A stretch of DNA of 64,000 bases from Myrmaecium sp. VS I D KN 1 (lineage: Eukaryota > Ascomycota > Dothideomycetes > Valsariales > Valsariaceae): positions 70,135 to 134,134 of the forward strand of contig JADQAV010000060.1 in assembly GCA_019775845.1 (NCBI GenBank), written 5' to 3'. The notes below the pieces were generated by a model that saw only the letters and a program-made list of their open reading frames with translations, had not been told where the DNA came from and made no database searches. Every line of letters begins with the position of its first letter. The first letter of the stretch is position 1. The translations under genes and the position numbers were made by a program. Shown piece after piece: positions 1 through 64,000 of this stretch.

Positions 1-1467
1 GCTGTTCGAGCTTATGGTCATCGAGGTCGCGACTTACAGATCCTGAGAATAATTCAGACGTTGACTGTTCTACCTACGTATCTGGAGATGGTGTATCCTG
101 ATCCCTTCTGCGCGTCTCGGCGCTGATGTTTATTCTATGGCCCTGCTGCCGTCAATCAGCGTTCTCTTCTAACGTGCTCTATCCAGCGTCATCGAGACCT
201 GTGAAACGATATGCTCCACCGAGTGGACGTCAGGCTTTTTCTCCACTTCTTCCTGCATCAAGTAGGTCGCGTCCGCAAATAGCATTGGTCGAGAACGAAG
301 ATGGCAGCCACCCACACGAATGAGCGAGTCAGGGGGTGTGATGCAAGCAGGACCGGGCAAGGCACCGAAGAAACGGCTCGTCCATGTCGCGGGGTGTGGG
401 TCACTTGCCAATCATCCTCAAAAGGTTGGTTGACTCTTGCTTGGCCGTCAAGTCATAGGTACTTTCATACAGAAAAAGAGACAGGGCCAGCAGCAGCTAC
501 GATGGATGTGCGCAGGGCATGGTACGGAGGTTGTCATTTCATATCTTCAACCGATCCGCGATGTTCAAATGGTTAAAGCGAGCACTTCTGCAGCCTCGCC
601 TTCGTCTGTGGCGTGTGCCTAGCGCGTGGCTTGATGCACTTCCAGAGTCCGCTCTATGCCAGATATTCAACTACAGCTTCTTTTATTTGACTATTTCGCA
701 CACATGTCATGCAAATTCCTATTCACACCGAGTAAATACTCCAGAGGCCATAGCTACTCCCTGGCGTTATTCTGGGTCGCTTCCTTAGCTCTGGCTGCTA
801 TTCACTGCCTGATACGCAACGATGACGCCATGGACCCTCCAACCACCGCGACTCTTCACCACCCCAAGTCAGCCACCACGTCCACCACCGCCGCCGCCGC
901 TTGAAGGACACCAGACGATCGCCTCACATCACAGGCGATTACCACGGCGGGACCCATGGGACGGAAGCCGATCCAGATCAGCCCGCCTCCGGCGACGAAC
1001 TAAATCGCCTCCAGCCGACACGGGCGGCACGAATCTCCTCCTTTAACCGCATCCGCTACTCTAAAGAGCGGAACCCCACTGGGGCGCTGTCCCGATTCTG
1101 TGTCAAATTCCCATCCTCGCAATGAATCCGGTAGGCTACCCCCACGGTTTGCGGCGGCCCGTAAAGAAGTAGGTCATGACCGTCGTCATATGGAAGCGGC
1201 CTACCAGGCAAGCTCAGACGACGTTTATCATGTCGACTGCTCGACAGCTCGACTAGCTAGCTCTTCTTACCAGGCAGTTCGTCATACGTCGTCCGTGCAT
1301 AGGCATTGCTTCAAATACTCCAGCAGTTACTGTCCCCGCTCCTCAGACACGGAACTTTGACGCTGTTCAAGCAAGGACCTTGCTTCTTTCTGGGAGCATC
1401 TTCTCTATCACACCCCTCCTGAACCTTTCTCTCCTCCCACACCTCCTCTCCCACATCCCACTCCGCA
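1..1467. other. Intergenic region upstream of the aquaporin gene
   Basis: No convincing gene seen on either strand; open frames are short and look random in composition. From about 1,380 to the aquaporin ATG the sequence becomes strongly C/T-rich, as in many filamentous fungal core promoters. A CCG/CCA-rich low-complexity patch lies near 870-900. The 3' end of a gene to the left cannot be excluded. Confidence 0.5.
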
Positions 1468-2339
1468 ATGGCCAAGTTCGACCTCCCCTTCCACAAGGAA
1501 GGCCTTGGGGCAGATCGTCACGGCCACCTTCGTCCCTGGCAAGCTCATCTAGTTGCAGCCACTGGCGAATTCGTCGGCACATTGCTGTTCCTCTGGTTGG
1601 CATATGCTGCCCAATTGGGAGCGGTCAACCAGGCCACTGGAGCGGCCAATGGTGGACCTAGCAACAACACGGTCTTCATCGTCTGCCTGTCATACGGCCT
1701 GGCCTTGCTAGTCACCGTTTGGGCGTTTTACAGGATCAGCGGAGGCCTTTTTAACCCTGCAGTATGTTTCAAGTCACGCCATTCCATATTTCCTAGTCTA
1801 ATTACTGACTCCCTCTACAGGTAACTCTTGGAATGTGTCTTTCTGGTACACTTCCTTGGGTGCGTGGACTCATCTTCATCCCCACACAGTTGCTCGCCTC
1901 CATGTGCGCTGGAGGTCTCGTTAGTTGCATGTTTCCCTACGATATTCGCGATGCGAACACCACTCTCGGCGCTGGAACTTCCATCGCTCAGGGCGTCTTC
2001 ATCGAGATGTTCATGACCTCCATCCTCCTTTTCACCGTGCTCATGCTGGCTGCTGAGAAGAGCAAAGACACTTTTGTTGCCCCGGTTGGCATTGGACTTT
2101 CACTGTTCGTGGCGATGCTTGCTGGAACGTACTACACCGGCGGGAGCTTGAACCCGGCCCGGAGCTTTGGCTGTGCTGTTGCCGGAGCCTACTTCCCCGG
2201 TTACCATTGGATCTACTGGGTCGGACCGTTCCTCGGAAGTTTGTTCACCGCGGGATATTTCCGCTTTGTGAAGTGGTCTCACTATGAAGAGGCCAACCCG
2301 GAGCAAGACATAAGCGGCGGGGAATTTTCGCGGGATTAG
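1468..2339 (+). CDS. Aquaporin (MIP family water channel), 2 exons
   Basis: Exons 1468-1761 and 1821-2339 (59-nt intron, GTATGT...CTACAG, branch-like CTGAC about 15 nt before the acceptor) give 270 aa. This is an integral membrane channel of the major intrinsic protein family; transport of water is inferred. Both signature Asn-Pro-Ala boxes are present: GGLFNPAVT (N96-A98) and GSLNPARSFG (N209-R212), the second with the selectivity-filter Arg. The intron falls exactly after the Ala of the first box. Six hydrophobic segments are spread over residues about 28-250. The N-terminus is short (about 28 residues) compared with yeast AQY1. The start context is gcaATGGCC and follows a pyrimidine-rich leader. 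I cannot tell aquaporin from aquaglyceroporin with certainty; the short loops favour orthodox aquaporin. Confidence 0.9.
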
Positions 2340-3762
2340 GAATGTAACGGGGCACATCGGACTGGCTTGTTGAGGCAGCAGGTTTGAAACCGAAACGCAT
2401 CTCGTTGATATTTTGTCATGGCAACGGAGTTATCGCATGCACTTCTGGGTATTTACGGCGTTTGTTCAAGCACATATCGGTGTCTTGGGGTTGTACGATA
2501 CAATGATGACGATTCACATGTTCGGTCTTGGCTTATAGGTTTCCTATCACATTAGCATTTGGGGGCCTTGCTTGAGTTCCCTCTGGGTTTCGGGTGTACT
2601 TAGCATGTATATGAACATAAGCATGTCCAGTTGCTTGCGTATTGTCTACCCCTGTTCGACCGTTTGGTTGTGAGAACCCTGAAAGCTGGTGAGATCTTCA
2701 TGCAAGTCATTCATTACGTCTCGTTTGGAGCCAGGGGGCCCAGCAGGGTGGTTTTGGACAGATTGGTACGATCGCAGAAGGTCCTGGACGCTCATAAGAC
2801 GAACGGTCTCCCATTCGTACATAGGGGCATCAATGTGAGACATCGTTTTTTTTCCTTCCTGGACGCGGCCCCGGAAAAGCTGTTGACGCGGATATACTTC
2901 CTTGCCAGGCGGGCTCTCCGTCCTAAGTTTGTAGGGCTGCAAATCTCGCTTGGAAAACGAGGAGATGATCAAGGCTCGCTGAAGAGCGACCAAGACGTCA
3001 TACGGCGATGGTGCACGATTTGACGCGAATACTTATCCGCCGGGCCGTTGTAGATGAATGATTCAAGTGGATAGATAGCACTGAAGATATGACAAAAGAG
3101 CGTGCGACCGTGCAGGGTCGATATGAGTTCCCATCCCTACGCTCAGAAAGCAAGTCGCGACGGGAGGAAAAGCAGTGAAGGACTCGAATCACCGGGATGG
3201 ATTGAGTATGTAGGGTGAACGTTGTGACTGCCAGCGATCCTGTAACGGCGATATATCATCACGCCGCAAATCGCGATAGCCTCATTGTTCCCCCATCCTG
3301 CCTTGCACCAATCCTGCACCAGCACGAAACACGTCGCCCGCGTGTTTCGTTCTTCTCCAGCTTCCACTCACCCCATGCATGCATGCACTCACTCACTCGG
3401 TCGCTCGGTCACTCCCATCACTCGTTCGCTCACTCTGAATATCGCACAGCTCGTGGAGCACTTTGCAAACCTCCTCTGCCCCCTCTGTTCAGCTTCGAAC
3501 GAGCGTCGCAACCACCTGCTTATCTTCGTTCGAAACACCGCACCGTCCGGAGGAGCTCACAGCTGTCCACGTTCTTAGTTGCCGATCCACACATCATCGC
3601 AGGGAGATGATCTGACGCCTTGCCGTTACCAGCCACACCTGCCCTGCAACCCCCGACGACGCCGCCCGCCTGTTCTCCCTTTCCCCTCGTCCGGCTCCTC
3701 CACGATCCACGGAGCTCACCGCACGATTCTCGCAGGAGCGGCTGGCTGGCTGGCCGCGGGTG
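2340..3762. other. Intergenic region, aquaporin 3' side and SSK1 leader
   Basis: Overlapping open frames on opposite strands near 2,630-3,020 have no recognisable protein features. A simple-repeat patch at about 3,370-3,435 (ATGC units followed by ACTC/GGTC units) lies about 330 nt upstream of the SSK1 start, probably in its promoter or 5' UTR; several ATG triplets there would be upstream ORFs if transcribed. Confidence 0.5.
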
Positions 3763-6204
3763 ATGGCTGTCATGGGCGACTTCAAATCGCGTCTCAACAA
3801 TGCCCGCGTGAAGTTGATGAGGAGAGCCTCGGGGACGGGGTCGACTGGAGGGACCCCGGGGCGGAGCCGGCGTAACAGCCACGACCTCATCACCTCCAGC
3901 GTTCTGCCGACGCTCCACCAGCCTCAACTGTCTTCTTCTCTGTCCAAGCTGCCCAAGGTCTCCTCCACCGCCGACGACAAGGAACCCGACAACACCACCG
4001 ACCCGAGCGTGAAGGAGCAGCCCGTTGCTTCGCCGAAGCATGAAGAGGAGCGCCATCGCACTCCTGCCGAGACCATCGTCGACCGCTCCCCTAGCCTAAC
4101 TTCGACCCCCGATCCGCAAACAATCGGTAGCAGCATCGCCTCCCTGCCCTCTCCCGCATTCTCTCACACCAATCCGAAGGTGATCGTCGAGGAACCCACA
4201 CCCGATCCATTGCCTGCCTCCGGCCCTTCCATCGTCGACAAGCTTGCGCGCCACGACACGTTCAACGAGACGGAAGAGCTCTCCCCGCTGTCACCGCTCC
4301 CGCCCTCACGATCGGTCTTACAGCGACCAACCGCTGAGATCATTCGCCGGCAGTCACTGGTGACGGGCTCGAATGCACGGATCATCAACACCTTGCTTGC
4401 TCCCGCGACCGAGAAGTCTCCCACCCCGAGCGCACCGTCGGATTACTTCACGACCGACCCTCCCTCCTTAGGCATGCTGCACCGGAAAATATGGGTGAAG
4501 CGGCCAGGCGCGTCCCCCACGCTGGTGCAGATCCGGGAGGATGACCTTGTGGATGATGTGCGGGAGATGATCCTGAAGAAATACGCGAATTCCCTCGGAA
4601 GAAACTACGATGCTCCCGACGTTGTGCTGCGGATCGTGCCCCGGGACCCCAATCAAAGGCAAAACGAACATATACTCGGACCCGAGCTAGAAATGTGCAG
4701 GACATTGGATGCCTATTACCCTGGCGGACAGACGGTCGAGGAGGCGCTGATCATCGACGTCCCGGCAAAACGTACTCCGCGCCCTTCGCCGCGTGCTCAC
4801 GGGCATTCCTATTACTACGAGGACTCGCGCCCGGCCGAGAATGCCTCCGAATACTTCCCTCCGATGCCCGTCGTTTCCGCTCCCTCGCCGGCTGCGTTGA
4901 CCGCCGACGGCCGCCAATCGCACGCGGCGCACGAGCGCTCCATGTCCGTCCTCAACACCGGCCAGGTCCCTCCGCTACCATCGCCAGGCTCAACGCGGCG
5001 TGCGCATACACACCGACCAAAGTATCCTCGCCAGCACACCTCTTCCCCTACAGCGTTGACAGGGGCTCCAGGTACGGTCGTCCGCCCTACTAACGCCCGT
5101 CCTCGACACGATTCCACCGCCTCCGACCACAAAAGCCAGACGCCGAACCCGCCCCCGCTGCCAACGCCGCCTGTGCCGCCGCCAGAAGCACCTGCTCCCA
5201 CCCAACCGTCGGTCCCTCCCGCTGCCCCGCGAATCTCGTCACCTCGACTGAAAACGAAGAAACGGCCGAAGGTGGCAGAAACGCCAACATTACCTTCTGG
5301 GCTTCTTGATGGATCCGTACCGCCCATCAACGTGCTTATCGTGGAAGATAACATGATCAATCTCCGCGTCCTGGGAGCCTTCATGGAGCGTCTCAAGGTA
5401 CGGTGGCAACGGGCGGTGAACGGGCGGGAAGCTGTGACGAAATGGCGCGCGGGTGGGTTCCATCTGGTCCTCATGGACATTCAGCTGCCAATCATGAACG
5501 GTCTGGAAGCGACAAAGGAGATTCGACGACTGGAACGTGTCAACAGCATCGGTGTGTTTAGCAGCGCGAGCAGCGAACCCCCGTCACATGAGGGGGAGAA
5601 TGGGGCGAAGAAGGAGCTGAAGGAGGAGGACAAGCTGGGCGATCGATTCTTGTTCAAGAGCCCGGTCATCATCGTCGCGCTTACGGCGAGCTCGTTGCAG
5701 AGTGACCGACACGAAGCGTTGGCGGCGGGATGCAACGACTTCTTGACCAAGGTAAGCTGCACATGCACATCCTCCCCATGGCGTGGCCAAACACGAGCAT
5801 CATGCTAACTTCCTTTCCTCCAGCCCGTCAACTTCGTCTGGCTCGAACGCAAGGTCAAGGAGTGGGGTTGCATGCAGGCGCTCATCGACTACGACGGGTG
5901 GCGGAAGTGGAAGGACTTCGCGGCCGAGTCCGACTCGTTCAACAAGGAGGGCAAGGACAAGAAGGAGAAGGAGAAGGAGAAGGAGAAGGCGAAGCAGAAG
6001 AAGGCCCTGCCGCCCACTGCTGCTGCTACTGCTGCTGCTGCGACCAGTCCTAGCTTCAGTCCTGACACGCCCTCGACGGATGGGCAGAAGGAGGAGGGTC
6101 CGTCCTGTCCGAAACGAGAGAAGAAATCGCCTATGGAATCGGACGGGAGCTCTGCGTCGGCGGGGAGTGGAAGCGGGAGCGGGACGGGTGGGGAGGGGGC
6201 GTGA
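3763..6204 (+). CDS. SSK1: SSK1-type response regulator (HOG osmostress pathway)
   Basis: Exons 3763-5751 and 5824-6204 (72-nt intron) give 789 aa. SSK1/Mcs4 proteins are the output regulators of fungal histidine-kinase phosphorelays; unphosphorylated they activate the SSK2-class MAPKKK. The receiver domain begins near residue 520 (INVLIVEDNMINLRVL). The phospho-acceptor is D572 in LVLMDIQLPIMNG, and the conserved Lys is K663 in NDFLTK, whose codon is the last of exon 1. The receiver carries the charged insertion usual for SSK1 between D572 and the ALTAS motif. Residues about 235-345 form an ordered segment with a ubiquitin-like or RA-like look (IWVKRPG...DDLVDDVREMIL). The rest of the N-terminus is Ser/Pro-rich and disordered; the C-terminus has a Lys/Glu run, Ala repeats and a Gly/Ser tail. 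A second in-frame ATG at 3772 could be used instead. Confidence 0.92.
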
Positions 6205-9066
6205 GAAGCCTCTTCTCCGTTCTTCGTGCCCGTTTTCTTTCTCCGCCAGCTTGAAGTCTCGCTTGAGGCTACGGCCACTGTTTCATCACCACCATCGTTA
6301 CATCAGGAACGAGCAAGCCTTTTGCCGCTACTACTCTCTCTCTCTCTGGACGTCACCTCTCCACATCGGTTTACTATCTAGCATGACCACGCTTGGGATC
6401 CCTCATCTTACTTCTCATCATTCCTCCGTATACGCAATTTTCTTTCTTTGGGCGGGGAGGTGGCCCCTTCCCCCCCTTTTTTTTGACCCTCGCAACCTTT
6501 GGGTCAATCATATCTTTTTTTTTCTTTTGTTTCTTTTTCCTTCTTGGTTTGGATCATGGGTTACGTACACGCATGGCTGGCTGGCTCTTTGTCGTCTTCT
6601 TTTGTTTTTCCTTGACGTAGTATATGTCTTGTTGCTGTTGTTGTTGTTGTGAAGAACTTACTGCCTTTCTCGGTTTCGTTTCCCGTGACGATTTGTTGTA
6701 ATTTTATCAGGAGCCTTTTTTTTCTTTTGGCTCCTTTTGATTCTGTTTCGTTGAGAAAGAGGGACAAGGGAGGTGATGGGGATGGTTGTTGTTATATTTT
6801 TCCTCCTTCTTCTCTCTCGATGTCGCATACATTTTTCACTCCGTTCTTCCGGGGGTTTTCTTCTTCTGCTTCATCTTTTATTCTTCCTTTTTTGTTACTT
6901 CTTCGCTGGTGGCACCTTCTTCCCCGCTCGCCATGCTTCTTGCCAGGCATAGATGAAATCGACATACACACATCACATCCGTCGCAGGTCTGCCGTTTGC
7001 GCCATTTCTCTGCGCGGGTTCTTGCTTTTGTTCGCATATGAGATTTTGTCCTTTTTCTTCTGTCTTTTTGTTTTCTTTTCCCTTATCACTTTGAGAAGCT
7101 GCTTGGAGCCGGGAGAAGGCTCGGGGGCATGGTAGGATGAAGGAGGATGACTGTGGGGGATGATCTGGAATGGAGACGAGATAGAGGGGGCATCATGAGG
7201 GTTGTACAGTCCATGTGCGTGACTGGTCCATTGAAAGAGGAGTTTCATCATGCGAACGGGTTCTGTCTGTTCTCTCTCTCGTGGGACATCCTTCGTTCCC
7301 TTCTTCACATTCATGCTGACTCTCAAACCACTTTGGTTTCCCCCTGTATCATAACGTATATCTATCATCATTTTCTTTTCATTTCTTCTTCATTCCGCAC
7401 GCGTTGCTTCTCCGTCATGTACCGTATACTGTGTAGTATAGAAGAAATGTATATACTGTATATATCCGTTCCGCTCCCCTTCTCCCATTATCTAATTTTC
7501 TCATCTCATGGCTGTCCAATCCTCCCGCCACCCTCTCTCCTTCTCTGCGAGGAGAAAGGACGTGAAAAGTGACTGGTAGAGCTCGAAGAATCACAGAAAT
7601 TCTTGTCCTTCTCTCTTCTTCGTCGATGATTGAAGAAAGGTATTAGAGGGTAATATGTAAATTTAGTGACAAAAGAAATAAAACGTAAAAAACCCCTTCC
7701 GACCCCGTTCTAGCACTTATTCCCCCAAACCCCTCTAATGGCAGAAGAGACATCGCGAAAACGATGCATTTTAGATGAGAGCAACCAAAGAATCCCCCCT
7801 CTCAATCTCCCATACACCTCCCCAACACACCAACCAGAAAGACGAAAAGCGGAAAAGAAAACTATTACCCATCTCTGTACTTGATAAAATAAAAAAATAT
7901 CTATATCTATAAAAAACTCCACGTCCGTCCGTATATGGTGATGCCGATGATGCTACTAGAAGACAACAAAAGAGTTCCCAGGATAATACGCCCAACTTTT
8001 TCCCTGTGTATGTGTGTATATGTGTGTGTCTAGGAGAAAAAGGGACGAGAGTTGAAGGGGTGATGCAAGGTAGGGAAACGAAAGGGGAAAGAGATAACTC
8101 CGCCCTACCTCCGAGTATCACCAGATAGCAGAGGGAAGTTAGGAGGGACGGAGGTGATACGCTCCGGTGGCTGGCTCGAGATGGCAAGGAAGATTGCCAT
8201 CAATGCCAGTCCTCAGTCTCCGTTGCTCCCACGAGAGAAGGGAAGAGAGAAAGAGAGAGAGTTGATGTCCTCCTCCAACCCCAACAACCCTCCATGAAGA
8301 TGTGAGTTCATTCCCGTGTTACTTCCACCCATCATGGGAGGGGATCCAGACCAGTTCAAAAAAACCGCGAGGGATGAGGAATGGACTCGGTTCCCAGGGA
8401 ATGGAGAAGAATTGAAAACTCGTATGACAAAACCCGCTCCTTGTTCTCTTTTTTCGCCGTTGGTAATACCCACGCCTCGTACGACCAAGCCAACCTCCGC
8501 CGCCAGCCCGAGAAAACGCACCAGGACAATGCTAAAAGAAAAAAGAAATCGAGGATGAGAGAAAACACACCTCTCCAACGAAGAGAGAGGAAAAAAAGGG
8601 GAAAGCGAAAGGTGCAGGTACACAGGATGCCCTTCAAGGGTGGTGATACATCTGCAATGCAACGAGGAAAAGCAAGGAAGGATACGACAGATAAGAAAAA
8701 CTGTCCCGGGGTTCCGCAACGCAGACGCAACCGGGCTAAACCGCCAGGGACGAACGGCCCATGCATGGAAAAAGGGTATAATGGGAAGATAGATCGGCAA
8801 GGTTGAAAAGAGGAAAAAACGGTCTTTGCGAAACGCGTGCACCGGAATGTGTGTTCGAGGCACGGTTGCGCACCTCGGACAAGAACCGTTAAGCAGGGAG
8901 ACAGGAGTGAAACAACCACAACAGAAACGGCATGCCAAGAGCGTGTCCCTTCCATGTACCATTTGAACGACCATGCGGAGTCGTACATATTTCTGCTTTC
9001 GCGTCGCGGGAGTGGAACGGGAACAACACCGTTTCGAGCCGTTCTGATCGAGAGAGAATCTTCTCT
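6205..9066. other. Convergent 3' region between SSK1 and the OCH1-like gene
   Basis: 2.9 kb without a recognisable gene, between two genes that point toward each other. The left part is T-rich on the + strand with many poly-T runs (6,470-7,090); the right part is A/G-rich. Long open frames here on the minus strand only continue the OCH1-like frame through its intron and do not resemble proteins. Long 3' UTRs are likely. Confidence 0.5.
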
Positions 9067-10303
9067 TTACTGACCGACGTGCCTTTCCGATTCGGGTTTC
9101 CAGCTGCCTGATGGTACGATTCATGTTAGCATGCGTGGGGGTAAAGGAATGTTGCAACGTCGCAAAACAGGGCGCGGGGAAGCAGTGGGTTTCACACGTA
9201 CCTTCAAATCTGTGTTTGACGAAGGCCATCGGGTCGTCATCCTCGCCAGCACCCATCTGTCTAACACCCGGGCTGAAGCTCGTGATTGGCAGGACGATCA
9301 CGTCGCCCACCTTGCGCGGCTTTGTCATGCCGGTGAAATCCCTCCAGGTGATGTTGCCCTTGCTTTCGCTCATGTCGAAATACTCCGGGTCATTGAAGAA
9401 GTGGAAGACGACGTCCGTCCACAGCGCAGGGCCGGTGAACTCCACGATGCCGTTGGTATCCTTGGTGAGGCGGCCCTCGGCCTTGCGCTTGAGCGTCTCT
9501 TGGGTGATGTTGGCGACAACGTCGCGGAGGATGGGGTGACCGGGCTTAGCCTGGATCGTCCACTGGCAGAACTGAATCCGGCGCGAGTACCATTGTGCCC
9601 AGTCCTCGCGGTCTGGATCGGCCTCGATCCCAATGACCATGCCGTAGGTGTCGCGGGGGACGGTCTCCGGCACCCATTCGGCGGCAGACTTCAGCGCCGC
9701 CGTGTCAATATCGGAGTAGATCCCTCCACGGGCCAGCAAGATGAGGTAGCGAAAGAAGTCCGCCTTCAAGACGGGCACGGGTAGCGCGTTGTAAGCTTCC
9801 ACCACCTGCGGGACAGCCGCATAGAGGTGACGAATGAGATGTACCGCGACATCGTCCGTGATGACCTCGTGCACGAAGGTGGGGTGCAGGATGGTCCAGC
9901 TGGCCTCCGACTCACGAAACGCCTCGTTGAACTGGCCGGAGGCGGGTGTGTACTTCCACGTTTGCCAGATGTAGGCGGGGAACTTGGACTCGACGTCGTA
10001 GGGGAACTGGTACTCGAGCTGCTCGCGCAGGGGCTTCTTGTGGAGCTCGGCGAGGGGGATCTGCGACCGGCTCTTCTTCTTCAGGTCCGAGGTGCCTTTG
10101 CCGGCGTCCTTTGACAGCCCCGGCTTGCTGGCCACCGACGTTGTCTGCTGCTTAGCTTCTTTCGGGGGTGATGACGCGGCACCCGACTGGGGGGTCGAAT
10201 CGGCCACGGTGACGCTGGCCGGCGAGGAATGCGAGGTATGGAGAATGAAGAAGATGGTGAGGAAGGCGAGAGCGGCGATGATGGCTCTTCGGTAGGTGAT
10301 CAT
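9067..10303 (-). CDS. GT32 OCH1-like alpha-1,6-mannosyltransferase
   Basis: Exons 10303-9202 and 9107-9067 on the minus strand (94-nt intron, GTACGT...CATCAG) give 380 aa ending in a short tail (GSWKPESERHVGQ). GT32 enzymes of the OCH1/HOC1 group add alpha-1,6-mannose in the Golgi. Seen in the sequence: an N-terminal signal anchor (residues about 7-22, AIIAALAFLTIFFILHT), a Ser/Pro/Lys-rich stem to about residue 90, then a catalytic domain beginning with FPAYIWQTWK, the LKADFFRYL motif, and the DXD-type sugar-nucleotide site in GGIYSDIDTAAL. Only the last 13 codons lie in exon 2. Family membership is clear. Whether it starts outer chains (true OCH1) or is one of the fungal paralogues cannot be settled here, so no symbol is given. 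Confidence 0.88.
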
Positions 10304-11545
10304 GGTGACGGAGTCGAAGGCGGACGCGCCGACCTCGAAGTCGGGCGAACGTGTTAAGATGGCGTCTCTGTAGTGATAGGCAATGTGAAGGTAGACCGGC
10401 GGCGGCGGCAGTGATGAAAAGTAGTCGATTCAGCGCAGGAACGGCGGGAGGCAAAGGTGGTCGGAGAGAGAAGAGGAAGAGACAGTGGTCGGGAGGTGAG
10501 GATAGAAGAAGGGGGGGAAAGAGGCGGTGGTGAGGCGTGAGGCGGGAAGGAGGAGACGAAGAGGGTGGAAGGTGCAGGAAGTTGGTGCGCTCGTTACATT
10601 TGTACACTCGGCTGGCGGACGGGAAGGGAAGCAGATCAGTTCAATCAGGTCCGCAAGGGACCGCCGACGGACGGGGAGGTTTAGAGCTGTGGACGGGGCC
10701 GTTTTGCTGACGACGGAGCGAAGTTGGGCGAGGCTAGGAGTAGTACATCGTACTATTACCGTACAGGGTATCCGTACATCCTCCGCTCCGGCCAGCGTGG
10801 GAAGTTGGGAGCTGCGGCTGTGGGGGGGGGAATCGCTGGTTGCGGGCAGCTACCTCACTGCGGTCTTGCACCTATTATAGTACCTACCAAAGCTCTGTAC
10901 CTACAACTACTATACCGACCGGCCGGTTTCAATCGATCAATTTATTATACCGTACGTGTGAAAACAGCTGAAGCCGTAAAGTTATACGGATATATATGTA
11001 TATATCCAGAGAGCTGCAAAACGAACGATGCCAAGCTCACAGGCGATCGACGCGGCGAATTTTTTTCTCGAATCGATCCCCACGGCGCGCGCCCGCCCCG
11101 GCAAGGTTTGCGGCGGCGGGTGTCCGTACATCCATCCGTAACCAGGAACGTCGTCCACGGGGTGGTGACGGTTCGCTGCACGACTGGACGTTGCCGTGGG
11201 CGTATGTACGACCTTTCCTTACAGCAGGTAGGTAGGCTCCTTGCCTTGCCCTTACAGTACGAATATGTACGATTCCGCTGTCAACTCGCGGATGACATAT
11301 TGAATGGTAAATACATTCATATAGATGCCACGAAGCCGCAGCAAACGTATCAGCCACAAAACCCCAAACAAAAGACGCGTTTCCCCCCGACATAGGAGCG
11401 GGGGGACGAGGGGGAGCAAGTGGGGAAGAAGAAGGGGGCCGGCAGCAGCAAAGTCACTCAAACAAACCGCGATGGCAAAGAACGGCCCTGATGAATCTGA
11501 AACGTCGTAGCAAAAAGACGAGAAGTCGTCGCAATCCCGCCCAGG

Positions 11546-11590
11546 CCCCCCCCCCCCCCCCCTGCGCCTCGCTCGCTCGCTCGCTCGCTT
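11546..11590. repeat. Poly-C run followed by a GCTC-type tetranucleotide repeat
   Basis: A run of about 17 C (11,546-11,562) is followed after a few bases by about five tandem CTCG/GCTC units. Both are ordinary slippage-prone simple sequence, close to the edge of the AT-rich block. Confidence 0.85.
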
Positions 11591-12239
11591 CCAAGAGCGG
11601 GCGGGCGCCGCGCCGGCCGGGGGGGGCGGAAAAGCGCCAGGAGGGAGGACCGGCTAGAGGTGAGAGGCGAGGTGTGGGTGTGTGAACCCTGTCGGCGCAT
11701 CCCCGTTCCCATCCCACATCCCGATGGCGTGGGTGCGACGACGGCTTGTGATAGGAGGACGAGGAAGGGCAAAGAACAGGTAGACGACATCGACATCAAC
11801 ATCAACAAACACGACACCTTCGTCCTCTTGCGCTCCGCTCCGTAAGCCCCCGATCCCCAAGTCTCTCTCTCTCTCTCCATCCCGTCTGTGTGTGGTGGGC
11901 CGCCGCGACGAGGACACTTACGCCTCCCGTCCCCTCACTCCCCGTTTGCTGCCATCTCTCTTTCTCTCAATGTGAGGGGAAACACGTTTCCGGTCGAATG
12001 CATCCTTGTAGCCCTGTTTCCTCTCCTCCCCCGCCCCGGTGAAAAGAGGAAGGCCACGCGTTTTGGAGTTTCGAACGAAAGTAATAGAGAGAGACAGAGC
12101 GGGGTCTACGATGAATGAATGACTGAATGACGGGATACTTCATAACAGCAGGTAATTTAGTAGGCAGAAGATACCGTTGGTATCGCCACTGTCGCTTTCA
12201 GCTCTCACCAAGCAGCCGGGCGATATCTCCTATCACCCC

Positions 12240-12240
<1 letters not shown>

Positions 12241-12276
<36 letters not shown>
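12241..12276. repeat. (CAT)12 microsatellite
   Basis: Twelve uninterrupted CAT units in non-coding DNA about 300 bases before the AT-rich block. Its CA dinucleotides are intact, which shows the CA-removing process did not act here. Confidence 0.9.
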
Positions 12277-12279
<3 letters not shown>

Positions 12280-12564
12280 CCACAGGCACCTCAAAAACAC
12301 CAGTAAACAAACCCCAACCCCAACCCCAATCAAAAAGAACTCGAAGTCATCCATTCGGGGGAAAAAAGAACCGTTTCCCCTGTGACGCAATCAAAGCACC
12401 TTAAATACGCCAGCGGCGTTGTCGTTCGTTCGTCTTGAAGCGGGAACGATGGAAGGAAGCGACTCGGAAAAATAAAGTTGGGCGATAAGGGAAAATGGGG
12501 ACGGTACCCGCGAGAAGGAGCTGAAGATGCCAAACGGCTGAAGCTGATCGAGAACGGGAACCAG

Positions 12565-12593
12565 ACGTAAGTAAAAGGCTTTATCCCTTACGT
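12565..12593. repeat. Short inverted repeat at the left edge of the AT-rich block
   Basis: ACGTAAG (12,565-12,571) and CTTACGT (12,587-12,593) form a perfect 7-bp inverted repeat with a 15-nt loop, right where unique sequence gives way to the AT-rich block. It could be an element terminus or a chance hairpin. Confidence 0.4.
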
Positions 12594-15500
12594 TCTACCT
12601 ATATCGATGCCTCTTAAGGGGTAGGCCGGCCGGCGTTAGGCCCCCCTATTACTAACTATAAGTATAGCGCCTTATTATAGTAAATCTAGTAGATCTGATA
12701 ACCTCTACTAGCTTCCTACTATTAAGTAAGAACTAATTTAAGGTAAAGTAAAAGACTATATACCTAATAAATTCTAAATAGGCTCCTAGTACTCCTATTA
12801 TCTCTATTATTATTTTATATATTATAAGAACTCTACTGCGCGAGTAAAATTCTTAAAAGCCTAGTATATAGCGAGGTAAAAGGGAACGTACTAATAAAAA
12901 TAAAAGAAACCTAGATAGGAATATTAGGCTTAGTAGTATATTATTAGTTAGTATATATTAAAAATACCTCTATCCTCTAAATAAAAACTTAAGACTATTA
13001 AGTTATTATTTATTTACCTTAACTATACCGTCCTAGTAATTATAAGTACTAAATCTAGTCTTTTTATTACTAGTAGTAGCGAAGGGACCCTAGATATTCT
13101 TAATAAATTATTTTAGAAGAATTAACTAACCCCTCTTATTTTATAAGGAAGTATATTATCTACTATAATAGATAATAGTAATAGAGATACTAAAGAGGAA
13201 TTTAATATTAATTTTATAATAAGCTCTATTAAGGTACCCCTCTATATAACCCTCTTAAAGCTAAACTAAGCTACTAATAGCTAAAACTACGTAAATCGCG
13301 TCTCTCGTAAAGAAAGAGATATTATAAAAAAGAAGAGGTATAAAGAGGAAAGAAAGGTAAATAAGGGAAAGGCTACTACTACTAATCCTAGAGGAAGGAA
13401 GAAAAATATATTAATATTACTACTAGTACCCCTCTAAAAAGGGACCTAGAGAATATTTATATTAATATAGTATAACCTAACCTCCTTTATACTACCCTTT
13501 AGTAATATTATACCTAATAAGTAGACTAAGCTACTACTAATTAAAATAATTATTCTTAAGTCCTCGCCTATACTAAGTAATATCTAGATAAGAACCTTTA
13601 TACTTTCTAATAAGTTAAAAAGAGGAAGGATAGTAAGTACTTCTAACTTCTTATTAACTCCTCTTATTTAATAAGCTTTAGTAAGAAAAGGAAAGGAAGC
13701 TATCTTATTATATAATTCCTCCCCTCTATCTAGAAATATTATACTAATTATAAACTCTCGCCCCCTAGTAAAGAAGTAAGCGACTTAAAGAGCTTCTATA
13801 ATAAAAGTAGTTATAATCTATAGGGTAGAAAGAGGCCTAGATAATACTTTATTATAATATTTAAATAGATCTTAACTCTATATAAAACTTCTAAAGGAGC
13901 TTAGAGGAGCTAAGTCTAATATCTTAATAAATAAAGTTATTAATACCCTCTACTAGATAACTATATTAAAGAATATTATTATAGCTTTTTTATATAATAT
14001 TAAAGGCTAGCTAGTCTACTACGCGGAACTAAATATTATAAAAGAAATTTATAAAGCGGACTTATTCCTCTAGAGATACTAAGTCTACCTAACTATCTAC
14101 TAAATATAAGAGGTATACGTCTTTATATTTAACTATATTAATAACTCTAGTATAAGTACCCTCCTAGACTAGCTACTAGAAGTTAAGGTAATTAAAGAGA
14201 AACGCGTACCCTTCTAGTTAAGAATCTAAGAATATTAAGAAATTAAGAGAGGGATAGTTATTATAATCTTTATTAGAGCTCCTAGCTTCTACCTCTTAGA
14301 AGTACTACTACGCGAGCCCTCTATAGAATATAAAACAGCCTTTAAGGTAAAATTCCGGGCTATTACCCTAGCTAGTAAAAGATATAAAGTATATAAGATA
14401 GGACTAGTATAGTATAAACTACTATAATATCTTTAATTATAGCCGGTATACTAGCTAGAGTAGCTAAAAAATCTAAATAACTTATTACTAAAGGAGCCGC
14501 CCGATATAGATATCTAAATAAAGTCTATTTTAATTATATTCTTAAATATATAGTTTATTTAGGACCTAGCTTACTTCTGTAATTTATATAATAGTATCTA
14601 AGTCTTAAATACTAATATTACCCTACTTTAAGAAGTATTTCTAAACGAGAATATAGTAGCCTTATTTAAAGCCTCTTTCCCCCTTATCTTTATTACTATA
14701 AATAAGGGCCCCTAAAGGAGCGGTATAGTTATAGTAATTAATAAACGGATTATAAGCTAGGATACCTATAATAGTACTTATATACTTTAAATTAACCTAG
14801 CTAGTAAGCTCCTAATATACGCGATATAGTACTAAGGCTACTAATTAATAGTAATAAGTATATATATATCGGCGGAGGTAAGCTAGAGGCTTTCCTAGCT
14901 CTAAGAAGTTAGTTAAGACCTCTATAACTTCTCCCTCCCTAGCCTATATAATATAATCGGTAGTAATTAAAACGAGGTTACTAGTAGTAATAACCGTTAT
15001 AAATTATTTATAAACCTTATAATAGGTTAGGTTAGTCTAGGTTTTTACTACTTATACTTAACCTAAAGTAGTTTAGGTAATAAATTAATTTAGTTATTAA
15101 TTAGTTTAAGTTATAAATTAGGTTAAGTTAGTTTTACCTAAAGAAAAACTAGATCTAATATTTATATCTTTTTTTCTATAAGAGTTTTTCTAGAGAGCTT
15201 AATAACCTTAGATCCTTCTTATATACTATAACTCTTTTAGTATATATAGTATAAAGATAAGTAGCTTTAAATATTAGTACTAAGAGTAATCTAGAATAGA
15301 ATAATTATTTACCTTTAAAGCGTATTATAATAAATACCTTAGTAGCTTCTTATAAAGCTTTAAAAGTAGTACTTTAAGTCCGTATAGTAGTACTATTAGC
15401 GGCCGTATATAGTAGCTTACGTATAAGCCGTATAAATAGTTACTTAAGTAATATTAAATTAATAGAATTCTAAAGGCGTCGGATTTTAAGTAGCGACTTT

Positions 15501-15655
15501 ACGCCTATAGTAGAGTTAGAGATATTATAGTAAACGTTATAGTAAATATACTAGTAATAGCCTTATAGGCTAACCTATATTTCCCTATATATAATTAGAG
15601 TTATAGTACTACTTTAAGAGCCTTCTAAGCTATCTAGCGATTAATTAATTTAGCT

Positions 15656-15850
15656 AGAGGTTATAGAGTAGAAGTTTTAAATACTACTATATAAGAGCTA
15701 GAGCCTAGGGTCTCTAGTATAGATAGAGGTTATAAGGCCTTAAATACTATTACTTAGAAGTAGGAACCTAGGTTCTCTATTATAAGTAGAGGCTATAAGG
15801 TCTTAAATACTAGTATTTAGGAGCTAGAGCCTAGATTCTCTATTATAGGT
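15656..15850. repeat. Minisatellite, three units of 63-69 bp
   Basis: Three diverged direct copies begin at 15,656, 15,725 and 15,788. Each starts AGAGG-TATA, passes through TTAAATACTA and ends in GAGCCTAG followed by TCTCTA-TATA. The differences between copies are mostly transitions, as expected after RIP. Confidence 0.75.
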
Positions 15851-17211
15851 ATTACTTAGAAGATAGATAATAAGTATAGTAAATAAGATTAGAGAGGAGA
15901 AAATTACGTATTAAATATAAGATACTTATATTAAATATATTTATATACCTAGCCTAGCTATAAGTAGCTAAAGTAAATAAAACTAAAGAAAAAAACGCTA
16001 GCGCTTAGCTAGGTAAAGAGCCCGATTTATAATTAACTTATTATTTATATTAATTTATAAAAAAACTACCCTCTACCTAATATCTAGATAATAAGTATAA
16101 AGATATACTTAAAAGTACTATATATACGGAGAAGTTATTATAGACTAAATAAAAGAAAGCGGAGAGCTAGTATTACTTCTAGGATTTTCGGGATTATTAC
16201 TAAGGAGCCTAAGGAACTTAAGGAGCCTAAGAGGCCTAAGGGGTTTAAGGGCCGGAAGGGCTAGAGGCTTTAGCTAGTAAGGAGGTTAAAAATACTTAGG
16301 AGGTATAAGTAGTAGTATATTACTTAACCTTTTATTAATTAGAGTTAAAGAGATAAAATAACTACTTAGAACGTAATTACTTCTAATTAACTTTTTAGTA
16401 ATTCTAATATATAATTAATCTAATAGTCGTAGATCTTTTAATTAGAGAGTAGTACGTTTTATATAAATAGTTAGGAAATTAGTTATTATATCTTATTAGT
16501 TATAGTAGAAATTATAGTAGATATAATAATAGGTAGAGGACTTATAGCCGAAAATACTAACTATATATACTTTAGTAGCTTCTTATAAAGCTTCTAGTAC
16601 TAATCTTTAGACGCGGAACTTATTATTAGTAAATATCTTAGTATTAGAGATAATCTCTTAATATAAATATATAAATAGTATCTTTAGTAGTAATAAATTA
16701 TAGCTCTTTTAATATTTTCGAATTTTAAATAAGGCCTTAGCTATAAGTAACTATTAAATACTAGCTAGAACTAATAAAGCTTTTACTTATTTCTTATAGC
16801 TTTTAGTTTTTTTAGTATAATTAGTAAAAACTTACCCCTTATATCTATTTTATACGAACTAGACTTTCTATTTTAATTTATATAAACCCTTATAAACGGT
16901 AGATAATATAGCTTACTATTTATAATCTTTAATTTAGACGAGTTCTTATAGTTTACTAAGTCTCTTAAATTCTTTTATAATATCTTACTAATAAGTCTTC
17001 TGCGCGCTATTTCTAGTAGACGTTCTAGTAGATAGTTATATATTAGTAGCGGTCCGTACTATTTATATATAGTTTTACTTATCTATAGGATAAAAACGCG
17101 AAAGTTAATATATATATATAGAAAATCGTAATTTTACGCTATATTAAATAGTTAGTATATATAATAGCTTAAGTATAGTTAAGTTTACTTATAATATAAG
17201 TACTACGAGAC

Positions 17212-17295
<84 letters not shown>
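17212..17295. repeat. (TAG)n microsatellite, about 28 units
   Basis: About 84 bases of uninterrupted GTA/TAG repeat. All surrounding sequence has lost CA and TG, so a CAG or TGC-class origin converted to TAG is possible but cannot be shown from one copy. Confidence 0.9.
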
Positions 17296-18813
17296 ACTCT
17301 TAAAATAATAATATATATAGATAATATCTATATCTTCCTTAAGAACTAGACGGAGGTAGATATTATTTTAACTATCTTTCTTATTTATAGTACTATAACT
17401 AGGTCCTAAATAAACTAGGGGAAATCTTATCTCTTTTTAATAAATAACCCCTAGATATTAATCTCTTAAGTATAATAAGTTATTAAATATAATATATACT
17501 CTTATCTAGATATTTCGGTAGGCGTAGACCTAGAGTATACCTTCTAAGCCTATTAGAAGAAAATAGTAATAAGGTTCTAAAATATTACCTCCTAATAGCT
17601 TAAGCTTTATCTCTCTTTAAAAGGTTAAATCCTAATTACGAACTTACTTCTTATCTTTATCCCTTAATATACCCTCCGCTTCCTTAAGATACTTATAAAT
17701 ATAAGGAAGGACCTAGAGAAGGAGTACTACTATTTTATTTAGGATAATAAATTAATAGAAATATTAAAGGACCTCTAAGTATACCTAAAACCTTATAAGG
17801 AAGGTATAAGGGGTTTTAACCTTACTATAATAAGTAACGCTTTAGCGATTATAGTAGTTATATAAGTAATATAATATCTAGTCTTACCCTAAGTAGCTCT
17901 CGCCCGAGAGATTATTATAAATAATATATTAACTTCCTCTCTTCTTAAAGAAATAATTAGTAACTTATAGCTATAATAGCTAGGGTTTAATTATAAAATC
18001 TTACTAAAGCTTCACCCTATATAGAATAAATAGAAGAGGTTTATAAATAAAATAAATAATAGGCTAGTATAATAATATCCCCTAAATAACTTTAGCGGAG
18101 TTCTTACTATCCGCCCCTAGTACTACTCTTTTCTTAGGATTATATCTAGTATAGGGGTAAGGTAATAAGGCTTTAATATTTAGCGGCTCTTCTAGTAATA
18201 TAACTCCTATATATTTAGTAATTTATAAGATATTATATACTAAGAGCTAGTTATCCTAAGTACTTTATATATATAAGAGGTAGATAAAGCGAGGGCCGCG
18301 ATTAGGAAATTAATCTTAATCCTCCCTAAAGTCTAGTAATAATACCTAGCGAACTAGCCTCTAAGAATTAATATTATTATTATAAAGGAAGAGTACCTTA
18401 CTAGATTATACCTACTTAAGCTCCTTACCTTTAATACTATATATAAACTTCTTATTAAAAAGCGTCTCTAAGGGATTAAACTAAACAGCTGTACAGTCGG
18501 GTTAATTAAGGCTTTTTAAGATTAAATCTACTATAAAGTAACCTTAAAATAGCTATAGAGTACCCTATATAGTATATATTATACGCTAAAGTTTAGGGAC
18601 CTACTCTAGCGCCTACTCTATAATAAAGTATTTATAAGATTCCGGCTTATCTAGACTAGCGCTATATAATAATACTACTTAATAAATAGTAATAACTTTA
18701 TCTATAAATATATTTAAATATATTATAACGTAGTAAAGGAGGTATAGAAGGTCGCTTAAAAAGTTTAGAATAGGTTTACTACTCTAAATAACCTCTAAAC
18801 CTTCTATCCCCTA

Positions 18814-18970
18814 GGTAATATAAATAAATTTATTACTCTATCAGCCTTAAGTCTACTAAAGAAAGTAAAAGGGCGCTAGTAGCTTATATAAAGTAATATA
18901 AATAAATTTATCGCTTTATTAGCCTTAAGCCCGCTAAAGAAAGTAAAAGAGTACTAGTAGCTTATACTAT
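18814..18970. repeat. 78-bp tandem duplication in the LINE-like 3' part
   Basis: Two direct copies with a 78-bp period: TAATATAAATAAATTTAT begins at 18,816 and again at 18,894, and both copies end in a block containing CTAGTAGCTTATA. The period is a multiple of three, so within a coding frame it would add 26 codons. Confidence 0.8.
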
Positions 18971-19464
18971 ACTAATTTAAAAGCTAGTATTTATAAAAGG
19001 TATACCTATTATATTTATAAGATATACTATATAAACTATAGTACCCGAGCGTAATTTATACCCTTATAAATAAAGTAATAAGGTAGGCGATCTTAATTAA
19101 GCGTATTTTTATAACTATAAAATACTATTAAAATAGATAATTTAATAAGATTATCTTTAAGGAGATCTAGGGCTAATATCTAAACGAAATAAGGATATTA
19201 TATAGATCTTAGTATCTACTACTACTTAGGAGGTACTAGTAATATAAGGAGGTAATAATTATAGATAATAAATAATATAATTTATATTCTATAGTCCTTA
19301 AATATTTAATATCTTTAAAAGTATTAGAGGCCGGTCTCTGCCTTTAAAGGAGAAGTATTTAGCCTGCTTAAATTATATATAGGAAGAAGTAGTATATAAA
19401 GTTTAACTCCTTATTCCGGTATTTTATAGAGAGTAGTATACCTCCTACTATATTTAGTCTAGTA

Positions 19465-19672
19465 TAAGGCTTACGGAGCCTTAGGATATTAAGTTACTTA
19501 AAAGCCTTAAGTAAGGTACTAGGAATGTATAGGTAAGGCGTAAGCGAAGCTTAACTTATATAAGTATTTAAGGAGGTAGAGAAAAAGAAGTATCTTATTA
19601 GGATTAATTTATATACTATAAGTAATACTATCTTATTAATATTTAATTACGCTAGTTACTACTCTTTTCTTA
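19465..19672 (+). repeat. Left LTR-like direct repeat (partial)
   Basis: About 200 bases align with 29,408-29,622, including TTATATAAGTATTTAAGGAG and the 3' terminal ACTACGCTAG/ATTACGCTAG block. The upstream limit is blurred by mutation, so the true LTR may be longer. Confidence 0.7.
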
Positions 19673-20649
19673 ATAATTCTAATCCTCCGACCGTATAATA
19701 GGAACTAGCCTAACTATATATTTAATATAAGTTATATAGCGTAATATAAGCTTAGCGCTTCTTAAACCTAGGGGTAAATCTATACCCCCTAGCTTATAAA
19801 GAGAATTACTAGAAGCGAGGGCGGCTTATATTCTAGATAATATTAAGAAGTAGACTATAGAGATCCTAATACTCTAAGTTTCTATTAAAAGAAATAACGC
19901 TAAATAATAAGAGTTATAAATACTTAAGAAATATATCTAAAAAGCTAACTAAAGAAAAAAAGCTCTTTTAAAGTAATATAAATAATAGCTAGATAACTAA
20001 ATTACCTAGTTAAAGAGAGGCTTTCTAGCTTTAGAAGCGAGGCGTCCCTTTAATAATAATAAATTATAAGCTAGGCACGACTATAGGTCGGTAACCTCTA
20101 CGTTAACTAAGAGAGGTTTTATTAGCGAGGTATATATAACTTATAAGTATTCTAAAGTTAATAACTTTAAACCCTATTATAGGAAGAACGTTAGAAAGTA
20201 TACTAAATAGGTTTAATTAGTAAAGACGTCTTTCTAAATTAGCCCTAAGATATACCTCTTAGAAGAGTTAAAAATCCTATAAGTAATATAATTCTTTAAA
20301 GATACCTTATAAAATATATATTATTTAAAGGTAGAGAGCTAGGAAGGCTATACTATTAAAAAATATATATTTATAGAGTTTATAAACTTCTTACTAAACC
20401 TTATAGAGTATCTAGTAAATAAGGAACTCTTAATCTTCTAACGCTATATAGACGCTTACTAGAAGGAGGACTAAGTAATATATAGTTTTATAAACTAACT
20501 AACCTTTCTAGAGTATTAACTACTAGAAGTATATATAGAATAATAGAAGTATATATACTTCTTTATTAAGCTAACTCCGAAGCTAAGGGAGGCCTTTTTA
20601 ACCTATAGCCTTTAGTTAACCCGCTATAAGTTATTTTACTCTTACTATT

Positions 20650-23600
20650 CTTATCTAATTAGTTCTCTTTCCTTAAAACTATCCTAAGTTTACTTAATTT
20701 ACTTTTAATTTCCTAAGTTACTTCGCAGCCTTTAAAAAAGCGCTCTTTATACTTAAGAAATAAACCCTCTTAAATTCTAAGCTACTAAATTAATAGTTTA
20801 ATTAATACTCTTATTATAATTAATTATAGCGCTACCTTACTCTTCGTTAATTCTAAATTCTTTACCGTAAATAACCTCTAACTATATTTAAAATAATATC
20901 CGGAAATCCTTATAATTATAAATAGATATAAATCTACCGCAGGGAGAATTATATATAAAATTAACTTAGAAATTCGTATTAACTAGTATTTAGAAACTAT
21001 AACTCTCTATATTACTTATTTAGTAGAATATTTTATTATTTTAGGAACTTCCTAGCTAAAGTAGTATAACCTAGTTATAAACTAGTTTAAAAATTAGGTT
21101 ATCTTTACCTCTCTGTTTTATTAGGCTAATTATCTTTTTATAAGGGAAGAAATTACCCCTAAATCTTTTATCCTTACTTATATATCTATTACTTACGTCT
21201 CTAATATAGCTTTAGATAAGCTCTCGAAGAAATATAGTACTTAAATATACTTAGTTTCGCTCTCTAATATATAAATATATATTAAAACCCGGAAAAAAGC
21301 CGCCTTTATAACCCCTAAGGAGGAATAGTAACGCCTTAAAGAAATTATTCCGCTATAATTCTATAACCTTTTACCTCTTTTTACTAAAAGAAAAGTTAAT
21401 AAGCTCCCGCTATATCGCTATATTAACTATATAATTATTTTTAAAGACGGAAAAAAGCCTAATTTTAAGCTTCTTTATTCTATATCTAATTTTAAGCTTA
21501 AAGCTCTTAGAGACTACCTTAAATCTAAATTAGTTAAAGGCTTTACTTATCTTTCGTCCTCCTCTTACACCTCTTTAATTCTATTTATTAGAAAACTTAA
21601 AAGCCTTTATTTTTATATTAATTATCGAGCTCTAAATAAAATAACTAAGAAAAACCGTTATCCTCTCTCGCTAATTAATAAATCCCTTTAGAGGCTCCGT
21701 TAGGGTAAAATCTTTACTCGCCTTAACCTCTAAGGAGCCTATAATCTTATTTATATTAAAGAGGGCTACGAGTATTTAACTGCGTTTAGAACCCGTTACG
21801 GCCTTTTTAATTACCTTATTATACCCTTTAATATAATAAACGCTCCCGCAACCTACTAGTAATTTATAAATAATACTTTAAGGGAATTTTTAGATATCTT
21901 TTATATAGTTTATCTTAATAATATCCTTATTTCCTCTAAAAATAAGGAAGAATATAATAATTACGTCCGGAAAGTCTTTAAAAACTCCTTAAAGCCGGCC
22001 TTTATATTATAGGTAAGAAGTATAAGTTCTTTACTTACTCTACTACCTTTATAAGCTTTATAGTTTCGCTAGATAGAATTACTATAGATCTCGTAAAAGT
22101 TACTATAATTTAAAATTAAGAAACGCCTTAAATAATTAAAGAACTATAGTCTTTCCTTAGTTTCGCTAATTTTTACCGTAGGTTTATTAAGAAGTACTTA
22201 TATAAAGCTCGCCCGCTCTTTAACCTCCTTTAGAAAGGTACTACCTTTATTTAAGGTCCTAAATAAGAGAAAACCTTTAACTTTTTAAAAGACGCTTTCT
22301 TCTCTAGCTTAATTCTCCGCTATTTAGACCCTAAGCTAGATACTATTTTAGAAATAAATATATCTAATTTTATAATTTCTAGTATCCTTTTTTAATAGGT
22401 TATATATTTAAATAATAAGAGGCTTCTTTATCTAATTACCTATTACTTATATAAAATAACCCCGCCCGAGTATAATTATAGGATTAAAGATAAGGAGTTA
22501 CTCGCTATCGTTAAATCTCTAAAGAAATATTATTCTTTAGTTTTAAACCTTCGAAAGCCGCTCTTAATTTATACTAATTATTTAAACCTCTCTATTTTTA
22601 CTTTAAAGAGGATTTTAAACCGCCGCTAAGCCCCCTAGATAAATAAACTTTCTAAATTAGACTTCTATATAGTTTTCTACTTAGGGGATTAGAATAAATA
22701 AGCTAACACTTTAATTTAATAATCTAGAGATTATTCTTTACTAGAGGGAGACCTACCCCCTTAAATAATCCTAAGCTTAGAGAAATTTTAAATTTCTAGC
22801 CTTATAATCGTAGTTTTAGAGATCTTATTAGCTTTAGAAATTTACTAAGCTTTAGAATTAAATACTCTTAGATAAGAGATCTTTAAAGCTTTAGAAAATA
22901 AAACTTCTAGATATTATTTAATTAACTTAAGAGCTTACTTAGTAAATTCTAATAGCTTCTTACTTATAAACAGCCTCGTCTACGTCCCGGAAGACCTTAA
23001 TTTCTATTATAAGATTATTTAGTCTTACTATTTATATCTTACTATAGGCTACCTTAGCTATACTATAACTTTTAAAATAGTTTCCTATAACTTTTAGTAG
23101 CCTAAAATAAGAGATACTATTACCCGGTTTATTTATAACTATAAAACTTATAAATATATTAAACCGGTTTAATATACCTCTTTTAGATATTTAAAACCCC
23201 TTAAGGTTCCGTAGCGCCGCTAGGAATCTATCTCCCTTAATTTTATTATTAAGCTCCCGCTAGTAGACTCCTTATATATAATTCTAGTTATTATAAATAA
23301 GTTAACTAAGATAGCTTATTTTATCCCCTACTATATAACTACTAATTCTATATACCTTACGTCGCTTTACTGCGATAACCTTTTTAAGCTTTATAGCTTA
23401 CTTTAGGATTTTACCTCTAATTATAAATCTATTTTTACCTCTTAGTTTACCTACGCCCTTAGTAAGGCTCTTAGTATTAAGCCGAATCTTAGTATAAGTT
23501 TTTATTCTTAAACGGATAGATAAACGGAAAGAGTTAATATAATTTTAGTATAATACCTTTAAGCCTACGCTAATTATTAATAGGATAATTAGGTAGAGCT

Positions 23601-24980
23601 ACTCGCCTTTATAAAATTTACTTATAATAATATAATTTCTATAATAACTAAAGTTACGCCTTTCTTTATAAATTATAGTTTTAACCCTTAGTACTAGATC
23701 CTCTTTAAGGAGGATATATAAACCTTACTATAAGTATTAAAGACTTTTATATACTATTTTAATAGTCTTATAGAATACTTATAGTAGGAAATTTAACTCG
23801 CCTAAGATATTTACTTAAAGTAGGTAAATAAGGATAGAACCCTACCTCTAATTTTTAAACTTAGTAATAAAATCTAGCTCTCCTCTTATCTAAACTTAAT
23901 TATAAGCGCCTAAAGCCTTATAAAATTATAGAAAAGCTCTTTAGTTATATTTATTACCTAGAGCTCCCGAGTACTATAAAGTACTATAATATATTCTATA
24001 TTAACCTCCTAAAACCCGCTACTAATAATCCTCTCCTAAATTAAGAAAAGTACCGCCTTTACCCGTTATTATAGAAGGCGAGGAAGAATACTAAGTTAAA
24101 GAGATTTTAGATATTAAAGTAAATTACCGGTAATTTTAGTACTTTATCTACTAAGTTAGATACTTAAATCTAACCTAAGAACCTTATAAGTTTATTAAAA
24201 ACCTTACCGCCTTTAATAATTTTTATTAGTACTATCCTAATAAACCCTACCTTCTAAATTACGCTTAGAAAGCTTATAAGAACTCGCTTACTAAAAGGGG
24301 GACCTCCTATTATAAAACTTCTAAGAACTTCTTAAAATTTAAAAATCGCCTAAGTCTTTAGGCTATAAATATTACTTAGTATATATCTCTTCTACTTACC
24401 TAATATATAAGTTCTTACTTAGTATATATCCCTCGCGCTTACCTAGTATATAGGCTCTTACTTAGTATATATCTTAGCTCTTATTTAATATATAAGTTTA
24501 TTATCTAACCCTTACTACTACTTAGTAATATCGCCGCTATTTAGTAATATTACTACTACGTAGTATATTTATAATCTTACTCTTTATTATATCGCCGCCG
24601 CCTTATTATCGCCTAATATTTTACTTAATAAACTTACTTTTATTAGGATACGTCGCTACCGTATTACCTTAGACTTATACTTATTTAATACTTTATTAGA
24701 AACCCCGCTTTAAGACCTATAGAATTAAGTAGTACTCTAATAAGACTTTATATTATACTACTCCCTCTCTAAGTATATATAAATCTCTTTATTCTTATAG
24801 TTTTAGATTTATAATTTAAATAATTCTAGTTCTTCCCTCTTAAGTTCTTCTTAAGGATTCGCTCGGCTTTATTCTTACCCTTATACTCTTAGACCTTCTT
24901 TAGGTTAACCTCTTATTACTTATTTTCTTCCCTCTTACCTTTAATTTATAAAATTAGAAGATTAAACTCTACTTAGGATT
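20650..24980 (+). mobile_element. Decayed Ty3/Gypsy element, apparently nested in the outer one
   Basis: The + strand turns noticeably pyrimidine-rich from about 20,650 to about 24,950, unlike the purine-rich flanks that belong to the outer element. Recognisable parts in order: reverse transcriptase about 21,560-21,950 ([27 protein letters not shown]); RNase H-like about 22,290-22,600; integrase core about 23,210-23,350; chromodomain-like about 24,080-24,260. The final part holds a 43-bp tandem repeat and may include the 3' LTR; I could not define its LTR pair. It is broken by RIP but its reverse transcriptase region is the best preserved protein-like text in the block. Family: Ty3/Gypsy chromovirus. 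Confidence 0.65.
24372..24500. repeat. 43-bp tandem repeat, three units
   Basis: TTACTTAGTATATATC begins at 24,372, 24,415 and 24,458, an exact 43-bp period, with a second half containing TTACCTAGTATATA-like text. It lies just downstream of the chromodomain-like part of the inner element, where an LTR or 3' UTR would be expected. Confidence 0.8.
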
Positions 24981-27699
24981 ATCTCCCTCTGTTTCTACCT
25001 TAGTTTAAGAGAACGGTACTGTTATCCGTAATACTACTCCTAATCTTAGAAACCCTAAACCGCTTATATAGAGTATATATCTTTACTAAGCTTAACTTAT
25101 ATAATACGTACTATAGTATCCGGATTAAGGAAGGGGATAAATAAAAGATAGCCTTCTAAACTAAATATAAGTACTTTAAATATATAGTAATACTATTTAG
25201 CCTAACTAATACGCTAGCGACTTTCTAAGCGTATATTAATAAGGCCTTAATAGGCCTAATAAATATTACCTATATAATATATCTAGATAATATCCTAATC
25301 TTCTTAGAAAAAGAAGAGAAGTATATAAATTATATATAATAAGTACTTAAGTACTTATATTAGTACTAGCTATTTACTAAGCTAAGTAAATATAAGTTTT
25401 TTTACTAAAGAGGTTAAGTTTCTAAGGTTTATTATAAGTATTAAGGGCGTAGTAATAGATCCTTATAAAATAAACGTAATTATAGTATAGTAGAAGCCTG
25501 CTTCTTATAAAGATCTATAAGTCTTTCTAGGATTTACTAACTTTTATTACTAATTTATTTATTAATACTCCTACATAGTAGTACTTCTAATAGCTATACT
25601 TAAAGGTAGTAAGAATAGAACTAGTCTAGCCTATTTACCCTAATTAAGGATATATAAGATATATTTAAGAAGTTAGTAACGTACTTTATAACCGTACTTA
25701 TCCTTATCTATTTTAACCTAGAGAAGAAAATTAGGTTAGAAACGGACGCTTTTAAATTTATAATTATAAGGATCCTCTCCTAATAGGATGTTAATAGCTA
25801 GTAGTACCTAGTAGCTTACTAGTTAAGAAAGCTTAGAAATATTAAAGTAAACTATAAAATATATAATTAAAAGCTTCTTATAATTATAGTAACGTTTAAG
25901 TACTAGTATTACTACCTTAATAGTAGCTAGTACTCTATCTAAGTAATTACTAATTATAATAATCTTAAGGGACTTATAACTATTAAATAGCTAAATAGTA
26001 GATAAGTTAAATAAGTAATACTACTTTTAGAATATAACTTTATTATTAAATACTAAGTAGGAAAGCTAAACCCTACTAATAAGTTATTTAAGTATCTAAA
26101 CTACTTTATAAATAATATAATAGAAGTAATAAGTTTACTACTAATACTATAAAATAAACTTAGGTTTATAGGTAAGATAACTATTAAGGCGCTTATAATT
26201 TATACTAAGAATAATATTATAGAGTAGTTCTTATATATAGCTCTAAGTATAGTATTAAGGAGGGCTATTAAGGAGGATAACTCCCTAAAGGAGGAAGCTC
26301 TACTAAGTATTAAGGAACTTATTAAGAAGGCTTAGGAAGAGGAATAACGCTAGAACTAAACTTCTAAGAAATATAAAATACCGGACTAAACTTAGGATAG
26401 TAACGGAGTTTAGTACTATTAATATAAACTATATATATTTAAGGAGCTAGTATTATACGTAGAACTTCTTAAGAAATATTATAATAACCTATAGGCTAGC
26501 TACTTTAAAAATACTAAAACTAAGGAGCTTCTAAGTAGGTACTACTACTAGTCCTTACTTATAAGTAATATTAAGAAGTATATAAATACCTACTAGGAAT
26601 ACTAGTAAGTTAAAAACCCTTACTAGAAACTAGTAAGTAAACTCTAGCTACTACTATTACTATAAGGATTATCGTAGGAAATTATAATAGATTTTATAAC
26701 TAATTTACTACTTAGTAAGTATAATAGTCGCGTCTTTAATATAATTCTTATTATAGTTAACTACTATACTAAAATAGCTTTATACTTCCCGATTATTAAG
26801 AGGGTCTAGGTAGTAAAGCTATTAATAATACTAGAAGAAAGGCTATTTATATAATTTAAAATACTAAAGAATATTATTAGTAATAGGGGGTCTATATTTA
26901 TAAGTAAATATTAGTTATATTTCTACTACCTATATATAATTTACTAGCGCTTTAGTACTGCCTTCTACTTATAAATAGATAGATAGACTAAATAGTAGAA
27001 CTAAATACTAGAATACTACCTTAAGATATACTATAAATAATAGTAGAATAACTAAGTAGATCTCCTATATCTAGTAGAGCTTATATATAATAACGCGGTA
27101 TATAGTACAACTAAAACAACGCTATTTTACGTACTTTATAAATCTAACCTAACTTTATTATAGGACGCTATAGGTAGCGTCTAAGAGATATTAAGAGTTT
27201 AAAAAAGATTTTATATATTAGAGAAGGAGAGGGAGTAGCTAGAAAAGTACTTCTAAAATATATTAAATTTATAAGTAAAGTACTATAATAGGAAGTATAC
27301 GCCTAGGATATTTAAGATTAGTAAGAAAGTATAACTTTTTATTAAAGACTTATACCTCTATTTCCCTAGTAGGAAATTAGTACTACGCTAGATAGGCTCT
27401 TTTAAAATTAAAGATATAGTTAATAAGTAGGCTTATAAGCTAGCCCTACTACTATAATACTAATACTTTTAATTAGTATTTAACGTCTAGAGACTAAAGC
27501 CCTATAAAACTAAATTAAATATATTTAAGGCGTAAGAGCTACCGGGCCTAGAATTAATAAACGAAGATAGTAATTACTACTATAAAGTAGAAGAAATTCT
27601 TAAAACTATAGGTAGGGGACCTAGAAGGAAGTATTATATTAAATAGAAGAGATACCTATATATATATAATTAGTAAGTTAGTAAAGAAGACCTAAAAGA

Positions 27700-29400
27700 A
27701 GTTAAAGAGCTTAAGGACGAATTTAATATATAAATAAGGACTAGTTATAAAATATAAGAAAAATATATAAAGAGTATAAGAATAATATTTATTTATCCTA
27801 GAAGAGAGATATAACTATTATACTAATAATAAGTAATTAGTATATTAGTACTACGTACCTAGCTAATAAGGTAAACCTAGAAAAATAAATTACTAATACT
27901 AAGTAAAAATAGAAAAAGCTCGAAGACTATATAACTACTAGTTAGAAAAGAAAAACTAATTAAGACTAATTTAAAAGAGCTAATCCTATCTTAATCCTAG
28001 TATTAGGAAGTGCTAGAAATACTAATACTAGTACTAAAAAGTATAGAAGTAGGAGTAAGAAACTTCTTACTTTTAATAAAACTCCTAAAGAAAGTATAAT
28101 AAGACGGGGAATAAATAGTAGGGCTATAGATATTATATAAGTTATTAGTACTATAATAGTTAATAAAAAGGAGGCTATATTATAAATAGGTTAGTATATA
28201 GATAAATAATAAGTATAAAGGAGGAGTAACTATACTACGGAGCGCTTTAAGTTATATAAATTCTTAAAGGTAGTAATAGTACGGTTAATATATAGAATTA
28301 ATAAAGTAGGATAATTAATAGTAGAAATAAGCCGCTTATATAGTATAGATATAGCTCTACTTCTCTTCTTTCTCCTTTTAAAAGTAGTAAAGCGCTGCCT
28401 AAAGCTCTTAATAAAATACTTAAAATTATTCTTAGCCTCTTTAGAATTATTAACTATAGCTTCTTAGTATATAAATAGCCTAGCTAGAAAGAAATTATAT
28501 TTAGGAATTAAGTAAAAAGGTACTTAAGTATAGATTAGTAGGAAGAGCGAAGAAGAAGAATAAATAAGAAGTAAGTAAAGTAAAGACTTATAGAGATATA
28601 CTTATATTAAATATAAATATAATATAAGTACTTCTTTATTATAATATTACTATCTATCTAAATATTATATTCGCTATAATTAGCCTAACGCTTAATATAC
28701 TTAAAATAAGTATTAATAGCTAACTACTCTACTATACGCTATAACTAAGCGGTAATTAATATATAAGATAATTATAAAATATTAGTACTATATATAAGGA
28801 AATAAGTATAAGGAATATAGGTATATTATAAGAAGGTTAAATAGTTACTAATAAGGAGTTATAAAGAGATATTCTACTTTATTACCGGGATTAACAGATA
28901 TAGCGCGAGACGAGGATAATATCTTTTAAATAATTATTATATACTAGGAGTAAGGAATAAAAAGCTTATAGAATAATATAGCGGGAGGGTTCTTATAGTT
29001 ATAGTTAATAGCGGGAGATATATAGCGGGGAGAAGTAGAATAATAAGTACTATTATATTTAGAATATTTACTACTTTAGCGGCTTAAGTACGACTTAGTT
29101 ATATTAGATATAATAGTAGATAGCGACGAGCGTTATATAAAGATAATATAAAGAAATAATAACGGACGTAGTAGAAGGAGGTATTATTAACTACTATAAA
29201 AAAGAGAAAGAAGAAAGAGAGAAGTAGTAAAAGTAACACTCTTTTAGGAATAATAAATTATAGTTTATATATATAATATATATAAGCGAAATATAGTAAA
29301 AGCGGAAAGAATAATAGGCTAAAGGCTAGAATAATAGTTAATAATATCTTTACTATTATAATAGGACCTTAAGGCCGTAGAAGCGTCCTTTTTAGGAAAG
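27700..29400. other. Unassigned AT-rich stretch before the right LTR
   Basis: CA/TG-depleted sequence without recognisable protein text on either strand. A pyrimidine-rich island (about 28,330-28,480) on the + strand hints that some of it could read on the minus strand or come from a different source. Confidence 0.35.
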
Positions 29401-29407
29401 AAGATAG

Positions 29408-29622
29408 TTATAAGACTTATAGAGTCTTAAGATATTTAAATCGTCTAGGAGCCTTAGGCGAGACGCTAGGGATATATAGGTAAAATATAAGTAAAGCTTA
29501 GCTTATATAAGTATTTAAGGAGGCAGGGAAAAAGGACTATCTTATTAGGATTAGTCTATATACTACGAATAATACCACCCTATTAATACTTAACTACGCT
29601 AGTTACTACTATTTTCCTAACA
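29408..29622 (+). repeat. Right LTR-like direct repeat
   Basis: Counterpart of the left copy at 19,465-19,672. It ends at 29,622 in CCTAACA, compatible with the usual CA terminus of LTRs, and unique non-RIP sequence starts directly after it. Confidence 0.7.
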
Positions 29623-30353
29623 CCTAGCTAGATAGAATATAAAAATAATTTTCTGCTGGAAAATAGGGACGGTATATACTGTATGTACCTGGGTTAAGAC
29701 GTCGACCACGTTGCGCTTTTTCCCCTTCGATCTGGATCGGTGCTTTATTACCGGATGAGGATTCCTGGGGGAAGAAGGAGGAGAAGGTGAGTGGGGATGG
29801 GAGAGAGAGTGGAAAGGGCAAGTGCGGATGGAGATGAGGTGAGTGCATATATACCACCGCACGTTGCGGACAGCAGCGAGCGTGCGATATGATGCAGAAG
29901 ACGTGCGATCTATAAAGGTAGCAGTATATATAATGGTTTATATATCCCAGAAATACCACGGGTGTGCAAGCAGTTTGTTTTTTGCTGTGGATGCGGTATA
30001 CATGCATATATATAAACATGGAAACGTACAGTATGTTGGTAGACAAGGTATAAGTGGTGTCGTATATTCAAAGCTGACTGGATCGAGCCATTCACTCACT
30101 CACTCACTCACTTACTTGTTGTACAACAGTTTTAGTAGTGGTAGTTGAAAGTACCTATACACATCTAGCGATGAAGCATGTTGTGACCCTAGACCTTCAA
30201 ACACCCCTCCCCACCAGCATCAATACCTTTGACCGCACCATCAACAACCATGCTGACAGTATTCCACTCCCCCCTTCGATCGGCGCATGACTCTCTATCC
30301 TGTACACAGCAGACAGCAGAGAGGCATAATGAATAAACACAACCCCCGGATCT
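29623..30353. other. Intergenic region right of the AT-rich block
   Basis: Normal dinucleotide composition. Contains a CACT-type simple repeat near 30,090-30,112 and A/T-rich stretches but no supported gene; the 3' UTR of the LRR-like gene should lie at the right end. Confidence 0.5.
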
Positions 30354-32159
30354 TCACGTCTCCCCAGCACCAGCACCAGCACCATTACCACCAGTACCAC
30401 CACCCTCCTTCTTCTTCCCCCTCCCCCTGACCGGTCCAGCACTCCACCCAAAATCCACCTGACAAAACCGGCCGGCAGCCTTCTGCCGCAACTCCCGAAT
30501 AACCCTCGCCGCATCCCTCCCATCCTTCTCCCGCACCATCCACGCACGCAGATTCGCCTCATCCACCGCCGGATTTCCCGTCTCCGTCCGGTCCCCCGCC
30601 CGCTCCCGATCGCGCGCGATCTCCGCCGCGCGCCGGTGGCGGAGGTAGTGGAGCAGCTCGACGGCGATGACGCCGGCGGGTCGACGCGTGATGAGGTTGG
30701 AGTCCGTCGGGACCCAGCCCTGCGCGAGCCGGAGATGTTCGATCTGGCGCCAGGCGCCGTTCCAGTCCGGGCCGGGCGGCGGGTCCGTCGTGCCGTCTTC
30801 TTCCTCTCCCCAAACGGCTGGGTGGTCCCTCTCGGCCGCCGCTGCTGCTGCGGACCAGCGGAGGGCGGCGTCGGTGAAGGGGGAGGCGCCCCAGGTGAGC
30901 GCGGCCACCCAGTCGCATCCTTCTAGGTCGAGCCAGCGGAGGCAGTACGTGTTCTTGCTGAGCCGGCGGAGGATGTTGGCCGCCTCGTGCCAGTCGTTGT
31001 CCATGACGGAGTAGAAGTGCCGGCCGCCCAGGCTGACCGCGGGCGTGGATCCGCTGCCGACCATGGACGTGGTCGTCGCGTTCGGCGTCGTCGTCGGCGT
31101 CGGCCAGTAGGCGAGTGAGAGGTGCGTCAGCGTGTTGAACTGCGCCGACATCTCGAGCAGCTTCGGCCAGGACGCGAACGGGCCCGGGTGGGACAGCGAC
31201 AGGCGGGTGAGGTTGGGAAACCGGGAGACGGTCGGCGCGACCGGGATGGCGGCGGCTGGCTCGTTGTCCACTTCCTCCTCCCACGATTCCGCCACGTCCA
31301 TCGGTCCCCGGAGATCGCCGCTGCTGCTGCTGGACAGCGACAACCCCTCCATCGCGCCCTTTAAGCTTTTCGGCCTCCTCATTGTGAAGTATTTGGCAAG
31401 ATGGGCCATGGTCAGGTGTTCGTTGAACAGTCCCGACAGGTCTAGCTGCGTCAACTGATCGGCCCCGGTGCCGTCGGTTATTTCTTGATCCCCAAGGAAC
31501 AACAGCTTCAAATGACTGATCCAGACGCCCGAGTCCGGGCCGTAGACAGACAGAAAGCTCAACAGCAGACCCTTCAGCGGAACCGGGATGGTCGCAAGGT
31601 AATGCTGTTCATACTCCACCAGCTGCTCCCACTCCGTCGCCAACGTCTTCAGCACAAGGCACATAAGACTATGCCGTTCCGGCAACGGGTACGGCGCATC
31701 CTCCAGCCCCGCAAGCGAGCCAAACTCATCCGGTCGCCACCACTGTTCCCCCGCCGCCGCCGCGGCCCTCCCCCGAGCCTCCGGCGGCGCATGCCGACTA
31801 TGCTCCAACCAGCTCTTCGGCGGCGCGGGCCCAGGCGGGCCCCTCCGTCCTCGCACGGGCACCCTCCTGCTCCCCACCGGCGGCGGTGGCGGCGGCGCCG
31901 TCTCGGGCAGATTCAACACCTGCCGCAGCGACGGCGGCACCGTCCGCTGGCTCACGAGCGCGGTGATCTCCTTCGCCTGCTCCGGCGACGATGTTCGGGC
32001 CGCGTCCTCGCGTCGGAGTCGGTTGAGTCGCTCGTTCACGCTGACGGTGGCGTTCGCCCGGGGCGACGACGACGACGAGGAGGCGCTCCCGCTCGCCAGC
32101 GATGGGTGCACGTAGTTGCTCGGCGTGGTTTTGAAGGTGGGCTGGTGTTTCCGGGGCAT
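30354..32159 (-). CDS. Uncharacterised fungal protein with leucine-rich-repeat-like segments
   Basis: Single-exon gene of 601 aa, ATG at 32159. I do not recognise a named family with certainty. Seen in the sequence: a basic, Ser-rich N-terminus (MPRKHQPTFKTTPSNYVHPS); a coil-prone segment near residue 40; a Pro-rich linker (about 88-115); a conserved-looking core with LPETAPPPPP, PKSWLEHS and YPLPERHSLMCLVL; then LRR-like strands such as LTQLDLSGLF, FPNLTRLSLSHPG, LTHLSLAYWP and LRWLDLEGCDW; an Arg-rich stretch near 525-545; and a Gly-rich C-terminal tail. It has no signal peptide and no membrane segment, so a nuclear or cytosolic location is inferred. Very GC-rich coding sequence only 0.7 kb from the AT-rich block, with no sign of RIP in it. 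LRR-type protein interaction is the best guess. Confidence 0.78.
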   Translation of the reverse strand: MPRKHQPTFKTTPSNYVHPSLASGSASSSSSSPRANATVSVNERLNRLRREDAARTSSPEQAKEITALVSQRTVPPSLRQVLNLPETAPPPPPPVGSRRVPVRGRRGPPGPAPPKSWLEHSRHAPPEARGRAAAAAGEQWWRPDEFGSLAGLEDAPYPLPERHSLMCLVLKTLATEWEQLVEYEQHYLATIPVPLKGLLLSFLSVYGPDSGVWISHLKLLFLGDQEITDGTGADQLTQLDLSGLFNEHLTMAHLAKYFTMRRPKSLKGAMEGLSLSSSSSGDLRGPMDVAESWEEEVDNEPAAAIPVAPTVSRFPNLTRLSLSHPGPFASWPKLLEMSAQFNTLTHLSLAYWPTPTTTPNATTTSMVGSGSTPAVSLGGRHFYSVMDNDWHEAANILRRLSKNTYCLRWLDLEGCDWVAALTWGASPFTDAALRWSAAAAAAERDHPAVWGEEEDGTTDPPPGPDWNGAWRQIEHLRLAQGWVPTDSNLITRRPAGVIAVELLHYLRHRRAAEIARDRERAGDRTETGNPAVDEANLRAWMVREKDGRDAARVIRELRQKAAGRFCQVDFGWSAGPVRGRGKKKEGGGTGGNGAGAGAGET

Positions 32160-32995
32160 GGCCTTCCTTCCTTACTTCTTTCTTCCCCTGCTCTGCTCTT
32201 CTCTGCTGCTTGTTCGGCGGATCGGGACACGTATGCGAAGGCTGATCGTGTGTGCGATGGGTTGGGTTGGATTGGTCGTGGTTATGTGGACGTCGTCTGC
32301 TGCGGGCAAGGGCAAGGACCGTCCATCTTCTAGAATTCCGTGAACGTACAGTAAGCGCGACAAGGAAAAGAGAAACAGAGAAGATAAAAAGAAGAAAAAC
32401 GCGGCCGGGGATGTGGGCAGTTCCCTTTTTTTGTTTTCTCTCGCTGTGGGGAGTGAGAGTGCGCGGGGGGCGTTGGTACAGGCGGCTGCAGTGCACTGGT
32501 GCATCACTCATGATGACTCGGAGTCGAGCGGCGATGAGATGACTCGCTTATCGATAAGGGCTGCACGTGGGACGCGGACTTAACGGTCGACATATCCGAG
32601 AGGGCAGTGCGACTGCCAGCCCTATCACGCAAGTAAGGCCACCACATGAATGTATATTTTCATATACACAGAAAGCAAGTCAGCGGAGGGAGGGAAACCC
32701 CTGGAATTCGAAATCGTCTCAAACCTTCAGAAAAAAGGGAAAAAGAGGATTGATTGGCGTAAGAAGGCTCGCTATGGACAAAGAAAGGGCAATAAGGGAA
32801 AAAGATAGATCTTGTATATATAGGAGGAAGTGCAAAGACCAAGTAAACTTTTCAAGACTCCTCTTGAGTATGATACTCCCAGAAATGATATCTATATATA
32901 TGAAAAAAATGAGAGAACCCCGGGGTATCACGCCGAATAAGATGAACAGGAAGAGAAAAAAAACAAGAAAGAAGAAACCAAAGAACCCAAACCGC
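32160..32995. other. Intergenic region between LRR-like and GT31-like genes
   Basis: Promoter side of the LRR-like gene and 3' side of the GT31-like gene, both on the minus strand. A-rich low-complexity sequence lies at 32,940-32,990. No additional gene is supported. Confidence 0.5.
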
Positions 32996-34469
32996 TCAAT
33001 AATCCGGCAAAACCCACTTCTCATTGCGCCTACAGCGGTTCATCCGGTGTCCAAACCGGTCCTCAACCCGATCCATCATCCAACCGGACGCGATCACGCC
33101 CTCCGTCTCCGCATCGACGGCGCGGCCCAGCAGCAGCGTGCTCGAGACCTTGCAGCTGTGGTACGCGTACGAGAACTGGAGGCAATCCGGCTGGGCCTCG
33201 CACGCCCGGCGGCACTTCTCGAAGCTGTCGATCTTCGTCGTCTCCGCGCCCTCGGGCGGGTTCGGGGAGAAGTTGTCCCAGTTGGGCCGACTGGGGGCGA
33301 GTCGCGGGGAGACGTAGCGGTAGTACAGGTCGCTGAAGCGCGGATGGGTTAAGTTCTGGGGTTCTCAGTCAGTAACCGAACGCTCGCGGAAGCTGTTGAT
33401 AGTTGGAACTCACCTCGATCTGCTCCCACTCCCACAACTCCCGGATGTCCTGCGGACTCATGTGATGATAGCTCACGGCATGATGGCACCACAGCCTATG
33501 CAGCCCATTATCACCCTCGAAGTCCAGTTCGGCGGGCGTGCGGCCCTGCAGGTTCGGCCAGGCCCACGTCAAGGGCACACCCGCATCCGCCATCGCCTTG
33601 CCCAACACGCAGTCTCCCGCCCACATCACGTCGTTGAACGCCTCGAGCTCGCTCCGATGCTCCCGCCGATAGTCGACCAGCATCCGCATGGCCGGGTTCG
33701 AGATCACGAAGCCGGAGCCGCCGTAGGCGAAGATGGTGTCGCCGATCTGCATGGCCTCGCCGACGAAGTACGGCTTCGCCGGATCCATCTTGCCCAGCCA
33801 CCGGCCCAAGTTCCCGTACGACATGTACGTGTCCGCCTCCACGAAGACGAACCACTTGGCCTTGGGCCGGTGCGCCAGCGCCCGCTCGACCAGCGGCAGG
33901 AACTTCCACTTGTCCAGCTTCCACGCCGGGTTCCCCGTCATGCCCACCTGCGTGTTCGCCGTCGACGCCCATTTCTCCAGCTCCTCCGGCGCCAGCGCGG
34001 CCCGCCCGTCCTTCAGCAGCCGGTTGTAGATCTGGAAGTCCGGGTTGGTGGCCTTGAGGTCCGGGTTGAGGTCGCGGAACACGTCGTGCACGTGGTGGCC
34101 GTCGATGTCCTCTTCGAAGTCGGAGAAGATGACGTAGTTCGGCACGCAGGCGAGCGTGGTGTTGAAGTGGACGGGTAGTTTCTGAAGCGCTTCGGTGGCG
34201 CCGGTCCTGAGGACGACGAGGACATCGTCCAGCCCGGTCACGCGGTCGCAGCGAGGTTCAACGACGGGGGGTGCGGGTGTAGAGGTGGCAGAAGCGGACG
34301 GTGAGGAGACGGTATCATTTATAGCGGCGCCACCGTTGGTGCTGGCGCTGGTGGACTTCAAAGGGAATGTTCCATGGAATACCCAGAGCTGTTGGAGGAG
34401 GAGAACGATCGATGCGGCAGCTATGATACGAAGAACGACCCGCAGAGGAAAAGGTGATGCCGCAGACAT
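32996..34469 (-). CDS. GT31-like (DUF604) glycosyltransferase with C-terminal PAN-like region
   Basis: Exons 34469-33414 and 33355-32996 (58-nt intron GTGAGT...CCCCAG) give 471 aa. Seen: a signal anchor (residues about 8-28), a Ser/Thr/Ala-rich stem, then a Golgi glycosyltransferase fold of the fringe/DUF604 type with VIFSDFEED, KWKFLPLVERAL, the acidic metal site in KWFVFVEADTYM, and GGSGFVISNPAM. C-terminal motifs include DVMWAGDCVLG and LHRLWCHHAVSYHH. Exon 2 encodes a Cys-rich region (FEKCRRACEAQPDCLQFSY...SCKV) that looks like a PAN/Apple module, a pairing known in fungal members. Donor sugar and acceptor are unknown; a role in Golgi protein or wall glycan modification is inferred. The frame closes cleanly across the junction and ends in WVLPDY. 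Confidence 0.85.
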
Positions 34470-35914
34470 ATTTAGTGAGTGGGTGGCCTTGTGAGCGATG
34501 CCCCGAATGAAATGGGGCCCTTGTCGCCAGACGTCACGAGAGAGAGCGAAGGGGGCCTGAAGGCAAAGAAGGCCGGCAGCGGTAGATACTGGAGGTATAG
34601 TGAAGGTCAGGTAACGTTACTCCGTACCTCAGTCTTCATGAAAGCACTGGGAGTGATAGAAGGAGGGAGGAGGAGGAAGACAAGGTGACGGAAGGTGAGA
34701 TTTCCCACCGCGAGACAGCCTCCATGGATGGATGGCGAACCGCCAGCGGACCTGCATGCCTTTTTTTTCCCCGCTGAACCCGACCCGGGAGACTGACTGC
34801 TCGCAACGCGGGCGTTTGGGAATTTGTGGGGAGGAGATGACGACGTGTGGGTGGGTGGGTGTGTGTCCACCCCCAGCCAACCTCTCCTCCTCCTCTTCTT
34901 CCTCTTGTCTGCCTCTTCCTCTCTGCTGGCGACGACGACAGGACAAACCCACCGCTGGACCGAGTTGCACGAACGTGGACCCAAGCTGGATGATCACAGG
35001 CGGATAGGATAGAGTGAGTTACGTAGGCCGGGCTAGTATGTAGTTACCAGTGGCTGGCTGTCTCCCCAGCGCTAACTAAAATACCTAACAGCCCGCTCGC
35101 AAAAACGGATCGTTCGGCCAATAACGTCAAATACGGACACGATAGGTCCCAAATCAAACAAAACCAAACGGCTGTCAAGCACGCAGCGTTTTGGAAAATG
35201 AAAGTGATCGATGATCCCATCCACCCAATCAAAAGAAATACGAAGCCCACACCTCGCCCACCCCCTTTTTCTTTCCTGCCTGAGCGATGTGCTGCCTGCT
35301 GCTGCTGCTGCGCTGCAGATCTCAGGTTCCCCCCTTCTCCGTATTCTGGGGTGTTAATATGCTGATAGGTTAATGATATGCTGTTTCATCAACCTTACCT
35401 TGTTTCACATCAAAGAGAAGAAGAAAAGTCCCTCGTGTGGCGGAGGAAGTCGCGCGCGCGGCAGCTGGGTCCATGTTCGCGCACGGATCAGTTAGATCTT
35501 CCGCTCGTCGTAATGACCTGACGTCACCGGGTTGAGGGCCCTGCGCGTCCCGGCGGCTTGCTGCTTCGTCGTACAGTTTTCCAGTGCTTCTACTCCTCCA
35601 TCCTGTGTCCGGTCTCAGATATCCAAGACACCCACAATACTACGTGGTGCAACGAATGGCTTCGGCCCATACGCAGAGGCAGATAGAAAGAGGGAGAGAC
35701 AAGCGACGTGAAGCGGCGAGTGTGGCAGTTGTGGAGACGAGGGGACGAATACGAGGAATGAAGAAAAAGGAAAGGCGGAACAGAAGAACATCAGCAAGCC
35801 TCTCTTTCTCCAGGTATCTTCGAAAATACATACTAGTAGTACTCGACATCAAACGAAATGGAGGAGAATAAGAAGACAATAGATGAGAAGCGAGGTAGTA
35901 GCAGCAGCAGTAGC

Positions 35915-35960
<46 letters not shown>

Positions 35961-36138
35961 AAGCAGCGACAACCCACTGAAAACGAAGAAGGGCGAGCAG
36001 GAAAAATAAGAAACGCAAAGATATACAGGTGATATACCCATCAATCCCTCTCGTCTCCATGGATAATCTCCTAATTGTTTTTATGCCATTCCCTCCCCGT
36101 CCCTCCCTTCCCACTTCCTCCCCTCAGCCACCACCACC
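34470..36138. other. Intergenic region between GT31-like gene and SMC3
   Basis: 1.67 kb with no supported gene. It contains CTC-rich sequence near 34,880-34,925, a TGC run near 35,297, a purine-rich stretch about 35,660-35,880 and the AGC microsatellite. Promoter of the GT31-like gene on the left, SMC3 3' UTR on the right. Confidence 0.5.
35894..35959. repeat. (AGC)n microsatellite, interrupted
   Basis: About 22 AGC units with AGT interruptions, roughly 180 bases downstream of the SMC3 stop codon (minus-strand sense), so probably in or near its 3' UTR, where it reads as GCT. Confidence 0.88.
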
Positions 36139-40969
<4,831 letters not shown>

Positions 40970-43189
40970 ATGAGGATGTCCCTGAGGGTCCGGAGTTTTC
41001 GCAGCCTTGTCGGCAGTAGAGGGCTCGGCTACCCTCATTGCATTCTGCGACGCGCGACCACAACGTCGGCTACAAAAGCAGCATCGGGAACAGCTTCGGC
41101 CACTTCCTCGCCTTTGCTGGAAACACTCTCTCCTCCGACTGTGCGACCGACAACACCAGCGCAACCCCCGTCAATAGTATCGCAGCGTTATCCCCTCACT
41201 ACCGCGTACGATGTTGGTCCATCTGAGGTTGTAGACCCCGCTGCCTCGAGGATTTGGATCTTGTTGTCTGATCCCAACGTCTCAGCCACCGCTCCTACAG
41301 CAAACGGTCGGAGAACACTTCTCCAATATAGTTGCAGAATATGGAGATCGTCCAGCGTAAGCTCATGACCTGTACGGTGCCGTCATGATCGATGTCTGAG
41401 AATGCTGACTGTTATCCTTTCTTGTTCCTTAGAGTGATTTCGCACCATCAGCGAACCACACTTACCTACGACAAGCTTGATCGTGACAGCAATGCTCTAG
41501 CCAGAGGCCTGCAAAAGCTCGGTATCACGAAAGGCGATCGCATAGCTGTCTCGTTGGGAAACAACATCGAGTATGCTACTGTATGTTAGCCGCCGTCTCA
41601 ACCCCTACTCATCACAGATGATCTTCTAACGTGCTTTCCGAAAGGTGACATATGCTCTGTTCAAGCTGGGTGCGATACTGGTAAGGAATCCTTGCAAGGA
41701 ACATCACCAGATATACGGCATGTCATCGATACTCATTAACTGTTCCCAGGTCCCTCTTAACCCTGCCTTCAACTCTCTTCAGATAATCACCGCCCTTAAC
41801 CACCTCGGTGCCAAACAGCTCATCATTGGCACGGAAACAAACCTTCCGCGCAAGCACCCAAGGCCAAATATCCCCCTACTCACCCACTTGTTCCCCGACT
41901 TGAGCGGCAGTAGTAACGTTCTCCACTCACCACTCATCCCCACGCTCACCAGCCTTGTCCTTGTAGACAACAGCGATGGCCGCATCGACACCTGCGCCTT
42001 CACGTCCGCGCGGTCGTACGGATCCGTCCTCGAAGACGGAGCATCCGACAGAGCAATCTACATGTCCAATCTCCACCCGTCCGACATCGTCAACATCCAG
42101 TTCACCTCCGGCACCACCTCCATGCCCAAAGCCGCCTGCCTAACCCACGCCTCGATCCTGAACAACGGCAAAAGCATCGGCGACCGCATGCAGCTCACGC
42201 CCGACGACATCGTCTGCTGCCCCCCTCCGCTGTTCCACTGCTTCGGCTGCATCCTGGGCTACATGGCCACCGCCACGCACGGCAGCAGCATCGTCTTCCC
42301 CTCCGAATCCTTCTCCGCCGCCGCGACCCTCGACGCCCTGCAACAGTACTCCTGCACCGCCCTGTACGGTGTCCCCACCATGTTCATCGCCGAGCTGGAG
42401 CTGCTCGCCCAATCCGCGCACCCGCCCTCCTTCCCACACCTACGCACCGGCATCGCCGCCGGCTCCTCCATCCCCGCCGAGCTGATGCGCAAGCTCCACC
42501 AACGCCTCAACCTCACCGAACTCTGCATCTGCTACGGCATGACGGAAACCAGCCCCGTCAGCGCCATGACCACGCCCCACGACCCCCTGTCCAAACGGCT
42601 CGAGACCGTGGGCAAGCTGCTCCCGCACGTCGCCGCCAAGGTCGTCGACCCGCGCGACCGCGCCCGCACCCTCGCCGTCGGCGAACGGGGCGAGCTCGCC
42701 GTGTCCGGCTACCTGCTCATGCAGGGCTACTGGGCCGCCGAGGAGCGGACGCGGGAGGTCATGCAACCCGACGCCGACGGCCGGATGTGGATGTACACCG
42801 GCGACGAGGCGGCCATGGATGCGGAGGGTTACGTCCGCATAACCGGCCGCATCAAGGATCTCATCATTCGGGGTGGGGAGAACATTCACCCGCTCGAGGT
42901 CGAGAACGCCTTGTTCGCCCACCCGGCCGTCGCCGAGGTCAGCGTGGTCGGCGTGCCGGACGAGCGGTACGGCGAGGTCGTCGCCGCGTTCGTGGTCCGA
43001 CATGAGAACGCGGCGGTGGAGGCGGAGGAGCTGCGGCGGTGGGTGCGGGAGCGTCTGAGCAATCACTTGGTGCCGCGGTATGTTTTCTGGGTGGAGGGGT
43101 TTCCGAAGACGCCGAGCGGGAAAATCCAGAAGTTTCGTTTGAGGGAGTGGGGAATTGGATTTCTGAAGGAGGGGTTGGGCGAGAGTTGA
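40970..43189 (+). CDS. Acyl-CoA synthetase (ANL superfamily), probably mitochondrial
   Basis: Exons 40970-41227, 41286-41356, 41433-41580, 41645-41680 and 41750-43189 give 650 aa. The enzyme joins a fatty acid to CoA through an acyl-adenylate; ACSF2-like medium-chain ligases are the nearest type I recognise. Seen: an Arg/Ser-rich N-terminus (MRMSLRVRSFRSLVGSRG) like a mitochondrial presequence; LTYDKLDRDSNALARGLQ; P-loop QFTSGTTSMPKAACLTH (S295 where Gly is commoner); CYGMTETSPVS; YTGDEAAMD; GRIKDLIIRGGENI; and the C-terminal catalytic Lys in PKTPSGKIQKF. The C-terminus (LGES) is not a peroxisomal PTS1. The first intron uses a weak GTTGTA donor. The 69-nt intron 41681-41749 has no stop and keeps frame, but splicing gives the family-like ILVPLNPAF, so it was removed. 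The first exons are less certain than the rest. Confidence 0.85.
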
Positions 43190-43504
43190 TCGAGGGGATT
43201 GGACGATTTCGGATGTCAAAGACACGGTACGCAGCATATTTACTACACACAGTGATGTAGCGGTATCTCTCAAAGTATATGCATGATTAATTATATTTTC
43301 AGTTCATATTAGAAATATAGGATAGTGAATATAGAGCCGTTCAACCAGCAGGGGTTTACTCCTAATCGTATTCACCCAATCGAGGAACGTCCCCCTCCGT
43401 ACTACAGACATATACATACCATTTCCTATCATGAAGCGACATACCATGCCTAGCCTTGGCGATGGTTTGAGCAGCTGGTCTTTTGACAGCGAACTCACAC
43501 ATGC
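43190..43504. other. Convergent 3' region, acyl-CoA synthetase and C2/SMP gene
   Basis: 315 bp between two converging stop codons; A/T-rich, no gene seen. The 3' UTRs probably meet or overlap here. Confidence 0.5.
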
Positions 43505-46500
43505 TTACGTGCCAGTTTCTATGGTTATAATTAGTATGCATTCGAACATATTACTGGACCAGATATTCGACTTACCAGTCTCAACAGTTGGCTGCCTGCC
43601 GTCCAAGCCACCGACAAGCTTGTGCTTGACCCGACGAAGTCCAAGCAAACCCTCGTCCTTTGCGAATTTTGCATTCCGGACGGGCTTCCACTGCATCATG
43701 CCCCTCTGTTTCCGAGCCTCGGTGCGTTTGTTCTGCTTATTGCTATCGGCGGCGCTCTGAGAAGATTTGCCACTGTTCTCGCTGCCTCTCGTATCCGAGG
43801 ATCTCTTGGCCTGACCGGCGGCGCCACCACCTTCCTTGTGTCCACTCATATCTGTAGCCGAGCTTACAGTTTCTGCGTCCTGGACACCAAGATCATCAGA
43901 TGATGAGGACGAGCTTTCAGTCTCATCCCCATCGTCGTCATCAGAAGAGGGATGATAGGGGTCATGTAAAGGTTCATCACGACCAGGCTCCCGACGTTTA
44001 CGCCCGCTGCTATCCACATAAGCTTTAGGATCATGTGTGAAGGCACCTGACCAATCGCTGCCATCCTTCGAGAGCCACTTCTTCTTCTCGTGCTCATCCG
44101 CGGCTTTGAGGATGTCGCGGCCCTCCATCAAGCTCTCTTCGTGAAGTTGCTGCAGCCTTTCGGGCAGTTCCTTCTCGACCTTACGTGTACGGACGCCCTC
44201 GGAAAAGCATGCCTCCCAAGTCTCGTAAGTCTCACGCGAATCATTGTCCGTGATGAAGGGCTCGTGAGACTCGTCCAAGCCCGGCTTGAAACGGCCTTTG
44301 AATTGCAAGCGGCCAACTTCTTTGAGGTCCTCAAGACCTGGCTCCTCACGCCAGTTTTGCTCAGTGATATAGTTTTGAGTGATCCTAGCGGGGCTTGATG
44401 TTTGCCAGATGGGAATGTTGATTGGGGTCTCCTCGTTATCGACAAGGTGGTGCAGCCAGATGATGGCGTACGCATCTGCTTTACGTTTTCCAGCGGTGTG
44501 GAATTCGAAAACCACAGGAGATCGGTAGCGGTATTTTACCGGCAGTCGCACACGATTTTCTTCCTCGTGACCTTGGACATCCCAGTAGTAGCCATCGCCT
44601 TCGTTGAGAGCGTGGCCTTGCGTCCTCCGGAGCTTTCCTGTGCTACCGCCAGTACGTAGCTTGATCTTGGCCTGACGGTTATACCCCAGAGCAAGAATTC
44701 GGTCAGACGTAAACTCGAAAGTGCCAACATCCCAGCCTAAGAGGTTCGGTGGAAGGCGAGTTTCGATACTGCGGAAAAGAAGAGAAATCCTGATCCGTCC
44801 GAAGCCAATACCTCCATCCAGTGGATACCATCTAGTAACCTGGGAACTCGTTTCCAGGATATCTGACAGCTTGAGGGGGACTACACCAAGGATGGGGTCG
44901 TGCTCTCTGTTGCGTGAGTCTCTGACAGTTACAGTCACAATACCGGAGCGCCAATCTCGGAGGAAGCGCTCTGTTCCAGCATTGAAGATAGGATTACTGC
45001 TGACTGCTTTTGCACGGGTGCGGTAGACAAGCTCGTCGTTGAGCAGGATCGTGCAGTAGCTAGTAGGCAGCTCACGGCCTTCCTCCTTGGTAACTTCACC
45101 ATACGGCTTCGCAGGTTCATATTCGCGACCTTTGCGATTGCCTTCGCTACCCTTGATGTTTTCGAGTTCAAGGTTGACGATCTGGTGAATAACAATACTG
45201 CAAATACCGCTAGGCCAGATAGGATCAGGCGGGGTATGCTGTACAGCATCATCGTCCTCATTGTTGATTACTCCCTTCTCATCCTGTAACTCAGGTTTAT
45301 CCTGGAGCGCTGGTGGAAGAGTCTTGTTCTTGCCATCTGTTCGCAATGCGGGGCGGAACTTGGGTTTTCCGAAGAAACCAACCTCCCAGTGAAGCTCACC
45401 AGGCATACTGCCACCAGCATCCAGTCCAGCCAGCTTCGAAACCTGCGGATACATTTTTCCTGGATGCTGTATCATCTTCTGCATGGACAGCTCAACTTTG
45501 CCAACAATGTCGTCGGCACTATGTCTATCCGAGTCCCAAAGCTCAACACTAAGGTTCTCGTCCGCTTTGATGAGCTCAGGAGTAACCAGAAGCGCCGTGG
45601 ACTCCTCCCAGATCGGATTTAAGTCATCCGTGATAACCCGAGTGCAGTACATCGGCTTGCCGTACTTCGAGAAAGAAAGAGTGATGTAAGGGTCACTGCC
45701 ACCATGCTTACTCCCACGGCGATCCTGCTTGCTCAAGCCAACAGCGCGATGGATCCGGATCCACATTACCCCGAGTGCTGACACATCCTTCGTGATGTCG
45801 TCACCCTGAAGGATAGCCCTCATATCGATCGACATAGATTTCGGAGCAACATACATGCTAGCTGCAGCCTTGATTGCGTAATTAACGAAGTTCGAAATCA
45901 CGGGAAGGTTGAGAATGTTGACTCCCTTCTCAACCATGGGAATGCATCCGGCCTCGACTTGCGGGACTCCCATAAGAGTAAACGTAAGATTCTTGAGGAA
46001 GGGCGGTTCCGGTGTCATATTCAGTCGAAGGCGAACCGTTCCCACCAAGCCTTGGAGTTCTACAAATATAGGTAGCGGAACACCAAAGAGTCCTTTGATT
46101 CCAAGGTAAAAGACAAGCTGCATATGCATATTACGCGCCTTGTCTGAGGCTCGTTTACCGGAAGGCTTCGCATGATAGGCAAAGGAGATTTCCAGGTTAT
46201 AGAACTCTCCGCCTTCTTCGTCTGCGGCAGCTTCCTGGGGGTCTTTTGTCTTTTTGTTTTCCTCGTGGATACGCTCTTTCAGCTCCTTCATGTGAGAATC
46301 GGGGAGCGCTCGAAGGCTGAGAATACGGATGGGGTTGCTTCCTTGGTTGATCTCGGCGACACGGACATTCTCAATCACGCCAGGAACCGAGGCCTGCATG
46401 ACATCCTCCAAGGTATCCGCGACACCTTGAAAGAGCTCGGGATTGAGAAGTCCCCATACAATCCCAATGAACGTGTTCATCCATTCCACGGATTCGGGCA

Positions 46501-47368
46501 AGAGGTTTGCGGTAGCCTAGCAAGGCTGTTAGTGAACGGTCAGTTTTAGGCAAGAAGATGGCTTACCGTGAGCCCCCTTGTTTTCTCGCTGTCCCATTCA
46601 ACCTCACGGCCACTACGAATCACTTCTTTAACCCATAAAAAGATACCAGAGGAAATGCACATGGCAAGCGGAAGCAAGCCTTTCAAAGAGCCGCCGAATA
46701 TTTTGCCGACCACGACGATTGCAAGGAAAACACCGATACAGAGTGCCGTGCCCCTTTTCTCGAGGGCAGAAAATGTAGGCTCATAGCTCACTGACGGAGT
46801 GGGGTGAAACAGAATGTTTGTCTTCTCCCCATGGATAGGAACATCGGAGGTACTTCCTGGCTCTACTGGATCTGGTGGGGCCGTGATATCTTGCTTATGC
46901 TTGTACTCATCGTTGGCCTGCGATGAATCGGTTTTCACAGGCTGAGTATATATTAGTTAGAGCGCTTCATCAGTACCGAATAGAGTACCTACAGTATCTT
47001 TACCAAGGTTTGCGTTAGGTACTGATAGCTGTCGCACCGTCAGTGGCATGCAACAACCGCCTCTCTTAGGCTCCAATTACCTTTGGATCGTCCGCTTCCT
47101 TCATGACATCTTTCTTAACATCCTCAATGACCACTTTGTTTCCAGTTGTAGGGTCCGTGACGGTCTTGCGCGTGCCCTTGATTCCTCTAGGACTCTCCTG
47201 ATGCGGCATCGCCTCCCCACCCTGCTGCAAACCGCTCGCTTCTTCATCCAGCTGTCGATCCCTCTCTCTTTTATCCTTGTCAAGATTCTCGATGAACTTC
47301 CTGACAGTAGGTACCGGATTGGCGCCGGAGTAATGGCCTCCCGGCTTATGCTGTTGCTGCTGTTCCAT
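43505..47368 (-). CDS. MUG190-like membrane protein with SMP and C2 domains
   Basis: Five exons on the minus strand: 47368-47081, 47028-46993 (36 nt), 46941-46567, 46516-43576, 43518-43505; 1,217 aa. The architecture matches fungal MUG190/tricalbin-type tethers that hold the ER near other membranes and may move lipid. Seen: a charged N-terminus with GTRKTVTDPTTGNKVVIEDV; a hairpin of two membrane segments (about 172-188 and 194-212); an SMP-type region starting at SVEWMNTFIGIVWGLLNPEL; a first C2 domain (GVMWIRIHRAVGLSKQD, GGSDPYITL, NPIWEE, ELWDSD); a second C2-like domain (SIVIHQIVNLELEN, NPIFNAGTERF); and an acidic/Ser-rich, Lys-rich tail. The final intron (43519-43575) is 57 nt, stop-free and in frame, so retention would add 19 residues and keep the same ETGT end. 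Lipid transfer is inferred from the domain, not shown. Confidence 0.88.
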
Positions 47369-48295
47369 GGCGTGCAATTGCTTGCCTGGTACGATATCAA
47401 GCTTTGGGGAGAAGGCTGCGGGCCTCTGCCCTGAAGTAATGAATTGATCGAGGCAGTTAGGAGAAAATCAAAGAGAGGCTGATGAATTGGCAAGTCGAGT
47501 GGAAACAAAATAGCGAGAGAAGAGAAGCCAGGAGAAAGCCGTGCGAAAGCAAGGAAGTGCTGGACGAGCTTCATTTGAACCTGCTTGTCGAGAGGTTAAT
47601 CGAGCCACAACTGACGTCATCCCCACAAGCGCATAGAGGTGGCTTGCCGCCAAGCTGCGCACGGCTGCATTTCCCCACGACCCGCAACGCGTACTTTCTC
47701 AATTCGCACGCGGCTCTATGCGCCAGACCCTCAAGCGAATCTGATCATTGCAGGGAAGTCGCATACTACCTTACAGACATCTGGCGCAGCCGATGGTTAG
47801 CGTACTCTCATGCACGTCTTGTTACAGGTAAAAAACAGCTTCGGTATAGCTTTCTATTGGCCTGAACAGGGATTAAAAGCCACCCGTCAGCAGAAGTAAA
47901 CAGAACGCTAACCATCGGCCGTGGTAATAGACTGTATGTATGGTCAATTACATAAGGTATGTGATGTGTTGAAAGACTCGGAGGGCTGGCGGTCGTCTTG
48001 CCTTCCTGATTCATTCCAAAGGTAGTTACAGTGACCTATTCCTGCATGCACCGGACCACTTGGCCTTACTGGCCACCGAACAAGCAAGCTTATAGGATGA
48101 TCCGTAACACCGCGACCTGTCTCCTTACGACATTCTCATCCCTGCAGAGATCCAAACCAGTTTTGGAACCCTCGTCGAACCTTTAGGCATCACCACATCA
48201 TTCGCTTGACCCCTCACTAGAACTGGAGGATCGGAGTCTTCACTCGCCCAAATACCTCCAGGTACCGCTTTGTCAGTACTTCTATCGGAGGCACA
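47369..48295. other. Divergent promoter region, C2/SMP gene and deacetylase homologue
   Basis: 927 bp between divergent starts. No gene supported. Confidence 0.5.
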
Positions 48296-49819
48296 ATGTC
48301 CGAAGGCCAATTCACCACCTTTACGAACTGCAGATATTGCCTTGATGGCACCATCATCGATGACCACCTGGTCATATCCGAAGAGACCGGCACAATACTT
48401 GAAAGAGGACCTTACATCGGAGGTGATATCGTGGATCTTGACGACGCAATCATTGCTCCTGGCTTCCTAGAACTGCACACCAACGGCTTAAACGGGTTTC
48501 ATTTCACGAACTTCGAGAATAGTGAACAGTACGTCCAGAAGCTATCCGAGACCGCTCAGTATTTCGTATCGCAGGGCGTCACTGGGTTTTGGGCAACTCT
48601 TCCCGCCGTTGCTGCTGATGAGTATCAAAAGGTAACGGGCCTTGCATGTTGCAATACATGATTCAATCAATCATCGACACATCTTTTCATGATCCCAACT
48701 ATTATGGCGTTTATGTCAAGGCACCCATTCGTGGTTGTCGTTCAGAATTTAATAAAAGGCCTATATCAATATACGCTTATGCCATCATCCCCGAGCTCAT
48801 CAGTCAATCAACAGCATGACAGGTCCATTTGCGGAGGTTGTCGTCCAATCAGCGTTGTTACTTTTCTTCCGCTTTTATGATTTCCTTTCTCAGAAATTTT
48901 GTTGCAAACCATCGTCGTTGTCGTTGAAGGCTTCTAACTCCTCCAGATACTTCCGAACTTAGCAGCGCGGAGCTTCATCAACGGAGCTGACCTGCTCGGG
49001 GCGCACGTAGAAGGACCATACCTCGCATCTGCGAACGAGGGAGCAGAAAACAAGAACCTGTTCGCCCCTGCCAATCTGGAACCTAGCACGGTCTACGGCG
49101 TCTCCTCTATACCATCCATAGTCAAGCTGATGACAGTGGCCCCTGAGCTTTCCGGCTCTTTCTCCTTGATCCAGCAAGTTCATGGGCAAGGCGTGAAGGT
49201 CTCTCTCGGTCATTCGAATGGCACATTCTCTCAGGGCAAAGATGGTCTTCGTGCAGGTGCAACATGTCTGACACATCCTCTGTATTCCACGGCGGCAATT
49301 CAGCCGCGGGAGCCCGGATTGGCCGGCCTCGTCAGTCTTCCTTGCAATTCGATGCTCACTGCTCCTTACTATTCTATCATTGCAGATGGCCACCATCTCC
49401 ACCCGGCCACAGCAGCGCTGCTCTACAAGGCTAATCCCAGCAAGGCTATTGTGGTCACAAACAGTATTGAGCTTTCAGGGCTTCCTGACGGGGTATATCC
49501 AGGACATTCTCAGATACCTCATCCACAACGGAAGGACGGGGCGCTGGCCACTATTGAAGGGACCAATACCCTTACTGGAGGCTGTACGAGTCTGCAGAAA
49601 TGTATGCAGAACATTATGTATTGGACCGGTTGTAATGTCGCCGAGGCGGTCCAAACAGTCACGGAGAACATCGCGAAGATGATGAATATCGATGGCGAAG
49701 GCGGAAGGGGGTTACTAATCCCAAATCGCAGAGCGGATCTTGTTATTTTGAACGATGAAGGGGAGGTATTGCAGACCTGGATCGCAGGCAAAAAGGTGTG
49801 GGAGACGGATCACTTATGA
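48296..49819 (+). CDS. N-acetylglucosamine-6-phosphate deacetylase homologue, catalytic Asp replaced
   Basis: Exons 48296-48631 and 48947-49819 give 402 aa. The family (NagA/DAC1) removes acetate from GlcNAc-6-phosphate in GlcNAc catabolism. Seen: ELHTNGLNGFHF near the N-terminus; metal-site motif GAHVEGPYL (E134); LGHSNGTF (H201); THPLYST (H222) followed by REPGLAG; ADGHHLHP; and VVTNSIELSG. In active enzymes the last motif is VTD, the Asp being the catalytic acid/base; here residue 284 is Asn (AAC at 49460-49462). The substrate-contacting HLYNAM-type motif also reads HPLYST. The enzyme may be inactive or altered, perhaps a paralogue of a functional copy elsewhere. The 315-nt intron is about five times longer than most introns in this window; no extra exon was recognised in it. 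Family membership is certain, activity is not. Confidence 0.88.
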
Positions 49820-50144
49820 ACTAAGACAAGCGCCGCAGTTACTTGAGAACCTCAGTCAAGTGCTAGACCGGGAGGGATAATATAGATATACTCCCCCAAT
49901 GTGTTGGCTCCAGCCTTATTGCAATATATCATCACATTTCAATCCGACGGGTGCGAAGAGGCGTGGAAAATTACTATTTATGGATAGTAGGAGTCGTTCC
50001 AACTATATCCGACGGATCGCCGTGATTGGCCGAGACACTTGCTGAGAAATCCAAGAACGTCACTGGATGGATCTCCGACCGACCGCCTTCAGGACATTTT
50101 TCGATAGACATCTCTTCTCGCCTCAACCTTCAACCTATTGTATC
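49820..50144. promoter_or_regulatory. NFU1 promoter region with an inverted CCAAT box
   Basis: 325 bp between the deacetylase homologue and NFU1. ATTGG at 50025-50029 (CCAAT on the minus strand) lies about 115 bp before the NFU1 start; the CCAAT-binding complex, with HapX, controls many iron-using genes in filamentous fungi. Regulation here is inferred from the box alone. Confidence 0.35.
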
Positions 50145-51145
50145 ATGGCTACCAACAGAATTTCGAGGGTCGCTCTTCGTGCATGCGCGCACGCGCGCCC
50201 AACAACACCGCTCCGAACCTGTCCAAAGTTCGTCGTGGCGCAAGCTTCATCGCGATGTCTGCACCAGACTTCAGTTTCCAGGCGAGCTTTCACGACGCGT
50301 AGACCTACGATCGCAGCTACTGCAACGCCATACCGTCCAGCAGGGAGTCGGCGAACGATATTCATCCAGACCGAGGATACCCCAAACCCTGATGTAAATT
50401 GTTCCCAGTCTCCGTTGGCTTTTTTCCTGTGGCTAATGCAAGATAGGCTCTCAAATTTAATCCACATACCAAAGTTCTGCCGGAGTCTGTTCAATCCCCG
50501 TTTCTCGAATATACGACCCCAAAATCGACAATCACCCCGCCGCATCCCTCACCTTTGGCAGCCAAACTTCATGAAGTCGAGGGCGTCACTTCGGTTTTCT
50601 TCGGTACGGATTACATAACTGTCACCAAGGACAGCTCGGTGCCGTGGGCGCACGTAAAGCCTGAAGTCTTCAGCATCATCAATGAATTCATTCTCGGTGG
50701 TCAGCCAATGGTGAATACAGTTGAGGACAAAGCAGGAGAAAGTGGACAAGGAGGGATGGAGGCGGACAGCCTGGCATATGATGAGAACGATCCTGAGGTG
50801 GTCAGCATGATCAAGGAGCTCTTGGATACGAGGATAAGACCATCCATCCAGGAGGACGGTGGCGATATTGAGTTCCGTGGGTTTGAGAATGGCCACGTGC
50901 TGCTCAAGCTGCGTGGTGCCTGTCGGACATGTGATTCTAGCACGGTCACGTTGAAGAACGGGATTGAGGCTATGCTGATGCATTACATTGGAGATGAGAT
51001 CAAAGGCGTTCAGCAGGTGCTGGACAAGGAAGAGGAGATTGCGATCCAGGAGTTCGCGAAGTTCGAAGAAAAACTGAGGCAGCAGAAGGGTCCTGATGCT
51101 ACGGCAAGCACGGTTGGCAAGGGGAGCCTCGACACGGTGGAGTAG
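50145..51145 (+). CDS. NFU1: NFU1 mitochondrial iron-sulfur cluster scaffold
   Basis: Exons 50145-50393 and 50447-51145 (53-nt intron) give 315 aa. NFU1 carries and delivers 4Fe-4S clusters to mitochondrial enzymes such as lipoyl synthase and complex II. Seen: an Arg/Ser/Thr-rich presequence (residues 1 to about 68), the Nfu N-terminal domain starting at RTIFIQTEDTPNPDALKF and running through VEGVTSVFFGTDYITVTK, and the C-terminal NifU-like domain (LLDTRIRPSIQEDGGDIEFR) with the cluster-binding CRTC motif (C242, C245). A basic/acidic tail follows (EEKLRQQKG). An in-frame ATG at 50067 would add 26 residues; 50145 was chosen because the product then starts like a typical presequence, but the longer form is possible. 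Confidence 0.95.
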
Positions 51146-52485
51146 CGGCGGCTATTGTGAGTTCGATGAGGGCATTCCGTATCGATGAGGGAGGAAGGGT
51201 GGAGGGGTGCTTTACAGTGAACTGTACGTCTAGAAGTTGTACGATATTCCTTGGCGCCATTGATACCAGACCTGCATAGGCGCCTGCTATCACCTATCGA
51301 GTTATATTACTTTGAGCCTTAAGAATACCACTGCTATGATATGGTTTCCAGGCCTCCGACGGCGATAATATTTCTCCTGCACCATACCGGGCCCAGACGG
51401 GCAGGACCTCACAAGCGGCCACCCAGGGAGACATGCAATCTCTGCGCTGTCAACGTCGCGGAACATATCACTCGTTGGATGTCGAAGACTGATACAAACA
51501 TGCTCCGGGTATCCCCGGCGGGCTGCACGGTTCGTCTATACCAGGTAGCGTTGAGAGGCGGATAGTAGGTTTGGTGTTGCGGCTCCCCCATGGCACGGAT
51601 GACGTCGCGAGCGGGCGAGTATGGCGCCCTGCGCACCGCCTGGCACCGCCGCCCAAGCTAACGTCGTCCAGTTCCATGCGGGGCGTTGGCGAGCTGGATC
51701 TGTATTAACCCGAATGGGGCATCCCGCATTTTACTGAGGTGTACTATTCCTGTGCCAGCTCATGGCTCTCTTGGAAAACTCTCACAGTGGAAGGCGTAAA
51801 AGAGATGGATGAATCACTAAGTACTTATATCACACCATATCTGGAATGGAGAGAGCGCATAAGTATTGTTGATAGATGATGAACGCTACAGCAGGCACTG
51901 TAGACCCGACGATCGTATTTCACATGCCCGCGATCCTGAACCCCACGACTTCCCGTCGCTATCTCTTCCCCCCGGAGAAGATGAGGGGGACGAGGGGCCA
52001 AGCACGGACCTGCAGCATGTTGTACCTTCCCTGCCCGCGCTAGGTGCCGTCCCGACCATTGAGAAGCGGATGACATCGCGCCTGCTGGCAAGACTGAGGT
52101 AGCGCGGTGTTGGAGGAGGGAAAGAATCACCACCACGCTGGTCGCCAGCAATAAAACTCCACCTGTTTACACCTCCCACTCCTCTTTCTTTCTTTTTCGC
52201 CCTTTACAAACGTTCCCTCGCCGCCTCCTACAGCGTCATTGTTCCATTGTTCCTGGCTCCTATCTCATTGCTAAACCAGCCCATTCTGTTGCTGCTGGTC
52301 TCCCACCTGCCACCGCCCGCCCGCCCGCCCGTTTGCTTCTGTCCCGCATTTGTACATCGAAGCCGTCGCACTGTATCCTCTAAGCTTTGCCCTGGGCGTT
52401 GCTTTCACATCCCTCCTATTTAACTGCATCTTTCACGACACCGAGAAAAAGCCCAAGCCCGCCCAAAAAGAAACCACCCGCCGCC
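51146..52485. other. Intergenic region between NFU1 and the GH63 gene
   Basis: 1.34 kb with no supported gene. The right part (52,170-52,340) is C/T-rich with a CCCG tetranucleotide patch, consistent with the GH63 promoter and leader. Confidence 0.5.
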
Positions 52486-55400
52486 ATGGTTCTCATCGAC
52501 AACGAAGAGGTTCTGTCAGAGGAAGAGAAGAGGCTGAAAGAAGATAAGGAACGCAAGAAGTACTGGAAGAGATGGGGCTCATATCTTGCTGAGCGCCAAT
52601 GGGCCACAGGTATACCTAGACATACGGGATATCCGTCTGATGTTTGACTGACCACCTTCAAAGTCCGAGAGGATTACTCACATGACGGTGATGCCTGGAG
52701 TCGTATGTCTGCCAGATCGGTCTCGTTCTCGCAGATTCACTAAGATCTCTTAGATTTCAACCATGACATGGCTCGGTCGAGAGCATACCGTTGGGGTGAA
52801 GATGGGATCGCTGGCATATGTGACACTCATGGACTCCAGAACATGGCTTTCTCCTTCTGGAACGAAAAAGAGTTGGAAAGCCTTTTACTCTCCTGGTCCC
52901 AGTGCTGACCTAGCTTCACAGTGACTTCTTGAAGGAGAGGCTTTTCGGTTTGTCGAACCCTCAAGGCAACCACGGAGAGTCGGTCAAGGAAGCGTATTTC
53001 CATCTGGACAACGTCCCAACGGTACTGTCTTTTCTTCGCTGCATGAGCTCGATCTAACGGTGATGACTAGCACTCTTATACGAAGTTCCTATACAAGTAT
53101 CCGCAACGGAAATTTCCCTATGATGATCTGATCAAAACCAACGCTGCGCGCGGAAAACTCGAGCCGGAGTATAACCTTGTGGATACCGGTGTTTTTGACG
53201 ACAACAGATATTGGGACATATACATCGAAACTGCCAAGGAAGCCGATGACCCAGAGGAGATTCTCTGCCGCGTGATAGCCTATAACCGTGGTCCAGAACC
53301 CGCACCTCTTCATATCGTTCCTCACCTGTGGTTCAGGAACACTTGGTCCTGGGGAAGGGAGGCTCCTGAGAAGAGACCCGTTATCCGCAAGGTCGGTGAC
53401 ACAATTGCGCAATCCAGGCACTACAAATTTGGCGACAGATATCTCAAGTTGTCTCCGTCCCCGGGTATTGGTGAGAGCGGCCAGGATGTTCTTCCCACCC
53501 TATTATTCACCGAGAACGAGACAAATTTCAAGCTACTTTACAACGGGACCAATACGTCACCGTACGTGAAAGACGGAATCCACCGGAGGATTGTTGACGA
53601 TGACTATGGTGCTGTCAACCCCAAAAATTACGGCACTAAGGCGGCTGCTTGGTATGCTTTCGATGAAGGGGATGGAGTTGCGCCTGGAGAATGTTGTGTT
53701 GTCCGTTTCCGGTTCTCCCGCAAGTATGAGGACTATTTTGATGAGGAGCTCTTCGACGAGATTATAGAGCAGAGGAGGGCTGAAGCCGACGAGTTCTATT
53801 GGCGGATCAGTCCGATGCCAATGTCAGACGACCTCAGAAACATCCAGCGTCAGGCCTTCTCCGGGATGTTATGGTGCAAGCAGTTCTATCATTTCGTATG
53901 GGACCAATGGGCGAATGGGGATCCCGGAATGCCACCGCCCCCTGCTTCCCGCAAAAACATACGAAACAAGCACTGGAAACATATGTATCTGGACGATGTT
54001 CTCTCTATGCCCGATTCGTGGGAGTATCCCTTCTTTGCAGCATGGGATACAGCTTTCCACGCCATTCCTTTGGCCATGATTGATCCCGAATTCGCCAAGA
54101 AACAACTCGATATATTCACCCGCGAGTGGTACATGCATCCCAATGGTCAGCTACCGGCTTACGAGTGGAATTTCGGGGATGTAAACCCTCCCGTGCATGC
54201 CTGGTCGGTGTTCAGAACGTTCAAGATTGAGCGTAAGATGTACGGACGCGAGGACCTTGATTTCCTGGAACGCTGCTTCCAAAAGTTACTGCTCAACTTC
54301 ACCTGGTGGGTCAACCGAAAGGATTTCGAGGGAAAGAATGTGTTCGAAGGCGGCTTTTTGGGTCTGGATAATATCGGTCTTTTCAACAGATCCGACCCTC
54401 TTCCCACTGGAGGCGTTTTGGAGCAAGCGGATAGCACTGGTTGGATGGCATTTTACTCCTTGCAGATGCTCAACATTGCGCTGGAATTGGCCAAGCACCG
54501 GCGCATCTACGAAGACATTGCTTCCAAGTTCTTCGAGCATTTCATCCTTATCAGCGATGCCATGCAGTACCGGTCTGGAGGAGAAGAAAAGTCGTTATGG
54601 AACGAAGACGATGGTTTCTACTACGATGCAATCTCTTGGGGCGGTCCATGGAGTCATCAGATGCCCGTCCGCTCCCTCGTTGGCCTGATTCCCCTTTACG
54701 CTACTTTGACCTTGGAGCCCGAGGTTGTGAATAAGTTCCCGAGTTTCAAGAAGCGATTGGATTGGTTCGTCAAAAACCGTAATGACGTGGTGGAACGAAA
54801 CATTGCCAGCATGACTAAGCGTGGTAAAGGAGACCGAATGCTTCTATCCCTAGTCAGTGAGGATCGCCTCAAGAAGATCCTGCGGCGAATGCTAGATGAA
54901 GACGAATTCCTTGCGGATTTCGGCATTCGTTCCCTCTCAAAGCACCACAAGGATCATCCTTATTCCATGGATGTGAATGGCCAACGCTTCCAGGTTAGCT
55001 ATGTCCCTGGCGATTCGGATAGCGGGCTCTTTGGTGGAAACAGCAATTGGCGTGGACCGATCTGGCTCGCGGTCAACTTCCTGCTAGTCGAATCTCTTCA
55101 ACGATTCTACATGTTCTACGGCAACAATCTCCAGGTTGAATGCCCGACGGGATCTGGCGATTACATGCATCTTGGCCACGTTGCCGAGGAGCTGCAGCAC
55201 AGACTTCAACATCTCTTCATCCGTAATGATGAGGGAAAGAGGGCGATCCATGCTGACAACGATATGCTCAACTTCGACCCCAACTGGAAAGACAACCTCT
55301 GGTTCCATGAATTCTTTGATGGTGACACTGGTCGCGGACTCGGGGCTAGCCATCAGTGTGGCTGGACAGGATTGATTGCAAAGATGATCCACGATACTGG

Positions 55401-55839
55401 GTAAGTTTTCTCTAATGAGTCTAGATCGACGATTGCCGCTGACGCTCTACACAGGGTTAGCTGCCGTCTGCCGCAGACACCTCGCACTCCTACTGCTGCA
55501 GCAGCTCATTACTTTGATGATGTTTTCCTGAAGAGCCGCAGAGGAAGCCGATCTGGTCCCAGAGGCCATCTTCGGCGCTCTTCAACGGCTCGTTCAATTG
55601 GTAATCGCTCGGACTGGGGCACGGAACCTGATGATGGGGATGAACCAACAGAATCGATCCTTAATCGGGTCAATAGCATAGGCTATCTGGACGAGGATGC
55701 TTTGAAACGCAAGGCTGAGATTGACGAAAAGGTTGCTCATTATGTGAGCGACCAGTTAGCACGCATGCAGACCGAGGACGGCACCGAGTCAAATGTTGAT
55801 GAGCTTGAGGCACGCTGGGACGGAGCAAGCGAGCAGTAG
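52486..55839 (+). CDS. Cytosolic-type GH63 glycoside hydrolase, 6 exons
   Basis: Exons 52486-52609, 52664-52702 (39 nt), 52754-52871, 52922-53021, 53071-55400 and 55455-55839 give 1,031 aa; all frames close. GH63 holds alpha-glucosidases, including the ER processing glucosidase I, and many bacterial relatives. This protein has no signal peptide or membrane segment and begins [20 protein letters not shown], so it is not the ER enzyme; it resembles the bacterial-like fungal group. Seen: [44 protein letters not shown], the acid region [52 protein letters not shown], and the C-terminal [20 protein letters not shown]. The last exon adds a polar tail ([16 protein letters not shown]) after the catalytic domain. 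The third intron uses a GTTGGA donor. The physiological substrate is unknown. The start has a strong CCGCCATGG context. Confidence 0.9.
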
Positions 55840-56789
55840 ACATACTCGCACATCGTCACAATTCGGGTGCTGATATTTTGCGCACGCTGGTGGAGGTGTA
55901 ATGAGAAGCAGAGCTATACCTAGGTATGAGCGAGGATGACAGAAGCACAGACACCTCTTTTGATGTTTTACACCGCACCGCATTCCACTAGTAGAGAGAT
56001 GCGGGCCCCGGAAGCGTGGCCCAATCAGCTAGAAAATAGACTCCTATATTCCTTGATGCAAAGCAGTCGAATCCACCGCAGTTGGTTCCTCAGTAAGGTG
56101 CGAGTGCATGTTATTGTTTAGCATCAATCACCGGGACCGAGAGATGAACATATCTTAGAAATCGGCTAGGAAGACGAGATTGTATCTGTTAAATCGAGGC
56201 AGCAAGTTCAGATAGAGACATGAAGTATTCGTCTACGCATGCACTGGCACATGGACTGTATTGTTTATAGGTGATCTCTTTCGCCATTTGCTCGATCTTA
56301 TGTCAGAAATACTTATGTACCTACATACTCGTATGTCGTTGCTCGCGGCTTCCTGCCGGAGCCTGGAGCCTCATGCCTCATGCCAACCGAGGATGGGACT
56401 AACGAGGCCAGCTATGTTGTTCGTACGGTACCACTACCACCACCACCACCACCACCACCACCTAGGTACACCTACGCGTACTGGGCGGACAGTCCACGCC
56501 CTGTGCATCCCCTCTCATGATCTGTTCTTCCCCTCTGAAATCCTTTTGACCGAGCAGCACTTGTCGTCCTGGTCTTCCTGAACGTGTCCTTCTCCTCCCC
56601 TCATCGGCTCCCTCGGCCGTCTAGGTGGTTCCGCGCGCATCTCATTGACCGCTGCTCACCGACCAACGAACGGCTTGGCCCCTCTAGTGGACAACTGGAC
56701 TTCGCCGACGCGGACCCTGAGCTCAAACAAAGCCTAGGAACCTCTCTGGATATTCTTCCACCACACTCTCGCTGGCAACAAACACAGCC
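55840..56789. other. Intergenic region between GH63 and TBC genes
   Basis: 950 bp without a supported gene; carries a CCA repeat (56,430-56,462) and a C/T-rich stretch leading into the TBC gene start. Confidence 0.5.
56430..56462. repeat. (CCA)n microsatellite
   Basis: About ten CCA units with one CTA interruption, in the presumed promoter of the TBC gene. Confidence 0.88.
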
Positions 56790-59700
56790 ATGGAACAAAA
56801 TGACCCCCCGAGGGAAGACAACTCTGATAGGGTGAGCTCCGCTGCAGCTTGTCGCCTTCAGCTCTCCATCTTTCGCCTGCATTGGCTTCTCCGTGTCCCG
56901 CAAGGCGTGCTCGACTGACGGCCCTACTCCTTGCAAACAGGACTCCTTCGAAGATGCCCCCGACACCACACCGCGCAATCGTTCATCCTCACCTAGGTCG
57001 TTGACCGCCAACAATAGATTGTCTACAGCTTCTGCTGTTCACGATGCCCCTTCAGAGCCCACTTCAGGACCTGAGGACTCCGATGAACACACAGTGCCTG
57101 CCCCGTCCGACGAGACCCCGCCAACCTCTGAGCCTGCCGAAGCAGGTGCCGAGGCGTCTTCAGTAAGCGATAAGGACGAAACTCAAACGGACACCACAGA
57201 AGACGCACCGAGCTCACCGGCCAAAGCTCATCGGCTGTCAGAGAGCAAAATATCAGTCACGGATATGGACGATATCAATCTAGAAGAAGGTATGGCAATT
57301 GCGCACGAACGGTCCTAGCTACAGGCACTGGCCACGATCCTTGTGCTCCTTGCAAGCAGGGAATGAGCCCTCCCCATAGTCAAGGGTTCCCCCTGTGAGA
57401 GACAAGCAGACTGACGGACAACCAGATACCGAGAAAACATCATCCCCTCCCTCGCCGCCTCTTCCAAAGTCCGTGTCCCGGGAGTCATCCGCGTCCCTCC
57501 AAGGACTCTCCGGCAAGCTTCCTGAAACCCAGTTCCCGCCGCCTCCTCCCCCTCCGGAGAAGAAGGACCCAGCACCTCCTCCTCCTCCGACTCGGAAACT
57601 TACCAGCCCTTTCTCCTGGCTGTCTCGGCATACCTCGGAAAAGAAGGTCACGTCTCCTCCGTTGCCTCCGATACCGTCCGATCGCCGTAACACAGCCTCG
57701 TCTGTAGCAACGCTCAGTAGCAATCCGGAGTTACTGCTGAGCAAAAGCGACGACGCTGATCGAGATGGGTCTAAGAGTGTAAGGTCGAGTCGGAACAGTT
57801 TGAGAGATAGATTCAAGCTTCTCCGGATGAGAGAAGAGGCTGGTGGGAGTGCTGTTGACGATGACAATACGCAGACAGGTTTGTCGGACGCTTCTCGTTG
57901 GCCGGTACGGGTACTTACATGGCGCGCCCTAGGCATTGGAAGCCCTCGCAGCATTCCCGAGGAGAAAGACGAACACCAAACCCCAACTATGGCGCGATCG
58001 GCTTCCAGCCCCAGCTTCCCAGCACCACTCACCAGACGGCCGACTATCAATCCAAACCTCGCTCCCGGGACTGCAGCTGGTATTTCCACTGGACCAGCTG
58101 CCGAAGAGACTACCCCCGTAAACTGGGACCTCTGGCAGTCAGTCGTGTACGAAGGCCCAGCTGCGGTGGCACGCACCAGTGCGGAGGAGCTGAATGCGGC
58201 CATCGCAAGTGGCATTCCACAAGCTATCAGAGGCGTGGTTTGGCAGGTGCTTGCACAAAGCAAGAACGAGGATCTGGAAGGCGTCTACAGGGAGCTAAGG
58301 GCTCGAGGCACCGACAAAGAGCGTGCGACGATGTCCCTTCCACCGACAACTCGAGCAGAGGGTACCAATGCGGCCAATGGTAAAGAGAAGGACTCTGTCG
58401 CTTCCTCCGCATCGTCTGTGCACTCTGACTACTCCACCCCAGCAACTACTGCAACGAACGGGACTACGAACCCTCCTTTGGGGTCCCCGACTGGTGATGG
58501 GACTGAAGTGACAGCCAAAAACCAAGCTGCGGTTACGGCGGAGCGGAAGAAAAAGGCGGCAGAAGAGAAGGCTGCGCTCCAAAAGCTTGAGAAAACGATC
58601 AGACGTGACATGGGCGCGAGAACGAGCTATTCAAAATACCTCATGTCCGCGGGTTTACAGGATGGGCTTTTCGGAGTTTGTAAAGCGTATGCTCTTTTCG
58701 ACCAGGAGGTTGGGTATGCGCAGGGCATCAATTTCATTGCAATGCCGCTGCTATTCAACGTAAGTGTCTGATGGAACGTTCATGATTCAGTTCTAACGGC
58801 AGTATCAGATGCCCGAAGAAGAAGCGTTCTGCTTATTGGTTCGCCTCATGAATCACTACGGCCTGCGTGATTTGTTCATACATGACATGCCCGGGCTTCA
58901 CCTACACCTGTATCAGTTCGAGCGTCTGCTTGAAGATTTTGAGCCCGCTCTATATTGTCATCTACACCGTCGCGGTGTTTCGCCCACTCTCTACGCTACC
59001 CAGTGGTTCCTGACGTTGTTCGCATATCGCTTTCCTCTCCAGCTTGTTCTGCGCGTATACGACCTCATTCTTAGCGAGGGGCTCGAGAGCGCTATCCTCA
59101 AATTTGGTATCGTCTTGATGCAAAAGAATGCCCAGACTCTCCTTGGGATGAAGGATATGTCGCAGCTCACAACATTCCTCAAGGAACGCTTGTTTGACGT
59201 GTACATTGACAAACAACCCTCAGCATCATCCATCCTGGAATCTGGGTTCTTCGAATCGACGAGCGGCGCGGACAAGGAGGTGTATCGTGCAGATGTTCTT
59301 GTGCAAGATGCCTGTGCCGTCAAGATTACCCCGGAAGTGCTGAAACAGTACGCCGCGGAGTGGAGGGAGAAGCAGCGCATCGAGAAAGAGCGTGAGATGG
59401 AGCTTGAACATCTTCGCCAGCTTACCCAAACGCTCACGGCGAAGGTCCGGAGTCTGGAGGAGCGCGCCGAAAAGAGCGACACTGAACACGTCGAGTTGGC
59501 CTCACAACTGGTCCGGACGAAGGTCGAGAATGAGGCTCTGCATGATGAAAATGAGTCCCTGAAAGGCGAGGTCGAAGAACTGAAACGCATTGTCGAGAGA
59601 CAACCTGAGGAGGTGGAGGCCAAGCTTCGGACGGAAATGGAGACCGTCATGCAGAAGAACATCACCGTGCACAATGAAAACAGGGCACTGGAAGAGCAGT

Positions 59701-59874
59701 TGGCTGACATGGAGAAGGAGCTGGTAGAAACGAAGATGCAGTGGGCTGAGGTGAGTGCTCCTGCACCTGAGCATATTGAATATCAAGCTAACGGCCATCC
59801 AGATCAACTCCGAGCATGAGGCGCTGAAACAGAAGTGGAACAACGTTTCCGCCATGATGAACGGCAAGATTTGA
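56790..59874 (+). CDS. TBC-domain Rab GTPase-activating protein, GYP5-like
   Basis: Exons 56790-56831, 56941-57289, about 57402-58759, 58809-59750 and 59803-59874 give about 920 aa. TBC proteins switch off Rab GTPases in vesicle transport; the layout (disordered N-terminus, TBC, C-terminal coiled coil) matches Gyp5/Gyl1-type regulators of Golgi-to-membrane traffic. Seen: an acidic Ser/Pro-rich N-terminus; a polyproline stretch (PPPPPPPEKKDPAPPPPP); TBC start SGIPQAIRGVVWQVL; arginine finger IRRDMGAR; glutamine finger VGYAQGINF; LHLYQFERLLEDFEP; YATQWFLTLFAYRFPL; RVYDLILSEG; then about 190 residues of coiled coil. The TBC domain carries a Ser/Thr/Ala-rich insert between its first helices. The exon 2-3 junction is uncertain: the donor at 57290 is good, but the only frame-keeping acceptor I find ends GAGAG at 57401. 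Everything downstream is secure. Confidence 0.88.
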
Positions 59875-62378
59875 ATTTGCATCTCTCCTTTTCCTGTTGG
59901 TTCACGTCAACGTTGTACTTCGCGCGTTCCTCTTGTTCTCTTGAATGACCCCATGCGTGTCCTTTTTTTCTCCTCTCGACGACCAGTTCACTTTTATCGC
60001 TCATTGTATCGTCCATCCCCCTCCGGCGCTTCTGGGTACCATATCTCTCTCTTATTCCTATGTCACTTCGAATCTTGGCGTCTTGTGGGAAGCAGAAAGT
60101 CTGGGTTCTGAAAGGGGGGTGTCATGCATGTATTGAGTCAGGTTGCAGGCACACACCCAGTCATTTTTATCGTTTGTCCTTTTTTTTCCCCTGCAGACTC
60201 AGACGGGCGTTTTTTTATCGGGCAGGCCAGGGCAGAAACTAAAAGCACCGGCCGGCTTAGGCTTGGAATGAAATCATCAAGAGTATTTTTCTCTTTCCCC
60301 AATGGAAACATACACAGACCGTTAGTGATTCTCTCAGATATCTACCGTACATGCTTGTTCGCGGACACTTGTCGGTCGAGACAGGGGATCCGAGGGACCT
60401 CTTGACATCTATGAGAAGTACCATCTTGTTCTTAGGCCCCTCTTGTTTCCCCATCACTTCCCTGGGATTTCACACCTTTCCCTCCCTCCCTCTCTCTTTC
60501 TCGATCACGATACGCGTACGAGGTCTATCGAACCAAAGCGAATCGACGGCTTCAGGTTGGCGGGCGGTCTGCCAACAGGACGTGCTCTACATTCCACCCT
60601 TGCCTCTCCCTGCTCCTCCCCCATTCTCCATATCTCTCTCCTCATGGCAACATCGTCGTTCCTTTATTTTGTCGATATCTATTTATTTATCTTCTATCTC
60701 ATCTTTTGCTACGATGTAGCCCTAGCCATCGTCATGGCGATCATACACGATCGGGTGTGTTGCGATGCAGAAAACAAGGTCCTGAAGTGGGGGTGGGGTA
60801 GCGAGTCGCCTACTCACCTCGCTTCGTTCTTCATCTTCCTCCGTCTTCATCTTAGAGTGTATGTCTTGTTCGGGTTCTATGTGGGATGGAGAGGACTGTT
60901 GGTGGTCTTCTTATTGTTCTGCGTCTTCTAGTCTACTTGTCCTTTTGTTTTTAGAATAAAATCTATATATTATATTCCATTTCATCTCTTTTATCGTATT
61001 TTATCTCTCTTCCCCCTCCATCTCTTCCTCTACGATTGAAAGGACAAAAACCTCGGCTTGTTGGACCGGGGAGAAATTGCGCAGCACGCGAGAGGTTGCA
61101 AGCAAGCGGTTGCAGGCTCAAGTCTTCCCATTTTCTCCAACCCACATCACCGAAGAAGATGACGAATGACGAACGGTGCATTCGCATCGCACACGTACCG
61201 CGATCCTTCCTCTAAGCTAAGTTCAGTTAAGTCACTGTAGGTAATTACTTAGCAGTCCGACGAAGAAGCTGAGGTTCATTTGACCGAGATAAGCCCACCC
61301 AACTCCTCAACTCCATGTCCGGGGAAGCGAGGAGGAGATCCGGGGAAGCCAGGATGACGTCATCAGCAACCACACCCCATGGGGTCCCCACCCGCCTGCC
61401 GATCGTTGCCTGACATCGGAATGCCGACCGAGCACCGGCGCCTTGCTGACGGTCACGGGGTATCAACGTGAAGGAAGTGAATAACCGGGAAGGTTAGGCT
61501 ACGCTTCCATCAGGGAGTGTCGAGGAACCTGAAGGGTGGACAGTCCCTGCAGCGCACCGAAAGCCACCGAAGCCACCGCAAGCCCAACCCGCCAGCCTCG
61601 TCAGCCCGTCAGCTCGCCAACCGGCCTTGGCCAACCACAATCCTGCCGGACCAGGTCACTACGACGTTCACCATGCACCATCCACGCTCTCTGAAAGACC
61701 TTGTCCCCGATCCTCAGACTCTGAGAGACTCGTTTTCTCCTAAGGTGTGTGCAAATGTGTCCCTAGGAGGAGATGATGAGTAGAAACAATGGCTAACAAG
61801 CCGGACAGCTACATACAAAAGGACGTTATTCACACCGACAACACCGACGCACTCCTCCCACCGGCTCGGCGGTCTTCTTCTGCCGACAGTCCCCCTCTGC
61901 CAAGATATCGGACAGGGTTGACAGACGACGGCGTTGGGAGGCGTCAACAGTCCCTGCTTCGAATGGCACCATGCGAGACAGAGACCGCCTTCCCCCCAGG
62001 GGTTCCAAGGCCACGTTTGATGGATAGACCACCGGCCTTGGCCTCCCATCGCCTTCTGCCAATGTCACCCACTGACTCGCCAACCCTCCTCCAAGCCCCA
62101 GTCTACCCCAACCTACCCCTCCAAGGCTGTCCTGTCCGTCCGTCCGTCCGACAGCGCGTACCGGCGTCATATATAAGAGACCAGATGCGGCGTGATGGAG
62201 GTGTTTCCACTCTTTCTTCTACCCCAGACTGCACATCCCCCGCTTGTTTTCGACGGGAATTGTTCCGAAAGACTCCCCCACGCCTGCGTTTGGTGATTCT
62301 GTGATCTGCGAGGGGACCAGTCAATGCTGTCAGGCCCTCCTAACAACCTGCCGATCGTAACCGCGTCCCACCTTCAGC
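59875..62378. other. Intergenic region between TBC and MFS transporter genes
   Basis: 2.5 kb without a supported gene. The left part is T-rich and polypyrimidine (3' UTR of the TBC gene); the right part is the transporter promoter, with many CCAA/CTCC motifs. An open frame of about 170 codons at 61,789-62,304 has biased composition and no protein features and was not accepted. Confidence 0.5.
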
Positions 62379-64000
62379 ATGGAGAAAGAGAAGCGAGACG
62401 AGTCTCCCGAGAACAAGGTTATCTACACCGAGACCGCGGCTCAGTCCAAGTCCGCAACCTCAGCCAATGGGTCCTCCTATCAGACCACCTCGGCCGCGGA
62501 GCGTGAACGCCATGAGCTGAACGCACGGCTGGCCAACCCACTGGCTCCCTTCGACTACCAGCAGCTCCGCCAGATGGGCGCCGAGTACGCCTACGAGCAC
62601 GGGATTGTCGAACCGGAGGACGTCCGCGCCTTCGAACTGGGCGCCATGCTGGCCAAGGACCCCCAGCACTACGCCGTCCTGCGGGATCACGGCGCCACCG
62701 AGGACGAGCTCGGCGTGCTGGAACGCGAGTACAAGAAGCGATGGTCTCAACCAAAGCTCATGTACCTGGTCATCGTCCTCTGCTCGACCTGCGCGGCTGT
62801 CCAAGGGATGGGTAAGTCTTGGCTCCATCGTCCGATGTTGGGCGTTTCGTCGAAGCTGTACTCGCCCGCTAACGTCCCATCCCAGATGAAACCGTCGTGA
62901 ACGGTGCCCAGCTCTTCTATACGCTGCAGTTCGGCATCGGCGGGGACGACTCCCGCTCCACCTGGCTGACCGGCCTCGTCAACTCGGCCCCCTACCTGTG
63001 CTGCGCCTTCATCGGCTGCTGGCTCACCGCGCCCTTCAACCACTTCTTCGGCCGCCGCGGTACCATCTTTATCACCTGCCTCTTCTCCGCCCTCGCCTGC
63101 TTCTGGCAGGGCTTCGTCAACACCTGGTGGCACATGTTCATCGCCCGCTTCGCCCTTGGATTCGGCATCGGCCCTAAGTCCGCCACCGTGCCCATCTATG
63201 CGGCAGAGTGCACCCCGCCTGCCATCCGGGGCGCTCTGGTGATGCAGTGGCAGATGTGGACCGCTTTTGGTAAGTTGTCGTTCGCGTTGCAGCCGAAGAC
63301 GTTTTCGAGAAAACGTATGATCTGACCATCTCCAAAGGCATCATGCTCGGTTACGTCGCCGACCTCGCCTTCTACGAGGTCCCAGACAAGCCGAACATCA
63401 CCGGGCTCAACTGGCGTCTGATGATGGGCTCCGCCATGCTCCCGGCCGTCCTCGTCTGCTTCTTCGTCTTCCTGTGCCCGGAGTCGCCGCGGTGGTACAT
63501 GTCCAAGGGCCGGCACGCCGCCGCCTTCCAGGCCATGTGCCGGCTCCGTCACAACAAGGTCCAGGCCGCGCGCGACCAGTTCTACATGGCCAAGCTGCTC
63601 GAGGCCGAGGAGCTGATGAAGCGCACCGGCTCCCGGTTGATCCAGCTCGTCACCGTGCCGCGCAACCGCCGGGCCATGCTCGCCTCGGAGATTGTCATGT
63701 TCATGCAGCAAGTAAGTCACCGCGCCACGACGGCCTTTTCCCACCGAAGATCATCGCGAGAGCGCTAACCTGATAACCCTCGCAGTTCTGCGGCGTCAAC
63801 GTGATCGCCTACTACAGCAGCTCCGTCTTCGTCGAATCCGGCTTCTCAGAGAAATCCGCGCTGGCCGCCTCGCTCGGCTTCGGCGTGCTCAACTTCCTCT
63901 TCGCCCTGCCGGCCGTGTACACGATCGACACGTTCGGGCGGCGGAACCTGCTGCTGACGACCTTCCCGCTCATGGCCCTCTTCCTCCTCCTCACCGGCTT
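62379..64000 (+). CDS. MFS sugar porter, inositol-transporter-like (partial at right edge)
   Basis: Exons 62379-62811, 62886-63269, 63338-63711 and 63786 to the window end give 468 codons, C-terminus missing. Sugar porters move sugars or polyols across the plasma membrane, usually with protons. Seen: a hydrophilic N-terminus of about 125 residues with LANPLAPFDYQQLRQMGAEYA; the first membrane segment with AVQGMDETVVNGAQLFY; FNHFFGRRGTIF (family G-R-R loop); ARFALGFGIGPKSATVPIYA; AECTPPAIRGALVMQWQMWT; CPESPRWYMSKGR; QQFCGVNVIAYYSSSVF; and DTFGRRNLL. The MDE/NGAQ text and long N-terminus resemble fungal myo-inositol-type transporters, but substrate is not decided by sequence. The gene runs off the right edge before the last membrane segments. 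Confidence 0.93.

What the first reader, a model, noticed from the sequence alone, without database searches (positions are those of the whole stretch)
12600..29622. Near-total erasure of CA/TG with CG retained over 17 kb
Reading the block by eye I find only a few dozen CA or TG dinucleotides where random sequence of this composition would hold on the order of two thousand. CG, CT and CC remain frequent. This is an almost saturated CpA-specific RIP state on both strands, stronger than the partial RIP seen in many fungi, and it removes nearly every ATG start and TGA stop.
Basis: partly seen in the sequence, partly recalled or inferred. Interest (0 to 1): 0.7.

Follow-up and report, generated by a model that had tools for sequence, protein, structure and literature searches.

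The report
Fungal transposon graveyard with CpA erased
A 17,000-base stretch of a fungal genome, made of dead mobile elements, has had almost every CA/TG letter pair turned into TA, most likely by the fungus's own repeat-killing mutation system, and more completely than in the published examples compared here.

Summary
In 12600-29622 there are 39 CA+TG where composition predicts 1,676. The substrate index is 0.027 against 1.1-1.2 in the flanks, and the edges are resolved to about 5 and 35 bp.
The block is not one thing. A lone stretch with two histone-H3-like relics (12570-19462; no other copy found) is followed by a Ty3/gypsy-like LTR element (19463-29622) interrupted by a second one (20598-25036). 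All parts are about equally erased, as are most sampled relatives on other contigs.
Close copies differ mainly by transitions (79-94%); the LTR pair shows 41 transitions and 2 transversions. The order of loss is CpA >> CpG > CpT, CpC. RID-like, DIM-2-like and Pre-SET genes are present. Best reading: repeat-induced point mutation (RIP) driven to saturation.
'CG retained' is misleading: CG is 1.8% of dinucleotides against 7.2-7.5% in the flanks.
The kind is known; the degree is extreme: mean substrate index of RIP-positive windows 0.06-0.10 against 0.44 reported for Neurospora.
Open point: why apparently single-copy DNA is as saturated as repeats.

The parts
12569..29622 (.). CpA/TpG-erased AT-rich block (whole)
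12570..19462 (.). lone relic: no other DNA copy found in the assembly, yet 13 CA+TG in 6,856 bp (12607-19462)
16400..16939 (-). broken histone-H3-like sequence A (4 TAG, 14 TAA; core match about 16547-16738); best PDB match centromeric H3 Cse4, E 3.8e-6; Pfam Histone below its cut-off
15191..15502 (-). second broken H3-like sequence B (1 TAG, 4 TAA), 41% identical to A
19463..29622 (+). outer Ty3/gypsy-like LTR element relic (RT_RNaseH about 25718-26035; SH3_Tf2-1 about 27365-27508, below its cut-off); partial copies on other contigs 74-88% identical
19463..19673 (+). left long terminal repeat as aligned (211 columns to the right one: 41 transitions, 2 transversions)
29409..29620 (+). right long terminal repeat as aligned; may end at 29622 with a 4-5 bp target duplication next to it
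   Evidence: last two bases and duplication read by eye
20598..25036 (+). inner, second Ty3/gypsy-like relic inside the outer one (RVT_1 21617-21985; RNase H about 22258-22650; SH3_Tf2-1 about 23889-24020, below its cut-off)
24983..25423 (+). broken reverse-transcriptase match of the outer element (3 TAG, 7 TAA); its first 54 bp overlap the mapped end of the inner element
12490..12506 (+). left copy of a 17-bp direct repeat flanking the block
   Evidence: 0 of 200 control pairs of flank segments reach 16/17
29658..29674 (+). right copy of the 17-bp direct repeat, one RIP-type mismatch

Best explanation
The block is a small graveyard of mobile DNA that the fungus's repeat-induced point mutation system (RIP; RID-type and DIM-2-type cytosine methyltransferases) has mutated to saturation at CpA on both strands. 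A stretch carrying two histone-H3-like genes stood first, a Ty3/gypsy-like element inserted at its right end, and a second one inserted into that. Shown: erasure of CpA, mostly C-to-T/G-to-A differences between close copies, a graded order CpA >> CpG > CpT and CpC, sharp edges, similar erasure of relatives on other contigs, and presence of genes of the enzyme families. Inferred: that RID/DIM-2 did it, that it happened over sexual cycles, the order of insertion, and that CpG loss feeds the same end product (CG to TG or CA, then TA). Also inferred: the lone H3-like stretch was mutated when it still had sister copies. A process that removes nearly all CpA makes copies converge, so they stay alike enough to keep triggering it; that would explain why it runs to completion.
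For: Indices and edges. Copies on other contigs erased too; 320 of 399 sampled 500-bp windows have an index below 0.1 (loci chosen because they match relics). Close copies of the inner element: transitions 86-90% of differences, CG/TA among the commonest dinucleotide swaps. LTR pair, identical at insertion: 41 transitions, 2 transversions; CpG hit at 6 of 8 and 8 of 10 sites. About 500-900 times more CpA hits than transversions per lineage (rough). A simple model with complete CpA loss plus about 70% CpG loss comes near GC, CG and CT/AG. DNA-methylase-family genes with long stop-free frames on C4 and C17 and a Pre-SET gene. Of the scored nuclear matches, 34 of 34 retroelement-type RVT_1 and 8 of 8 RVT_2 carry TAA/TAG stops (the tool calls its counts lower bounds).
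Against: The 6.9-kb left part has no detectable second copy, although RIP is triggered by repeats. CpG, CpT and CpC are also hit. In four distant outer copies transitions are only 59-64%, and in one of them (L016) CpG is hit no more than CpT. No cross, methylation or expression data exist for this genome here. The names RID and DIM-2 rest on domains, length and recalled motifs, not on a tree. The model misfits CC/GG and TA (too high) and AA/TT and GC (too low) by roughly 10-30%.
Confidence: 0.78

Rival explanations
1. A heterochromatin-bound, homology-independent CpA mutator (DIM-2 type, acting also in mitosis) polishes whatever lies in silenced AT-rich DNA to saturation, repeated or not; classical RIP only starts the process.
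For: The lone 12607-19462 part is as saturated as the repeats (13 CA+TG to 1,464 TA, against 26 to 2,065 in the three repeat parts; Fisher p 0.33). A DIM-2-like gene is present (its BAH match is just below the cut-off). In Zymoseptoria, Dim2 promotes CA-to-TA mutation in mitosis (PMC8016269, passages), and in Neurospora linker mutation falls to nearly zero without DIM-2 (PMC11969663, passages).
Against: Edges are 5-35 bp sharp with normal CpA right outside; a spreading mutator should leave a gradient, and CA+TG per kb across the lone part (3, 2, 0, 0, 1, 4, 3) shows none beyond the first few hundred bases. The lone part carries H3-like genes as known mobile elements do, so it could once have been repeated. 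An 18-kb erased stretch on C5 is almost wholly covered by copies elsewhere.
Confidence: 0.17
2. Ordinary methylcytosine deamination and AT-biased drift in old silent DNA.
For: CpG is reduced as well, the usual mark of deamination.
Against: CpA, not CpG, is the most erased. Transversions between close copies are only 0.9-1.8% per site while about 99% of CpA is gone.
Confidence: 0.02
3. Foreign or organellar AT-rich DNA, or an assembly artefact.
For: Sharp compositional edges.
Against: The same elements and the same erasure recur on many contigs. C50, with TGA inside reverse-transcriptase frames and so presumably mitochondrial, has normal CA/TG where read: one 3.4-kb locus, index 1.04.
Confidence: 0.01

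Closest known systems
Repeat-induced point mutation, Neurospora crassa type
   Same: C-to-T on both strands, CpA first, mobile-element relics, sharp AT-rich blocks, RID-like and DIM-2-like genes present
   Different: More complete at CpA: mean substrate index 0.06-0.10 in RIP-positive windows against 0.44 for N. crassa large RIP regions (PMC6714961, passages). CpG is the second target here; PMC5496416 (passages) gives CpA>CpT>CpG>CpC for N. crassa
RIP in Trichoderma reesei
   Same: CpA and CpG hit before CpT and CpC (PMC5496416, passages)
   Different: There measured in crosses, with CpA about equal to CpG; here read from relics, with CpA clearly ahead
Histone-H3-like gene carried by hAT transposons (Pseudocercospora, Cercospora, Sphaerulina; Pyrenophora tritici-repentis)
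   Same: Broken H3-like copies in RIP-mutated AT-rich blocks, two in the window stretch; a weak hAT dimerisation match lies in the related C5 block (PMC6710886, PMC3538342)
   Different: No hAT domain found in the window stretch. Few copies: stop-bearing H3-like places on 6 contigs. The three relics inspected carry an intron-like insert, while the P. fijiensis copies are reported without introns
Dim2-dependent mitotic CA-to-TA mutation, Zymoseptoria tritici
   Same: Same dinucleotide target
   Different: Not shown here; only a candidate for the single-copy part (PMC8016269, passages)

Membership tests
Repeat-induced point mutation | C:G to T:A transitions dominate between copies | tested here: met
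   86-90% of differences in four inner copies; 94% and 79% in L007 and L010; only 59-64% in four distant outer copies; LTR pair 41 to 2
Repeat-induced point mutation | CpA/TpG depleted, TpA raised | tested here: met
Repeat-induced point mutation | confined to repeated DNA | tested here: inconclusive
   met for 19463-29622 and the C5 stretch; 12570-19462 has no second copy found
Repeat-induced point mutation | RID and DIM-2 type methyltransferases present | tested here: met
   PF00145 matches in 609-aa (C4), 1111-aa and 2026-aa (both C17) stop-free frames; the names are by domain, length and recalled motif, no tree built
Repeat-induced point mutation | arises in the sexual cycle from duplicated DNA | not testable with these tools
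   needs crosses
Ty3/gypsy LTR retrotransposon (19463-29622 and 20598-25036) | RT and RNase H domains; long terminal repeats | tested here: met
   RT and RNase H for both, SH3_Tf2-1 below its cut-off in both; LTR pair for the outer one; the inner one lacks its left end in this copy
hAT element carrying histone H3-like genes | H3-like sequence, one or two per element | tested here: met
   two in 12570-19462
hAT element carrying histone H3-like genes | hAT transposase domain | tested here: not met
   no Pfam hAT match in six X-read frames of 12591-19461; weak match only in the related C5 block, just over the cut-off in its C9 copy
hAT element carrying histone H3-like genes | terminal inverted repeats and 8-bp target duplication | tested here: inconclusive
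   no inverted match between the likely ends beyond control (12 of 15 against 11-14 in 200 control pairs); the element's true ends are not known, so the 8-bp duplication could not be tested; a 17-bp direct repeat flanks the block instead
hAT element carrying histone H3-like genes | captured from a transcript (no introns, as reported for P. fijiensis) | tested here: inconclusive
   the three inspected relics carry an intron-like insert at one place

The most novel reading that the evidence does not exclude
In this fungus CpA mutation in silent DNA is no longer tied to present homology: a methyltransferase-linked mutator keeps silenced islands, including single-copy ones, at a steady state where only poorly favoured CpA contexts (mostly CAG and CAC) persist at about 1%, so that CA/TG-free sequence is itself the signature of the silent state.
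Probability: 0.15. Interest if true: 0.7.

Novelty: new member of a known kind. Interest (0 to 1): 0.45.

Why it matters
There the mutator's finer preferences can be read from what is left: CAG and CAC make up 75% of survivors against 50% of unmutated CpA, and contexts range from 0.17 to 3.1 times expectation. It also gives an LTR pair as an internal control. The equally saturated, apparently single-copy part makes it possible to test whether homology is needed to finish the process, not just to start it. A genome in which every scored nuclear retroelement reverse transcriptase is broken is also a useful case for how complete this defence can be.

Tried and rejected
Lone part as a RIP leak from the repeats: not my leading view, because the left edge is sharp and CA+TG per kb shows no gradient across 6.9 kb (3, 2, 0, 0, 1, 4, 3), although 3 of the 13 lie in the first 270 bp. 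Lone part as a LINE or LTR element: no Pfam match in six frames apart from the sub-cut-off histone match. 17-bp flanking direct repeat as a hAT target duplication: too long for one (hAT makes 8 bp, PMC6710886), and no inverted ends beyond control; left unexplained. Homology of the lone part to fetched relics at protein level: none at E 0.05 with low-complexity filtering on; to C5: at protein level only the H3-like stretches (seen without that filter), at DNA level only short matches of the kind expected between AT-rich sequences. rRNA, other Rfam families or tRNA in the window: none. Naming the species: not possible; the SMC3 gene's best solved match is 6yuf and no closer relative is held, a search for the rRNA failed, and a paper search by assembly size gave one unrelated hit. 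Print on equally extreme CpA loss: searches listed no paper whose title or abstract start says so; the per-species supplementary tables were not readable here, so I do not claim that none exists.
Full report
OBSERVATION. In 12600-29622 there are 20 CA and 19 TG, o/e 0.02 each; TA/AT is 1.80, the substrate index (CA+TG)/(AC+GT) 0.027 and GC 0.269. The flanks have GC 0.55 and index 1.11 and 1.20. Composition predicts 1,676 CA+TG. The longest stretch between two CA/TG is 2,423 bp. Change-point fits put the edges at 12568 (12568-12572) and 29654 (29646-29680), with near-normal density right outside. By windows like those used in print (1 kb, step 500; product above 1.1, substrate at most 0.75), 35 of 127 windows are RIP-positive with mean substrate 0.061, and 0 of 91 flank windows are positive.

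WHAT IS IN THE BLOCK. The window is C51:70135-134134 of a 25.66-Mb, 66-contig genome. A whole-genome DNA search with the block gave 49 matches on other contigs, 39 of 78 candidates having been scored. They resolve an outer element, 19463-about 20612 plus about 25034-29620, interrupted by an inner one, 20598-25036. Several other copies of the outer element have about 1.1-1.24 kb more at the junction, and several other copies of the inner one have a further left-end piece that is missing here (coordinates); a deletion across the left junction would explain both (inference). Reading frames with X at stops gives RVT_1, RNase H and (below its cut-off) SH3_Tf2-1 matches for both elements: Ty3/gypsy-like relics. 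The outer one has an LTR pair aligned at 19463-19673 and 29409-29620; it may end at 29622 with a 4-5 bp target duplication (read by eye).

THE LONE PART. 12570-19462 has no other match in the genome at E up to 1, except a 43-bp inverted match within itself at E 0.98. The tool warns that it skips very common words, so no match does not prove uniqueness. But equally AT-rich queries from the same genome found many relatives: an 18-kb erased stretch on C5 is covered by copies elsewhere except for about 0.2 kb. In the lone part the only Pfam match in six X-read frames is a histone fold, below its cut-off (19.8 against 26.4 bits). The translation with X at stops matches centromeric H3 (Cse4) at E 3.8e-6 and ordinary H3 from about 1e-4. 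A second H3-like stretch lies 0.9 kb away on the same strand (15191-15502), and a third on C5:69581-69898, where the Pfam Histone score passes the cut-off. With the C5 relic as query, stop-bearing H3-like places also appear on C64, C29, C11 and C66, while the H3 match on C17 is stop-free. The C5 block also holds a weak hAT dimerisation match 4 kb from its H3-like relic; in its C9 copy this just passes the cut-off. That the two lie in one element is not proven. H3-like genes carried by hAT transposons and inactivated by RIP are published for Pseudocercospora fijiensis and five other species, one to two per element in P. fijiensis (PMC6710886: abstract, passages, section 9), and with little RIP for Pyrenophora tritici-repentis (PMC3538342: passages; PMC6710886). 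The window relic fits in having two H3-like copies. It shows no hAT domain and no inverted ends beyond control; instead a 17-bp direct repeat with one RIP-type mismatch flanks the whole block (0 of 200 control pairs). The three inspected relics carry an intron-like insert at one place, unlike the reported intron-less P. fijiensis copies. This part is therefore H3-carrying and probably mobile, but not filed as hAT.

MUTATION SPECTRUM. Four close copies of the inner element differ from the window copy at 12-14% of sites, 86-90% of these being transitions. Of C in the window copy, the aligned base is T for 43-48% at CpG, 16-19% at CpT and 14-15% at CpC. For the outer element the two nearer copies give 40-41%, 18-19% and 17-19%. 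The four distant ones (77-78% identical) have only 59-64% transitions and 21-40% at CpG; in one of them (L016) CpG is hit no more than CpT, so the order is unclear there. The two LTRs, identical when inserted, show 41 transitions and 2 transversions. A model with complete CpA loss plus about 70% CpG loss, started at 50% GC, gives GC 0.288 (seen 0.269), CG 0.0188 (0.0181) and CT/AG 0.089 (0.088). It misfits CC/GG and TA (too high) and AA/TT and the GC dinucleotide (too low). So CG is a second target, not a spared one. Transversions are only 0.9-1.8% per site between close copies, so CpA was lost roughly 500-900 times faster; slow decay is very unlikely.

HOW FAR IT GOES. In 33 segments on 18 contigs, 320 of 399 windows of 500 bp have an index below 0.1 and 367 were classed as mutated, below 0.35 (segments chosen because they match relics, some with normal flanks). 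In 32 loci, 281 of 284 one-kb windows are RIP-positive, mean substrate 0.096, median 0.043. Published means for large RIP regions: N. crassa 0.44 (PMC6714961, passages); 0.2-0.3 in a table that I take to be three versions of one Fusarium assembly (PMC7882544, passages; section 11 read too). Those means come from whole genomes and mine from chosen loci, so the comparison is not fully like for like. Four 3-kb stretches taken without regard to relics are normal. Of 39 scored RVT_1 rows, 34 nuclear ones all carry TAA/TAG stops. The other five are four on C50 (three with TGA inside, one stop-free; presumably mitochondrial) and one on C5, stop-free, which I read as telomerase reverse transcriptase from its sequence (recalled, not tested). 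All 8 RVT_2 rows carry TAA and in most cases TAG stops.

WHAT SURVIVES. In 138 kb with index below 0.1, 378 CpA remain (both strands). CAG and CAC make up 75% of them against 50% in unmutated DNA; relative to unmutated frequencies, contexts range from 0.17 (CCAA) to 3.1 (ACAG). Relative to TA, GCAG survives about 30 times more often than TCA[AT] (0.041 against 0.0013; bootstrap 14-67), a ratio that also depends on how many TA were there before.

MACHINERY. PF00145 genes: a 609-aa frame on C4 (methylase only, RID-like), a 1111-aa frame on C17 (methylase, DUF7893 and a BAH match just below its cut-off; DIM-2-like) and a 2026-aa frame on C17 (third gene, DNMT5-like by recall; 945 residues scanned). 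One Pre-SET gene on C10 would fit DIM-5 (name recalled).

WEIGHING. RIP to saturation explains the spectrum, the edges, the stop codons and the spread over contigs. It does not by itself explain the lone part, which is as saturated as its neighbours (13 CA+TG to 1,464 TA, against 26 to 2,065; Fisher p 0.33). Either its sister copies are gone or too diverged, which I prefer because it looks mobile and its edge is sharp; or silent DNA goes on being mutated without homology. The second route has precedent in Zymoseptoria Dim2 (PMC8016269, passages) and in DIM-2-dependent mutation of single-copy linkers between repeats in Neurospora (PMC11969663 and PMC12543289, passages).

Noticed in passing
window 15191-15502 and 16400-16939 (-); C5:69560-69976, C64:253449-253832, C29:83702-84076, C11:804192-804410, C66:1684054-1684415: A small, old family of RIP-broken histone-H3-like sequences; the three inspected (two in the window, C5) share an intron-like insert; separate from the stop-free H3 on C17:41638.
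   Followed up: partly
window 12490-12506 and 29658-29674: 17-bp direct repeat flanking the whole block, one RIP-type mismatch; the left copy lies about 60-80 bp outside the erased region. Cause unknown.
   Followed up: partly
window 17212-17295: Perfect (GTA)28 microsatellite inside the erased block.
   Followed up: no
C50 (53,799 bp), L043/L044: Reverse-transcriptase frames with TGA inside, presumably mitochondrial intron proteins; CA/TG is normal in L043.
   Followed up: no
L034:1-1000 (C24:426078-427077): Unusually low GC, 0.172, inside an erased stretch.
   Followed up: no
L060:4100-7400 (C5:76100-79400): Erased repeats in head-to-head arrangement with inverted copies, recurring in the same arrangement on several contigs; perhaps a fold-back element.
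   Followed up: no
window 36967-39678 (-): An SMC3 cohesin gene; other ordinary fungal genes lie in both flanks.
   Followed up: no
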